64,000 bases of DNA, taken from NCBI GenBank assembly GCA_026400565.1, contig JAPLOV010000189.1:1-64000 (forward strand). The letters run 5' to 3'. A program made the position numbers and the translations under genes. Shown here one piece after another: positions 1-64,000 of this stretch; positions within the stretch are counted from its first letter, which is position 1, and each line of letters opens with the position of its first letter. The stretch is from Hyphomicrobiales bacterium. Lineage in GTDB: Bacteria; Pseudomonadota; Alphaproteobacteria; Rhizobiales; Beijerinckiaceae. The notes below the pieces were generated by a model. That model saw only the letters and a program-made list of their open reading frames with translations, had not been told where the DNA came from and did no database searches.

Positions 1-120
1 CTTGAGAACATTATCAAGTCATCAATAGCATTCTTATTCTGATTATAATACTTAAGTTCATCTCCTGTTAAACCAAAAGTCATATCAAGAGGATTTCCTT
101 TAAAGTTTTGGTTTTGAATG
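1..120 (-). other. AT-rich, apparently foreign segment with an open minus-strand frame (…IQNQNFKGNPLDMTFGLTGDELKYYNQNKNAIDDLIMFS…)
   Basis: Abrupt change from AT-rich to GC-rich sequence near 120-150; the minus frame is open across the whole segment with protein-like composition. Confidence 0.5.
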
Positions 121-729
121 GCTAGAGGTTGTGTGGTGGGGATTGTTGGCCATGTCTGGGACGATGCGAACGCTGCGGCTCTTGCCTGGGCGGAGCGAAC
201 CGGAGCGACCTACGCCCATCCTTTCGCCGACCCCGTCGTCGTGGCCGGCCAGGGCACACTCGGGCTGGAAATCCTCGAAGATATCCCGGATGTCGATGTC
301 ATTCTCGTCGCCATCGGCGGTGGTGGCCTGATCAGCGGGCTATCAACGGCCGTCAAGGCAAAGCGGCCTTCCGTGCGCATCATCGGCATCGAGCCCGTCG
401 GCTCGCCGACGCTGCATGCCTGTCTTGAGGCTGGAAGGCTCGTGGCTCTTGACCGGCTCGAAACGCGCGTCGCGACGATGTCATGTCGCCAGACGGACGA
501 AGCGATCTTCGAGGTCGTGCGGCGGAATGTCGACGAGATCGTCCTGATCAGCGATGACGAGATGGAGCATGCAGCGCGCTCGCTCTGGTTCGAGTTCGGC
601 ATTGCGGCCGACCTGTCCGGCGCTGCCTCCGTGGCGGTCCTTCAGTCAGGACGGGTGACATTCAAGCCGGGGGAGCGGGTTTGCGCGCTTGTCTGTGGTG
701 CTGGCGTGGATGGTTTGGCCCAAGCCTGA
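118..729 (+). CDS. PLP-dependent threonine/serine dehydratase, C-terminal part only (N-terminus lost at the junction)
   Basis: VWDDANAAALAWAERTGATYAHPFADPVVVAGQGTLGLEIL…VAIGGGGLISGL…GIEP is a threonine dehydratase signature; the PLP-lysine N-terminal region is absent. The first residues probably belong to the foreign side. Confidence 0.8.
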   Translation: MARGCVVGIVGHVWDDANAAALAWAERTGATYAHPFADPVVVAGQGTLGLEILEDIPDVDVILVAIGGGGLISGLSTAVKAKRPSVRIIGIEPVGSPTLHACLEAGRLVALDRLETRVATMSCRQTDEAIFEVVRRNVDEIVLISDDEMEHAARSLWFEFGIAADLSGAASVAVLQSGRVTFKPGERVCALVCGAGVDGLAQA

Positions 730-761
730 CGAGCGCCCGGCGCCTTGGCGCACCGGCCCGC

Positions 762-1520
762 TCAGCCGGCCGTGACGCCGCCATCGACCAGGAGCACATG
801 GCCCGTGACGAAACTTGCCGCCGGCGAAAGCAGGAAGCGTATGGCGCTGGCGACCTCGTGCGCCTCGCCGAAGCGGCCCAGTGGTATCGAGGCGATCATG
901 CGCGCATGCCGTTCATCATCGGCGCGCGCGACTGCGGTCATCGGCGTGGCGATGGGCCCAGGCGCGACCGCGTTGACCCTGATGCCATCGGACGCGAGCT
1001 CTAGTGCCAGCGCCTTGGCCAGGCCGTTGAGGCCTGCCTTCGAGGCAGCATAGGCTGCGGCGCGGGGGTGCCCGATCAATCCGATCTGGCTCGACACGAG
1101 GACCATCGAGCGGCTTCCCCGAGCGCCGGCCTCGGAGCGCATCGCCCTTGCGGCATCGCGTGCGAGGATGAAGCCGGCAGACAGGTTCAGGTCCACAGTG
1201 CGGTCCCAGGCATCACGGCTTGTCTCGAGGCCGGGCAGATGTTCGAAGATGCCGGCACAGCCCGCGAAACCGTCGAGCCCGCCGAGGATAGCAGACGCTT
1301 CAGCGACGATGCCTTCGGGGCCTGCGCTCAGAAGATCGCGCACAAGGACATGCCGGCTCGGCAGAAGCGCTTGCAGCGTGCTGGCTTCCGCTGCATCACG
1401 GGCGAGGGCTGCGACCGCAGCGCCGTCCGCGACGGCCTGATCGACCAAGGCGCGACCAATGCCCGATGCGGCTCCGGTCACGAAAAGGCGCAGGCCGGAA
1501 AGATCTGAGCGGGACATCAT
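762..1520 (-). CDS. SDR family oxidoreductase
   Basis: MMSRSDLSGLRLFVTGAASGIGRAL…SS…YAASKAGL…; GxxxGxG and YxxxK motifs. Start chosen at 1520 inside the longer ORF. Confidence 0.9.
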   Translation of the reverse strand: MMSRSDLSGLRLFVTGAASGIGRALVDQAVADGAAVAALARDAAEASTLQALLPSRHVLVRDLLSAGPEGIVAEASAILGGLDGFAGCAGIFEHLPGLETSRDAWDRTVDLNLSAGFILARDAARAMRSEAGARGSRSMVLVSSQIGLIGHPRAAAYAASKAGLNGLAKALALELASDGIRVNAVAPGPIATPMTAVARADDERHARMIASIPLGRFGEAHEVASAIRFLLSPAASFVTGHVLLVDGGVTAG

Positions 1521-1541
1521 GGCAAGATCCGGGAGTTGAGC

Positions 1542-2273
1542 ATGGAGGACCAGAAGGATGGCACAGGGACTGCGCCCGACATAGGCATGAAGTTGGCGGC
1601 TTTGAAAGCCAAGCGCGGCTACCTGCTGCCACATCATGGCCTGATGGCGGTGACCTCCGAAAAGCTGCTCGAAGCCTATGATGCCACCTACACGGCGCTC
1701 GCGCTCGATATGCGTGTCCTGAACGTGCATGACCGCGAGTTTGTCTGGCTCGCTGTCCTCATCGCAACGGATGAGGCATTGGCGACCCATCATATTCCGA
1801 AGTTCCGCAACGCTGGCGGCTCGGACGCCGAGATCGCCGTCATCCTGCGGATCACGGCCTGGGCGGTCGGCGCCCGTGCCTACGGGTTCGTCGGCCGGCA
1901 CTGGATGGGCCACCTGCCGGGCTTCGATCTGGATGCTGCCTATCGCGCGGCGGTCCCCAGGCTCGCGGAGGATTGCGACATGCGGCTAGCCGTGATGGCG
2001 CTGGCTGCCGTCCATGCCGCAAGCGGCGATTTCGACCTGCTCGGCAGGGCGATCCTGATGGCCTATGATCATGGCATCCCCGAGCTGGAGCTGGCCGAGG
2101 CGTTGTCCCTGATGATGTTCCCTGGAAGTATCCCTTACTTCGTCGAGGCCGCGCGGGTTTGGCTCGACCTCATCCGCGCCGGCAAGGTGTCGCCTTCGCC
2201 CGACTTCGCGGCCTGGGCGCGGCTGGAAGGGCAGGGTGGCTATGATGAAGCCAGCGGTGTCGCGAGCCGCTGA
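1542..2273 (+). CDS. Carboxymuconolactone decarboxylase/AhpD-fold-like protein
   Basis: KAKRGYLLPHH…; similar in layout to the adjacent minus-strand 221-aa ORF. Confidence 0.6.
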   Translation: MEDQKDGTGTAPDIGMKLAALKAKRGYLLPHHGLMAVTSEKLLEAYDATYTALALDMRVLNVHDREFVWLAVLIATDEALATHHIPKFRNAGGSDAEIAVILRITAWAVGARAYGFVGRHWMGHLPGFDLDAAYRAAVPRLAEDCDMRLAVMALAAVHAASGDFDLLGRAILMAYDHGIPELELAEALSLMMFPGSIPYFVEAARVWLDLIRAGKVSPSPDFAAWARLEGQGGYDEASGVASR

Positions 2274-2278
2274 GGCCG

Positions 2279-2944
2279 TCAATAGGGACCGGGAACAAGA
2301 CCTTCACGCGCGGCGTCCTCCCAGAAGGAGACGGCCTCGATCAGGGTGTTGCCTCCGCACGGCAGCAGCAGGTAGCTGAGACCTTCGCAGATCTCGCCGG
2401 GTACAGCGCCGGCTGCGATGGCGAGGCGCAGATGGAGCGTCATGCCCGCCCGCTCGCGCCGCGCCGCATGACAGACGAGTGCAGTCAGATGCATCAGTTT
2501 TGGCGCAAGATCGCCGCTGATGGCCTCGACCATCACCAGATAGGCTTTCTCCAGGGCTGCCGGCAGCGTCCATGCTGCCCAGTTTTCGCCGGAAAAGCGC
2601 ACCGTCGCGTAGCTTTCTGTTGCGGCAGCGATGGCCACAGCCCTCACGATGTCAGCCTCTGTGAGCCCGGCCTTCACCGCGCGCTTCATGTGGATGAAGC
2701 CATGCACCTCACGGGCAGCCGCCAGAAGGCCGGCCCAGACCGTCTCGCGCTCGACCGGGCTCAGGACGCGCGGCACGAGCGTGAGGGATTCGTAGAAGGC
2801 GTCATAGCGCTGGAGCAATGCAGGTGCCGAATCCGCGAACATGCGGTGATAGGGCAGCAGATAGCCACGCTTGGCCTCAACAGCGGCGAGGATGGACGCG
2901 GCGTCGGCAGGCAAGGGGCGGGGCGTTATCGGAGGCTTGTCCAT
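2279..2944 (-). CDS. Carboxymuconolactone decarboxylase/AhpD-fold-like protein (paralog of 1542..2273)
   Basis: EAKRGYLLPYHRMFADSAPALLQRYDAFYESLTL… parallels the neighbouring ORF. Confidence 0.6.
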   Translation of the reverse strand: MDKPPITPRPLPADAASILAAVEAKRGYLLPYHRMFADSAPALLQRYDAFYESLTLVPRVLSPVERETVWAGLLAAAREVHGFIHMKRAVKAGLTEADIVRAVAIAAATESYATVRFSGENWAAWTLPAALEKAYLVMVEAISGDLAPKLMHLTALVCHAARRERAGMTLHLRLAIAAGAVPGEICEGLSYLLLPCGGNTLIEAVSFWEDAAREGLVPGPY

Positions 2945-2956
2945 TGTCGGTCCTGT

Positions 2957-4593
2957 TCAGGGCTGGATGGCGATCATATCGGCTGCGCGTTCGGCGATCA
3001 TGATGGTAGGAGCAGCTGTGTTGCTGGAGGTGATGCTGGGCATGACCGAGGCGTCGACGACGCGAAGCCCTTCGACCCCGCGCACGCGAAGGCTGCCATC
3101 GACGACGGCGTTTTCATCATGGTCGGCGCCCATGCGGCAGGTCCCCACCGGGTGATAGACGCTTTCGGCTGTGTCCGCGATGAAGCCGTCGATCTCGGCA
3201 TCGCTGCGCAGATGTGGGCCCGGTGCGAGTTCGGCGCCCCGGAAGGCATCGAACGGAGCCGTTGCGAAAATCTCCCGAAGCCGTTTCACGCCCTCCCGCA
3301 AGACGATGCGGTCAGGCATGGCTGACAGGTAGCGAGGCTGAATGCGGGGCGCCTGCCTTGGATCGGCCGAAGCCAGTGTGATTTCGCCCCGGCTCGCTGG
3401 ACGCATCTGGAAAATGTTTGCCGGCTCATGCCTGCGAAGGGCAGGCGGATCGTTGCGCTCGACAATCCGGGCATGAAGCTGGCCTGGAGATCGGGCAGGT
3501 CGAGGTCAGGCTGCGAGCGGAAGAGGCCGCCCACCTCGATCGGGAAGCTGGCGGCCGGGCCGGTGCCAAAGAGCCAGGCCTGCAGGGCGGCCAGCGCCGC
3601 GCGGTCGATCCGGCGCAGCCGGTCAATGGTATCAGGTGCGTTTGTCGCGTGCATGACCCGGATGAGCAGGTGATCCTGAAGGTTTCGGCCGACGCCGGGC
3701 AGATCGGTCACGACCGCAACTCCATGCCTGCGCAGCTGTTCCGCTGGCCCGATTCCCGACAACATGAGAGTCTGCGGTGAGTTGACGGTTCCGCCGCACA
3801 GGATGACCTCACGGCCCGCGCGAACGAGCCGCTCGCGGCCCCGATCCGCCAGCATGACGCCGATCGCCCGTCCGTGTTCCATGGCTATGCGCGTCACCAG
3901 GGCCCGTGTGATGACCGTCAGGTTCGGACGGCCCTCGGCCGGGTCCAGGAAAGCACGCGCCGTGCTGGCGCGGCGGCCGGCGGCGATGGTGAAATCATAG
4001 GGGCCGGCGCCTTCAGGGGCAGGTCCGTTGAAATCCTCGGTTCGAGGATGTCCGGCCGCCGACGCGGCAGCGAGGAAGGCGCCGAACAGCGGATGACCCA
4101 GCTTCCGGCGCGAGACCCGAAGCGGCCCGCCGCGCCCGTGCCAGCGCGGGTCGCCGTCCGGATTGTTCTCGCTGCGCAGGAAGCTCGGCTGCACCGAAGT
4201 CCAGTCCCAGCCTGGCAGGCCGGCCTGCGCCCATCCGTCGAAATCCGAGGGTAGTCCACGCCTGTAGACCATGCCGTTGATCGCCGTGGATCCGCCGAGG
4301 CCCTTGCCGCGCGGCCAGCGGATGCGGCGGGCGCCCAGTTCCGCTTCGGGTTCAGTGACATAGGACCAGTTGGCGATCGTGCTCCGCAGCAGCACGCCCG
4401 TCATCAGCGGAACCGAGAAGAGAGGCCCGCGTGCCTTGCCTCCTGCCTCGAGCAGCAGCACCGAAACATGCGGGTCTGCAGAGAGCCGGGCGGCCAGCAC
4501 AGCGCCGGCGGCACCAGCTCCAACAATGATGAAATCCGCTTCGCGCAGTCGTAACGGGAAACTCAGGTCGAGCCCTGCAGGGGTTGCGGCCAT
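2957..4593 (-). pseudogene. GMC family oxidoreductase (choline dehydrogenase-like), split by a frameshift near 3411-3414
   Basis: ORF 3286..4593 has the FAD-binding N-terminus (DFIIVGAGAAGAVLAARLS…GGSTAINGM); ORF 2957..3406 has the C-terminus (HPVGTCRMG…VVDASVMPSITSSNTAAPTIMIAERAA). The frames differ by one base. Confidence 0.85.
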
Positions 4594-4613
4594 CCTTGGG
4601 AGGGGAAGACATC

Positions 4614-5675
4614 ATGCTGTCACGCCGTCATCTGGTCGCTGCCTCGGGGGCTGTGCTGCTCGCTCCTGCCTTTTCGCATCGGGTTTTCGCCCAGACAGCC
4701 ATTCCCGAACTCCAGACAATGCGCTCGACGGCGAAGTCCTGGCTCTGGGCAGCCGAAGATTATGCCAGCTCTGCAGGCTTTTTCGAGAAGGCCCGGGTCA
4801 AGGTTGTCTCCAACGCATCCAATCGCGGCACCAACATCGCGGCACTCGCGGGCAGCGGCGTTGACGTCGTGCTCGGCGATCCCGGCGAGGCCATGCGCGG
4901 CAAGGGTTCGGGCATGGCGATCAAGACCTTCATCCAGACCGTCAACAAGTACGCTTCGAACGTCGTGATCAAGAAGTCCGTGCTGGAGCGGCTTGGCGTG
5001 AACGAGGCCTCGCCCGTCGAGCGCAAGATTGCCGCGATGAAGGGGTTGCGGCTCGGCACGACCGGTCCCGGGGCAGCGCCGGATGCGCTGTTCCGCTGGC
5101 TTGCGGTCTCGGGCGGCATGAACCCCAATACCGACATGCGTCTCGTCACGATCCAGGGCGGCGGACCGGGCATGCTCGCCGGCCTCCAGCAGGACGTGAT
5201 CGACGGCTTCTGCCTGTCCTCACCCACCTCGGACCTGGCTGTGCAGACGCGCGATTGCGCCTATCTGTTCAACATGGCGCTGAACCCGCCGCCGTATTTC
5301 CAGAATTATCTCTACATCTGCGCCTCGACCTCGGAGGCCACGCTGCGTAACGCCGACAAGCGCGAAGCGCTGGTGCGCTACTCGCACGGCATCTCCATGG
5401 CGCTCAAGTCGATCAATTCGGAACAGGCCAAGCTCAAGGAATGGGCTGACAAGTGGTTCGAGGGACTGCCCCCCGAGATCGCCCAGGTCTCCTTTGACAT
5501 CAACTCGAAGATTTTCTTCAACGATCCGACGCCGCAGCCGACGCTGTTTGCCAACAATGTTGACTTCATCAATACGGTCAACAAGACCATGAGCGCCGAC
5601 CTCATCCCGGCCTCCCTCACTTTCGAGGCACAGTTCGACACGGCTGTGGCGCGAGAGGGCGTGGCGCGCGGCTGA
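4614..5675 (+). CDS. ABC transporter substrate-binding protein (NMT1/SsuA/TauA-like)
   Basis: Tat/Sec-like leader MLSRRHLVAASGAVLLAPAFSHRVFAQ; periplasmic NMT1-like sequence; followed by ATPase and permease. Confidence 0.85.
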   Translation: MLSRRHLVAASGAVLLAPAFSHRVFAQTAIPELQTMRSTAKSWLWAAEDYASSAGFFEKARVKVVSNASNRGTNIAALAGSGVDVVLGDPGEAMRGKGSGMAIKTFIQTVNKYASNVVIKKSVLERLGVNEASPVERKIAAMKGLRLGTTGPGAAPDALFRWLAVSGGMNPNTDMRLVTIQGGGPGMLAGLQQDVIDGFCLSSPTSDLAVQTRDCAYLFNMALNPPPYFQNYLYICASTSEATLRNADKREALVRYSHGISMALKSINSEQAKLKEWADKWFEGLPPEIAQVSFDINSKIFFNDPTPQPTLFANNVDFINTVNKTMSADLIPASLTFEAQFDTAVAREGVARG

Positions 5676-5687
5676 ACGACGGATCCG

Positions 5688-6464
5688 ATGAGCATCGTTA
5701 TCCGCGGGGCGGCCAAGCGTTACGTCAGCCGTGGACGCGAGATCCGCGCGCTCGATCCCGTTGATCTGGACATCAAGGCAGGGGAGTTCATCGCCTTCGT
5801 CGGGCCATCAGGTTGCGGCAAGTCGACCCTGCTGAACATGGTGGCGGGCATCCTGCCGATGACAGGCGGCACGATCAGCCACGATGGCAAACCTGTCAGC
5901 GGCATCAACCGCGCAGTCGGATACATGACGCAGGTCGACTCGGTGCTGCCCTGGCACACCGTTTTCGACAATGTTGAGTTGCCGCTCAAGTTCCGCGGCG
6001 TTCCGGTTGCCGAACGTCGCCGGCGTGTCACGGAGATGCTGGCGCTGGTCAACCTCACCGGTTTCGAGAACAGCTTTCCGATCGAGTTGTCGGGTGGCAT
6101 GCGCAAGCGTGTCGCGCTGGCGCAAGTCCTGGTCTATGACCCCACGACCCTGTTGATGGACGAGCCGTTCGGCGCGCTTGATGCGCAGCTCAAGCTGATG
6201 ATGCAGGCCCAGTTGCTTTCGATCTGGCAGGCGACCGGCAAGACAGTCGTGTTCGTGACGCATGATCTTGCCGAGGCCGTCACGCTGGCTAACCGCGTGG
6301 TGGTTTTCTCTGGCAGGCCGGGCCGTATCAAGGTCATCGAGACCGTGCCGCTCAGCTATCCGCGCGATCCGTTCAAAGTTCGCTTCAATCCTCAGTTCGA
6401 GACGGCCTACGGCACACTCTGGGCAGCTTTGGCGCCCGAGATCGCCAAAGGGGAGGCCATCTGA
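5688..6464 (+). CDS. ABC transporter ATP-binding protein (SsuB/TauB-like)
   Basis: Walker A GPSGCGKST, signature LSGGMRKRVALAQ, Walker B LLMDEPFGALD. Confidence 0.95.
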   Translation: MSIVIRGAAKRYVSRGREIRALDPVDLDIKAGEFIAFVGPSGCGKSTLLNMVAGILPMTGGTISHDGKPVSGINRAVGYMTQVDSVLPWHTVFDNVELPLKFRGVPVAERRRRVTEMLALVNLTGFENSFPIELSGGMRKRVALAQVLVYDPTTLLMDEPFGALDAQLKLMMQAQLLSIWQATGKTVVFVTHDLAEAVTLANRVVVFSGRPGRIKVIETVPLSYPRDPFKVRFNPQFETAYGTLWAALAPEIAKGEAI

Positions 6465-7300
6465 TGGCGGGTCATGCAGACGAAGCCGCTGCGATCGGCG
6501 GCGGCAAATCGGCGGCAGTTGCAGCCTGGGATGCCGAGAACAGCGCGCGGCGGCGGTTGATCCTTATCGGTCGCATTGTTGTCGGCGTCGTTTTCGTCTC
6601 CTTCTGGGAGTTCTCGTCGGGTCGGCTGATCGACAAGCTTTTCGTATCGTCCCCGTCGGCGGTCTCGTCCCGGCTGTGGAAGTGGCTGCTTGAAGGCAGC
6701 TTGTGGAATCACCTGTCGATCACGCTCTATGCGACGGCGCTCGGCTTCATCATAGGCTCTCTGGTTGGTTTCGTCCTTGGGCTGCTGTTCGGCCGCTTTC
6801 AGACCGTTGCCGACATCTTCGATCCCTACATCACGGCGCTGTATTCGATCCCGAAGATCGCGCTCGCGCCCCTGTTCATTATCTGGTTCGGCATCGGCAT
6901 CGAATCCAAGGTCGCGGTGTCCGCCTCGATCGTTTTCTTCGTGGTGTTCCTCAACACCTATGCCGGCGTGCGCGATGTGAACCCGATCTTCGTGCATGCG
7001 ACACGCATCATGGGTGGCAACGAACTGCACGTGCTGCGCCATGTCATGATCCCGTCGGCAGCCTCATGGGTGATCACGGGGCTGAAGGTGTCGGTGCCCT
7101 ATGCGCTGGTCGGCACCGTCATCGGTGAGTTCATGTCGTCCAATCGCGGAATCGGCTTCATCATCGCGCAGGCCACCGGGCTGTTCGATACGACCTCCGT
7201 TTTCGCCGGACTTGTTCTGCTCGGCGTCGTGGGTGCGATCATCAATGTCGCGCTGCGCCATGCCGAGACATGGCTGCTTCGCTGGAAGGCTTCGAACTGA
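6464..7300 (+). CDS. ABC transporter permease (SsuC/TauC-like)
   Basis: Hydrophobic, BPD_transp_1-like; start overlaps stop of the ATPase. Confidence 0.93.
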   Translation: MAGHADEAAAIGGGKSAAVAAWDAENSARRRLILIGRIVVGVVFVSFWEFSSGRLIDKLFVSSPSAVSSRLWKWLLEGSLWNHLSITLYATALGFIIGSLVGFVLGLLFGRFQTVADIFDPYITALYSIPKIALAPLFIIWFGIGIESKVAVSASIVFFVVFLNTYAGVRDVNPIFVHATRIMGGNELHVLRHVMIPSAASWVITGLKVSVPYALVGTVIGEFMSSNRGIGFIIAQATGLFDTTSVFAGLVLLGVVGAIINVALRHAETWLLRWKASN

Positions 7301-7714
7301 GGTTGGCAGGTTTTCATCATCATGCGCCAGCCTGATCGCTGCCGGAATGGCGGCAGGACCGCAGTTCTCGCCCTGACTGGCCCGAGCCAGGCTCTCGGCC
7401 ATTGCGCCTGCCGACCGCGCTGCAGTGCACGCGCTCCAGCGTTGTCAATGGTTTGCCGCGCCTTTCTTGGAAAGTGATTCAGGCGATGCCGGTTGTGGTC
7501 CTGGCTCTTGCACCATGCATGCTCCGGTCATGATACGGCGAAAGCGGTCCGGCGCGGCGATGTTCGCTCTGCAGCCTGCGTGACGGGCTGGAAACATGGC
7601 GGATTGCCATGGCACTGAGTCCGGCAAGTCAGGCAACGCTCTGATATTGAAGACGTTTGATGGCCGAGGCCGACTTTTTGCCTGGCCGTCCTCGCCCGAT
7701 CGTCACGTTCCGGC

Positions 7715-8640
7715 AATATGCTCCTGTGCCGGCTCCACAGCGCGCACAACGGTCGCCGAACAGGTTGCTTCGGCGACATGGCGGTCGAGACGGAGCCGAG
7801 GTAGCGCCTGACGCCGCTGATCCGCGCGCCGACGATCCGATGGTCGACATGGTTGTTGCGGGCGAGGGTCAGCAGAACCTCCGCAGGGTCGGGGCCTTCC
7901 AGAACATGGAAGGTGAGCCTTTCGGCAGACAGCCGCATGGCGGCGGCCCAGTTCTTCAGCTCGACCAGCCGGTTCACATGGATCGAACTTCCGTCATTCC
8001 TGGTGAGCGTGCCGAGGCCGATCCGGGCCGTCTTGAGGACATTGACGCAGGCCAGCCTCGCCATGGGTCTTGCGTCCAGCAGGGTCGTTGCCAGTGACTG
8101 GATCGGCTCGGTGAGCGGGCCTCCTTCCGATGACAGATCGACCGCGACCATGATGATGGGGGCCGTGGTCGCGTGACGATAGCCTGCGGTCGTGCCGAAC
8201 GAGGCCGCGCCGGCATTCCAGAACCGGCATTCCAGAAACGGCCTGCCAGAAATGGCCTGCCAGAAAGTTCCGCAAGCGGTCGACCAGCTTGCGGTTGCTG
8301 CGCTCGGTGAGGGTGACATGCTCGGGGTGGCACACATCAAAGGCGAGTTGCCGCGCCGTGGGGTAGCGCTGCTCGGGTTTCACCTCGAGGCAGCGCAGGA
8401 TGATGTCTCGTTTGCGCGCAGCGATCGTTCGGCGGATGCGGCTTCGAGGATGTCGTTCCACGTGAGCGGAGTGCGGGCGCCGGCATGGACCAGCAGAAGG
8501 TCGCCTTCCTGGTGCGCCGGGGCGAGGCTGCCAGCACGGCATGGTGAGCGGCGGTCAGTTGCAACCGCGTCCAGTCGATCGCCGCTCGCCTGTTCTGGGT
8601 GCCTGGCGAGCCACAACGTGCATCTTCGGGATCTGGCATA
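7715..8640 (-). pseudogene. Remnant of a bifunctional Ser/Thr protein kinase–universal stress protein
   Basis: Kinase C-terminal fragment (HQEGDLLLVHAGARTPLTWNDILEAAS / RDIILRCLEVKPEQRYPTARQLAFDVCHPEHVTLTERS) and UspA domain (APIIMVAVDLSSEGGPL…VLEGPDPAEVLLTLARNNHVDHRIVGARISGVRRYLGSVS / VAEATCSATVVRAVEP) lie in successive different frames; kinase N-lobe missing. Confidence 0.8.
8210..8265. repeat. Four tandem 14-bp units inside the kinase/USP remnant
   Basis: CCGGCATTCCAGAA x2 followed by ACGGCCTGCCAGAA and ATGGCCTGCCAGAA. Confidence 0.97.
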
Positions 8641-8680
8641 GGGGCCTTGAGCCAGATGTCGTGGCAGCCGGATGCCGGCC

Positions 8681-9184
8681 TCAGCGCGGCTTGCGGCGGC
8701 GGCCGTAGAGTTCGAGCCGGTGGCGCACGATGTCATAGCCGAGTTCGGCGGCGATCTTGGCCTGAAGACGCTCGATCTCCTCGGAGGTGAACTCGATCAC
8801 CTGCCCGGTCTCGATGTCGATCAGATGATCGTGGTGCTGCTGGTCGGCGTGCTCGTAGCGCGAGACACCATCATCGAAGGCGTGCCGTTCGATGGCGCCG
8901 CGCTCCCCGAGCAGCTTCATGGTGCGGTATACGGTTGAAACCGCCAGCGTCGGGTCATGCGCGAAGGCACGTCCGAAGATGGTCTTCGCATCGGGATGGT
9001 CGTCGGCCTCCGACAGGATGCGCAGGATCAGCCGGCGCTGCTGCGTCATGCGCAAACCAGCCTGCTTCAACTCCGCCTCGAACAGCAAGGCCCGGTTCTG
9101 GGCCGTGGTGCGCGGCAAGGTCTGGGACAAGGTCTCGGGCATTCCTGTGGTCCCGCCTCTGGCTGCATCCATGGCCGTTTTCAT
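8681..9184 (-). CDS. Fur-family metalloregulator (Fur/Mur/Zur-type)
   Basis: LKQAGLRMTQQRRLILRILSEADDHPDAKTIF…STVYRTMKLL…HHDHLIDIETGQVIEF; start placed at 9184 because the 9214 start overlaps a candidate operator. Confidence 0.92.
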   Translation of the reverse strand: MKTAMDAARGGTTGMPETLSQTLPRTTAQNRALLFEAELKQAGLRMTQQRRLILRILSEADDHPDAKTIFGRAFAHDPTLAVSTVYRTMKLLGERGAIERHAFDDGVSRYEHADQQHHDHLIDIETGQVIEFTSEEIERLQAKIAAELGYDIVRHRLELYGRRRKPR

Positions 9185-9200
9185 AGCTTGCTCAGTCGCA

Positions 9201-9227
9201 TGTGCAAATACCAATGCTTATCGCACA
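9201..9227. promoter_or_regulatory. Candidate Fur/Mur operator in the fur–sitA intergenic region
   Basis: Imperfect palindrome TGTGCAAATA-ccaatgc-TTATCGCACA (8/10 arm matches) between divergent genes. Confidence 0.5.
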
Positions 9228-9283
9228 TCATTCGCAAAAGCGTTGACAGATGCGATCCAGTTGCAATAGCGTGCTGATGGGGC

Positions 9284-10291
9284 ATGATGCGGACAATGGA
9301 GCGAAGCATGATGGAGCCATCTGACCGGCGGCATGATGGGGCAGGGCGCAAGAATTCGCGTGGTCTGACCCGGCGCGGGCTGTTCGCGCCCCTTGCCTTG
9401 CTGGCGCTGGCGCCATGGGCTCTGTCCGGCAGGGCCATGGCGCAAGCGGGTCCGGCCCGGCGCGCGGCGAACGCACCTTTGCGTGTGGTCACGACCTTCA
9501 CCGTGATCCAGGACATCGCGCAGAATGTGGCCGGCTCGGCCGCCACCGTCTCCTCGATCACCAGGCCAGGCGCCGAGATCCACGACTATCAGCCCACGCC
9601 GCAGGATGTGGTGAAGGCACAATCGGCTGATCTGGTGCTGTGGAACGGCATGAACCTGGAACGCTGGTTCGAGCGCTTCTTCGATCAGGTCGGCAAGGTG
9701 CCGAGCGCGGTCGTGACCGACGGCATCGTGCCGCTGGCGATCAAGGATGGCCCCTATCAGGGCAAGCCGAACCCGCATGCCTGGATGTCGACCGCCAATG
9801 CGCTGGTCTATGTCGAGAACATCCGCAAGGCGCTGGCGGCTGCCGATCCGGCCAATGCCGCGACGTATGCCGCCAATGCCACCGCCTATGCGGCGCGGAT
9901 CAGGGCGCTGGAGGCACCGCTGAAGGCGCGCCTCGCGAAGGTGCCGGAGCAGCAGCGCTGGCTGGTCAGCAGCGAGGGGGCTTTCAGCTATCTCGCGGCG
10001 GATCTGGGCTGGCGCGAGGCCTATCTGTGGCCGATCAATGCGGAGGAGCAGGGCACCCCGCAGCAGGTGCGCCGCCTGATCGATCTTGTGCGGACCAACA
10101 AGGTGCCGGTGGTGTTCAGCGAGAGCACGATCTCAGACCGGCCAGCCCGGCAGATCGCCCGCGAAACCGGGGCCCGCTATGGCGGCGTGCTCTATGTCGA
10201 TTCGCTCAGCGCAGCCGCTGGGCCGGTCCCGACCTATCTCAAGCTTATCGAGACCACGGTCGAGACCATCGCGAAAGGCTTCGGAACCTGA
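9284..10291 (+). CDS. sitA: Metal (Mn/Zn/Fe) ABC transporter substrate-binding protein
   Basis: [19 protein letters not shown]…[28 protein letters not shown]…NPHAWMS; ZnuA/SitA family. Confidence 0.93.
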
Positions 10292-11217
10292 TGACACACA
10301 GCACCGGCCAGCCGGTCGCCGGGATCGAGGTCTTGGGCATTTCGGTCAGCTACAGCAGTGGCGTGACGGCGATCCGCGATGCCAGCTTCGTGCTGGGACC
10401 GGCGTCGATCTGCGCGCTCGTCGGCGTCAACGGCTCGGGCAAGTCCACCCTGTTCAAGACGCTGATGGGCTTTCTGGTGCCGTCCACCGGCCATGTCAGC
10501 ATCAGCGGCCTTCCCGTGCAGCAGGCGCTGAAGGCCGGCCTCGTGGCCTACGTTCCGCAGAGCGAGGATGTCGACTGGACCTTTCCGGTGCTGGTCGAGG
10601 ATGTCGTGATGATGGGCCGCTATGGCCATATGGGATTCCTGAGGCTTGCCTCGAAGGAGGACAGGAAGGCCGTGGATGACGCGCTGGAGCGGGTCGGCAT
10701 GGCCGCTTTCCGCTCCCGGCAGATCGGAGAGCTCAGCGGCGGGCAGCGCAAGCGCGTGTTCCTGGCCCGGGCGCTGGCGCAGGGCGCGTCGGTCATCCTG
10801 CTCGACGAGCCGTTCACGGGGGTCGACGTCAAGACCGAGGCCGCCATCATAGACCTGATGCGCGACTTGCGTGACCGGGGCTGCCTGATGCTTGTCTCGA
10901 CCCACAACCTCGGCTCGGTGCCGGAATTCTGCGATCAGGTCGTGCTGATCAACCGCACGGTTCTGGCCTATGGCCCGACGGAGCTGGTGTTCACGCAGGC
11001 CCATCTGGCGGCGGCCTTCGGCGGTGTCCTGCGCCATGTCCGTCTCGGCGGTGCTGATCTGCACGATGACGCGGACCAGCGCTCGATCACCGTGCTGACC
11101 GACGACGAGCGGCCACTGGTGCTCTACGGCGAGCGCCAGTCGCAGCGCATCGTCTCGCCGGATGGCACACCTTCGGAAGGTGATCTGCCTTCCGCAAAAC
11201 CACCCGTCGCGCCATGA
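10291..11217 (+). CDS. sitB: Metal ABC transporter ATP-binding protein
   Basis: Walker [40 protein letters not shown] at 10291 within the longer ORF. Confidence 0.93.
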
Positions 11218-12080
11218 TCGCGATTCTGCTGGAGCCTTTCGGCTATGGCTACATGGTCCGGGCCATCTGGGTCAGCGCGCTGGTCGGAGGCGTCTGCGCC
11301 TTTTTGTCGTGCTATCTGATCCTCAAGGGTTGGGCCCTGATGGGCGATGCGCTGTCACACTCGGTCGTGCCCGGCGTTGCCGTCGCCTATCTGGCTGGCC
11401 TGCCCTATGCGATCGGGGCGTTCACTTCCGGGCTGATCGCAGCGCTCGGCATCGTCATCGTCAAGCGGCTGACATTGTTGCGCGAAGATGCGGTGATTGG
11501 GCTCGTCTTCACCAGTTTCTTTGCGGCGGGACTGCTGCTGGTCTCGATCAACCCCACAGCCGTCAACCTCCAGGCCGTGATCTTCGGCAATGTCCTTGCC
11601 ATCTCCGACGAGGACGTGGTGCAGGTCGTGATCATTGCCGGGCTATCGCTGGCCCTCCTCGGGCTGCGCTGGAAGGACATGATGCTGGCCTTCTTCGACG
11701 AGAGCCATGCGCGCAGCGTCGGCATCAATCCGCTGCATCTGAGGGTGTTGTTCTTCGTGCTGCTCTCGGCCTGCACGGTCGCGGCGCTGCAAACCGTCGG
11801 CGCGATCCTCGTCATCGCCATGGTCGTGACGCCGGGCGCGACGGCCTACCTGCTCACCGACCGTTTTGGCCGCATGGTCTGGATCGCTGTCGCCATCGGC
11901 GCGGGATCCAGCGCTGTGGGAGCCTATGCCAGCTACTTTCTGGATGGCGCGACCGGCGGATTGATCGTGCTGTTGCAGACAGCGCTGTTCCTGGCCGCCT
12001 TCGTGTTTGCGCCCAAACATGGCCGCCTTGCCGCGCGGCGGGCCGCACGCCGCGTGCCGGCGGGCGAGGTGGCGCCATGA
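11214..12080 (+). CDS. sitC: Metal ABC transporter permease
   Basis: ABC-3 family membrane protein; [18 protein letters not shown]. Confidence 0.93.
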
Positions 12081-12931
12081 CTTCGCTCGGTGCCTTCGTG
12101 CTCGATCCCTTCGTCCACGGCTTCATGCAGCGCGGATTGGTGGTGGCCGTGCTCGTGGGCACGGTCTGTGCGCTGCTGTCCTGCTACCTTGTGCTCAAGG
12201 GCTGGTCGCTGATGGGCGACGCGGTCTCGCATGCCGTGCTGCCGGGCATCGTGCTGGCGCAGATGCTCGCTCTTCCGGCGGTGATCGGTGCCTTTGCCGC
12301 CGGTCTCGCCTGCGCGCTGGCCACCGGCTACCTGCGCGACAACAGCCGGGTAAAGGAGGATGCGGTGATGGCCATCGTCTTCTCGGGCATGTTCGCGTTG
12401 GGGCTCGTGATGTTCGCGCGCGGCGGGGGCGGGCAGCATCTGATGCACATCCTGTTCGGCAACATGCTGGGCGTGCGCTGGAGCGATGTGGCCGAGACCG
12501 CCCTGATCGCTGTGCCGGTGACGGTGCTGGTGCTGGCGAAGCGGCGGGATCTGATGCTGTATTGCTTCGATCCGGCACATGCCCGCGCCATCGGGCTGCC
12601 GGTGCCATGGCTGCACTACGGGCTGCTGATCCTGCTGGCGTTGACCATCGTGGCGGCCCTGAAGGCCGTCGGCATCATTCTGGTGATTGCCATGCTGATC
12701 GCGCCGGGATGCATTGGCTCGCTGCTCACCCGGCGCTTCGATGCGATGTTGACGGTTGCCGTGCTGGCTGCGGTGTTCTCGTGCATCACCGGCACGATTC
12801 TCAGTTTCCATCTCGATGCCGCGACCGGCCCAACCATTGTGGTGGTCCAGGCGCTGGTGTTCTGCGCCGCGCTGGGCTGGCGGGTTGTGTCTGCGCGCTT
12901 CGGTGCGGAAGGCAGCGCTGCGTCGCCCTGA
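12077..12931 (+). CDS. sitD: Metal ABC transporter permease
   Basis: [28 protein letters not shown]…MGDAVSHAVLPGIVLA; ABC-3 family, overlaps sitC by 4 bp. Confidence 0.93.
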   Translation: MTSLGAFVLDPFVHGFMQRGLVVAVLVGTVCALLSCYLVLKGWSLMGDAVSHAVLPGIVLAQMLALPAVIGAFAAGLACALATGYLRDNSRVKEDAVMAIVFSGMFALGLVMFARGGGGQHLMHILFGNMLGVRWSDVAETALIAVPVTVLVLAKRRDLMLYCFDPAHARAIGLPVPWLHYGLLILLALTIVAALKAVGIILVIAMLIAPGCIGSLLTRRFDAMLTVAVLAAVFSCITGTILSFHLDAATGPTIVVVQALVFCAALGWRVVSARFGAEGSAASP

Positions 12932-12938
12932 GGAGGGC

Positions 12939-13079
12939 TCAGTCGTCGTCGGAAATCCCGCGCCAGGCAGCTCCGTCGAGATCCTCGAACTGGCGGTTGC
13001 GCAGCGACCAGAAGAAGGCCAGGAGGCCGAGCAGCCCCATGCCAAGGGCCAGCGGCATCAGCACGATCAGCACATCCAT
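12939..13079 (-). CDS. ccoS: cbb3-type cytochrome oxidase assembly protein CcoS
   Basis: Hand-translated 46 aa: MDVLIVLMPLALGMGLLGLLAFFWSLRNRQFEDLDGAAWRGISDDD; below the supplied ORF-track cut-off; directly downstream of ccoI. Confidence 0.92.
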   Translation of the reverse strand: MDVLIVLMPLALGMGLLGLLAFFWSLRNRQFEDLDGAAWRGISDDD

Positions 13080-13169
13080 AGCGCAGCTCCCGTTCCTGAG
13101 TTTCTTGGCGGTACCGAGGCAAAGCCGCCCGGCTGCAAGGTGAGCACCAAGGTGAACAATCTTGGCACG

Positions 13170-15368
13170 TCAGCCCCGTGCACGCAGGGCGTTGAGCGTG
13201 ACAATGATCGACGAACCCGACATGGCCAGTGCCGCGACCAGCGGTGTGGCGTGGCCGGCAATGGCGATCGGCACGGCAATGGCGTTGTAGATGACCGCCA
13301 GCCACAGGTTCTCGATCATGATCCGCCGCGCCCTGCGCGAGATGCGGATGGCATCCACGACCGGGCCAAGCCTGTCGCCGAGGAACACGGCATCCGCCGC
13401 GTTCTGGGTGAGGTGGGCCGCGCTGGCAGGTGACATCGAGACATTCGCCGCAGCCAGTGCCGGCGCATCGTTGATGCCGTCGCCGACCATCAGCACCTTG
13501 TGCCCCTCGGCGCGCAGGGCTTCGATGGCGGCAATCTTGCCGGCGGGCTTGAGATCCGCCGTTCCCTGTTCGATGCCGAGTGCGGCAGAAGCCTTGACCA
13601 CAGGGGCAGGGCGGTCACCTGACAGGATCGACAGGTCAAGGCCAAGTCCGCGCAGGGCCGCCATGGCTTCGACCGCGTCGGGCCTCAGCGCCTGGGCGAT
13701 GGCGAAGACCACAATGTGCTCAGCCCGCCGATAGGTGATGAACGAAGCATCGGGGTAGCGTTCCGCCAGGGAGGCGGTCATGGCCGTGATGGCCGCGTCC
13801 GCACGGGCATCGCCGCCACAATGGGCCGCGCTGCCAAGCCTTATCCGGTCTCCTGCGTGCTGCGCTTCCAGCCCGAAGCCGGGCCGCTCGGTGACCCCTT
13901 GCAGCGGATCGTTGGCCTTCGCGGATTTTGCCAGCACGGTGGCGAGCGGGTGGGTGCTCGACAGGGCCAGGCGGCCGGCGAGGTGCAGGTCGCACAGCCC
14001 GATCTCGGCGGCGTTGGCGATACTCGCGGTCGGCAAGGTCAGCGTGCCGGTCTTGTCGAAGACGACGGTGTCGACCGCGGCGAGACGCTCCAGCGCGTCG
14101 CCACTGCCGAGCAGGACACCGCGGCGGAACAGGGCGCCGGCGGCCACGACCTGAACCGCCGGTATGGCAAGGCCGAGCGCGCAGGGGCAGGTGATGATCA
14201 GCACCGTGATCGCGATGACCAGCGCCGGTTGCCAGCCGAGGCCGAACAGCATCCAGCCGATGAAGGTGGACGCCGCGATGACATGCACGACAGGCGCATA
14301 GAGCCGTGCCGCGCGGTCGGCGAGCTGGACATAGGCGGAGCGGCTTTCGGTGGCGCGGGCCAGAAGCTTTTCGACCTCGTCGAGCAGGGTGCCCTCGCTG
14401 GCGCGGGCCACCCGGATGCGCAGAGCGCCGGTGATGTTGAGTGTGCCGGCATAGACCGACGAGCCGGCATCGACCGGCTGGTGGCGGGTTTCGCCGGTGA
14501 CGAGGCTCTGGTCGATCTCCGACCGGCCAGCCTCGATGACGCCATCGACTGAGACGCGCTGGCCGGGACGAACCAGAACCAGATCGCCTGCAGCCACTGC
14601 CGAGATCGGCACCTCGGACAGCTCGTGCTCACCGATGAACTTGACGGCGGTTTCCGAACGAAGGGCGGCAAGATGGCCAGCCGTATCGCGCGTGCGCCGC
14701 CGCATGGCCTGGTCGAGATAGCGACCGATCAGCAGGAAGAACAGCAGCATCACGACGCCGTCGAAATAGGCATGCTCGCCCGAATTCAGCGTCTCGAACA
14801 CGGACATGGCGAGAGCCAGCACCACGCCGAGCGTGATCGGCACATCCATGTTCACGGCACCGGCCCTGAGCGCCCGCATGGCGCTCTCATAGAAGGGGCG
14901 GCCCGCATAGGCTGCCGTTGGCAAGGCGATCAACGCCGATATCCAGTGGAACAGATCCCGCATTTCCGCCGGCATCTGGGTCTCATGGCCTGACCAGACC
15001 GACACCGAGAACAGCATGACGTTCATCGCTGCGAACGCAGCCACGCCCATGCAGAGCAGCAGGCGGCGTTCCTCGCGCGCTTCGGCGCTCTCGACCTTGT
15101 CGGTGGCGAACGGGTAGGCCCGGAACCCCATCTCGTCGAGGCGGCTGATGACGCCTTGCGGGTTCTCGCGCCCATCCTGCCAGGATACGGTGACGCGCTT
15201 GCTGGCGAGGTTGACACGGGCGGAGACGAGGCCGGGCTCAGTTCTGAGGCCCTTTTCGATGGTGGTCATGCAGCCGGCGCACTGGATGCCGTCGACAGCC
15301 AGATCGATGGCGGCGAGACCATCCTTGTGACGCACGAAACTGGTGAAATCGGTGGCGAGACTGGTCAT
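13170..15368 (-). CDS. ccoI: Copper-translocating P-type ATPase CcoI/FixI
   Basis: HMA domain IQCAGCMTTIE, TCPCALGLAIP, DKTGTLT, GDGINDAPALA; position in cco cluster. Confidence 0.95.
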   Translation of the reverse strand: MTSLATDFTSFVRHKDGLAAIDLAVDGIQCAGCMTTIEKGLRTEPGLVSARVNLASKRVTVSWQDGRENPQGVISRLDEMGFRAYPFATDKVESAEAREERRLLLCMGVAAFAAMNVMLFSVSVWSGHETQMPAEMRDLFHWISALIALPTAAYAGRPFYESAMRALRAGAVNMDVPITLGVVLALAMSVFETLNSGEHAYFDGVVMLLFFLLIGRYLDQAMRRRTRDTAGHLAALRSETAVKFIGEHELSEVPISAVAAGDLVLVRPGQRVSVDGVIEAGRSEIDQSLVTGETRHQPVDAGSSVYAGTLNITGALRIRVARASEGTLLDEVEKLLARATESRSAYVQLADRAARLYAPVVHVIAASTFIGWMLFGLGWQPALVIAITVLIITCPCALGLAIPAVQVVAAGALFRRGVLLGSGDALERLAAVDTVVFDKTGTLTLPTASIANAAEIGLCDLHLAGRLALSSTHPLATVLAKSAKANDPLQGVTERPGFGLEAQHAGDRIRLGSAAHCGGDARADAAITAMTASLAERYPDASFITYRRAEHIVVFAIAQALRPDAVEAMAALRGLGLDLSILSGDRPAPVVKASAALGIEQGTADLKPAGKIAAIEALRAEGHKVLMVGDGINDAPALAAANVSMSPASAAHLTQNAADAVFLGDRLGPVVDAIRISRRARRIMIENLWLAVIYNAIAVPIAIAGHATPLVAALAMSGSSIIVTLNALRARG

Positions 15369-15383
15369 GAGGAGAGTGTCCGC

Positions 15384-15941
15384 TCAGATTCGGGTGCGGT
15401 TGCGGCTCTGGTAAAGGCGTATTCCGTCGCGGCTGGCGGTGATGACGACGTCCCATGCGCCGCGTCCAAGATCACCAACCTGCGCACTGTAGGTGCCAGG
15501 CGCCATCGCCTGCAGGGATGCCGAGCGGTCAAGCTGCCGGCTCGTCGGATGCAGGATCTGCACGTCCACAGTGAGCCCGGTGATTGCAGCACCTGCCTTG
15601 TCGGTGAAGACCACAACGGCCAGCGGGCCCGACGCGTTGACGGCCAGCCGCGCATCAACGCGCCAGCCACGTGCGGCCTGGGCCTCGGCAGCCTGGATCT
15701 CGCCATTGTAGCGCTGGCTGACGTCGTAGCCGTTCCGGCCGGCATCCAGCCCCGGCATGGTCGAGATGGCCGCGAACATCATGTATCCGTTGACCGCCGC
15801 AATGACGAGGAAGAACGTCACGAAGCTGAGCAGCACATGCTTGCCCGTGAGCACAAAGGAGGATGCTGGCGCCGGCGAGGCCCCGGCAGGGCTGGCAGGC
15901 AATAGGTCCACAGGCATGACAAAGGCTCCACAACAGCTCAT
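15384..15941 (-). CDS. fixH: FixH family protein
   Basis: Single N-terminal TM followed by FixH-like domain; between ccoG and ccoI. Confidence 0.9.
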   Translation of the reverse strand: MSCCGAFVMPVDLLPASPAGASPAPASSFVLTGKHVLLSFVTFFLVIAAVNGYMMFAAISTMPGLDAGRNGYDVSQRYNGEIQAAEAQAARGWRVDARLAVNASGPLAVVVFTDKAGAAITGLTVDVQILHPTSRQLDRSASLQAMAPGTYSAQVGDLGRGAWDVVITASRDGIRLYQSRNRTRI

Positions 15942-15988
15942 TCAACGTCTCCGCCAGGTGCCGGCCCACAAGGGCCGCCGGCTTTCCA

Positions 15989-17446
15989 TCACGGCGCGAA
16001 GAAATTCTCCGCGATGGTCACAGTCTCCCCTGCGAACAGGTCTGATGCCTTGATCCGGATCATGTTTGTCCCGCTTTGCAGGGAGCTGCGCGGAATGGTC
16101 ACGAGCACCCGGATTTCCCGGGTCGTATCCGGATCGACGCTGACAATCGGCCGCCAGTCGCTGGTGGGCGTCGCGCCCTGTACATCCATGGCAACGCTGG
16201 TCGGGCCATCGATGGTGAGCGCGATCTGTCTGCTTTCGGTGCGCTTGTTGATCAGGCGCACAGTGTAGGTGTTGCGGATCGAGCCATCGCGCAGGGTGAC
16301 GAACAGCGGCGTCCGGTCATGGATCAGGTTCATGCCGAGGAAAGCGCGGGTCGCAAGCTGGTAGACCATCGCCCCGCCCACGAGCGCGATGACGGCAGCA
16401 TACAGCATGGTGCGAGCCCGGATCGGCTTGTAGGTCGGCGTCTGGCCGACCTCGCGCGCCATGATCGCCTCGTCGGTGTCATAGGCGATGAGGCGGGTGG
16501 GACGGCCGATCTTGGTCATCACCGTGTCGCAGGCGTCGATGCAAAGCCCGCACTGGATGCAGCCGAGTTGCGAACCCTGGCGAATGTCCACGCCGGTCGG
16601 GCAGACCGCCACGCACTGGTGGCAGTCGATGCAGTCGCCTGCCGGCTGCTCCGCCTCGCGGGCACGCTTGGCGTCCTTGACCGACATGCGTGGTTCGCCG
16701 CGATCGTAGCGATACGAGACGTTCAGCGCATGCTCGTCCGTCAGGGCAGCCTGGATGCGAGGCCACGGGCACATGTGCAGGCAGACCTGCTCACGCAGAT
16801 GGCCGGCAAGGATGTAGGTGGTGGTGGTGAGGATACCGATCCAGACATAGGCCGTGAATGGGGCCTGAAAGGTGGCGAGATCGCGCACAAGTGTCGGCGC
16901 GTCGGCGAAGTAGAGCACCCAGGCCCCGCCGGTCCACCAGGCAATCATCAGCCAGACAAAGTGCTTGCCAGCCTTGCGGGCGACCTTGTCCGCCGTCCAC
17001 GGAGCGTCATCGAGCTTGATCCGGTCGCGCCGGTCGCCCTCGAAGAAGCGCTCGACCCTCAGGAAGAGGTCGGTCCAGACGGTCTGCGGGCACAGGTAGC
17101 CGCACCAGACCCGGCCCGCCAGCGCGTTCATCAGGAACAGGATGATGGCCGCCAGGATGAGCAGGCCGGTGAAGTAATAGACCTCCTGCGGCCACAGCTC
17201 GATGAAGAAAAAGTAGAACCGGCGACGCTCGAAATCGACCAGAACCGCCTGATCGGGCAGGTTCGGTCCGCGATCCCAGCGCACGAAGGGCAGCAGGTAA
17301 TAGATCGCCATTCCGACGATCAGCAGGCCCCACTTGATGCGGCGATATGTGCCGCTGACCTTCTGGGGATAGACCTTCGGCGTCGGTGCGAACAGCGGGA
17401 TGTCATCATCGTCGGTGTAGGGCACTGGCGCCGAAGGCTGGGTCAC
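15989..17446 (-). CDS. ccoG: cbb3 oxidase accessory ferredoxin-like protein CcoG/FixG
   Basis: GYLCPQTVWTDLFLRVERFFEGDR; CIDCHQCVAVCPTGVDIRQGSQLGCIQCGLCIDACD. Confidence 0.96.
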   Translation of the reverse strand: MTQPSAPVPYTDDDDIPLFAPTPKVYPQKVSGTYRRIKWGLLIVGMAIYYLLPFVRWDRGPNLPDQAVLVDFERRRFYFFFIELWPQEVYYFTGLLILAAIILFLMNALAGRVWCGYLCPQTVWTDLFLRVERFFEGDRRDRIKLDDAPWTADKVARKAGKHFVWLMIAWWTGGAWVLYFADAPTLVRDLATFQAPFTAYVWIGILTTTTYILAGHLREQVCLHMCPWPRIQAALTDEHALNVSYRYDRGEPRMSVKDAKRAREAEQPAGDCIDCHQCVAVCPTGVDIRQGSQLGCIQCGLCIDACDTVMTKIGRPTRLIAYDTDEAIMAREVGQTPTYKPIRARTMLYAAVIALVGGAMVYQLATRAFLGMNLIHDRTPLFVTLRDGSIRNTYTVRLINKRTESRQIALTIDGPTSVAMDVQGATPTSDWRPIVSVDPDTTREIRVLVTIPRSSLQSGTNMIRIKASDLFAGETVTIAENFFAP

Positions 17447-18330
17447 TGGCCGCCTCCGAGGCTGCCGACATAGACGGTCAGCGCCTTGATAGTGACCGGA
17501 TCAAGACGGCCCGACCAAGACGGCATCGCTCCTGCGCGCCCGTTGACGAGACCTTCGGTCATGGCCGCGCGGGAGTTGCCATAGAGCCAGATGGCGTCGG
17601 TCAGGCTGGGAGCGCCAAGCTCCTGGTTGCCCTTGCCCTCGTCCCCGTGACAGCTGGCACAGTTGGCCGCAAAGACCTCCTTGCCCTTGGCGAGGTTGGC
17701 GGACTTCTCCACATCGAGACCGGCCAGCGAGCGGACGTACTCGACGGATTCGGCAATCTCGTCGCGCTTGAGCATCCCGGTCCGGCCAAAGGCAGGCATG
17801 TTGCCGACGCGGGTATCGGTGCTCTGCTCCCAGCGGATGCCATGCAGGATGGTCTGCTGGATCTGCTCGGGCTTGCCGCCCCAGATCCAGTCATCATCGG
17901 CGAGGTTGGGATAGCCGACGAAGCCCATGCCGCCTGCACCGTGGCAGCCCATGCAGTTGTCACCGAAGGCGGCCTTGCCGCGGGCGAGCGCGATGCGGTT
18001 CAGGTCGGGATTGGCCTTGATCTGCTCGAAGCTGGCATTGGCGAGGCCGGCGGCCTGGATGGTGCGCTGGGTCTCGAGCTTGGCGAGTTCGACCTGCACA
18101 GCCGCGCGGTTGGTGTGACCGAGCAGGCCGACCGTGTGCGAGCTGATCAGCGGGATGGCCGGATAAAACACCATATAGCCGATCGCCCAGATGATGGTGG
18201 CGTAGAAGGTCCACAGCCACCAGCGCGGAAGTGGGGTGTTGAGTTCCTTGATGCCGTCCCACTCGTGGCCGGTCGTGGCAATGCCGGTCAGGCGGTCCAC
18301 TTCGGGTGGTGTGTGCTTGTCGTCAGCCAT
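17443..18330 (-). CDS. ccoP: cbb3-type cytochrome c oxidase subunit III
   Basis: Two haem c motifs CMGCH and CASCH; N-terminal TM; start at MADDKHTPPEVD. Confidence 0.95.
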   Translation of the reverse strand: MADDKHTPPEVDRLTGIATTGHEWDGIKELNTPLPRWWLWTFYATIIWAIGYMVFYPAIPLISSHTVGLLGHTNRAAVQVELAKLETQRTIQAAGLANASFEQIKANPDLNRIALARGKAAFGDNCMGCHGAGGMGFVGYPNLADDDWIWGGKPEQIQQTILHGIRWEQSTDTRVGNMPAFGRTGMLKRDEIAESVEYVRSLAGLDVEKSANLAKGKEVFAANCASCHGDEGKGNQELGAPSLTDAIWLYGNSRAAMTEGLVNGRAGAMPSWSGRLDPVTIKALTVYVGSLGGGQ

Positions 18331-18334
18331 GGGA

Positions 18335-18490
18335 TCAGTCCTCATTCAGCGGCATGGAAGCGGCGCGGTCGAAGCGCGCCCGATTGCTCGGCCAGAGTGC
18401 GTAGACGCACACGCAGGTGAAGATGCCGACGAAGTAGACGAGCCCGACGGACTGGGCGATGCCGGCAAGGTAGGCGTATGTGTTGGCCAT
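18335..18490 (-). CDS. ccoQ: cbb3-type cytochrome oxidase subunit CcoQ
   Basis: Hand-translated 51 aa: MANTYAYLAGIAQSVGLVYFVGIFTCVCVYALWPSNRARFDRAASMPLNED; between ccoO and ccoP. Confidence 0.92.
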   Translation of the reverse strand: MANTYAYLAGIAQSVGLVYFVGIFTCVCVYALWPSNRARFDRAASMPLNED

Positions 18491-18494
18491 CATC

Positions 18495-19262
18495 TCACCT
18501 CAGGTTGGCTTTGTTGTCGTAGAGTTTGAAGTCCACCATCGTGCCAAGAACCTGAAGGTAGGCGATCAGGGCATCGGCTTCGGTGACGCGTTTTGGATCG
18601 CCCGCAAACGAGCGGATGATGGCCTTGGGGTAGCGCTTCTCGACGTCGGCAGCACCGGGGTCTTCGGGGTTGATCTGGGCGCGCAGGTCTGCCGCAGCGT
18701 TGAGGATCATTTCGTCGGTATAGGGCACACCGGAGAGACGGTTGACCTTCATGTCGATGGCGATGTCGTTGTATTTGAGGTCGGTTGTCGCCAGCCAGGG
18801 ATAGGCGGGCATGATCGACAGAGGGACCACGGAGCGCGGATCGTTGAGGTGGCGCAGTTGCCACTCATCCGAATATTTGCCGCCGACGCGGGCGAGATCG
18901 GGGCCGGTGCGCTTTGACCCCCACTGGAAGGGCTTGTCGTACATGCTCTCTGCCGCCAGCGAGTAATGTCCGTAGCGCTCGACCTCGTCGCGCAGCGGCC
19001 TGATCATCTGGCTGTGGCAGTTGTAGCAACCCTCGCGGACATAGATGGCGCGTCCGGCCAGTTCGAGCGGTGAATAGGGACGAACCCCCTTCACCCTCTC
19101 GATCGTGCTTTGCAGGTAGAAGAGCGGCGCGATCTCGACGAGCCCGCCGATCGAGATCACGAACAGCACGCCCAGGATCAGGAATATCGAGTTGGTCTCG
19201 AAGATCTTGTGCCTGGCCCAGAGCGAGGTCTTGCGGGGAACAGTTGCAGGTATGTCGGTCAT
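18495..19262 (-). CDS. ccoO: cbb3-type cytochrome c oxidase subunit II
   Basis: [27 protein letters not shown]…[28 protein letters not shown]. Confidence 0.96.
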
Positions 19263-19279
19263 GAAAGTGTCCTCGCCTG

Positions 19280-20962
19280 TCAGCGGGTTGCGGGGAGGGC
19301 GTCGCCGAGGCTCGCTTCGCGGGCCTCGGGTGCGCCACGCACCGTCATCCAGAGGTTGTAGGCCATGATCAGTGCGCCCGCGAGGAACAGGCCCCCGCCC
19401 AGGGCACGGATCACGTAGAAGGGCTTCATGGCGGCGACCGTCTCGATGAACGAGTATTCGAGGAAGCCGAGCGGGGTGTAGGCGCGCCACATCAGGCCCT
19501 GAAGGATGCCGGAGACCCACATTGCCGTGATGTAGAGCACGATGCCGAGGGTCGAGATCCAGAAATGCCAGTTGACCAGGCGGTCGGAGTAGAGCGACTT
19601 CTTGTTCCAAAGCCAGGGCACGAGGCAGTAGATCGCGCCGAAGGAGATGTAGCCGACCCAGCCGAGCGCGCCCGAGTGCACATGGCCGATGGTCCAGTCG
19701 GTGTAGTGGCTCAGCGAGTTCACCGCCTTGATCGACATGAGCGGGCCTTCGAAGGTCGACATGCCATAGAAGGCGACCGACACGACCATCATGCGCAGCA
19801 CAGGGTCGGTGCGCAGCTTGTCCCAGGCACCCGAGAGTGTCAGCAGGCCGTTGATCATGCCGCCCCATGAGGGCATCCACAGCATGATCGAGAAGGTCAT
19901 GCCGAGGGTCTGGGCCCAGTCGGGCAGGGCGGTGTAGTGCAGGTGGTGGGGACCTGCCCAGATGTAGAGGAAGATCAGCGACCAGAAGTGGATGATCGAC
20001 AACCGGTAGGAATAGACCGGCCGCTCGGCCCGCTTCGGGATGAAGTAATACATGATGCCCAGGAAGCCGGCGGTCAGGAAGAAGCCCACCGCGTTGTGGC
20101 CATACCACCACTGGAACATCGCATCCTGCACGCCTGACCAGACGATGTAGCTCTTGGGCGAGAAGATCGAGACCGGAATGGTCGCGTTGTTGCCCAGATG
20201 CAGCACGGCGATGGTGACGATGAAGCCGAGGTAGAACCAGTTGGCCACATAGATGTGCGGCTCCTTGCGCTTCCAGAGGGTGGCCAGAAAGACGAGCAGG
20301 TAGACCACCCAGACCACGGTCAGCCACAGGTCGGCATACCATTCCGGCTCTGCGTATTCCTTGCCCTGCGTGATGCCGAGCAGATAGCCGGTGCCGGCGA
20401 TGACGATGAACAGGTTGTAGCCGAGGATCACGAACCAGGGCGCGATATCACCGGCCAGGCGCGCACGGGAGGTCTTCTGAACGACATAGAACGATGTGGC
20501 GAGAAGCACGTTGCCGCCGAAGGCGAAGATCACCGCCGAGGTGTGCAGCGGGCGCAGACGGCCGAAGCTGATCCAGGGAAGTTCGAAGTTGAACACCGGG
20601 AAGGCCAGTTGCAGCGCGATGACAAGGCCGACCGTGAAACCGGCAATGCCCCAGAACATCGCTGCGATGGTGGCGAACTTGACCGGGCCCATGTTGTAGT
20701 TGGGCTTTCCGCCGATTTCCTGAGGGATTGCGACCGGCCCGCGGCTGGTGGCGTTGTCGAAGACCTTGAAGCAGGCCCAGCCACTGGCAATGGCGAAGAC
20801 CAGCGCGTGGAAGGCATAGGCAGGATACTCGGTCTTGCCGGCGATGATCAGGGTGAGCAGGGCGAGCGCGCCAAATGCGATGCCGGCCCCCAGATCGGTG
20901 ATCTTCAGTTGTGGTGCGGGAAGTGTGGCTGCCATCTGCCCCTCATGCGTGTGCACAGCCAC
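19280..20962 (-). CDS. ccoN: cbb3-type cytochrome c oxidase subunit I
   Basis: Multi-TM haem-copper oxidase; [28 protein letters not shown]; start of ccoNOQP. Confidence 0.96.
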
Positions 20963-21024
20963 CGGTTCGGAACGGAAAGGTGACCTGTCTTGACTAGCCT
21001 TGTCGGCTCCGGGCGATGCTGGTG

Positions 21025-21038
21025 TTGATCCAGGTCAA
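21025..21038. promoter_or_regulatory. FNR/FixK box upstream of ccoN
   Basis: TTGATCCAGGTCAA, one mismatch to TTGAT-N4-ATCAA, ~62 bp upstream of the ccoN start. Confidence 0.8.
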
Positions 21039-21209
21039 GCCCGGCGGCACTTCAGGCCCCGGAAATCTTGGTGCAAGGTCGCCTCCCGCCACCGCATTCG
21101 GAGCATTCCCCAGGGCCAACGACGTGTCACACCGGTGTTGCAGGCGCATGCGGACTTGCGCATGATGCCTGCAGTTCAATCGTTTCATTCGAACTTTCAA
21201 AGGCTTGAT

Positions 21210-23207
21210 ATGTCCCGTCCGATCGAGGTCATCAGAAGCAGCGAGGAGCGATTCTCCAAGATCGTGGCCATGTCGGCCGATGCGATCATCTGCATCGATT
21301 CAAGCCAGATCATCACGCTGTTCAACGAAGGTGCGGAGCGCACCTTCGGCTACGAGGCCACGGAGGTCCTTGGCCGCCGGCTTGACCTGCTGCTTCCCCT
21401 GCGCTTTCGTGCCGGCCACGGCGATCATGTCAGTGGTTTCGCCCGCGGTGGCCCTGCGTCGCGCCATATGGCCGACCGGCAGGCCGTCTTCGCGCTTCGC
21501 AAGAATGGCGAGGAGTTCCCGGCCGATGCCAGCATCAGCAAGATCATGGTCGGCGAGGAAGCCGTCTACACGGTCGTGCTGCGCGATGTCAGCGACCGGG
21601 TCCAGCGCGAGACCGAGCGGCAGCTCGAAGCCCAGCGCCTGCGCCTTGCCATGGATGCGGGCCGGCTCGGAGCCTTCGAGCATGACCAGCGGACCGACAC
21701 GGTGCGCCTGCTCGGCCATGCCGCCGCGATTCTCGGCCTTCAGGCGACGCAGATCGATATCGACACGTGGTTCGAACTCATCCATCCGGACGATGCCGGC
21801 CGCGTGGCCGACAGCATCCGCCATGCCATCTCGGGCGAGCATCAGGTCGAGATCGAATACCGCATCAGGCGGAGCGACGGTGCGCGCCGCTGGGTCAGGG
21901 CCATCGCCTCGCGCGGTGGCCAGAGCGGGCCGTGGCCCAATCTGTTCGGAACAATCCAGGACATCACCGAGCAGAAGGCGCTCCAGCAACTGCTTGAAGA
22001 GCGCGTGGCGGAGCGGACTGCAGCGCTGGAGGCGGAAATCGTGCAGCGGGAGCAGGCCCAGGGCACGCTGGTCAGGGTGCAGCGCATGGAGGCCTACGGC
22101 CAGCTCACCGGCGGTATCGCGCACGACTTCAATAACCTGCTGACGGTGATCGGCGGCAACATGGAACTGGTTGCGGAAAACATTGCCGACCCGCGGCTGG
22201 CCCGGATGCTGAAGCGCGCCACCGATGCTGTCGACATGGGCTCTCGCCTGACGCGGCGGCTGCTGAGCTTCGCCCGGCGCAGCCGGCTTGAGCCCGAAGT
22301 CCTCAACCTCAACGAACAGGTCGTCGGTGTGATCGACCTGCTGCGCCGGACCATCGGCGAAAGCATCGCGATCTCGTCTGATCTTGCCCCCGATCTCGGG
22401 CAGGTTCGGGCCGATGCCAGCGAGATTGAGAATGCCATCCTCAATCTGGCGATCAACGCGCGTGATGCGATGCCCGGCGGCGGGCAACTGGTGATCGAGA
22501 CCGCCAACGTGCTGATCGACGCTGGCTTTCGCGCCGCGATGCAGATCGATGCCATCGCGCCCGGGCCGTATGTCCGGCTCTCTGTGTCCGACACCGGCAC
22601 GGGCATGCCGCCGGAGGTGCTGTCACGGGCCTTCGAGCCGTTCTTTACAACCAAGGAGCCGGGGCGCGGCACCGGCCTTGGCCTGGCCAGCATTTATGGC
22701 TTCGCGCGCCAGTCCAATGGCGGCGCTACCATCGACAGCGAAGTGGGGCGCGGCACGACGATTCATCTGTATCTGCCGCAGGTCGGACCAGGCGAGGAGG
22801 CGGTGGCGCGTCATGACGAGGCTGGACAGACGCAGGCCCTGCCTGGCACGAGCGTGCTGGTCGTCGAGGATAACCCGGATGTGCGGGATGTGGCGATCGC
22901 GCGGCTGCAACGGCTGGGCTACGCCGTGCTCGCCTGCGACAACGGCCCTGCTGCCATCGCCCTGCTGCAAGGCAAGGAGCGGGTCGATCTGGTGTTCAGC
23001 GACATCATGATGTCCGGCGGTATGTCGGGGCACGATGTCGCGCGCTGGGTCACCGAGCATCGTCCGGGCCTGCCTGTGCTGCTGACATCGGGCTTTGCCG
23101 ACAAGGTGGTGGACGCTCTGGCGGCGGACACCCCGCCCCACAAGGTGCTGCGCAAGCCGTATTCCACTGCGGAGCTGGCCCGCGCCCTTGCCGATGTCCT
23201 GCCTTGA
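21210..23207 (+). CDS. PAS-domain hybrid sensor histidine kinase with C-terminal receiver domain
   Basis: Two PAS regions, [18 protein letters not shown]-box, [12 protein letters not shown]-box, [12 protein letters not shown]-terminal [13 protein letters not shown]…DLVFSDIMM receiver. Confidence 0.93.
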
Positions 23208-23253
23208 TTGAGGCCAGGATGTCCGACGCGGGGCAGGCCGGTGGGTTCGCCCG

Positions 23254-24036
23254 TCAGGCTGGCTCGACCGGGCATGACAACATGTAACCGACGCCGCGCA
23301 CCGTCTTGACCAGGCGGGGCGCTGCAGGGTCCGGCTCGATCTTGCGCCGAAGCCGCGAGACCATCGCATCGATAGAGCGGTCGAATGGGGTCCAGTCATG
23401 GCCCTTGAGCACATCCATGATCGTGTCGCGCGAGAGCACGCGCTGGGGCCTGAGCACAAGGGCTTCCAGCAGGTTGAACTCAGCCGTGGTCAGCTCCAGC
23501 ATCGCCTTGTCCGGCCCGGTCAGCTCGCGGCTGGCCAGGTCGAGCGTCCAGCCGGCAAACCTCACCCGGCTGCTGGCTCCTGATTGGGGCATGGCCTGCG
23601 GCGCGGCTGCCTTTGCAGGGGCTTCGGCAACGCGCCCTGACGGGGATGACGCTATCGCCTGCACCGGCTGCTGCCGCCGCAGGACCGCGCGGATGCGGGC
23701 CACCACCTCGCGCGGGTGAAAGGGCTTGGTGATGTAGTCGTCCGCCCCCAGTTCAAGCCCGACGACCTTGTCGATCGTATCACCCTTGCCACTGATCATG
23801 ACGATGGGCACGTCGTGGCTGGCCCTGATCTGCCGTGCCAGCACCAGGCCGTTCTCGCCACCGAGCATAAGGTCGAGTGTGACCAGATCGATGCCGTCGG
23901 CTGCCAGCACGGCGGCCATGGCGCGGCTGTCGGCGGCCTCGGAGACGCGGAAACCGTCCAGTTCGAGGCAATCGCGCAGGAGCACGCGCACGGCCTCATC
24001 ATCATCGACCACAAGGATATGGGGTGATTCGGGCAT
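23254..24036 (-). CDS. OmpR-family response regulator
   Basis: ILVVDDDEAVRVLLRDCLELDGFRV…KPFHPREVVARIRAVLRR; winged-helix SRDTIMDVLKGHDWTPFDRSIDAMVSRLRRKIE. Confidence 0.94.
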   Translation of the reverse strand: MPESPHILVVDDDEAVRVLLRDCLELDGFRVSEAADSRAMAAVLAADGIDLVTLDLMLGGENGLVLARQIRASHDVPIVMISGKGDTIDKVVGLELGADDYITKPFHPREVVARIRAVLRRQQPVQAIASSPSGRVAEAPAKAAAPQAMPQSGASSRVRFAGWTLDLASRELTGPDKAMLELTTAEFNLLEALVLRPQRVLSRDTIMDVLKGHDWTPFDRSIDAMVSRLRRKIEPDPAAPRLVKTVRGVGYMLSCPVEPA

Positions 24037-24190
24037 CAGCCTTCAGACTTCGACGACGCAGCTTGGCATTGGTTGCGACAGCACGCGATCACGATCAAGG
24101 GGCCGAACGGACGAAGGCTGTTACACACTGTCACACGACCGCACACGATGTTGATCCTCCGTCGCATCCCGGTGGGTTGAACCGGTTAAT

Positions 24191-24204
24191 TTGATCCTCG
24201 TCAA
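24191..24204. promoter_or_regulatory. FNR/FixK box upstream of the fnr/fixK-like gene
   Basis: TTGATCCTCGTCAA, same TTGATC-N3-GTCAA form as the ccoN box. Confidence 0.75.
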
Positions 24205-24235
24205 CCCGACGCGCACAAGACGAGGAGACGCCACG

Positions 24236-24949
24236 ATGATCAACATTGCTGCACACAGCTTCCATGATGCCACTGCCATCAAGCTGCCACAGCCTGCCAT
24301 GGCGATCGCACCGATGCTGGCAGCCAGGGGTCTGCACTCCTCCGCCATCCGCAAGGTAGCCTGCAACGAGACCTTGTGGTGCGAGGGCGACGAACGGTCC
24401 CATATCTTCGTGGTGCGCACCGGTGCGGTCTGCCTGTCGCGGACCTTGCCCAATGGACGGCGCATCGTGCTCGATTTCGCCTATCCAGGCGACATCATCG
24501 GCCTTGGGGCCGACACGCAGCCCTGCGATGCCCACACGGTGCAACTGACGCGGCTTGAAGCCATCCCGGTCGCCGCCTTCAAGCGCGCCGTGGCCGAGGA
24601 TCCGGAATTCGGAAGGCAGGCCTCGATCCAGGTCGCCAATGCGCTGAGCGCGGCCTACCAGCATGTGGTGGTCATCTCCAAGCTGTCAGCCAACGAACGG
24701 CTGGCCAGCTTCCTGATGGCGCTGTCGCGCCGCAACGAGGCCCACGGCCTCAGCGGGGCGAGCGTCGTGTTGCCGATGAAGCGGCTCGACATCGCCGACT
24801 TCCTAGGCCTGACGATCGAGACCGTGAGCCGCACCTTCACGCGTCTCCGTGAGGCCGGGCTGATTGCGTTGGATCAACACAACGTCGTGGTTTTCCGCGA
24901 TCTTGCGAGGCTCAGGGCATTGGCTGCGGGCGAAGGCGAGCATGATTGA
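24236..24949 (+). CDS. Crp/Fnr family transcriptional regulator (FixK-class, no N-terminal cysteine cluster)
   Basis: cNMP-like fold RKVACNETLWCEGDERSHIFVVRTGAVCLSRTLPNGRRIVLDFAYPGDIIGL; HTH LPMKRLDIADFLGLTIETVSRTFTRLREAGLI. Confidence 0.92.
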   Translation: MINIAAHSFHDATAIKLPQPAMAIAPMLAARGLHSSAIRKVACNETLWCEGDERSHIFVVRTGAVCLSRTLPNGRRIVLDFAYPGDIIGLGADTQPCDAHTVQLTRLEAIPVAAFKRAVAEDPEFGRQASIQVANALSAAYQHVVVISKLSANERLASFLMALSRRNEAHGLSGASVVLPMKRLDIADFLGLTIETVSRTFTRLREAGLIALDQHNVVVFRDLARLRALAAGEGEHD

Positions 24950-25538
24950 AGCCGTATGCGAGACCGGTGCCACAGGCTCCGTATCCCGAATCCGACAACG
25001 GGCGGATGAAGCGATGGACGACGCAAAGCAGTTGTTCAGGATCGTGATCGGCGCCTTCATGAGGGCCGATCTGGCTGCATCCGCCACACGTGACCTGCAC
25101 GACGATGGTCTGGCCGATACGCAGGTCTGCGTGATCGGTGCCGCGGCAGTGCCAGGTGATCCTGCAAGTGATCCTGCAAGTGATCCTGCAAGTGATCCTG
25201 CAAGTGGTCCTGCAAGTGAACCTGCACGTGGTCCTGCACGTGATCCCCGACGCTGCACGGAGCAGCGCCTGTTTGCCGGACAGATGGTCGAGGTCACGGC
25301 CCCGGAGCTGTTCGACCGGGTCTGGCAGGAAACCACCCAGGTTTCATCCAGCGACGCAGGCAAGACACTGGCACCCTGGATGACGCCGGGCCAGTCGAAG
25401 GCGATTCTCGACAGCCTTCGGAGCGGCGCGCTGGTGCTGCTGGTCAGTGCCTCCACCGCCACCGAGCAGGTCCGAGCCTCGCGAATCCAGCTCAACCATC
25501 ACCCGTCGATGGTGCAGGCCTACAGCTTCATGGCCTGA
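24942..25538 (+). CDS. Hypothetical protein with DPAS-type repeat linker, overlapping the fnr/fixK-like stop codon
   Basis: ATG at 24942 overlaps the regulator's TGA (ATGATTGA); the repeat tract stays in frame. No family recognised. Confidence 0.55.
   Translation: MIEAVCETGATGSVSRIRQRADEAMDDAKQLFRIVIGAFMRADLAASATRDLHDDGLADTQVCVIGAAAVPGDPASDPASDPASDPASGPASEPARGPARDPRRCTEQRLFAGQMVEVTAPELFDRVWQETTQVSSSDAGKTLAPWMTPGQSKAILDSLRSGALVLLVSASTATEQVRASRIQLNHHPSMVQAYSFMA
25155..25250. repeat. 12-bp tandem repeat, ~7 units plus a degenerate eighth
   Basis: (A/C)GTG(A/G)(T/A)CCTGCA units: ggtgatcctgca, agtgatcctgca x3, agtggtcctgca, agtgaacctgca, cgtggtcctgca, cgtgatccccga. Confidence 0.97.
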
Positions 25539-26214
25539 GGCGGCCTTTGGCCCCGCGTATATTCCAGGCCTGCGAAGGCATGCCGGGTTCCGGGAAGGTC
25601 CAGGGCTGGCTCGTGGCCCGGTTCGCCCGATAATCGGCGATCTCGGCGGTGTGGCGCAATGTCAGGTCGATATCATCCCAGCCGTTGAGCAGTTGCAGCC
25701 GGCGCACGGGATCGATCACGAAAGTGAAGCGCTGTCCGTGGTGCTCCGTGGTGTTCGTCCCGGTCACCGTGATGGACAGAGCCTCCAGATTGACCGTGAG
25801 GCTGCCACCATCGGCGAGCAACCCGAGCAGGGTCTCGGCATCGGCTTCGCTGACCTGTGCCGGCAGCAGCCCGTTCTTCACCGCATTCGAGGCGAAGATG
25901 TCGCCGAAGGACGGGGCGATGACGCAGGTGATGCCGTAATCCCACAGCGCGTAGACCGCCGCCTCGCGCGACGAGCCGGTGCCGAAATTGCGCCGCGCGA
26001 TCAGGATGCGGGCACCTGCATGCCGGGGCTCGTCGAGCGGGATCGCCCTACGGGGCCGGCCATCCTCGTCAAAGCGCAGGTCGTGCAGCAGGAAGCCGCC
26101 ATAGCCCTGCGCGCGTGACCGCTTCATGAAGCGCGCCGGGATCAACTGGTCGGTGTCGACATTGGCGAGGCCCAGCGGGCAGGCAGGTGCGGTCAGCGTG
26201 GTGAACGATTGCAC
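25528..26214 (-). CDS. leuD: LeuD-like small subunit of an aconitase-superfamily (de)hydratase
   Basis: NVDTDQLIPARF…GSSREAAVYALWDYGITCVIAPSFGDIFASNAVKNGLLP. Symbol denotes family only. Confidence 0.9.
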   Translation of the reverse strand: MQSFTTLTAPACPLGLANVDTDQLIPARFMKRSRAQGYGGFLLHDLRFDEDGRPRRAIPLDEPRHAGARILIARRNFGTGSSREAAVYALWDYGITCVIAPSFGDIFASNAVKNGLLPAQVSEADAETLLGLLADGGSLTVNLEALSITVTGTNTTEHHGQRFTFVIDPVRRLQLLNGWDDIDLTLRHTAEIADYRANRATSQPWTFPEPGMPSQAWNIRGAKGRLRP

Positions 26215-26217
26215 GGC

Positions 26218-27630
26218 TCAGCCCTCCAGAGGCGGCAAGTCGCGCACGTCGGTCAGCCTGCCGGTGACGGCAGCTGCCGCGACCATGGCCGGCGACATCA
26301 GGTGCGTGCGGGCACCCAGCCCCTGGCGCCCCCTGAAGTTGCGGTTGGTGGTCGAGGCACAGCGCTCACCGGAGGCGACCAGATCGCCGTTCATGCCCAC
26401 ACACATCGAGCAGCCTGAGTCAGCCCAGGTCAGCCCGGCAGCAATGAAGATGCGGTCGAGACCCTCGACCTCGGCCTGCCGCTTGACCAGGCTGGAGCCA
26501 GGCGAGACCAGGCCCGGCACCAGGGCTTTGCGCCCGCGCAGGACCGCGGCTGCCGCGCGCAGATCCTCAAGGCGGGCATTGGTGCACGAGCCGATGAAGA
26601 TGCGGTCGATCGCGACCTCTTCGAGCGGCATGCCGGGCGCAAGCCCCATATAGTCGAGCGCGCCGGCAACGTAGGCCCGGCGTGCCGCATCGGCGGGCAT
26701 CGCCTCCGGATCGGGCACGCTGCCCGTGATCGGCAGGGCATCCTCGGGGCTGGTGCCCCAGGTCACGGTGGGCGCGACCGCGTTGCCATCGATCAAGATG
26801 TCGCGGTCAAATTCCGCATCCGGGTCGCCGGCCAGTGCCAGCCAGCGGGCCCGGGCCTCGGCAAGGGCCGCGCCCGAAGGAGCGTGAGGACGGCCTGCGA
26901 GCCAGGCGAAGGTGGTCTCGTCCGGTGCCACCATCGCACAGCGCGCGCCGGCTTCGATCGACATGTTGCACAAGGTCAGGCGGCCTTCCATCGACAGGGC
27001 CGAGATGGCCGTGCCGGCATATTCGAGCGCATGGCCCTGCGCGCCGTTGGTGCCGATGCTCGCGATGACATGCAGCGCAAGATCCTTGGCGCTGACATGG
27101 GGCCCAAGGCGGCCCGACACCGAGATGCGCATGCGTTTGGGCTTCCGCTGCCACAATGTCTGCGTCATCAGCACATGCGCCACCTCGGATGCGCCAATGC
27201 CGAAGGCATAGGCCCCGAAGGCTCCGTGCGTCGAGGTGTGGCTGTCGCCGCAGACGATCAGCAGGCCGGGCAGCGTCAGCCCCTGTTCGGGACCGACCAC
27301 ATGGACGATGCCCTGCGCCGGATCATCCAGCCCGAACAGCCGGAACCCATGCCGCGCGGCGTTGCCCGACAGACGCTCGACCATGCCGGCCACTTCCGGA
27401 TCGGCGATCACGGGTCGGCCGCGCGTCGGCACATAGTGGTCGGCGACGCCGAAGGTGAGGCCGGGCTCGGCGACAGCAGCACCGCGCTCGTCGAGCTTTC
27501 GGAAGGCGTGGTGCGAACCCTCATGCACGAAATGCCGGTCGACCCAGAGCAGCGTCTCGCCATCCTCGCGCACGGTGATGACATGCTCGTCCCAGAGCTT
27601 GTCGAAGAGGGTGCGGGGCGCTGCGTTCAT
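26218..27630 (-). CDS. leuC: LeuC-like large subunit of an aconitase-superfamily (de)hydratase
   Basis: VCGDSHTSTHGAFGAYAFGIGASEVAHVLMTQTLWQRKPK; FIGSCTNARLEDLRAAA; GCSMCVGMN. Symbol denotes family only. Confidence 0.93.
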   Translation of the reverse strand: MNAAPRTLFDKLWDEHVITVREDGETLLWVDRHFVHEGSHHAFRKLDERGAAVAEPGLTFGVADHYVPTRGRPVIADPEVAGMVERLSGNAARHGFRLFGLDDPAQGIVHVVGPEQGLTLPGLLIVCGDSHTSTHGAFGAYAFGIGASEVAHVLMTQTLWQRKPKRMRISVSGRLGPHVSAKDLALHVIASIGTNGAQGHALEYAGTAISALSMEGRLTLCNMSIEAGARCAMVAPDETTFAWLAGRPHAPSGAALAEARARWLALAGDPDAEFDRDILIDGNAVAPTVTWGTSPEDALPITGSVPDPEAMPADAARRAYVAGALDYMGLAPGMPLEEVAIDRIFIGSCTNARLEDLRAAAAVLRGRKALVPGLVSPGSSLVKRQAEVEGLDRIFIAAGLTWADSGCSMCVGMNGDLVASGERCASTTNRNFRGRQGLGARTHLMSPAMVAAAAVTGRLTDVRDLPPLEG

Positions 27631-28241
27631 GCCGCCTCCATCTCTGCGAGCATCTCGGCGATGGTGGCGATGCGGCCCACCGGGCGCAAGGCGTTGATCG
27701 CGGTTTCATGGACGGCGGGAGAGAAAGCCGCGCAGCCGTCTTCGAGCACGATGGTCTCGATCTCGCGCACATGGGCGTCGCGGACCGTCGAGGCGACGCC
27801 GCCATTGGTGACGATGCCGCAGGCCAGCAGGCGGGTGATGCCGAGCTTGCGCACAAGCCACTCGAGTCGCGTCATGTAAAAAGCCGAATAGGCGACCTTT
27901 TCCACGGCGGCATCGACCGGCTGGAGTTCATCGACGGTGGCATTGCCCCATGAGCCGGGTGCGAAATCGCCCTTGCGCAGGAACGGCCGCAACTCCTTGA
28001 GGTGCGGCGCGATCAATGGCTCACCCGCCCGGCCGGGCACAAGCGTGAACTGCGTGGCGAGCACGAGGCCGCCCCGCGCCCGCAAGGCGTCGGCGAGCGG
28101 CCTGATCCTGGCCGGCAGCGCGGCGATCTCCGGGGCCGACTGGCCGCCGCGTGCGTAGGCCCCATCCGGATGGATGAAATCATTCTGCAGGTCGCAGACG
28201 AGCAGGGCCGTGTTGACCAGGTTCATGCCGGGGTTGCTCAT
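27627..28241 (-). CDS. Isochorismatase-family cysteine hydrolase
   Basis: LLVCDLQNDFIHPDGAYARGG…TQFTLVPG…GITRLLACGIVTNGGVASTVRDA. Confidence 0.9.
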   Translation of the reverse strand: MSNPGMNLVNTALLVCDLQNDFIHPDGAYARGGQSAPEIAALPARIRPLADALRARGGLVLATQFTLVPGRAGEPLIAPHLKELRPFLRKGDFAPGSWGNATVDELQPVDAAVEKVAYSAFYMTRLEWLVRKLGITRLLACGIVTNGGVASTVRDAHVREIETIVLEDGCAAFSPAVHETAINALRPVGRIATIAEMLAEMEAA

Positions 28242-30301
28242 CGGCAGCGCTCCACGATCAGGTTGCCGAATGCGTCGACACGGGCGCTCAGGCCGGGGTC
28301 GATCACGGTGGTGGCATCGGGCTGTTCGAGGATGGCGGGGCCTTCGACCTCGGCATCCACTGGCAAGGCCAGCCGGTCCCAGATCGAGGCCTGATGCCAG
28401 CCGCCATCGAACCAGACCTTGCGGCTGCCGCGTCGTGCCGCCTCTCGCGTTGAGTCCGCCGAAGGGGCCAACGCCTTGAGATCAAAGGGTGGACGCCTGC
28501 CGATGGCTGCGGTGCGCAGGTTCACGATGCGGACGGGAATGCCGGGCAACAGGCGCGAGAAGGCCGCTGCATAGGCACGCTCGAAGGCCTCGCGGATGAT
28601 GGCTGGCGAGATGCCTGTGCTGGCTGTGCCAGCGAGGGTCACCGGCAGTGGCACCGCCACCGTGTGAGTCTGGCCCTGGTAGTGCATGTCGAGTTCGTAG
28701 GTGATGTCGATCCGCCCCATGCTGAGCCCGGAGGCGGCCACCACGGCGTGGGCCTGCTGCCCTGCCTCGATCATGCGGGCATCGAGCGCCCCGGCATCCA
28801 CGCTGTCGAGCATCAGGTTCACGGTCATGACCTGATCGTGGCGGATATCCGCCATGATGCAGCCCAGCGCCGAAGTGATGCCCGGATAGCGCGGCACGAG
28901 GGCGGATCTGAGGCCGACATCGCGGATCAGTGCACCGACATGCAAGGCACCTCCGCCGCCAAATGGCACGGCGGTGAAGCGCGCCGGATCATGGCCGCGC
29001 TCGATCGAGACCAGCCGGATCGCGCCGGCCATGCGGGCATTGGCGACACGGATGACGGCTTCCGCCGCAGCCTCCGCGCCGAGGCCCAGCGGCTCGCCGA
29101 TGCTCTTGAGGATGGCTGCGCGCGCCGCCTCGACATCGAGCCGGGCGAGCTTGCCGCCAATCGGCTTGTCGGCATTGATCCGGCCCAGCACGATGTTGGC
29201 ATCGGTGAGGGTGGGGCGGGTATTGCCCTGGCCATAGGCGACAGGCCCCGGCCGCGAGCCGGCGCTTTCCGGCCCGACAGCGAGCATGCCGCCGGCATCG
29301 ACATGGGCGATGGAGCCGCCGCCAGTGCCGATGGTGGTGATCTCGATCATGGGGGTGCGGACAACCATGCCGAAATCGATGGTGGTCTGGGCCGCGAGCG
29401 AGGCCTCGCCACCGGCCACCAGCGAGACGTCGAACGAGGTGCCGCCCAGATCGGCCGTGACGATGTCAGGATAGCCGGCGGCTCCGGCAATGGCTGCAGC
29501 TGCAATCACGCCGGCAGCCGGTCCTGAGAGGGCGGTCCGGACCGGGAACTTGCGCGCCGTCGCCGTCGACATCACCCCGCCATTGGACTGGACGATGTGG
29601 AACGAGCCGGTAAAGGCCTCCGCCTCAAGGCCCGCCTCCAGCCTTGTCAGGTAGCTGGCAACCACCGGTTGGAGGTAGGCATTCAGGGCCGTTGTCGAGG
29701 TGCGCTCGAATTCGCGGATTTCCGGGAGGATCTGGGCCGAGTGCGCCACATGGGGATTGGGCCAGACCGCTCTTGCGGCATCATAGGCGGCGCGCTCGTT
29801 GGCGGGGTTGGCGTAGGCATTGATGAAGACGATGGCAAGGGCTTCCGCGCCAGCGTCCAGCAGCCTGCGGCAGGCAGCCTCGACCGCCGCGGGATCGACG
29901 GCGGTGCGGATGGTGCCATCGGCAAGCGTGCGTTCAGGCACTTCGAGGCGCATTTCGCGGCTGGCGATCGGCGTGAAGTCGCCCCACAGGCCCCAGGTGT
30001 GCGGGCGGTCGCGGCGGCGCATTTCCAGCGCGTCACGAAAACCGGGCGTGGTGATGAGGCCGATCCTGGCGCCCTTGCGTTCAAGCAGGGCGTTGGTTCC
30101 GACCGTGGTGCCGTGGATGATGGCCCCGAGCCCGGCAATCGACCCGAGCCTCTTCAGCCCCTCGATGAAGCCGACGGCCTCGTCGCCACGGTTGGAAGGG
30201 GCCTTGGCCGTGCGGAAGCTGCGGGTGGCTTCGTCAAAGAAGGCAAGATCGGTGAAAGTGCCGCCGACATCGACGCCGACAAGGGTGCGGTGCGGACTCA
30301 T
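28238..30301 (-). CDS. Hydantoinase/oxoprolinase family protein, A-type subunit
   Basis: VGVDVGGTFTDLAFFDE…IIHGTTVGTNALLERKGARIGLITTPGFRD. Confidence 0.94.
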   Translation of the reverse strand: MSPHRTLVGVDVGGTFTDLAFFDEATRSFRTAKAPSNRGDEAVGFIEGLKRLGSIAGLGAIIHGTTVGTNALLERKGARIGLITTPGFRDALEMRRRDRPHTWGLWGDFTPIASREMRLEVPERTLADGTIRTAVDPAAVEAACRRLLDAGAEALAIVFINAYANPANERAAYDAARAVWPNPHVAHSAQILPEIREFERTSTTALNAYLQPVVASYLTRLEAGLEAEAFTGSFHIVQSNGGVMSTATARKFPVRTALSGPAAGVIAAAAIAGAAGYPDIVTADLGGTSFDVSLVAGGEASLAAQTTIDFGMVVRTPMIEITTIGTGGGSIAHVDAGGMLAVGPESAGSRPGPVAYGQGNTRPTLTDANIVLGRINADKPIGGKLARLDVEAARAAILKSIGEPLGLGAEAAAEAVIRVANARMAGAIRLVSIERGHDPARFTAVPFGGGGALHVGALIRDVGLRSALVPRYPGITSALGCIMADIRHDQVMTVNLMLDSVDAGALDARMIEAGQQAHAVVAASGLSMGRIDITYELDMHYQGQTHTVAVPLPVTLAGTASTGISPAIIREAFERAYAAAFSRLLPGIPVRIVNLRTAAIGRRPPFDLKALAPSADSTREAARRGSRKVWFDGGWHQASIWDRLALPVDAEVEGPAILEQPDATTVIDPGLSARVDAFGNLIVERCR

Positions 30302-31980
30302 GCTGCGCTGACCTTGGTCATGGTTGCTGCCGCACCGGGCGAGACCAGCTCCTGCCGGATGTCGCGGGCGATGGCGTCTGGCGAGCGTCTGGCGGGGTCA
30401 CCCCAGCCGCCGCCACCGGGCGTTTCCAGCCTGAGGCGCTGGCCTTGCTTCAGCCGGACGCCGGTGACCTTCGATGCCATCGGTGCAGTGCGCGGGCCAT
30501 CGTCGCTGTCCCAGGTGAAGGTGTTGAGTGCCGCAGGGCCACCGCCGCCGACGCCGAAGGGCGCATAGCGGCCGCGCTCGCCCAGCAGCGAGATGTCGGC
30601 ACCGCCCGGTGAGAGGATCTCGATCTCGTAAACCGCTCCGAAGCCGCCACGATGCTCGCCGGCACCGGCGCTGTCGGGCCGCAAGGCCCACTGCGTGAAC
30701 ATCACAGGATAGGAGGCTTCGAGGATCTCGGCAGGCGGAATGGTGGCCGTGGAGATCGGGTTGTTGGCATGGTTGAGGCCATCCGAGAGCGGATTGCCGC
30801 CAAGCCCCCCGCCGAAGAACGAGAACATCACCCAGCGTTCGCCACCAGGCCTGTGGCCGGCAATGGACAGCGCATTGATTGTGCCGAAGGGCGCTGCGGT
30901 GGCCCGCGCCGGGTCCGCCTTGGCCAGCGCACCGAAGACCACGCCGATCATGCGCAGGATGGTCTCGGTGTAGCCGGCGACCGGACGGGGCGCACTGACA
31001 CCAAGGAACGTTGTTTCGGGAATGTCGAAGCTGATCGGGTTGAGGCAGCCGGCATTGGCCGGCACGGCGGTGAAGACGTGCTTCAGCGCGACATAGCAAC
31101 AGGCGACGGCGGTGGACCGGGCGATGTTGACCGGCCCCCGGCAGGGCGGCGACGAGCGCGAGAAATCCAGTGTCATCGTGTCGCCCGCGATGGTCAGGTC
31201 GAGCGCGATGGTCAGCCGTTCATCAACGATGCCGTCATTGTCGAGATAATCCTCGAAGCTGTAGCGGCCATCGGGCAAGGCGGCGATGTTCTGGCGCATC
31301 AGCGCGTCGGCGCGGGCGGAGGCTGCGTCGAGGGCGGCCGTGACAACGTCGTCGCCATACTCGTCGATCAGGGCATGGAAACGCTTCTCGCCCAGGTCGA
31401 GCGCGTTGAGCTGGCCATTGAGGTCGCCCCAATTGGAGCGCGGCAGGCGGGTGTTGGCCTGAAGGATGTCGACGATGTCCTGCTGGAGCACACCGGCTCT
31501 GAACAGCTTGACCGGCGGGATCAGCACGCCTTCCTGGAAGCATTCGGTGGCCTGGGGATTGTAGCCGCCCGGCACGTTGCCGCCGATGTCCAGCCAATGT
31601 CCGACCGAAGCGAGCCAGGCGAAGATGCGGCCTTGCCGGATAAGGGGCCGCACCAGCCTAAAGTCATTGAGGTGAGTGCCGCCGGCATACGGGTCATTGA
31701 AGATGAAGGTGTCGCCGGGCTCGATGCCGGCCCCCTCGGCCACCTTGTCGATCACCGCCTTGACTGCAAAAGCCATGGCCCCGACGAAGATCGGCAGACC
31801 CTTTGCGCCCTGCCCCAGCGTCGCGCCCGTGGTGGCATGATAAAGCCCGTGGCAGGCATCGCGCGCCTCGGCGATGATCGGGTTGAAGGCCGAGCGATAG
31901 AGCGTGGCGTCCATCTCGTCGGCAACCTGTTCGAGGCGGCCAGCGAGGATCGCGAAGGTGACGGGGTCGAGCGCGCTCAT
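30298..31980 (-). CDS. Hydantoinase B/oxoprolinase family protein
   Basis: DPVTFAILAGRLEQVADEMDATLYRSAFNPIIAEARD…NDPYAGGTHLNDFRLVRPL. Confidence 0.94.
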   Translation of the reverse strand: MSALDPVTFAILAGRLEQVADEMDATLYRSAFNPIIAEARDACHGLYHATTGATLGQGAKGLPIFVGAMAFAVKAVIDKVAEGAGIEPGDTFIFNDPYAGGTHLNDFRLVRPLIRQGRIFAWLASVGHWLDIGGNVPGGYNPQATECFQEGVLIPPVKLFRAGVLQQDIVDILQANTRLPRSNWGDLNGQLNALDLGEKRFHALIDEYGDDVVTAALDAASARADALMRQNIAALPDGRYSFEDYLDNDGIVDERLTIALDLTIAGDTMTLDFSRSSPPCRGPVNIARSTAVACCYVALKHVFTAVPANAGCLNPISFDIPETTFLGVSAPRPVAGYTETILRMIGVVFGALAKADPARATAAPFGTINALSIAGHRPGGERWVMFSFFGGGLGGNPLSDGLNHANNPISTATIPPAEILEASYPVMFTQWALRPDSAGAGEHRGGFGAVYEIEILSPGGADISLLGERGRYAPFGVGGGGPAALNTFTWDSDDGPRTAPMASKVTGVRLKQGQRLRLETPGGGGWGDPARRSPDAIARDIRQELVSPGAAATMTKVSAA

Positions 31981-32843
31981 TGGCCTTCGCCTTCATAGGA
32001 TTTGCCGAGCGCCAGCATCTCGCCGGTGCCAATGACCTCATTGAGGCTGCCAAAGTCGAACATCTGGTTGCGGAAGGCCGCGCTGGTGCCGTCTCGCACC
32101 AGTGTTGCGTAGAACGCCTGCGCCGTGCGGGCGATGGCGCGGACGATGCCGCCGGGAAAGATGACCAGCGAGAAGCCGATGGCCTGCAATTCAGCGGTGG
32201 AGAGGATCGGCGTCTTGCCGCCCTCGACCATGTTCGCCATCAGCGGCAGGCGCTTGCCCAACGCGGCCACGACCTTGCCCAGTTCCTCCGCCGATCCGGG
32301 GGCCTCGACGAACAGCACGTCCGCGCCAGCCTCGGCATAAAGCGCTGCCCGGTCGATCGCGGCATTGAAACCCTCGACCGCGATCGCATCCGTGCGTGCA
32401 ATGATCAGGGTGTCTGGGCTCTGGCGCGCGTCGACCGCTGCGCGCACCTTGCCCGCCATCTCGGACGGGCTGACCAACCGCTTCTCGGCAAGGTGGCCGC
32501 AGCGCTTGGGGTAGCTCTGGTCCTCGATCTGCAAGGCGTTGGCCCCGGCCCGTTCGAACAGGCGCACGGTGCGCTGCATGTTGAGGGCATTGCCGTAGCC
32601 ATTGTCGGCATCGACGATCAGCGGCGTCGCCACGCGGTCACGGATCAGCGTGATGGTCTCGGCGACCTCGCTCATCGTCACGAGGCCAATGTCCGGCCGC
32701 CCGAGGCGCGTGTAGGCGAGGGCGGCACCGGACAGATACAACGTCTCAGCGCCTGCATCCGTGGCAAGGGCTGCGGTCAGCGGGTCATAGATGCCCGGCG
32801 CCAGCACGATGGGCGTTTGGGCGAGGCGAGATTTGAGGCTCAT
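31977..32843 (-). CDS. Isocitrate lyase/PEP mutase superfamily lyase
   Basis: VLAPGIYDPLTAALATDAGAE…IVDADNGYGNALNMQRTVRLFERAGANALQIEDQSYPKRCGHL; contains the KRCGH lyase motif. Confidence 0.92.
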   Translation of the reverse strand: MSLKSRLAQTPIVLAPGIYDPLTAALATDAGAETLYLSGAALAYTRLGRPDIGLVTMSEVAETITLIRDRVATPLIVDADNGYGNALNMQRTVRLFERAGANALQIEDQSYPKRCGHLAEKRLVSPSEMAGKVRAAVDARQSPDTLIIARTDAIAVEGFNAAIDRAALYAEAGADVLFVEAPGSAEELGKVVAALGKRLPLMANMVEGGKTPILSTAELQAIGFSLVIFPGGIVRAIARTAQAFYATLVRDGTSAAFRNQMFDFGSLNEVIGTGEMLALGKSYEGEGQ

Positions 32844-34222
32844 GACATCTCAGCGAGCTTGAGGATGTTGGAAAGGGAGGGCGCTGAATCGAGATCGAGC
32901 ACGGCGTCCAGAAGCTGGAGGGCGCGAGCGTGGCCGACAACCGGCGTGCTGCATTCCATGAATTTCTCATGCACCTCTGCGGCAGCGTAGGGGTCTTCGG
33001 TGTCACCCTTGTTGGTCAATGCTTCGGCTTCGAAAGTGCGACCATCGGTCAGCACAAGCCTTACGCGCGCGGGGCGGAGAGCGGGCAATTGCGCCGTCAA
33101 GGAAACATCCTCATTGATGCTGATCCGGGTGGCAAGTTCGCGCGTCATGGCATCTTGGCGAGCCGGTTCGCGGAACGCGTCGAGCGTCGCCCCACCATTG
33201 ACGATATAGGTCGCCATCGAAAACGGCATCGAGAACTTCGCCGCCAGCATGTTGCCCGGCGCAGGGTGGTCGAGTTGGGCTGCCCAGACATACGTGTCGA
33301 CGTTGATCGAGGCCACACTGGCCGGATCAAGCCTGCCACCCGCCTGGGCGATGATCCTGCCAAGGGCGTCGAGTGCGCCGTGGTTGTAACGGCATGCGGC
33401 ATGCCGCTTGAAATAGTTGCGCGCGATCTCCCAGCGGTTGCCGAGTTCCGCAACCATCTCGCCGGGTCGCCAGTCGTCTGCAGCTATTCCGCCATAGACC
33501 GAGCCGACGCCGTCCACTTCACCGGTGAAGCCGCTGCTGACGAGATCCCACGCCATCAAGCCAATCATGTTGGAGAAACCGGCATAGGTGTTGCGGACAG
33601 TTGCCCCTTCCAGCATGGTGCGGCGGCTGGTCGTCAGCCCCAGCGAAGAGGCGACGTTGATGACCTCCGTGATCTCGGCGGCGGAGGCCTTGTTCAGCTT
33701 GGCGATGGCCAGGGCCGCGCCGACGACACCCCACGTGCCGTGGGGATGCATGGTGACGTGCAGCTTTGACGCGATGCCGATTCGTGCGCCAATCTCATAG
33801 CCGAGAGCGGTCGCCAGAATGGCATCCTTGCCGCTGAACTTGCGATTGCGGGCGGCTGCCAGCACAGCGGGTACGACATGGATGCCGGGATGGCCGCGCG
33901 CGTACTGGTTGCCTTCGTCGATCTCCAGCATCGTGCCGGCGGTGCCATCCATGAAGGCGTGCAACAACGGCGAACCTGTACGCCGCGCCCTGGCTGTTTT
34001 GGCAAGTCTGGCCGTCGCCGCCGCAACTTCCGGCTCTGCGCGGCCTGCAATGATCGCGCCGAGGCAATCGAGGATCACCAGTCGCGAGCGCGCCATGACC
34101 TCCTCGGGCAAGTCCCCGAAGCGGGCCTTTCGGGCGAAGCCAGCCCATTGCTTCAGCCACGCCGGGCGCTTGCCCGTGACGAGGATGGAGGCAGGCACGA
34201 CGCCAGGTGTCAAGATTGCCAT
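32840..34222 (-). CDS. MmgE/PrpD family protein (2-methylcitrate dehydratase-like)
   Basis: RSRLVILDCLGAIIAGRAEPEV…RGHPGIHVVPAVLAAA…KLHVTMHPHGTWGVVGAA. Confidence 0.92.
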   Translation of the reverse strand: MAILTPGVVPASILVTGKRPAWLKQWAGFARKARFGDLPEEVMARSRLVILDCLGAIIAGRAEPEVAAATARLAKTARARRTGSPLLHAFMDGTAGTMLEIDEGNQYARGHPGIHVVPAVLAAARNRKFSGKDAILATALGYEIGARIGIASKLHVTMHPHGTWGVVGAALAIAKLNKASAAEITEVINVASSLGLTTSRRTMLEGATVRNTYAGFSNMIGLMAWDLVSSGFTGEVDGVGSVYGGIAADDWRPGEMVAELGNRWEIARNYFKRHAACRYNHGALDALGRIIAQAGGRLDPASVASINVDTYVWAAQLDHPAPGNMLAAKFSMPFSMATYIVNGGATLDAFREPARQDAMTRELATRISINEDVSLTAQLPALRPARVRLVLTDGRTFEAEALTNKGDTEDPYAAAEVHEKFMECSTPVVGHARALQLLDAVLDLDSAPSLSNILKLAEMS

Positions 34223-34226
34223 CAGC

Positions 34227-34928
34227 TTACATTCCCAGATAGGTGGTCATCAGGCGCGGGTCGCGGCTGAGGTCACCGGCGCTGCCCGCCATCACGACTG
34301 CGCCGTTCTCCAGCACATAGGCGCGCGCTGCGAGTTCGAGCGACTGCACCACGTTCTGCTCCACGAGCATGACGGCAAGCCCCTCTGCCGCAATCCGGGC
34401 GATCAGCGCAAACATCTCCTCCACCAGCAACGGCGAGAGACCGAGCGAGGGCTCGTCCATGATGATCAGGCGCGGCTCGGCCATCAGGCCGCGGCCGATC
34501 GCCAGCATCTGCTGCTCGCCGCCAGACAAGGTGCCGGCAAACTGGCCGGAGCGCTCCCTCAGGCGCGGAAAGATGCCGAAGACCCTCTCCAGATTGCGGG
34601 CACGGTTGGCGCGGGCGCGGCGATAGGAGCCGAGTTCAAGGTTCTCGAACACGCTCATGTTGGGAAAGATCTTGCGGCCTTCGGGCACATGGATCAGCCC
34701 GGCGGCCATGATGTCCGGCGCTGATCGTGCGATCAGCGACTGGCCATCGAAACGGATGTCGCCGCTGCTGGCGCGGATCAGGCCCGAGACGGCGCGGTTC
34801 AGCGTGGTCTTGCCGACGCCGTTGGCGCCAAGGACCGCCACGATCTCGCCGGCACCGACCGAGAGCGAGACCCCGCGCAGGATCGGCACGCCGCCATAGC
34901 CAGCGACCAGATTGCTGATCTCAAGCAT
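34227..34928 (-). CDS. livF: Branched-chain-amino-acid-type ABC transporter ATP-binding protein LivF
   Basis: GANGVGKTTLNRAVSGLI…LSGGEQQMLAIGRGLM…LIIMDEPSLGLSPLLVEEMF. Confidence 0.93.
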   Translation of the reverse strand: MLEISNLVAGYGGVPILRGVSLSVGAGEIVAVLGANGVGKTTLNRAVSGLIRASSGDIRFDGQSLIARSAPDIMAAGLIHVPEGRKIFPNMSVFENLELGSYRRARANRARNLERVFGIFPRLRERSGQFAGTLSGGEQQMLAIGRGLMAEPRLIIMDEPSLGLSPLLVEEMFALIARIAAEGLAVMLVEQNVVQSLELAARAYVLENGAVVMAGSAGDLSRDPRLMTTYLGM

Positions 34929-35712
34929 GGTGCGCTCCCGGATTCCGGCCGCGCGCTTCAGCCTGCCGGATGTCCTGCGCCTGCATCCTGGCTGCTGCTC
35001 CGTGGCCGAGATAGGCCTCGATCACGGCGGGATCGCGCGAGACGGCGCCGGGCGGTCCTGCGGCAATGATCCGGCCCTGTGCCAGCACATGGACCGTGTC
35101 GCACAGGCTCATGACAGCCTGCATGACATGCTCGACGATGAGGATGGTGACGCCGCTGCTGCGGATGGCCTGCACCACGGGCATCATGTCCCGGATTTCC
35201 GACGGATTGAGGCCGGCCAGTACCTCATCGAGCAGCAGCAGGCGGGGGGCTGTGGCGAGCGCGCGGGCGAGTTCGAGGCGCTTGCGGCCAGCCACGGTGA
35301 GTTGGCCTGCCGACTGGTCGAGCAATGGTCCGAGGCCGACCTGATGGCCCACCGCATCGGCCTGTTCGAGCGCCGCATGGCGGGCCTTGTGCCGCAGGAA
35401 GGCCCCGACCGCGATGTTCTCGCGCACGCTGAGCCCGGCAAAGGGTTGCACGATCTGGAAGGTGCGGGCGATGCCTTGCATGGCTCGCACATGGGCCGGC
35501 AGGCCGGTGATGTCGCGGCCCTCGAACCGGACGGTGCCGGCGGTGGCCGGCTCGAAGCCGGCGATGACCGTAAACAGGGTGGTCTTGCCGGCACCATTGG
35601 GGCCGATCAAACCGGTGATCGAGCCGTCCACCACCTCGAGCGAGGCATTGTCGACGGCAGTCAGGCCGCCGAAGCGCTTGCTGACACCCTGAACGCTGAG
35701 CAGCGTGCTCAT
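34921..35712 (-). CDS. livG: Branched-chain-amino-acid-type ABC transporter ATP-binding protein LivG
   Basis: MSTLLSVQGVSKRFGGLTAVDNASLEV…GPNGAGKTTLFTVIAGF…LLLDEVLAGLNPSEI; start at 35712. Confidence 0.93.
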   Translation of the reverse strand: MSTLLSVQGVSKRFGGLTAVDNASLEVVDGSITGLIGPNGAGKTTLFTVIAGFEPATAGTVRFEGRDITGLPAHVRAMQGIARTFQIVQPFAGLSVRENIAVGAFLRHKARHAALEQADAVGHQVGLGPLLDQSAGQLTVAGRKRLELARALATAPRLLLLDEVLAGLNPSEIRDMMPVVQAIRSSGVTILIVEHVMQAVMSLCDTVHVLAQGRIIAAGPPGAVSRDPAVIEAYLGHGAAARMQAQDIRQAEARGRNPGAHHA

Positions 35713-36689
35713 GGCCGCGCGCCCTTCAGCCTGCCGAGCCAGCCTTGGGCAAGACCAAGAACCCCGCGCGGCGCATAGGCCACGCACAGGATCAGCAGCA
35801 CGCCGAACACAACCAGATCGACACCGGGAATGGCGCCGCCCGTCAGGTTGGCGAAGGCGGTCTTGGTGACCTCGCCAAGGCCAAGCAGGACCACTGCCCC
35901 GACGAGCGGCCCGAACACCGTGCCCAGCCCGCCAATGATCGGCGCCAGCAGGGCCTCGACGGAAATCCACGGCCCGTAGGCGAGGTTGGCATCCAGGTAG
36001 AGGAACTTCTGGGTGTAGAGGCAGCCCGCGCTCGCGGTGATCGCGCCGGACAACGTGATGGCTTTCAGCTTGACGGCCAGGGCATCGACCCCGAGCGCCC
36101 GCGCCGCTTCCTCATTCTCGCGCACCGCGACAAGGTGAGCGCCGAAGCGCGACCGGGACAGGGCGTGCGTCAAGGCGAGGGTTGCGGCCACGAAGGTCAG
36201 TGCGAGCCAGTAGGCCAGCCGCTTGTCGGCGAACTGCATGTGCTCGGCGCCGATCCGGAGCGGCACGAGCACGCCAGCGGCCCCGCCGGTGAAGCCCCAG
36301 GCATTGGCGCTGATGCGGAACACCTCGGCGAAAGCCAGTGTGACCAGTGCGAAATACGAGCCGCGCAGCCGCGCCCTGAAACTGAGATAGCCGATGGCGA
36401 AGCCGACGCCCGCACCCAGCGCCATTGCCAGCGGCAGCGCCAGCCAGGGATTGATGCCGAAGCGGACCTGAAGCAAGGCCATCGCATAGGCCCCTGTACC
36501 AAAGAACACGGCATGGCCAAATGAGAACTGGCCACCATAGCCGCCCAGGATGTTCCAGCCCTGCGCCGCCAGCGTGATGATCATGGCAAAGGCCAGGAAG
36601 TTCAGCACCGTGTTCGAGGTCAGCCCGAGCGGCAGCAGGGCGAGGCCAACGACGACCAGCGCGATCGGCATGTAAGGTTGCCGGCTCAT
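35709..36689 (-). CDS. livM: Branched-chain-amino-acid-type ABC permease LivM
   Basis: GWNILGGYGGQFSFGHAVFFGTGAYAMALL. Confidence 0.93.
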   Translation of the reverse strand: MSRQPYMPIALVVVGLALLPLGLTSNTVLNFLAFAMIITLAAQGWNILGGYGGQFSFGHAVFFGTGAYAMALLQVRFGINPWLALPLAMALGAGVGFAIGYLSFRARLRGSYFALVTLAFAEVFRISANAWGFTGGAAGVLVPLRIGAEHMQFADKRLAYWLALTFVAATLALTHALSRSRFGAHLVAVRENEEAARALGVDALAVKLKAITLSGAITASAGCLYTQKFLYLDANLAYGPWISVEALLAPIIGGLGTVFGPLVGAVVLLGLGEVTKTAFANLTGGAIPGVDLVVFGVLLILCVAYAPRGVLGLAQGWLGRLKGARP

Positions 36690-37558
36690 GCCTTGGCTCC
36701 GAACAGGCCGGTCGGGCGGAACAGCAACACGAGGATGAAGATCAGGAATATCCCGATCTGGCCAAGGCTCTCGCCGAAATAAAGGCCAGACAGGCTTTCG
36801 ACCACGCCGATGATCAGACCGCCGACAAGCGCGCCCGCGATCGAGCCCATGCCGCCGAGCACCACGATGGTGAAGGCGACCAGCACGAAGGCATTGCCGA
36901 TGCGCGGATTGACGAGGAAGGTCGGCATCAGCAGGCAGGCGGCAATGGCCAGACAGGCTGCGCCCAGCCCGAAGGTGACGGCGTAGATGTGGTCGACGTT
37001 GACCCCGGAAAGGGCCGCTCCGGTCTTTTCCTTGGCCACGGCGCGGATCGCCTTGCCGGTATCGGTGTGCGCCAGCAGCAGCCAGAGCAGCAGCGCCACC
37101 ACGAAGGAGGCGACGAAGGCCACCAGTTTGGGCACGGACAGGAACAGGTTGCCGACCTCGACCACTGAAAAGCCGTAGGGCACGTCGATCGAGCGCGTGT
37201 CGGAGCGGAACCCCGCGAGCAGGGCATTCTCGATGATGATCGACAGGCCGAGCGTCACCAGCAGGATGTTGCTGTCATTGCCGTGGCTGGCAGGGTTGAT
37301 GACGAAGCGCTGCACGCCGTAGCCCAGAGCAAAGAACAGCGGCGTCAGGACAAACACCGCCAGATACGGATCAAGCCCGAACACGGTGTGGGCGATCAGC
37401 ACGGCGAACATCGCGGCCGTCAACGTCGCGCCATGGGCGAAGTTGATGATGTGCAGCACGCCATAGACCAGCGTCAGACCCAGCGAGATCAACGCATAGA
37501 CAGCCCCCGTCATGAGGCCGTTGGCGAGTGCGGACAGGAAGATGTCGAGCTTGAGCAT
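36686..37558 (-). CDS. livH: Branched-chain-amino-acid-type ABC permease LivH
   Basis: LMTGAVYALISLGLTLVYGVLHIINFAHGATLT. Confidence 0.94.
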   Translation of the reverse strand: MLKLDIFLSALANGLMTGAVYALISLGLTLVYGVLHIINFAHGATLTAAMFAVLIAHTVFGLDPYLAVFVLTPLFFALGYGVQRFVINPASHGNDSNILLVTLGLSIIIENALLAGFRSDTRSIDVPYGFSVVEVGNLFLSVPKLVAFVASFVVALLLWLLLAHTDTGKAIRAVAKEKTGAALSGVNVDHIYAVTFGLGAACLAIAACLLMPTFLVNPRIGNAFVLVAFTIVVLGGMGSIAGALVGGLIIGVVESLSGLYFGESLGQIGIFLIFILVLLFRPTGLFGAKA

Positions 37559-37581
37559 CGTTTCGTTTCACAACGCGCGGG

Positions 37582-37664
37582 GCGTCATGGTCAGGCTTGA
37601 CCCGACCATCCATATTGATCCTTGCACTCCCGAGCGTCATGGTCGGGCCTGACCCGACCATGAC
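37582..37664. repeat. Two copies of an intergenic palindromic element between livH and the substrate-binding gene
   Basis: GCGTCATGGTCAGGCTTGACCCGACCATC (37582-37610) and GCGTCATGGTCGGGCCTGACCCGACCATGAC (37634-37664), hairpin CATGGTCGGG…CCCGACCATG. Confidence 0.9.
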
Positions 37665-37676
37665 GGTTTAAGGGCA

Positions 37677-38882
37677 TCACACAGCCGGGAAGACGGCCTT
37701 GGCATCGGCGAATTCGGACGGGAAGATCACCTTGATGTCGCCATTCTGGACCTGGGTGTTGACCGGAGCCGCACCCATGTTCTGGCCGTTGACGAACTTG
37801 GTCGGGCCATACGGCATGATGTGGTCCGAGAAGGTCGAGGCAGCCAGCGCTTCGGTGATCTTGCCGCGATCGGCCGAGCCGGCACGCTCGATGGCATCGG
37901 CCAGAAGCAGCACGCAGGAGTAGTTCAACGGCGTGTTGTAGAGCCAGAAGCGCCCACCCTGTTCGGCCAGCGCCTTGACCTGTGCGGTCTTTGGCTTGCG
38001 CGGGTCGGCCCAGTGGTTGCAATCCATCACCAGATTGGCCGCGTCGGGGAATTCCTTGACGAACCGGAAGTTCGATGCAGCGCCGTTGAGGATGGCGTAG
38101 ATGCCCTTGGGCCGGATGCGCTGCTGCTGCATGGTGCGCGAGAGCAGCACGAACTCTGCATAGTAGCTCGACGGGATCACAAGGTCGGGGTTGAGCGCGC
38201 GGATGCGCAGCGCGACGTTCGACATGTCGCGCGAAGGTGTCGGATGGGCGATGGTTTCGAGGATTTCGAAGCCGCGCGGCGGCAACTGGGTCTGGAGCAG
38301 CTTGGCCATGCCGGCACCGAACAGGCCATCCTCATGCACAATGACGACGGTCTTTGCAGCCTTGCCTGCGGCGTCGTTGAGCTTGACAAGGTTTTCGATA
38401 GCGGTCGATGTGACATTTCCGAAGCCCGGGCCGAAGCGGAAGGTGTTCTTGAGCCCGCGCCCGACGATCTGGTCCGAGACGCCGACATCGCAGATGTAGG
38501 GAATGTCATAGCGAGAGGCAGCCTGGCTCGAGGCCAGGACGATCGGCGAGGCGAAGCCGCCGACGATGGCTGCAACGCCTTCGCCCTGCATGCGTTCCAC
38601 CTCGGAGGTGCCGCCTTCCGGGTTTGATCGCGCATCGCCGAAGACCATCTGGAGGCGCGCACCGCCCATCGACTTGATACCGCCGGCGGCATTGATCTCG
38701 TTGAGTGCGATCTCCGCGCCGAGACGGCCATATTCGCCGTCCTGGGCCAGCGCGCCGGTGACGGGCTGGAGAATGCCGATCTTGATGGCCGGCGCCTGCG
38801 CCCGGACGAGGCCAGGGGCTGCAATCAGGGCACCGGTGGCGGCGGCGCCCCGCAGGATGGTGCGGCGGTTGATGCTGGTCAT
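37677..38882 (-). CDS. ABC transporter substrate-binding protein (Liv/urea/amide family)
   Basis: Leader MTSINRRTILRGAAATGALIAAPGLVRAQ; IKIGILQPVTGALAQDGEYGRLGAEIALNEINAAGGI. Confidence 0.93.
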   Translation of the reverse strand: MTSINRRTILRGAAATGALIAAPGLVRAQAPAIKIGILQPVTGALAQDGEYGRLGAEIALNEINAAGGIKSMGGARLQMVFGDARSNPEGGTSEVERMQGEGVAAIVGGFASPIVLASSQAASRYDIPYICDVGVSDQIVGRGLKNTFRFGPGFGNVTSTAIENLVKLNDAAGKAAKTVVIVHEDGLFGAGMAKLLQTQLPPRGFEILETIAHPTPSRDMSNVALRIRALNPDLVIPSSYYAEFVLLSRTMQQQRIRPKGIYAILNGAASNFRFVKEFPDAANLVMDCNHWADPRKPKTAQVKALAEQGGRFWLYNTPLNYSCVLLLADAIERAGSADRGKITEALAASTFSDHIMPYGPTKFVNGQNMGAAPVNTQVQNGDIKVIFPSEFADAKAVFPAV

Positions 38883-39733
38883 GCTCGTCTCCTCGCTGAT
38901 GAAGGGCCTGCGCGATCCGAGCGGGGCGCAGGTGTCCGTTGGGATGAAGGGGTGGAGGTCGTCTCAGGTGCAACGCGCGTTGAGGGCCGCCAGTGGCGAT
39001 TTGCGCCATCGCCGCTGCGCAGCATCTCCATGTGGAAGCTGTGCATGTCGGGTCGGTAGAGCGCCGACAGATGTTCGATGCCGCGGCCATCTGCGCCCTT
39101 GACCACGCGTGTCAGCGAGATCAGCGGCGAGCCGATCTCGACCCCGAGGGCTGCTGCGGTGTCCGGCCCGGCCAGGGTGGCTGACAGGGTCTGGTCGGCC
39201 TTGTCGGCCACGATGCCGGAACGCTCCAGCAACTCGAGCAGGGGCCGGCTCGACAGATCGTCCGCCGTGTAGGTCGAGCCGATCCGTTCCGGCACGTGGG
39301 TGGACAGGTGCGAGAACGGCACGCCATCGAGGCTGCGAACGCGCACCGACCATTGGGTGCGCTCGCCGGGCTTGAGGTTGAGGGCTTCGGCGATGGCAGG
39401 CGGCGGCGTGACATAGGCGAAGGACAGCAGCCGGACACCGGTGGCATGCCCCATCGCTTTCAGGTGGGTCAGCATGTTCGACAAATCGGCAATCAGCGGC
39501 GCATGGGTCCGTGCGACATTGACGAACGTGCCTGCGCCCGGTTGGCGTGTGATCAGACCGTCGCGGGACAGGCCATCAAGCGCGCGCCTGACCGTGACGC
39601 GCGAGAGGGCGTGGGTCGCGGCCAGGCTCGGCTCGCTCGGCAGACGCTCGCCACTGCGAAACGCGCCACTGACGATCCGCTCCTTGAGGAGCAGATAGAG
39701 CCGGTGCGTCTTCGATGTCTCGATGGCGTCCAC
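38879..39733 (-). CDS. GntR/HutC-family transcriptional regulator with UTRA domain
   Basis: LYLLLKERIVSGAFRSGERLPSEPSLAATHALSRVTVRRALDGLSRDGLITRQPGAGTFV; GTG start at 39733 inferred. Confidence 0.9.
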   Translation of the reverse strand: MDAIETSKTHRLYLLLKERIVSGAFRSGERLPSEPSLAATHALSRVTVRRALDGLSRDGLITRQPGAGTFVNVARTHAPLIADLSNMLTHLKAMGHATGVRLLSFAYVTPPPAIAEALNLKPGERTQWSVRVRSLDGVPFSHLSTHVPERIGSTYTADDLSSRPLLELLERSGIVADKADQTLSATLAGPDTAAALGVEIGSPLISLTRVVKGADGRGIEHLSALYRPDMHSFHMEMLRSGDGANRHWRPSTRVAPETTSTPSSQRTPAPRSDRAGPSSARRRA

Positions 39734-39765
39734 GTGCTGAAAAGGCTCCCGCGCCGCTTGCGTGA

Positions 39766-39785
39766 TTGTATTACATCTAGCACAA
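39766..39785. promoter_or_regulatory. Candidate GntR operator between divergent GntR and FAD dehydrogenase genes
   Basis: TTGTATTACATCTAGCACAA imperfect palindrome (TTGTATTA/TAGCACAA, 6/8 arm identity). Confidence 0.5.
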
Positions 39786-39835
39786 ATCAGCCACGTCAAG
39801 AGCGCACTGGAGAGAAAGTGGCAGCAGCGGTTGAA

Positions 39836-41230
39836 ATGTCCAGCGGTGTCGCCTTCGAAGCGGCCTGCGATGTGCTGGTGATCGGGGCGGGTGCGGCGGG
39901 CCTCGTCACCGCGCTCAGGGCGGCGGAGGCTGGCGCCGATGTGCTGGTGCTGGAGCGCGATGCGGTGCCGCGCGGTTCCACCGCGCTTTCGGCGGGGCTG
40001 GTGCCGGCGGCGGAAACCCGGTTCCAGCGCGCGGCCGGGATCGCGGACAGCAAGACTGCCTTCGCTGCGGACATCATGGCAAAAAGCCATGGCGAGGCGG
40101 ACGTCGCCGCCGTGGACCGGGTGGTCGATGTCGCAGGCGCTGCGCTCGAATGGCTGGCCGACAGCCATGGGCTGGGTTTTTCCGTGATCGACAACTTCAC
40201 CTATCCCGGTCATTCCGCCCGGCGCATGCACGGGCTGGCCAGCCGCTCCGGCGCCGAACTGATGGACCGGCTGCGGGCTGCGGCGGAAGCGGCGGGCATC
40301 GCCATCGTCAACAACGCCACGGCGACCACACTTTACCGTGATGGCGACGGGCGCATTGCCGGCGTCGGCCTCGTGCGGCCGGATGGCGGGGGCGACCTGA
40401 TCGCCTGCAAAGCCCTGGTGCTGGCCTGCAACGGCTATGGCGGCAACAAGGCCATCGTCGAGGCTGAAATCCCCGGCATGGCCGGCGCGCTTTACTTCGG
40501 TCATCCCGGCAATCAGGGCGATGCGGTGCTGTGGGGGCGGGCGCTGGGGGCGGCCAGCCGGCATCTCTCCGGCCATCAGGGCCATGGCTCGGTGGCGCAT
40601 CCGCACGGCATCCTGATTACCTGGGCCACCCTCACCGAGGGCGGCTTCCAGGTGAACCTCGATGGCGCGCGCTTCGGCAACGAGGCGCTGGGCTATTCGG
40701 AAAGCGCCGCCACCGTGATCGCGCAGCGCGATGCGGTGGCCTGGACCGTGTTCGATGCCCGCATCGCAGCGATTTCCCGACAGTTCGAAGATTTTCGCCA
40801 GGCCGAGGCGGCGGGTGCCATCCTGATGGCTGACAGTCTCGCAGCGCTTGCAGAGCGCATGCGGCTGCCGGTTGCCGCCCTTGAGGCAACAGCGGCGGCG
40901 GTGGCGCAGTTCAAGCGCGATGGCGTGGTTGACGGCTTCGGACGCAACTGGGCGGGCATCGCCCCGCTTGCGGCACCGTTCGCGGCAGTGCGGGTCACGG
41001 GCGCGCTGTTCCACACGCAGGGGGGGCTCGTGGTGGATGGCGATGCGCGTGTCCTGAGGCCGGGTGACACGCCGCTGCCCAACCTGTTCGCGGTGGGCGG
41101 AGCGGCGTGCGGCGTCTCGGGAGCGCAGGCCTCGGGCTACCTGTCGGGCAACGGCCTGCTGACGGCGGTGTCGCTTGGCTACTTGGCTGGCGCGGCGAGC
41201 GCGGCGCTCGCGCTGACAGAGGCGATCTGA
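39836..41230 (+). CDS. FAD-dependent oxidoreductase (fumarate reductase/tricarballylate dehydrogenase-like)
   Basis: CDVLVIGAGAAGLVTALRAAEAGADVLVLERD…GSTALSAGLVPAAETRFQ; C-terminal GGAACGVSG…GYLSGNGLL. Confidence 0.9.
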   Translation: MSSGVAFEAACDVLVIGAGAAGLVTALRAAEAGADVLVLERDAVPRGSTALSAGLVPAAETRFQRAAGIADSKTAFAADIMAKSHGEADVAAVDRVVDVAGAALEWLADSHGLGFSVIDNFTYPGHSARRMHGLASRSGAELMDRLRAAAEAAGIAIVNNATATTLYRDGDGRIAGVGLVRPDGGGDLIACKALVLACNGYGGNKAIVEAEIPGMAGALYFGHPGNQGDAVLWGRALGAASRHLSGHQGHGSVAHPHGILITWATLTEGGFQVNLDGARFGNEALGYSESAATVIAQRDAVAWTVFDARIAAISRQFEDFRQAEAAGAILMADSLAALAERMRLPVAALEATAAAVAQFKRDGVVDGFGRNWAGIAPLAAPFAAVRVTGALFHTQGGLVVDGDARVLRPGDTPLPNLFAVGGAACGVSGAQASGYLSGNGLLTAVSLGYLAGAASAALALTEAI

Positions 41231-41245
41231 GCCGCAACCGGCCGG

Positions 41246-42763
41246 TCAGGGCAGGGCCGCGAGCGTGGCGCGCGTGCCGTGACGATAGATCGACGCCAGC
41301 GGCACTCTGATGGCCGAGGCCAGGCGCGGGTCCTGCCCGACATCGCCAAAGCAATCGCGGATGGCGAGCATTTCGGTTGTCAGCCGCGCTGACAGTGCAG
41401 CGGCCGCCTCGTCATCGCCGACCCGGGCCACGCCGTCCGCCCCGGCAGCCTGGCTGGCTGCCGCGAAGCGGGCAGCGAGCGGGTCGTTGACCGGCAGCGG
41501 CTCGCCGTTCTCGCCCGTGCCGGTCATGAAGCGGCTGAAGCCGGCGAGCGCCACGCCAAGACGGGCTATTGGCTGGCCCGCATCAAGCCGTTCGCGCGCG
41601 GTGTTCAAGAGCCGCTGCGGAATCTTCTGGGAGCTGTCCATGGCGATCTGGGCCGTGCGGTGCCTGAGCGCAGTGTTGTGGTAGCGCGCGATCAGCGCCG
41701 CCTTGTAGGCATCGACTTGCGCAGCCGTGAAGCCGGGCACGGTCGGGCCGAGTTCGTGGTCCATCAGGCCGCGTACGAGGCGGTGGAAATCGGGCATGCG
41801 GATCACGTCGGCAATGGTCTCCAGCCCGGCCAGTTGCCCGAGGCAGGCCATGGTCGAGTGCGTGCCATTGAGCAGGCGCAGCTTGAGCTTCTCGTAAGGG
41901 CCGACATCGGCGACGAGTTCAACGCCGGCGTCCTCGAAGCGCGGGCGGCCTGCGCCGAAATTGTCCTCAATCACCCATTGGCTGAACGGCTCGGTCATCA
42001 CCGGCCAGGCATCGATGAGGTCGAGCGCCTGTGCGACGGCGGCCCGATCTGCGTCTGTGGTGGCCGGCACGATCCGGTCGACCATGGTGGAGGGGCAGGC
42101 CAGTTCGGCGTCGAGCCAGCGGCCGAGATCGGGATCGCGCAGCCGCGCCAGATCGCCCAGCACCCGGCGCACGGTGCGGCCATTGGCCGGCAGGTTGTCG
42201 CAGCACAGCACGGTGAAGGGCGCTACGCCGGCCGCGCGCCGCAGCCGCAGGGCCTCGACGATCAGCCCTGGCGCACTGACGGGAGCGTGCGGATGGGCGA
42301 GATCATGCCGGATGTCGGCATGGCCTGGGTCGAGAAGGCCGGTGCTGGCCGAGCGGCAATAGCCCTTTTCCGTGATCGTCAGCGTCACGATCCGCACGCG
42401 CGGGTCGGCCATGGCGAGCAGCAGTTTGTCGGGCGCTTCCGGCGCGACAATGACCTTGCTGATGGACCCGATCACACGCAGGCGGGTTTCCTCGCCATTG
42501 CGCACAGCCAGCGTGTAAAGCCCGTCCTGCGGGGCCAGCGCGTCGCGCGTGTCGGCAGAGCGCAGGGAGGCTGCGATGATGCCCCAGCCGGTTTCTCCGG
42601 CCGCCAGCCTGTCATCGACGACAACCGCCTGATGCGCACGGTGAAAGGCACCGACGCCCAGATGCACGATGCCGGGCGTGATGGCGCTGCGGTCATAGGA
42701 AGGCCGGACGATGGAGGCGGGAAGGCTCCCGGTCGTGGCATCGGACAGGCGTGGCAGGATCAC
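41246..42763 (-). CDS. uxuB: Mannitol dehydrogenase family protein, probable fructuronate reductase
   Basis: IVHLGVGAFHRAHQAVVVDDRL…KLRLLNGTHSTMACLGQLAG; linked to uxaC and uxuA. Confidence 0.9.
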   Translation of the reverse strand: MILPRLSDATTGSLPASIVRPSYDRSAITPGIVHLGVGAFHRAHQAVVVDDRLAAGETGWGIIAASLRSADTRDALAPQDGLYTLAVRNGEETRLRVIGSISKVIVAPEAPDKLLLAMADPRVRIVTLTITEKGYCRSASTGLLDPGHADIRHDLAHPHAPVSAPGLIVEALRLRRAAGVAPFTVLCCDNLPANGRTVRRVLGDLARLRDPDLGRWLDAELACPSTMVDRIVPATTDADRAAVAQALDLIDAWPVMTEPFSQWVIEDNFGAGRPRFEDAGVELVADVGPYEKLKLRLLNGTHSTMACLGQLAGLETIADVIRMPDFHRLVRGLMDHELGPTVPGFTAAQVDAYKAALIARYHNTALRHRTAQIAMDSSQKIPQRLLNTARERLDAGQPIARLGVALAGFSRFMTGTGENGEPLPVNDPLAARFAAASQAAGADGVARVGDDEAAAALSARLTTEMLAIRDCFGDVGQDPRLASAIRVPLASIYRHGTRATLAALP

Positions 42764-44049
42764 TTGAACACCCCTGGAAGCCAGAGCGAGATCGCCGGCA
42801 CATAGGTCACCAGCATCAGCACGGCCACCGACGCGCCGTAGAACGGCCAGATGGTACGCATCGACTCGCCGATCGAGATCTTGCCGACCGCGCAGGCCAC
42901 GAACTGAACCGAGCCCACGGGCGGTGTATTCAGGCCGATACCGGCGTTGAGGATCAGGATCACGCCAAAATGGATCGGATCGACCCCGAACGACATCACC
43001 ACCGGCAGGAAGATCGGCGTGCAGATGATGATCATCGGGGCCATGTCCATGAAGGTGCCGAGCACCAGCAAGATGGCGTTGATCATCAGGAGCACAGTGA
43101 CGGGATCGTCGGACAGCGCCTTCATGGCGGCCACAGCCTGCTGTGGCACCTGAAGAAAAGCCATCAGCCAGCCAAAGGAACCGGCCGCGCCGATGACCAG
43201 CAGCACCATCGCGGTGGTGCGCACCGCGCCGTGGGTCGCCTCGATGAAGTCATTCCAGCCCAGCTGGCGATAGACCAATGCGGCCACCAGCAGCGCATAG
43301 AGCACCGCGACGCAGGAGCTTTCCGTGGCCGTGAACCAGCCCGAGCGGACGCCGCCGAAGATGATGAAGATCAGCAGGATGCCCGGCGTCGCGATGACCA
43401 GCGCCCGGCCGATGGCGGCGAAGCCGGGGAAGATGCCGGCCGGGTAGCCGCGCTTCACGGCCACGAGGTAGGCCGCCACCATCAGCGCCGCCGCCAGCAG
43501 CAGGCCGGGGAGGATGCCAGCGGTGAACAGGTCGGCGACCGAGAGATTGCCCCCCGCGGAGAGCGAATAGATGATCATGTTGTGCGAAGGCGGGATCAGC
43601 AGCGCGATGATCGCGGCATTTGCTGTGACATTGACTGCATAATCAGCGTCATAGCCCCGTGCCTTCATTTGCGGAATCATGATGCCGCCAACGGCTGACG
43701 CATCGGCGACGGCCGAACCCGAGATGCCGCCGAACAGGGTGCAGGTGACGACGTTGACCTGGCCCAGCCCGCCGCGCAGATGGCCGACCATTGATGCCGC
43801 GAAATTGACGAGGCGCTCGGCGATGCCGCCCCTGATCATGAGGTCGCCGGCAAAGATGAAGAACGGGATCGCCATCATCGCAAAGGCGTTCATGCCGCTG
43901 TTGAGCTGCTGGAATACCACGATCGGTGGCAGGCCCATGTAAAGCACCGTCGCCAGCGAGGCGAGGCCGAGGCAGAAGGCGACCGGCGTGCCGATCAGCA
44001 GAAGCACCGTGAAGGTGCCGAACAGGACCCAGAGTTCCATGTCCGTCAC
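42760..44049 (-). CDS. TRAP transporter large permease (DctM)
   Basis: DctM-like membrane protein; GGISGSAVADASAVGGIMIPQMKARGYD…IPPSHNMIIYS. Confidence 0.95.
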   Translation of the reverse strand: MTDMELWVLFGTFTVLLLIGTPVAFCLGLASLATVLYMGLPPIVVFQQLNSGMNAFAMMAIPFFIFAGDLMIRGGIAERLVNFAASMVGHLRGGLGQVNVVTCTLFGGISGSAVADASAVGGIMIPQMKARGYDADYAVNVTANAAIIALLIPPSHNMIIYSLSAGGNLSVADLFTAGILPGLLLAAALMVAAYLVAVKRGYPAGIFPGFAAIGRALVIATPGILLIFIIFGGVRSGWFTATESSCVAVLYALLVAALVYRQLGWNDFIEATHGAVRTTAMVLLVIGAAGSFGWLMAFLQVPQQAVAAMKALSDDPVTVLLMINAILLVLGTFMDMAPMIIICTPIFLPVVMSFGVDPIHFGVILILNAGIGLNTPPVGSVQFVACAVGKISIGESMRTIWPFYGASVAVLMLVTYVPAISLWLPGVFK

Positions 44050-44582
44050 TCCACCGATGAGGTCGGATGTGCCGGCATGCCGGCGGGTCTGGTGTCATGG
44101 CCGCGGGCAATCAGGTTCACCAGGTTCTCGAAGGAAAACAGCGCGATCAGGAAGCCGCCACCAACCAGGGGCAGGTAGTCCATGCCCTGCGGGATGTTGA
44201 TGCCAGCCATCTTGGCACCCCAGGTCGCCACCGTGAGCTGCCAGCCATAGATGATCATGTAGACCGCGAAGATGCAGACCAGGACATGGGTGGTCAGGCG
44301 CATCAGCTTGCGCAGCGGCGCAGGGGCGTAGTGCAGGCCGATCTCGAAGCCGAGATGGTCGCCTTCGCGCACGCCGACGGCACCACCGAGCAGGATGAAC
44401 CAGCTCATCAGCAGCAGTGCGCCGGGCTCGGTCCAGCTGGGCGAGTCGTTCAGCACCTTGCGGCCGAAGACCTGCCAGGCGACAGCCAGCGTCATCAGCA
44501 CGAGGCCGATGGCGGCCGTCCAAAGCGCTGCGCGGGAGATCGGCGCAAGCCAGCGCGCGAGCGTCTTCGACAAGGCGATCAT
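44046..44582 (-). CDS. TRAP transporter small permease (DctQ)
   Basis: WTEPGALLLMSWFILLGGAVGVREGDHLGFE. Confidence 0.9.
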   Translation of the reverse strand: MIALSKTLARWLAPISRAALWTAAIGLVLMTLAVAWQVFGRKVLNDSPSWTEPGALLLMSWFILLGGAVGVREGDHLGFEIGLHYAPAPLRKLMRLTTHVLVCIFAVYMIIYGWQLTVATWGAKMAGINIPQGMDYLPLVGGGFLIALFSFENLVNLIARGHDTRPAGMPAHPTSSVE

Positions 44583-44688
44583 CGGTGCATCCTGGCTGCT
44601 TGGCCTAAAGCGGGGGCAAGGTGGTGAGCGAGGCGCGCGGCACCATGACCGGGGCGAACCCGGCCATGGCACCGCGCGAGGCTTCGCG

Positions 44689-45705
44689 TCACTGCACAGC
44701 CTGGATGCGGGCCAGAAGGTCCTTCAGCTTGGCATCGGTGACGAAGCGGTCATAGACCGGCTTCATCGCGGCGATGAACGGGGCCTTGTCGACCTTGGTG
44801 ATCATGGCGCCCTTTGCCTTCACGGCAGCTTCGGCGGTCTTCTCGCGGGCCTCCCAGAGCTCGCGCATCTTCAGGGTCGATTCCTTCGCGGCAGCGCGGA
44901 AGATGGCCTGATCAGCTGGGGTCAGCCTGTCCCATGAGCGCTTCGACATCACCAGCACTTCGGGCGTCATCGAGTGTTCGGTTTCCGAATAATGCTTTGC
45001 GACCTCGAAATGGCGGGTCGATTCATAGGACGGCCAGTTGTTCTCGGCGCCGTCGATCACACCGGTCTGGAGCGCGGAATAGACCTCGCCGAACGGCATC
45101 GGGGTGGCATTGGCACCCAGGGCATTGACCAGGGCGATGAACATGTCGGACTGCTGGACGCGGATCTTCAGGCCCTTGAGGTCCTCGACCTTGGTGACCG
45201 GGCGTTTGGAATTGTAGAACGAGCGCGCCCCTGAATCGTAGTAGGCGAGGCCAACCATGCCATGGGGCGTGAAGGCGGCGAGGATTTCGTCGCCGATCGG
45301 GCCATCCATGACCTTGCGCATGTGCTCCACCGACCGGAACACGAAGGGCAGTCCTGGCACGTTGGTTTCAGGGATCAGGTTGTTGAGCGGGGCCATGTTG
45401 ACCCGGTTCATGTCGATGACGCCGAACCGGGTCTGCTCGACCGTGTCCTTTTCCTGCCCGAGCGTGGAGGCGGCGAAGATCTGGATCTTGAAGCGACCGT
45501 TGGTGCGCTGCTCGATGAGCTGGCCCATGAACTTCACGGCCTCGACCGTGGGATAGCCGTCAGGGTGGGTGTCGGCCGAGCGCAGCGTCACGGTCTGGGC
45601 GCTGGCCGTTCCGAGTGCCAGTGCCAGCGTGCCGCCGGCGATGAGGCCCTTCAGGGTGATGCGCCGTGTGGTCATGGGGCGTTTGGTCATGGGGCGTGTG
45701 GTCAT
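44689..45705 (-). CDS. TRAP transporter substrate-binding protein (DctP)
   Basis: LRSADTHPDGYPTVEAVKFMGQLIEQRTNGRFKIQIF…LKIRVQQSDMFIALVNALGANATPMPFGEVYSALQTGVIDGAENNW; exact start ambiguous among repeated ATGs. Confidence 0.93.
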   Translation of the reverse strand: MTTRPMTKRPMTTRRITLKGLIAGGTLALALGTASAQTVTLRSADTHPDGYPTVEAVKFMGQLIEQRTNGRFKIQIFAASTLGQEKDTVEQTRFGVIDMNRVNMAPLNNLIPETNVPGLPFVFRSVEHMRKVMDGPIGDEILAAFTPHGMVGLAYYDSGARSFYNSKRPVTKVEDLKGLKIRVQQSDMFIALVNALGANATPMPFGEVYSALQTGVIDGAENNWPSYESTRHFEVAKHYSETEHSMTPEVLVMSKRSWDRLTPADQAIFRAAAKESTLKMRELWEAREKTAEAAVKAKGAMITKVDKAPFIAAMKPVYDRFVTDAKLKDLLARIQAVQ

Positions 45706-45779
45706 GGGTCGTCCTCCGTTTTGAGGCGCTGTTTCGCGCCGTTCTTTGGGTTGTTGGTGGCGGTATTCCGGAACCGGCA

Positions 45780-47183
45780 TCAGAGCCTGTAGGCCTCCCT
45801 GGCGAGCCGGTAGGCGAGATCATGCGCAAGCGCATGGGCCTCATCCTCGTCGAGCCTGTGTTCAACCACAAGCCGGGCGAGGAAAGAGCAATCGCAGCGC
45901 CGTGCCATGTCGTGGCGCGCGGGAATCGACAGATAGGCGCGGGTGTCGTCGTTGAAGCCGACGGTGTTGGCAAAGCCCGCCGTCTCCGTCGTCAACTCGC
46001 GGAAGCGACGCATGCCTTCGGGTGCATCGAAGAACCACCAGGCCGGACCAAGCCGCAGCGCCGGATAGTGGCCTGCCAGCGGCGCAAGTTCGCGGCTGTA
46101 GGTGGTTTCATCGAGGGTGAACAGGATCACGGTCAGCGACGGTTCGTGCCCGACCGCGTCGAGCAGGGGGCGCAAGGCGCGGACATAGTCGGTGGCCGTG
46201 GGAATGTCCGCGCCCTTGTCGCGCCCGAACCGGCGGAAGACATCTGCATTGTGGTTGCGCAGCGAGCCGGGATGAAGCTGCATCACCAGCCCATCATCGA
46301 GGCTCATGCGGGCCATTTCCGTGAGCATCTGGCCGCGGAACAGCTCGGCGTCCCCAGCATCGGCCTTGCCCGACACGACCTTCGCGAACAGCGCCTCGAT
46401 TGCTGGACGGGCAAGGTCAGCAGTACGGGCGCTGGGGTGGCCATGGTCGGTGGCGGTGGCGCCGCGCGCCTTGAAGGCGGCCCGGCGCTGGCGATGGGCC
46501 GCCAGATAGCCGCTCCAGGTCATCGTGTCCTCGCCCGTGATCTTGCCCAGCAGCCCGAGGTTGGTTGCAAAGCCCTCGAATTCGGGGTCGACCACGGCAT
46601 CGGGACGATAGGTGGGCAGCACCCGCCCATCCCAGCCCGATGCTGCGATGGCAGCATGGTGGGCCAGATCGTCAAGGGCCGAATCCGTGGTGGCGATGGC
46701 CTCGATGCCGAAGCGCTTGTAGAGCGCCCGTGGCCGGTATTCGGGCTCGGGCAACCTGTCGGCGATGGTGTCGTAAAGGCGGTCGGCATTGGCTTCCGTC
46801 AGGCGTTCGTCGATGCCGAAGACATCCTCCAGTGCCTGCTCGAACCAGAGCCGCGTCGGCGTGCCGCGAAACAGCGGCCAATGACGGGCGAAAAGGCGCC
46901 AGATGGCGCGGTTGTCGCTCTCGACTGGCCCGCCATCACTGCGAGGCACGCCCAGCGCCTCCAGCGGCACGCCCTGGGAATACAGCATGCGGAAGACATA
47001 GTGATCGGGCTTCACGAACAATGTCGCCGGATCGGAAAATGGTTCGTTCTCGGCAAACCAGCGCGGTTCGGTATGGCCATGCGGGCTGATGATCGGCAGG
47101 GCCCTGATCCCGGCATAAAGCCGCCGCGCCACATTGCGGGCGCTCTCTTCGGCAGGAAACAGCCTGTCGGGATGAAGCGCCAT
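45780..47183 (-). CDS. uxaC: Uronate (glucuronate) isomerase
   Basis: MALHPDRLFPAEESARNVARRLYAGIRALPIISPHGHTEPRWFAENEPF; UxaC family. Confidence 0.95.
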   Translation of the reverse strand: MALHPDRLFPAEESARNVARRLYAGIRALPIISPHGHTEPRWFAENEPFSDPATLFVKPDHYVFRMLYSQGVPLEALGVPRSDGGPVESDNRAIWRLFARHWPLFRGTPTRLWFEQALEDVFGIDERLTEANADRLYDTIADRLPEPEYRPRALYKRFGIEAIATTDSALDDLAHHAAIAASGWDGRVLPTYRPDAVVDPEFEGFATNLGLLGKITGEDTMTWSGYLAAHRQRRAAFKARGATATDHGHPSARTADLARPAIEALFAKVVSGKADAGDAELFRGQMLTEMARMSLDDGLVMQLHPGSLRNHNADVFRRFGRDKGADIPTATDYVRALRPLLDAVGHEPSLTVILFTLDETTYSRELAPLAGHYPALRLGPAWWFFDAPEGMRRFRELTTETAGFANTVGFNDDTRAYLSIPARHDMARRCDCSFLARLVVEHRLDEDEAHALAHDLAYRLAREAYRL

Positions 47184-47292
47184 GCCGTCACGATCCTCGC
47201 CTGGGTGCGGGCCTTGCGCCAAACGCCTGCCCGAGACCGACCACTTGCCATTCCGCGCCCCTGTCAGGACGTCGCGATTTCTCCTTGTCGAT

Positions 47293-47310
47293 ATACTAAT
47301 ATATTAGTAT
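47293..47310. promoter_or_regulatory. Perfect 18-bp palindrome, candidate GntR/UxuR-type operator
   Basis: ATACTAATATATTAGTAT between divergent uxaC and the GntR gene. Confidence 0.85.
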
Positions 47311-47377
47311 GTCAATCGACGCGGGAATGGTCGACAATAAGGGTCTGTGGGGGCTCTGCCCGACGGACAGGGACGGG

Positions 47378-48097
47378 ATGGACAACCAGACGGACATGCT
47401 GCCAGCCAGCCATGAGGTGCCGCCTGACAAGGTGCGGCTGCCGCGCGTGACGGCAGCCGGGCATATCCTCGCTGTGCTTCGGCAAGATATTCTGTCTGTG
47501 CGGCTAAAGCCGGGCGAGGCCCTGGCAGAAAAGGTGCTGACAGCGCGTTTCGGGGTCAGCCGCACCCCGGTGCGCGAGGCGCTGATGCGGCTGGCCGAGG
47601 AAGGGCTGGTGGAGATCTATCCGCAATCGGGCACCTATGTCGGGCGCATTCCGGTGGCATCGCTGCCCGAAGCGGTCGTGATCCGGCAGGCGCTGGAGTG
47701 CATGGCAGTTGAGCTGTTCACCGAGCAGGCAGGCACGTCTGACCTTGCCGCACTGGAGCAACTGATCGCCCGGCAGGTAGCGCTCGCGCGGCTCGATGAC
47801 AGGGACGGCTTCCATGCGGCAGACGAGGCCTTTCATGAACGCATCGCGCAGGGGGCAGGACACCCGGGCCTGTGGCGACTGGCCCAGCAGGCCAAGAGCC
47901 AGATCGACCGCTGCCGCCGGATGACGTTGCCGGTTCCGGGGCGTATGCTGCACGTGATCGATGAACACCGCACGATTCTGCTTGGCCTGCGAAACGGCCA
48001 CAAGCAGGCGGCTTCCGATGCCATGCTGGCGCATCTTTCCGCCGTCTTGCCTGACGCGGAGACACTGAAGGCACAGTTCCCGGACTATTTCTCGTGA
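47378..48097 (+). CDS. GntR/FadR (FCD domain) transcriptional regulator
   Basis: ILAVLRQDILSVRLKPGEALAEKVLTARFGVSRTPVREALMRLAEEGLVEIYPQSGTYVGRI; upstream ATG at 47309 overlaps the palindrome, so 47378 preferred. Confidence 0.88.
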   Translation: MDNQTDMLPASHEVPPDKVRLPRVTAAGHILAVLRQDILSVRLKPGEALAEKVLTARFGVSRTPVREALMRLAEEGLVEIYPQSGTYVGRIPVASLPEAVVIRQALECMAVELFTEQAGTSDLAALEQLIARQVALARLDDRDGFHAADEAFHERIAQGAGHPGLWRLAQQAKSQIDRCRRMTLPVPGRMLHVIDEHRTILLGLRNGHKQAASDAMLAHLSAVLPDAETLKAQFPDYFS

Positions 48098-49305
48098 AAG
48101 GACATTCCTTGAGACAGAGCTGGCGCTGGTTTGGCCTGAAAGACCCGGTTTCCCTTGATGATGTCCGGCAGGCGGGGGCAACCGAAATTGTCAGTGCCCT
48201 GCACGATGTGCCGATCGGTGAAGCGTGGACGGTGGGGGCGGTGGCCCGGCACAAGGCCCTGATCGAAAACGCGCCAGCCGGGCGCTCGCCGCTGGCGTGG
48301 ACGGTGGTCGAGTCGATTCCGGTGCCCGATGATGTGAAGCGCCATGGCAAGGAGGCCAAGGCCTCGATTGCTGCCTGGATTGCCAGTCTCGAAGCTGTTG
48401 CCGCGAACGGCATCCGCATCATCTGCTATAACTTCATGCCGGTGGTGGACTGGGCGCGCACGGACCTCGACTGGCCATTGCCCAATGGCGCAACCGCGCT
48501 GCGCTTCGACAATGACCGCTTTGCGGCCTTCGAGATGTTCATCCTGAAGCGTGAGGGCGCAGAGCGGGACTTCGATGCCGCCACGCAGGCGCGGGCGAAG
48601 CTGGCCTTCGAGGCCATGTCACAGGCTGATATCGACGAACTGATCCGCGTGATTGCCAGCGCGCTGCCGGGGTCAACCACCGAGCCGCTGACCATTCCCG
48701 CTTTTCGGGAGCGGTTGCTGCAATATCGCGGCATCGACCATGCCCGGCTGCGCCAGCATCTGGTGGAGTTCCTGGAAGAGGTTACGCCTCATGCCGATCG
48801 GCTTGGTGTGCGGCTGACACTGCATCCGGATGATCCGCCGCGTCCGTTGTTCGGCCTGCCGCGTGTGGCGTCGACGGCAGCGGATTACCGCGCCCTGTTT
48901 GCCGCGGTGCCGTCCGCTGCCAACGGCATCTGTTTCTGCACGGGAAGCCTCGGCGTTCGTGCCGACAATGATCTGCCGGCCATGGCGCATGAGTTCGGTC
49001 CGCGCATCTATTTCGCACACCTTCGTGCAACGCGGCGCGAAGGTGACGGCGCGAGCTTCCATGAATCGGACCATCTTGATGGGGATGTCGACATGGTGCG
49101 TGTGGTGCAGGCCCTCGTGCGCGAGACCCTGCGCCGCGCCGGAGGCAACCGCATTGTCTTCCGGCCCGATCACGGCCATCGCATGCTCGACGACCTCACC
49201 AAGTCGGTGACGCCGGGATACACCGCCATCGGCAGGCTCAAGGGACTTGCCGAGTTGCGTGGCGTGATCCGGGCTGTCGAAACGCTGGAGGGGTCTCTGG
49301 TCTAA
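48094..49305 (+). CDS. uxuA: Mannonate dehydratase
   Basis: SWRWFGLKDPVSLDDVRQAGATEIVSALHDVPIGEAW…ICYNFMPVVDWARTDLDWPLPNGATALRFD. Confidence 0.96.
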   Translation: MKGHSLRQSWRWFGLKDPVSLDDVRQAGATEIVSALHDVPIGEAWTVGAVARHKALIENAPAGRSPLAWTVVESIPVPDDVKRHGKEAKASIAAWIASLEAVAANGIRIICYNFMPVVDWARTDLDWPLPNGATALRFDNDRFAAFEMFILKREGAERDFDAATQARAKLAFEAMSQADIDELIRVIASALPGSTTEPLTIPAFRERLLQYRGIDHARLRQHLVEFLEEVTPHADRLGVRLTLHPDDPPRPLFGLPRVASTAADYRALFAAVPSAANGICFCTGSLGVRADNDLPAMAHEFGPRIYFAHLRATRREGDGASFHESDHLDGDVDMVRVVQALVRETLRRAGGNRIVFRPDHGHRMLDDLTKSVTPGYTAIGRLKGLAELRGVIRAVETLEGSLV

Positions 49306-49325
49306 GGCGACTGGTGCAGACGGCG

Positions 49326-50438
49326 TCAGACGGCGCTGGCTCCCTCCACGAGGCTCGCCATCTTGGCCCAGACGATGTCGGGATCGACCACGCCGAAACC
49401 GGCAAAGGTCGAGAAGCCGCAGTCCGTGCCGGCGATGACGCGGTCGGTGCCAACGATTGATGTGTAGCGCTCCAGACGCTGGCGGATCAGTTCGGGATGC
49501 TCGACGAAGTTGGTGGTCGAATCGAGACATCCGGGGATCAGCACATAGTCGTCCGGGGCCTTGATCTCGTTCCAGACCGTCCACTCGTGGGCGTGCCGCG
49601 GATTGGCCCCCTCGAACAGAAGGCCACGCGGCTTTGCTTTCAGAACCACGGGCAGAACCTTGCCCAGGGCGATGTCGCGCGTGTGCGGGCCCTCGTAGTT
49701 GCCCCAGCAGACGTGCAGTCGGACCCGGTCGCCGGGCACATTGCGCAGGCCGTGGTTGAGCGCCTCGACATGCACCTCGGCGCGCCGCAGGAACTCGTCT
49801 TCGCTGAGGTCACGGTAGAGCATGTGCCGGCCCAGAGCCAGATCAGGCGCATCGATCTGCAGGATCAGGCCCGAAGCGACGATGGCCTCATATTCGGCGC
49901 TCATGGCATCGGCGATGTCGAACAGGTAGCTGTCGAGATCGGCGTGATAGTCGGACGGCTGGAACAGGGCGATCACACCCGGGCTGGCCGAATTCATGAA
50001 GCCTTCGCCGTAGCCCGATGCCGCCATGCCGGCCTTCATGGCCGCAATGTCGGTGTGCAGCGGGGCGAGGTTCTTGACCTTGATCGGGCCGACGCAGCGG
50101 GGGCGGCGGTATTGCGGCGTGCCGCCGGCCTTGGCCAGCTTCTCAAGGAAGCCGGGATAATCCTGCAAGTCTCCGGGCGGGCGGCGCGGACTGTCACCTT
50201 CGAAGCCTGTGAGCCGATCCTTGATGTAGGTCGCATAGGAGATCTTCGAGGTCTCGCCATCGGACGGCAGGTCGATGCCGACCGACCTCTGCTTCGCCAC
50301 GATGGCGGCGGTGGCGTCGCGCATGATCGCATCATAGGCGGGTTCATCAAAGGGCATGCCCTTCTCCCGGCCGAACAGCAGGTCGGCCACGATCTGGTTC
50401 CGGGGCAGGGAGCCCACATGGGTGGTTTTGACGGGCAT
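49326..50438 (-). CDS. Cobalamin-independent methionine synthase II (MetE C-domain-like) family protein
   Basis: TTHVGSLPR…; candidate zinc ligands HVC (VRLHVCWGN) and DCG (AGTDCGFSTF). Confidence 0.88.
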   Translation of the reverse strand: MPVKTTHVGSLPRNQIVADLLFGREKGMPFDEPAYDAIMRDATAAIVAKQRSVGIDLPSDGETSKISYATYIKDRLTGFEGDSPRRPPGDLQDYPGFLEKLAKAGGTPQYRRPRCVGPIKVKNLAPLHTDIAAMKAGMAASGYGEGFMNSASPGVIALFQPSDYHADLDSYLFDIADAMSAEYEAIVASGLILQIDAPDLALGRHMLYRDLSEDEFLRRAEVHVEALNHGLRNVPGDRVRLHVCWGNYEGPHTRDIALGKVLPVVLKAKPRGLLFEGANPRHAHEWTVWNEIKAPDDYVLIPGCLDSTTNFVEHPELIRQRLERYTSIVGTDRVIAGTDCGFSTFAGFGVVDPDIVWAKMASLVEGASAV

Positions 50439-50439
50439 G

Positions 50440-50877
50440 TCAGGCTGCCTTTGCGTTGACGAAATGAGCCTTGCCGACGCTGTCGCCGCCGTGCACCACA
50501 GAGGCGATACAGTCATCGGACGACGTGGCCCGGAAGGCGCGCGCCAGACCCTTGGGTGTGGTGAAGGTGTCACCGGCCCCCATCACGACGCTGCCATCCG
50601 GAGCCGTGATCTGCAGCATGCCCTCCTTCACGAAGATGACCTCTTCCGCGTGACGAACATGGGCAGGCACGGCGGCATCGCTCGCCATCTTCAGGGCGCG
50701 CAGCTTGAAGCCGTGCGGCTCGGGGATATGCACGTGCTGGTTCGGATTCCTGGAGGCGCCGCGGCCGATCAGCGTGACGTTCTCCTTGTCTTCCGAGCCG
50801 GGCGAGCGCGTGTCGATGAACGCGTTCTTGCGAGGACGCAGGTCGGCATGGTGGATCAGGCGGCTTTCAAGTGGCAT
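50440..50877 (-). CDS. Cupin domain protein
   Basis: PAHVRHAEEVIFVKEGMLQITAPDGSVVMGAGDTFTTPKGLARAFRA. Confidence 0.85.
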   Translation of the reverse strand: MPLESRLIHHADLRPRKNAFIDTRSPGSEDKENVTLIGRGASRNPNQHVHIPEPHGFKLRALKMASDAAVPAHVRHAEEVIFVKEGMLQITAPDGSVVMGAGDTFTTPKGLARAFRATSSDDCIASVVHGGDSVGKAHFVNAKAA

Positions 50878-50923
50878 GGCAAAACCTCCCGATTGTTCTT
50901 GCTATCATCTCTTTCCTGTAGAC

Positions 50924-50937
50924 TGCATGCGTATGCA
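50924..50937. promoter_or_regulatory. Candidate LacI-family operator, copy 1 (upstream of cupin/MetE-like unit)
   Basis: TGCATGCGTATGCA; matches copy 2 at 59460-59473. Confidence 0.75.
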
Positions 50938-50972
50938 AACTTGTCCACCGACGATCTTGCACGCGCGTCATG

Positions 50973-51962
50973 TCAGCCTGCCCCGAGCGCGATCTGACGC
51001 CAGATGGCTGTCTCGTCGACCAGCCAGAATTCGCGGATGACCTTGCCGGCGACGACTTCGGAATGGGTGATGCCGAGCACGAAAAGCTGCGCGCCGCTGG
51101 CGTCACCCCACGGGCCGCTGCCGGCGTGTGTGCCTGCCAGACGCCAGCGCGTGGCCACGCGCACCGGGCGGCCCGGTTCTTCCAGCGCAATCGAGTGATC
51201 GACCATGAGCGCAAGGTCGGGCATGGCCTGCCTGAAGCGCGCGATGAAGGCTGCAAGGTCAGCCCAGCCGGCACCGATTGCGCCATTGGGCAACATGAGG
51301 TTGACCGCGCGGTCATGGCTTCTGGCCAGATCTGCCTCCGACAGAGCCCCCCCAAAAGCCGTCATCATCGCGTCGCGCACCATCACCGCCGCTGGATGCG
51401 CATGGTGGATGGCGTGATCCTCGGCAATCCCGGCCTGCACCTGATCCCAAAGATCGTGCTGCCAGGGTGCTTTCCCGGCTGCCGCATCGGCCCTCGCCCA
51501 TTCGCGGCCCAGCGCCTCCGGGGTTGTGCCGATCGCGAGCGCCATCGCTCCTTGGTCCCGCACCAGCCATTCCTCGGTGATGACATCGCCGACCACCAGG
51601 CAATCGGCGATGGTGCGGATCCGCATCGTGCGGCCCGTCGCCTTGCCGAAGACGCCGTCGCCGCGATGGGTCATCGGCGAGATGATGCGGTGCGACGACA
51701 GCAGGCCGCGCTTCTGGCCGTCATTGGACCAGATCACGTCCTCGCCCAGCAATTCGCGGTCGGGGAACATGGCCAGCGTGGCCTTGGTGCCGGTGATGAC
51801 CGCCTCGACGCCCGTGACGAGGCCGGAGGGAGACAGAACCCAGCAATCGGGGCTGTAATAGCGGTGGATCAAGTCGATCTGCCGGCCTTCCCAGATCTGT
51901 TCGGTGATGCCGATGATGTAGTCATGCAGCGTGGCATACTCGGCGGAGAACCGGTTTTTCAT
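50973..51962 (-). CDS. SnoaL-like/NTF2-fold protein with two domains
   Basis: Two NTF2-like halves (IHRYYSPDCWVLSPSGLVTG…; …WADLAAFIARFRQAMPDLALMVDHSIA…ITHSEVVAGKVIREFWLVDE). Confidence 0.7.
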   Translation of the reverse strand: MKNRFSAEYATLHDYIIGITEQIWEGRQIDLIHRYYSPDCWVLSPSGLVTGVEAVITGTKATLAMFPDRELLGEDVIWSNDGQKRGLLSSHRIISPMTHRGDGVFGKATGRTMRIRTIADCLVVGDVITEEWLVRDQGAMALAIGTTPEALGREWARADAAAGKAPWQHDLWDQVQAGIAEDHAIHHAHPAAVMVRDAMMTAFGGALSEADLARSHDRAVNLMLPNGAIGAGWADLAAFIARFRQAMPDLALMVDHSIALEEPGRPVRVATRWRLAGTHAGSGPWGDASGAQLFVLGITHSEVVAGKVIREFWLVDETAIWRQIALGAG

Positions 51963-53053
51963 GGGGCGGGCGCTCCGGATGTCGTGCTCTGTGGCCGCCA
52001 GACAAGCTGGCCGTTGATGCTGATGCAGCCTGACGGGATCAGGGCCGAGCCGCGCACGATCAGCTCGCCCGGCACGATCACGTCGCGTGGCACAGGGGCC
52101 TCATCCTCGATCTGCTCGATCATGACCTCGACCGCGCGGTCGACCATGGCCGAGACAGGCTGGGAGAAGCTGGTAAGCGAGAAGCTGGCCCAGCGCGCAG
52201 GGCCGACATCGTCGAAGCCCACGAGCGAGATGTCCTGCGGCACCTTGAGGCCGAATTCGAAGCGGGCCACCTCCGAAATCGCCAGCGCCATGTGGTCGTT
52301 GCCACAGAAGATGGCATCGGGCCTGTCGGGGCAGGAGAGCAGGTCGCGGGCGGCCGCTGCCGCGCCCTCGAACGTATAGTGACCGACGGCCCGCATGGGT
52401 TCGGGAAGGCCATGGGCCGCCATGGCGGCGCGGAAACCCCGCTCGCGATCGTGGCTCGTGGACGAGACCTCGACGCCGGCCACGAAGCCGAACCGCCGAT
52501 GCCCGCCGGCGATGAGGAACTCACCGATCAGCCTGCCGCCACGTTCGTTCTCGCCGGTCACCGACGAAACCTGCGAGGCGCGCGCCGTGCGGTTGAACAG
52601 CAGCACCGGGATGCCGGCGGCGCGGCAATCGGCGGCGAGGGCCGAGGACAGCGTGGTCGAGGCGAGGATCAGGCCATCGACGCGATAGGCGAGGATTTCC
52701 TCCATGACCGGATCGGCATGGGCTGCCGCATCCGCCGTGAACAGCAGGATATGGTAGCCGCGTGCCTGGAAGCGGCGCGACATCAATTCCAGCACGTCCG
52801 GATAGAAATGGTTCTGCAGATAGGCCGCGACCAGCCCGATCACGCGGGAGCGGCGGGTGATCAGCGAACGTGCGATGGCGTTGGGCCGATAGCCCAGCGT
52901 GCGCGCCGCCTCGATGATCCTGAGCTTGGTTTCCGCTGCGATGCTGGCGCCGGGGGTGAAGGCGCGGCTGACGGCAGATTGCGACACGCCGGCGATGCGC
53001 GCCACGTCGGTGGCCGTGGCGGGACGATTGGCACTGGCGCGGGCGTGGCTCAT
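51959..53053 (-). CDS. LacI-family transcriptional regulator
   Basis: TATDVARIAGVSQSAVSRAFTPGASIAAETKLRIIEAARTLGYRPNAIARSLITRRSRVIGLV. Confidence 0.95.
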   Translation of the reverse strand: MSHARASANRPATATDVARIAGVSQSAVSRAFTPGASIAAETKLRIIEAARTLGYRPNAIARSLITRRSRVIGLVAAYLQNHFYPDVLELMSRRFQARGYHILLFTADAAAHADPVMEEILAYRVDGLILASTTLSSALAADCRAAGIPVLLFNRTARASQVSSVTGENERGGRLIGEFLIAGGHRRFGFVAGVEVSSTSHDRERGFRAAMAAHGLPEPMRAVGHYTFEGAAAAARDLLSCPDRPDAIFCGNDHMALAISEVARFEFGLKVPQDISLVGFDDVGPARWASFSLTSFSQPVSAMVDRAVEVMIEQIEDEAPVPRDVIVPGELIVRGSALIPSGCISINGQLVWRPQSTTSGAPAP

Positions 53054-53826
53054 TCAGCTGTCCATCCGCCATCGATCAGCATGGCGCTGCCGGTCATCAG
53101 GCTCGATGCCTCGGAGGCGAGGAATACCACCGCGCCGGTGATATCGCCGACCTGTCCAAGCCGGCCGAGCTTGATCTTGGCCAGAACTCGGGCCCGGAAG
53201 TCCTCGTCGGCGAGGAAGGGGGCGGTCATCGGGGTTTCGATGAAGGTCGGGCAGACGGTGTTCGAGCGGATGCCGTGCCTGGCCAGATCGAGTGCCATGG
53301 CCTTGCTGAGCCCTTCGATGGCGAATTTCGAGGCGCAGTAGATCGTGCGGTTCTCGCCGCCGACATGGCCCATCTGTGACGAGACATGGATGATCGAGCC
53401 GCCGCGACCGGCCGCGATCATGCCGCGGGCCACCTCCTGCGCGGCGAAGAACGCCGCCCTGAGATTGAGGCCCATCACCGTGTCGAAGTCGTCCTCGCTG
53501 ACCTCGGTGAACGGCTTGGGGCGGTTCATCCCGGCATTGTTGACGAAGATGTCGAAGGATGGCCGCCCGGCCAGTGCGCGCGCCACGTCAATGGTGCGGG
53601 TCACGTCGAGTGGCAGGGCCTCGGCCACCTGGCCACGGGCCCGGATGGCGGCGGCAGCTTCCTCGATCTCGCTGGCCGTGCGCGCGCTGAGGGTCACGTG
53701 TGCGCCGGCATCGGCCAGCGCCGCTGCCATGGCGAGGCCAAGTCCGCGGCCCGCGCCCGTGACAAGGGCCCGTTTTCCGTCAAGGCGGAACGAGGGCGAT
53801 GGGGGGAGGGCGAGGGGCGCGTTCAT
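53050..53826 (-). CDS. SDR family oxidoreductase
   Basis: GKRALVTGAGRGLGLAMAAALADAGAHV…YCASKFAIEGLSKAMALDLARHGIRSNTVCPTFIETPM. Confidence 0.93.
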   Translation of the reverse strand: MNAPLALPPSPSFRLDGKRALVTGAGRGLGLAMAAALADAGAHVTLSARTASEIEEAAAAIRARGQVAEALPLDVTRTIDVARALAGRPSFDIFVNNAGMNRPKPFTEVSEDDFDTVMGLNLRAAFFAAQEVARGMIAAGRGGSIIHVSSQMGHVGGENRTIYCASKFAIEGLSKAMALDLARHGIRSNTVCPTFIETPMTAPFLADEDFRARVLAKIKLGRLGQVGDITGAVVFLASEASSLMTGSAMLIDGGWTAE

Positions 53827-53860
53827 CGATCGGATCTCTGGCCTGCTGGCAGCATCGCGC

Positions 53861-55168
53861 TCACTCCGCCGCCGTCGCGTAGGGCACGTTCTTGCGGCCA
53901 TAGCGCCTGACGCGGATGTTGGCCTGTTCGGCATGGCCGGCAAAGCCTTCCAGCATGCACAGGCGCGAGCAGTATTCGCCGATCATTGTCGAGGCCTCAT
54001 CGGTCAGGACGCGCTGGTAGGTCACGGTCTTCATGAACTTGCCGACCCAGAGGCCGCCGGTGTAGCGGGCAGCGCCGCGCGTCGGCAAGGTGTGGTTGGT
54101 GCCGATGACCTTGTCGCCGTAGCTGACGTTGGTGCGCGGACCGAGAAACAGCGCGCCGTAATTCGTCATCCGGGCCAGGAACAGGTCGGGATCGCGCGTC
54201 ATGACCTGCACGTGCTCGGAGGCGATGCGGTCGGCTTCGACCACCATCTCGTCGATGCTGTCGCAGACGATGACCTCGCCATAATCGCGCCAGGCCTGGG
54301 CGGCGATGGCTGCCGTCGGCAGGATGGTCAGCAGCCGCTCGATCTCGGCCATGGTGTCGCGGGCCAGCTTCTCGGAATTGGTCAGCAGGATCGCAGGCGA
54401 ATTGGGGCCATGCTCGGCCTGACCGAGCAGATCGGTGGCGCACAGTTCGCCATCGACGCTGTCATCGGCGATGACGAGGGTCTCGGTCGGCCCGGCGAAC
54501 AGGTCAATTCCGACCTTGCCATAAAGCTGGCGCTTGGCCTCCGCCACATAGGCGTTGCCGGGGCCGACCAGCATATCGACGCCGGTGATGCTGGCCGTGC
54601 CCAAAGCCATCGCGCCGACAGCCTGCACGCCGCCAAGGCAGTAGATCACGTCCGCGCCGGCCAGATGCTGGGCTGCCACGATCGCGGGGGCGAGCTTGCC
54701 CTGATAGGGCGGGGCGCAGGTGATGATGCGCGGCACCCCGGCCACCTTGGCCGTGATCACCGACATGTGGGCCGACGCCAGCAGCGGATACTTGCCACCG
54801 GGCACGTAGCAGCCGACCGAATTGACCGGCAGGTTCTTGTGGCCAAGGACAATGCCGGGCAGCGTTTCGACCTCGATGTCGTGCATCGAGGCCTTCTGGT
54901 GTTCGGCGAAGTTGCGCACCTGGGCCTGGGCGAAGCGGATGTCCTCAAGGTTGCGGGCCGAGAGCTGGCTCATGCAGTCACGGATCTCGGCATCGGTGAG
55001 GCGATAGTCGGTGCGGTCCCAGCCGTCGAAGCGGATCGACATCTCGCGCACCGCCATATCGCCGCGCGCCTTGATGTCGGCCAGCAGGGTTTCCACGGTG
55101 GTGCGCACCTTCAGGTCGGCGTCGTCCTTGTCCGATTGCGCCATCGATGTCTTGAGCCAGCGGGCCAT
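53861..55168 (-). CDS. Histidinol dehydrogenase family protein (probably a catabolic paralog)
   Basis: [27 protein letters not shown]…[35 protein letters not shown]; no other his genes nearby. Confidence 0.92.
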
Positions 55169-55180
55169 GGGATCAGTCCT

Positions 55181-56074
55181 TCAACGTTTGGCGGCCAGTG
55201 CCCGCATTTCGGCGAACAGGTCACGCCCGAATTGCCCGAATACATGCGGGATGTCGATATAGACCCAATTCTCGGCCAGCCAGTCACCCTCGCGTCGCCA
55301 CCAGTCCATGACGCGCATGGTGATGGCCCGGCCCGTGGCGGGATGGCCGAGCCAGGGCCCGGTCTGGGTCATTTCCAGGCTTGGCCAGCCGCGCGAGGCA
55401 ATGAAATCGCCATCGCCGATGCGGACCTTGTTCGGTGCGCCGCGCCTGTCGGGAAAGGCTGTGAGAAACGGGCGCTGGTGAAAATCCTGAAAGCCCCTGA
55501 GGCGGCGGTTGGAGCCGATGCCGGCCGGTCCATACCACAGCATGGTCGGCGACCAGAATCGCTCCTGCGCCATCGATTCCAGGGTCCTGCCATCGTACTC
55601 GCCAAGGCCTTTGCCCATGGCCATCATCAGCGCGAGGGTTTTTGCCCCTTCAACCGGATCGACCGTCTCCAGCCTGACGCCATCGTGCCGGCGCGGGCCG
55701 GGGGAGAACAGGGGGATGCCGGGTGAGGGCGGCAGCGGGTCGACACCAGCCTGCTGCATCAGCCCGATCAGATCCCACAGGGTCACGACTTCGAGGATCA
55801 GGCCTTTGTTGTCGACACGGTGGAACTCGCCATAGCGCAGGCTGGCGAGGTGGCCCGTGGCCGGAATGCCGAAAAGCGGTTTGTCGAACGTGCCGACAGA
55901 ATGGCCGCAGGCCGCCACCCAGACCTCCCCGTCCAGGCCGACACCGTCATTGACGGGATGCTGGCCATGCCAGACCAGATCGCGGGCGAAGACCGAGCCA
56001 GCAAGGCCCAGATCACGCGGCAAGGCATTCAGGCCATCATGGACGTGGCGTTTGACGGCAGCATTCAGTGTCAT
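55181..56074 (-). CDS. SnoaL-like/NTF2-fold protein
   Basis: WSPTMLWYGPAGIGSNRRLRGFQDFHQRPFLTAFPDRRG… SnoaL-like; resembles 50973..51962 in size and architecture. Confidence 0.7.
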   Translation of the reverse strand: MTLNAAVKRHVHDGLNALPRDLGLAGSVFARDLVWHGQHPVNDGVGLDGEVWVAACGHSVGTFDKPLFGIPATGHLASLRYGEFHRVDNKGLILEVVTLWDLIGLMQQAGVDPLPPSPGIPLFSPGPRRHDGVRLETVDPVEGAKTLALMMAMGKGLGEYDGRTLESMAQERFWSPTMLWYGPAGIGSNRRLRGFQDFHQRPFLTAFPDRRGAPNKVRIGDGDFIASRGWPSLEMTQTGPWLGHPATGRAITMRVMDWWRREGDWLAENWVYIDIPHVFGQFGRDLFAEMRALAAKR

Positions 56075-56080
56075 GTCAGT

Positions 56081-56944
56081 TCAACCCTTGACGGCGCCTT
56101 GCGTAAGGCCCGAGACCAGCTGTTTCTGGAAAAACAGCACCAGCACCACCAGAGGGGCGGTGATCGAGACAGCACCGGCAACGCCCTGCATCAGCTTGAA
56201 GGCGTCGTCGTCGGCATTCATGTAAGCCGACAGGGCCGATGTCATCGTCATCTTGTCGGCGTTCATCATCTGTGACGAGATCAGAAAGTCGTTGTAGGCG
56301 AGCAGGAACGAGAACAGCCCGGTGGTGATGATGCCTGGCCACATCACCGGCAGGATCACCTTGACGAAGGCCTGAATGCGGGAGCAGCCATCGACCAGTG
56401 CCGCCTCGTCGAGTTCCTTGGGGATGTTCATGAAGAAGGAGCGCAGCATCCAGATCGTGAAGGGCTGGTTGATGGCGACGAGAATGACGATCAGGGTCTC
56501 GTAGCGGTTCCACAGGCCAAGCTCGAAGAAGGCGAACTTGTAGGAGGGCAGCAAGGTGACGTGCGGCAGGGCGCGGAAGATGAGCGCCACCAGCAGCAGC
56601 CAGAATCCGAGTGCCCCGCCATAGCGCGCCAGCGCATAGGCGGCGAGACAGCCGATGGTCAGCGAGATCACCAGAACGCCGACCGTGATGATGGTCGAGT
56701 TGAGGAACTTCAGCCAGAAGCGATCACCAACCCAGAGCTGCCAGTAGTGCTCGGCAGTGAACGGCGCAATCAGCTTGGGCGGAACCGAGAAGGCATCCAC
56801 CGGCAGGCGGAACGAGATCAGCGTCATCCAGAAGAACGGAAACGCTGCGGCCAGCACCCACACGGTCAGCCCGATACAGGTCAGCACCATCAGCCAGAGC
56901 GGCATGCGGTCGGCGAGGTTCGGGGTGTCGGATGGCTGGCTCAT
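56081..56944 (-). CDS. Carbohydrate ABC transporter permease (MalG-like)
   Basis: NQPFTIWMLRSFFMNIPKELDEAALVDGCSRIQAFVKVILPVMWPGI EAA motif; start at 56944. Confidence 0.93.
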   Translation of the reverse strand: MSQPSDTPNLADRMPLWLMVLTCIGLTVWVLAAAFPFFWMTLISFRLPVDAFSVPPKLIAPFTAEHYWQLWVGDRFWLKFLNSTIITVGVLVISLTIGCLAAYALARYGGALGFWLLLVALIFRALPHVTLLPSYKFAFFELGLWNRYETLIVILVAINQPFTIWMLRSFFMNIPKELDEAALVDGCSRIQAFVKVILPVMWPGIITTGLFSFLLAYNDFLISSQMMNADKMTMTSALSAYMNADDDAFKLMQGVAGAVSITAPLVVLVLFFQKQLVSGLTQGAVKG

Positions 56945-57996
56945 GCGAAGGCCCTCCGCTGGTCCTTGTAGGTCTTGATGATCAGCGGGATGAGCAGGAC
57001 AAGGATGCCCAGCACCATCAACAGCGCCGCCGCCGAGGCCTTGTGGAAGTTCTGCTCGTCCGAGAGGATCTTGTAGGTCAGGTGCTGGAGGGAATCGGCG
57101 CCCTGTCCGCCCGAGAATACCAGGATCGGCTCGAACACCCGGTAAGCATCCATAAGGTGGATCAGCGTCACGAACACGAACAGCGGCATCAGGTGCGGGA
57201 TGATGACGTAGCGAATGGTCTGCCAGCGGTTGGCCCCATCGATGATGGCCGCCTCGCGGGTTTCGGACGGCACGGTCTGCAAGCCGGCATAGAGCACGAT
57301 GAAGACGAAGGGCGTGGCCTTCCAGATGCCGACAAGGATGATCAGCAGCCGCGTGGTGAAGGCGTTCTGCATGAAGTAAATCTTGCCGAAGCCCAGTTGC
57401 TCCAGCCAGACGGTGATGATCGCGTTGTCGAGGAATAGCCACTTGATCGAGAGCGACCCCACCACCGGGGTAACGATGAAGGGCAGGAGCGAAGCGAAGA
57501 TCAGCACGCCTTTCAGCTCGCGCACGACCGAATTGACGCCCAGCGCGATCAGGAAGCCCAGCGCCAGGATGATCGGCGTGGTCACGGCGGTGTAGAGCAG
57601 CGTGAATTCGAGCGCGCCCCAGAACTTGACGTTGGTGACATCGCGGAACAGCGCCCTGAAGCGCTGCCAGGCCGAGGCAGGCTGGCCACCGGCCGCCACG
57701 GTGCGGTCACGCTCCCACGCCTCGGCGAGGTTCGCCGTGCCAAGTACCGTCTCGAAATTGCGCGAGCCATACCATTCGCGCACGATCACCGGGTTGCCGG
57801 CTGCGTCGAGTTCCGCCACAGGCCGGCGCTCGACGCGCGTGCCAACGGGGGTCCGCACCGTGGTCTCGACGAAGTTTGTCTTGGTGTAGCTGTTCCACAG
57901 GCTCAGATAGACCACGCCGGCCAAGGGCAGGGCGATCAGCATCAGCATCGCCACCGCGGAGGGCAGGACAAAGCCGAGGAAGGTGCGAAACGGCAT
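56941..57996 (-). CDS. Carbohydrate ABC transporter permease (MalF-like)
   Basis: LQTVPSETREAAIIDGANRWQTIRYVIIPHL EAA motif; multiple TMs. Confidence 0.92.
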   Translation of the reverse strand: MPFRTFLGFVLPSAVAMLMLIALPLAGVVYLSLWNSYTKTNFVETTVRTPVGTRVERRPVAELDAAGNPVIVREWYGSRNFETVLGTANLAEAWERDRTVAAGGQPASAWQRFRALFRDVTNVKFWGALEFTLLYTAVTTPIILALGFLIALGVNSVVRELKGVLIFASLLPFIVTPVVGSLSIKWLFLDNAIITVWLEQLGFGKIYFMQNAFTTRLLIILVGIWKATPFVFIVLYAGLQTVPSETREAAIIDGANRWQTIRYVIIPHLMPLFVFVTLIHLMDAYRVFEPILVFSGGQGADSLQHLTYKILSDEQNFHKASAAALLMVLGILVLLIPLIIKTYKDQRRAFA

Positions 57997-58169
57997 GGCA
58001 TCGCTCGTCGGGATGGGGAGGGCAGGAAACCCTCCCCGGAAGCCGGCGTGACGGGATCAGGCCCATGCGCCGGCTGTTGCTCTGTTCGGACAGCGCGCCC
58101 TTCGGCAAAGTCCGGAAAGGCGGGCTCAGGCGTGGCCCTGTTGCAAGGCGGGCCCTCGATGGCGCGGGC

Positions 58170-59411
58170 TCACTTGATGAAGCCGCGCTCCTTGGCCGTC
58201 TGGATGTATTCCCTCTCCGCGTCGGCCAGAGCCTGGGCGGCAGGCTTGGTGCCGGCGAGGACATCGGATGCAGCCTTGCCGAGCGCGGCATGGGCGAGGC
58301 TGAAATAGGGCTCGTCAGGCCACATCGCCGCGTTGGCATTGATGGTTTCGGCCACGCCCTTCGAGTGACGATTGGGCTGGAAGCCCGAACGCAGCCAGTT
58401 TGTCAGCGTCATGCCGCTCTTCATCGTGTCTTCGGAGATGCCTTCCATCATCACGAGGAAAGCGGCTTCCCGATCGCCATCCATCTGCTTGGGCATCACG
58501 AACGCATCCCACCAGATGGCGTTGGACGGCTTGCCGCCGGCAGTGACGGCTGGGGCTGCCGCAAACTCGATCTGATTGACCACCTTGGAGACCTTGTCGT
58601 CATCCATGGCAGCGGCGCGGGAGGCCCACAGGATGCCCATCGCAGCCTGGCCCTGCTGGAAGGCCGTGGTCACGTCGGCGGTCGCGAGGGCCAGCGCGTT
58701 GGGCGACATGAAGCCCTTCAGCTTGTTCATCGTGTCGAGCGCGGCGACGGCCTTGGCATTGTTGAAGGCCGGCATGGCCGTCCCCGGCGCAAAGAACTCG
58801 CCGCCGTCACCCAGATAGATGTTGGTGAATTCGGTGGCGATGTCCCAGCCGGTCTTGTAGGCGGCGGTAAACGGCGTCTCGAAGCCGGCGGCCTTGAGTT
58901 TCGGCAGCGCGGCGAGCAGTTCGGGGTAGGTCTTTGGCGGCTGGACACCGGCCTTTTCGAGCGCATCCTTGCGGTAGAACAGGTGCTGGGCATTGGCCAT
59001 GAAGGCGATGCCGTAGACCTCGTTGCCGACCGTCACCAGCATGCGGTCCTCAAGTTTGTACTGGGCCTTATACTTGTTGACCAGGTCCGTCATCGGCTGG
59101 AGCTGACCCTTGGCGAGCAGGTTGACCAGCACGCCGTTGGAGACATGGGCGACCTCGAACGGCGAGGTGCCGGCGGCAAAGGCCTGCTCGGTCTCGACGC
59201 GCGCCTTGTCGGTGACCTTGACGTTGACGGTCAGGCCGCTGTTGGCGCAGGCCTGCATGGCCTTGGCGATATGGTCGATCACCGGGAAGGCATTGCCGAT
59301 GACATCGACCGTGCCGGTGCGGGTGATGGTGCACTTTGCCATGGCCGGTGATGCCAGCAACGCACCCAGTGCAATGGTTCCGAAAAGTCCGAATGTGCGG
59401 CGGTTGAACAT
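58170..59411 (-). CDS. Extracellular solute-binding protein, carbohydrate ABC transporter
   Basis: Leader MFNRRTFGLFGTIALGALLASPAMA; SBP_bac_1-like sequence. Confidence 0.9.
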   Translation of the reverse strand: MFNRRTFGLFGTIALGALLASPAMAKCTITRTGTVDVIGNAFPVIDHIAKAMQACANSGLTVNVKVTDKARVETEQAFAAGTSPFEVAHVSNGVLVNLLAKGQLQPMTDLVNKYKAQYKLEDRMLVTVGNEVYGIAFMANAQHLFYRKDALEKAGVQPPKTYPELLAALPKLKAAGFETPFTAAYKTGWDIATEFTNIYLGDGGEFFAPGTAMPAFNNAKAVAALDTMNKLKGFMSPNALALATADVTTAFQQGQAAMGILWASRAAAMDDDKVSKVVNQIEFAAAPAVTAGGKPSNAIWWDAFVMPKQMDGDREAAFLVMMEGISEDTMKSGMTLTNWLRSGFQPNRHSKGVAETINANAAMWPDEPYFSLAHAALGKAASDVLAGTKPAAQALADAEREYIQTAKERGFIK

Positions 59412-59458
59412 GAAACTCTCCCTTGTTCCCCTGTGATCAGAGCCTCATGCTAGTGAAT

Positions 59459-59474
59459 TTGCATACGAATGCAA
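59459..59474. promoter_or_regulatory. Candidate LacI-family operator, copy 2 (upstream of sugar ABC operon)
   Basis: TTGCATACGAATGCAA, CpG-centred palindrome matching copy 1. Confidence 0.78.
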
Positions 59475-59658
59475 TGGCTTCTGGGTGAGCTTTTGCCGTG
59501 CCCGTTGATCGTTGCCGGGTTCGGGCCCGATCAATGTCTCAGACGTCATATGCACCGTCGCCTCGGGTCGACCGAAGTGCAAAAACCATGAGCCGGTTCA
59601 ATGATGTTGGGCTTGGTGTCGGTGGCTTTCGTCGCCGCGTCGTGCGGCCGCTCGTGAC

Positions 59659-60022
59659 ATGATCCGGAAGGCTCTTGGAGATGGCTGGGCAATCTCTCTG
59701 CTCGTTTCGTTGCTGGGAGGCATCGCGCTGCTGCTGTGGTCGACGCGGCTGGTGCGCGCCAAGGACGATGTGCGGGCGGTGGAGCGGGCTGCCACCGAGA
59801 GCCATCTCAGGTGGCTGCGCGAAGGGGCGGTGGCAGCGATGGAGACATCGTCGCTGCTTCTCGACATCCTGCGCGATCACAAGCGCATCATCGCCCACCT
59901 GACCGATGTGGCCTATTCGATCCTCGAAGCCGATCCTCGAGGCCGATCCTCGAGGCATCGGGCGAACTCAAGGGCTGGCGGCTGGTACCGAGCCAGCCGG
60001 AGCCGGTACGCGCCACGTCCTA
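59659..60022 (+). pseudogene. Small membrane protein, frame disrupted by a 13-bp tandem triplication
   Basis: MIRKALGDGWAISLLVSLLGGIALLLWSTRLVRAKDDVRAVERAATESHLRWLREGAVAAMETSSLLLDILRDHKRIIAHLTDVAYSILEA; collapsing the repeat to one unit gives …YSILEASGELKGWRLVPSQPEPVRATS*. Confidence 0.65.
59918..59956. repeat. Three tandem 13-bp units
   Basis: CGATCCTCGAAGC, CGATCCTCGAGGC, CGATCCTCGAGGC. Confidence 0.97.
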
Positions 60023-60086
60023 GGGCTTTGTTCACCGTGATGCGCTTTAGTCCGGCGAAACGTCCATTGCCTGACAGGTTCCGCCC

Positions 60087-61187
60087 ATGATCGTTGACCG
60101 CCCCTTGTCCGTGATTGGCGCGATCAGCGGCACCTCGATGGACGGCATTGACGTGGCCTGGATCGAGACCGACGGACTGGCCCATGTCCGGCCGTTTGGC
60201 GGCGCGACGATGCCTTTTCCGCCAGGGCTCAGGGCCAAACTGAAGGCGCTGCTCGACGATGATCCCTCACGGGCCGAACGGGAGCCGCTGGTCGAACTTG
60301 AAGAGGCCGTGACCGATGCGTTCGGCGCGGCCATCGCCGCCTTCATGGAAGGCAAGGGTCTTGACGGCTCCGCAGTCGACCTGATTGGCCTGCATGGCCA
60401 GACCGTGTTTCACAGGCCGGAACGGCGCTTCACGCGCCAGCTCGGGCTGGGCCAGCGCATGGCGCGCCAACTGGGCGTGGCCGTTGTCGATGGCTTCCGT
60501 CTCGCCGATGTGGCGGCGGGTGGACAGGGCGCGCCGCTGGTTCCGCTCTACCAGGCCGCGCTTGCGGCAGGCTTGCCCAAGCCGCTGATGGTGCTGAACC
60601 TCGGGGGCGTCGCCAATGTCACCTATCTCGACAGCGATCAGATCATCGCTTTCGACACCGGGCCGGCCTCAGCGCTGATCGACGATTTCGTGGCGCGGCG
60701 GTTTGCCGTCGCCTTCGATGATGGCGGGCAACTGGCGCGTCAAGGCCGGGTCGATGCGTCCGTGCTGGCTGCCCTGATGGACAATCCGTTCTTTGCGGCA
60801 CCGGTGCCAAAATCGCTTGATCGCAATGACTTCCACGAACGGGCAAAGATCGTGAATCAGCTCGGCGACCACGATGCCGTGGCGACGCTGGCAGCCTTGA
60901 CGATCGAGTCCGTCGCAGCGGCGCTGGCGCATGTGCCGCGCGCGCCGCTGCGCTGGCTGGTGGCAGGTGGCGGGCGGCACAATGGCGTGTTCATGGGCGG
61001 GCTGGCAGCACGCCTCGGCGTGCCGGTCGAGCCTATCGAGACGTTGGGTCTCGATGGCGACCTCATCGAAGCGGAGTGCTTCGGCTATCTGGCTGTGCGC
61101 TCGGCGCGCGGGCTGCCCTTATCGCTGCCATCAACGACGGGTGTTCCGAAGCCGCTTTGTGGGGGCAGGCTGTGGCAGCCGGCGTGA
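60087..61187 (+). CDS. anmK: Anhydro-N-acetylmuramic acid kinase
   Basis: SVIGAISGTSMDGIDVAWIETDG…LIGLHGQTVFHRPE…NLGGVANVTYL…AFDTGPASALIDDF. Confidence 0.95.
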   Translation: MIVDRPLSVIGAISGTSMDGIDVAWIETDGLAHVRPFGGATMPFPPGLRAKLKALLDDDPSRAEREPLVELEEAVTDAFGAAIAAFMEGKGLDGSAVDLIGLHGQTVFHRPERRFTRQLGLGQRMARQLGVAVVDGFRLADVAAGGQGAPLVPLYQAALAAGLPKPLMVLNLGGVANVTYLDSDQIIAFDTGPASALIDDFVARRFAVAFDDGGQLARQGRVDASVLAALMDNPFFAAPVPKSLDRNDFHERAKIVNQLGDHDAVATLAALTIESVAAALAHVPRAPLRWLVAGGGRHNGVFMGGLAARLGVPVEPIETLGLDGDLIEAECFGYLAVRSARGLPLSLPSTTGVPKPLCGGRLWQPA

Positions 61188-61193
61188 GACCGG

Positions 61194-62069
61194 TCAGATG
61201 GTCGCGCCATCGGCGATGGCCAGCAGGTAACGGCCATAGGTGCTCTTTTGCAGCGCGAGGCCAAGCGCGCGAAGCTGGTCGCGGTCGATGAAGCCTTGCA
61301 CGAACGCGATCTCTTCGGGGCAGCAGACCTTGAGGCTCTGGCGCTGTTCGAGCGCGCGCACGAAGTTGGTGGCGTCGGCCAGCGAGTCGGGCGTGCCCGT
61401 GTCCAGCCAGGCATAGCCGCGCCCGAGCTTCTCGACGTGGAGCTGGCCCATCTCGAGATAGCGGCGGTTGATGTCGGTGATCTCCAGTTCGCCGCGGGGC
61501 GAGGGCTTCAGCGTGCGGGCGATGTCGATCACCTGCTTGTCATAGAAGTAAAGCCCGGTGACAGCCCAGTTCGAGCGCGGCCTTGCGGGCTTTTCCTCAA
61601 TGCTGATGGCGCGCATCGCAGCATCGAACTCGACCACGCCGTAACGCTCCGGATCGGCGACATGATAGCCGAACACGGTGGCTCCGGTTCGCCGGGCGCG
61701 GGCTGTGGCCAGGACATGGGTCAGGCCGCCGCCATAGAAGATATTGTCGCCCAGCACCATCGCCGAAGGCCCATCGCCAATGAAGTCCGCGCCGATGATG
61801 AATGCCTGCGCCAGGCCTTCCGGTCGCGGCTGCACGGCATAGCTCAGCGACAGGCCCCAGCGCGCGCCATCGCCGAGCAGGCGCTGGAACTGCGGCAGGT
61901 CCTCCGGGGTCGAGATCAGCACGATCTCGCGGATGCCGGCAAGCATCAGCACCGACAGCGGATAATAGACCATCGGCTTGTCGTAGACTGGCAGCAACTG
62001 CTTGGAGGTGACCATGGTCATCGGGTGCAGGCGCGTGCCGCTGCCGCCAGCGAGGATGACGCCTTTCAT
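61194..62069 (-). CDS. rfbA: Glucose-1-phosphate thymidylyltransferase
   Basis: [54 protein letters not shown]. Confidence 0.97.
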
Positions 62070-62977
62070 GGTGCCTGCTCCGTTGTCATGAGCCGATCCA
62101 TGCACCGGGCCAGCCCGATGCGCCAGTCCGGCAGGATGATCCCGTGGATTTCCTTTAGCCGTGCGCCATCGAGCACGGACCATGCCGGCCGCCGTGCCGG
62201 TGTCGGATAGTCCGCCGTGCCGATGGGACGAACGCTGACAGCGCTGGCTCCGCGCCGGCCCCGTTCGGCAAAGATCGCCTCGGCAAAGCCGGCCCAACTG
62301 ATCGCTTCACCGGTCCCGCCAACATGAAAGATGCCGCGCAGCGCCGGTTCGCCGCGCTCCGCCAGCAGGTTCGCGGCAACCCCCAGCACGGCTTCGGCCA
62401 GATCATCCGCTGGCGTTGGCCTGCCGATCTGGTCTGCAACGACCGAAATCTCGCTGCGGGTTTCGGCCAGCCGCAGCATCGTGCGCACGAAGTTCTGGCC
62501 GGTTGCCGAGAACACCCAGGAGGTGCGCAGGATGGCGTGATCCGCGCAGGCTGCCATCACGGACTGCTCGCCTGCCAGCTTGCTTTGCCCGTAGACGCTG
62601 AGCGGAGCGACGGCGTCGCTTTCGCCATAGGGCTTCGTTGCGCTGCCATCGAAGACATAGTCGGTCGAGATATGGATGACTGGCACGCCAAGCGTTGCAG
62701 CGGCGGCGGCCATGTCCCCCGCACCGGCGGCATTAATCGCATGGGCGCGGTCTGGCTCGCTCTCGGCAAGGTCAACGGCTGTGAAAGCCGCTGCGTTGAC
62801 GATGATGTCGGGCTTGAGCGCGCCAAGCGCCCCCGCGATGGTGGCAGGCCGTTCGAGATCAAGCTCCGGGCGTCCGCAGGCGATCAGCGTGATGCCCCTG
62901 CCGGCGGCGCGCTCGGCCAGCGCGGTCGCCAATTGTCCATGCCGGCCTGTGACGACAAGGCGCATGGCCGCTGCCAT
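62066..62977 (-). CDS. rfbD: dTDP-4-dehydrorhamnose reductase
   Basis: [20 protein letters not shown]…[39 protein letters not shown]. Confidence 0.95.
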
Positions 62978-64000
62978 CAGGCGACGCCGAGGCCAAGCCG
63001 CTCGCCGGCATAGACCTTCTCGCGCAGGGGACGCCACCACCATTCGTTCGCCAGATACCAGGCAACGGTCTTTTCGATGCCGCTGTCGAAGCTTTCGCGG
63101 GCGCGCCAGCCAAGCTCGCGTTCGAGCTTGCCGGCGTCGATAGCATAGCGCTGGTCGTGCCCCGGCCTGTCCCTGACGAAGGTGATCAGCCTGTCATGGG
63201 GCGCGCCTTGCGGGTGCAACTCATCCAGCACCGCGCAGATGCGGCGCACGACCTCGATGTTGCGGCGCTCGTTGCGCCCGCCGACATTGTAGGTCTCGCC
63301 CGGCTGGCCATGGGTGAGCGCCAGGATGAGTGCCCGGGCATGATCGTCGACGTGGAGCCAGTCCCGCACGTTCGCGCCGTCGCCGTAGACCGGCAGCGGC
63401 TTGCCGTGGAGCGCGTTGAGGATCACCAGCGGGATCAGCTTTTCGGGGAACTGGCAGGGGCCGTAATTGTTGGAGCAGTTGGTGATCACGACCGGCAGGC
63501 CATAGGTGCGTGCCCAGGCACTGGCGAGATGGTCCGATGCTGCCTTGGAGGCGGAGTAGGGGGAACTGGGATCGTAGCGCGTGGTCTCCGTGAACAGCCC
63601 GTCATCACCGAGTGAGCCATAGACCTCGTCGGTCGAGACATGCACCAGCCGGAAAGCCGACTTGCGGGCCTCTGGCAGAGCGCTCCAGTAGGCGCGGGCC
63701 GCTTCAAGCAGGCTGTGCGTGCCCATCACATTGGTTTCGATGAAGGCGCGCGAGCCGGTGATCGAGCGGTCGACATGGCTCTCTGCGGCCAGATGCATGA
63801 CCGCATCCGGCTCGAAGGCGGCAAACTGGCCCGCAAGCGCCGGCGCATCGCAGATGTCGATCTTCGCCAGCCGGTAAAGCGGGCTGGCCTCGACTTCGCG
63901 CAAGGAGCCAAGATGGGCCGCATAGGTCAGCTTGTCGACGTTGAGCACCTGCCAGCCCAGATCTGTGATCGCATGGCGGATGACCGCCGAGCCGATGAAG
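62977..64000 (-). CDS. rfbB: dTDP-glucose 4,6-dehydratase (5' end beyond window)
   Basis: [29 protein letters not shown]…[12 protein letters not shown]…[11 protein letters not shown]; frame continues past the window edge. Confidence 0.96.

Follow-up and report, generated by a model that had tools for sequence, protein, structure and literature searches.

A 14-bp tandem expansion in a decayed kinase-USP gene of a Hyphomicrobiales bacterium is probably an ordinary lesion, not a working switch

A 64,000-nucleotide stretch of DNA from a Hyphomicrobiales bacterium (hereafter the window; contig C59 of the 3.44 Mb, 267-contig genome G000, rated 94% complete) carries a 14-bp tandem tract of four units on the minus strand at positions 8210-8265, where the corresponding genes of two sister species have two. 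The coding remnant in which the tract lies is, judged by position and sequence, the orthologue of the kinase-USP gene found in those sisters, designated G033 and G026. The tract very probably represents a neutral or gene-breaking tandem expansion within a pseudogene, an ordinary lesion and not a working switch. The initial annotation of this region had left the choice between a slippage switch and a lesion that killed the gene; of the two, the lesion is supported, in that the extra 28 bp are a frameshift, one scar among several and possibly the one that killed the gene.

The four units follow one another on the plus strand in the order B, B, A', A, at 8210-8223, 8224-8237, 8238-8251, and 8252-8265, with the letters CCGGCATTCCAGAA, CCGGCATTCCAGAA, ACGGCCTGCCAGAA, and ATGGCCTGCCAGAA. 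On the coding (minus) strand, A is TTCTGGCAGGCCAT, A' is TTCTGGCAGGCCGT, and the two B units are TTCTGGAATGCCGG and TTCTGGAATGCCGG. The number of units and the span of the tract given in the initial annotation are exact. A and A' agree at 13 of 14 positions, the two B units at 14 of 14, A' and B at 11 of 14, and A-type and B-type units at 10-11 of 14. The order AA'BB, taken with these pair identities, fits two separate local 14-bp duplications, as had been proposed from the appearance of the two pairs, since one 28-bp duplication would yield ABAB. By TRF score alone (70), the tract is only moderately unusual: the best array, of any period up to 500, scored at least 70 in about 4 of 40 Markov-shuffled windows. 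It is the exact 28-bp excess over two orthologues, not this score, that identifies the tract as a true expansion. The genome contains 23 occurrences of GGCNTKCCAGAA, and all those elsewhere are single units, so a dispersed tandem element was rejected. A search with Rfam over positions 7000-10000 found no RNA family.

The joined tail, used as a query against 60 related genomes, found much its closest matches in G033 (89% identity) and G026 (86%). In named records, both are metagenome-assembled genomes, filed as Hyphomicrobiales (pond isolate) and Beijerinckiaceae, and further relatives there stand at 83% and below. Their kinase-USP genes are intact, with open frames of 482 codons (G033) and 487 codons (G026) in which PF00069 (Pkinase) precedes PF00582 (Usp) in one frame. 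At the tract, both are exactly 28 bp shorter than the window, with two diverged 14-bp stretches, in frame; those of G033 are TTCTGACGGGCCGG and TTCTGGAATACCGG, coding for FLTGRFWNTG. In the window, the kinase tail and the USP domain are read in different frames, which join once 28 bp are absent, as is the case in the sister genes. That two units would join the frames and four would lose them had been predicted from the window by itself, and the comparison with related genomes, suggested then as a check, bears the prediction out almost letter for letter: the reading expected for two units was RKLVDRLRNFLAGHFWNAGAASFGTTAGYRHATTAPIIMVAVDLSSEG, and that of G033 is RKPVGRLRNFLTGRFWNTGAASFGTTAGYRHATTAPIIMVAVDLSSEG. 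Two units are thus supported, on comparison with the intact sister genes, as the in-frame and ancestral state. The linker stretch is 93 bp long in G033, G026, and loci L045 and L046, and 90 bp long in L047-L049, always in frame.

Other lesions at the locus were mapped by piecewise alignment of the window with G033, with which the contig is co-linear on both flanks at 93.5% identity; the adjacent genes for a permease and Fur have open frames and are conserved. Farthest upstream, between 8588 and 8672, 83 bp without a match in G033 (8589-8671) replace about 1.35 kb (L041, about 7076-8425) that in G033 holds an Amdase-family gene and the 5' part of a phosphoesterase gene. A search of the window's genome for the Amdase-family gene, run without a positive control, returned no match. 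Next comes a calcineurin-like phosphoesterase remnant (8412-8588, minus strand) with a 1-bp deletion at 8528/8529. A second large deletion, of about 1.09 kb (L041 5807-6897), has its junction at 8405-8411 on the minus strand; this loss, at 8404/8412, removes the kinase-USP gene as far as codon ~249, start codon included, and fuses the kinase tail to a fragment of the phosphoesterase gene next to it. The kinase C-terminal tail remnant (ILRCLEVKPEQRYPTARQLAFD...RNFL; 8266-8404, minus strand, 88% identical to G033 in DNA) preserves no more of the kinase domain than its final ~19 residues, as the profile match in G033 spans residues 17-268 and the window keeps about residue 250 onward. On the far side of the tract, the USP-domain remnant (7786-8225, minus strand) is open in its own frame and scores 24.5 bits against Pfam Usp, versus 56.7 in G033. 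Its glycine-rich loop has been altered from GARGSGG to GARISG by 1-bp and 2-bp deletions at 7816-7823 (minus strand), and another 1-bp deletion, at 7777/7778 on the same strand, shifts the final ~24 codons of the USP part (7706-7777) into another frame. What the window copy retains, a kinase tail and a damaged Usp domain that do not share a frame, is not a Pkinase-Usp fusion.

Close relatives have an intact orthologue, and the window copy has several disabling lesions (the deletion of about 1.09 kb that takes the start with it, the gain of 28 bp, and the losses of 1 bp and of 1 and 2 bp); both argue for a pseudogene. No other full-length kinase-USP copy was found in G000, where the search gave only a weak USP-level match. 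The dN/dS ratio of the remnant against G033 is 0.20 overall and 0.27 in the USP part, compared to 0.08 for the gene between G033 and G026, 0.03 for the neighbouring permease, and 0.12 for Fur. The raised ratio fits a recent loss of constraint. That it stays well below 1 counts against the pseudogene reading, and would make the loss recent or mean that part of the sequence remained under constraint during most of the period after divergence.

We propose that in the ancestor a calcineurin-like phosphoesterase gene and, after it, a Ser/Thr kinase-USP fusion gene formed an intact pair, and that the linker between the kinase and USP domains (FLAGRFWNAG) is encoded by two 14-bp stretches that resemble each other by chance. 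In the window's lineage, one duplication of each stretch would have added 28 bp and shifted the frame; the most likely mechanism is slipped-strand mispairing at replication. Besides this gain, the locus has undergone the two large deletions (about 1.09 kb and about 1.35 kb) and no fewer than four small ones, in an order that we can only infer, and the remnant that they left probably has no function.

The remnant might have been re-used, as a short stand-alone USP protein with an internal start and a 5' region that includes the tract. A 270-residue open frame (7528-8340) does span the USP part and has a possible TTG start, so that a short USP product is conceivable from the sequence, and dN/dS is still below 1. 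Against this, the fall in the Usp score, the damage to both the glycine-rich loop and the C-terminus, and the loss of the start and upstream region that belonged to the gene make such re-use very unlikely. We judge it similarly improbable that the tract and the breakage of the gene are artefacts of assembling a metagenome bin. The assembly is in 267 contigs, and the single-base lesions could partly be assembly errors, but the co-linearity of the contig with G033 on either side, the open and conserved permease and Fur genes adjoining the locus, the substitutions that the extra tract units bear on their own, and a second relic in the window with the same kind of lesion all speak for a real sequence.

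Least probable, to the point that we give it hardly any weight, is a phase-variation switch, in which 14-bp slippage would turn the kinase-USP protein on (two or five units) and off (three or four). In its favour, 14 bp is not divisible by 3, a tract of two units brings the frame back, and phase variation driven by tandem tracts is described for other bacteria in PMC5320596 and PMC12817950; but no tract copy number restores the kinase, since the start codon and the kinase domain are deleted, leaving nothing to switch, and a second frameshift lies downstream in the USP domain. A phase-variable gene would be otherwise intact and restored by one tract length, which this gene is not. The initial annotation, which raised the idea, had noted that additional lesions would make a switch pointless, and the loss of the start and kinase domain, the 1-bp frameshift at the USP C-terminus, and the glycine loop damage are lesions of that kind. 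The mutual divergence of the A and B units is, moreover, unlike that of a fast-mutating tract, and the linkers of intact relatives, 93 or 90 bp in collections with one genome per species, show no out-of-frame change in copy number.

Decay of the kinase-USP pseudogene extended to its neighbour. Among 36 loci found in named genomes, there are 32 (L043-L072, L074, and L075, in alpha- and betaproteobacterial records and one Thermoanaerobaculia record) in which the phosphoesterase immediately precedes the kinase-USP gene and shares its strand. In the remaining four, one contig starts inside the gene and three match the kinase part only, at 26-31% identity. The arrangement looks like a conserved kinase/phosphoesterase pair, whose two genes the window has lost together.

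A parallel case lies elsewhere in the window. At 59659-60090 there is a relic of a Na/Pi symporter gene that is open over 578 codons in G033. The window copy has an internal loss of about 1.36 kb at 59747/59748 and a plus-strand tract (59918-59956) in which a 13-bp unit is present three times, versus once in G033 (+26 bp); the G026 match is likewise 26 bp shorter than the window copy. The symporter relic thus repeats the pairing of a large deletion with a two-unit, out-of-frame tandem gain. In sampled contigs, arrays with a period not divisible by 3 come to 21 for G000 (399 kb), 4 for G033 (322 kb), and 3 for G026 (200 kb), with a Fisher p of about 0.0009 for the pooled counts, in a non-random sample that includes the window and, for several contigs, sequence chosen from earlier matches (for G000, L091-L110 plus the window). 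Several G000 arrays reach 4-7 copies, for example 13 bp x 6.6 at L107 11770-11855. A 96 kb alignment shows seven tandem insertions in G000 and none in G033, a count biased by the choice of contig C58 after many arrays had been seen there, and hence no independent proof. These sampled contigs suggest that short tandem arrays are more frequent in G000 than in its sisters, and the excess may reflect either a higher rate of short duplication or simply more unconstrained DNA. It is possible, though we hold the view only tentatively, that the window's species has an unusually high genome-wide rate of tandem duplication of about 11-17 bp, with the tract as one product; the grounds are the two relics with two-unit out-of-frame gains and about four times as many out-of-frame arrays per base as in the sisters, in the sampled contigs. 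RecJ and exonuclease VII (XseA) limit slippage in E. coli. Loss of RecJ or XseA was rejected as a cause of the arrays, as both are present in all three genomes (G000, G033, and G026). As a separate observation, positions 25156-25246 of the window hold a 12-bp, in-frame tandem array of 7.6 copies (GTGATCCTGCAA) that is open in several frames.

The tract gene resembles ordinary bacterial pseudogenes in its multiple disabling lesions, its raised dN/dS, the failure to find an intact paralogue, and the intact orthologues in sister species. Nothing essential differs, except that the lesions include a tandem gain of 14 bp in two steps instead of a 1-2 bp indel. With phase-variation contingency loci, such as the Neisseria tracts (PMC5320596), it shares out-of-frame tandem units in a coding region; in contrast to such loci, the gene is not intact, the units are diverged, and the intact close relatives compared show no out-of-frame length variation. 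Compared with the Pkinase plus Usp fusions of Proteobacteria, whose domain order G033 and G026 share, the window copy is an orthologous remnant from which almost the entire kinase domain and some of the USP domain are gone. As a switch, then, the tract is without importance, the gene being dead. The case does illustrate, clearly and with good polarity, that weak similarity between two coding stretches can give rise to tandem duplication that disrupts a gene. Should the excess of short arrays hold across the genome, this lineage would be useful for studying what raises the rate of short duplications in bacteria.
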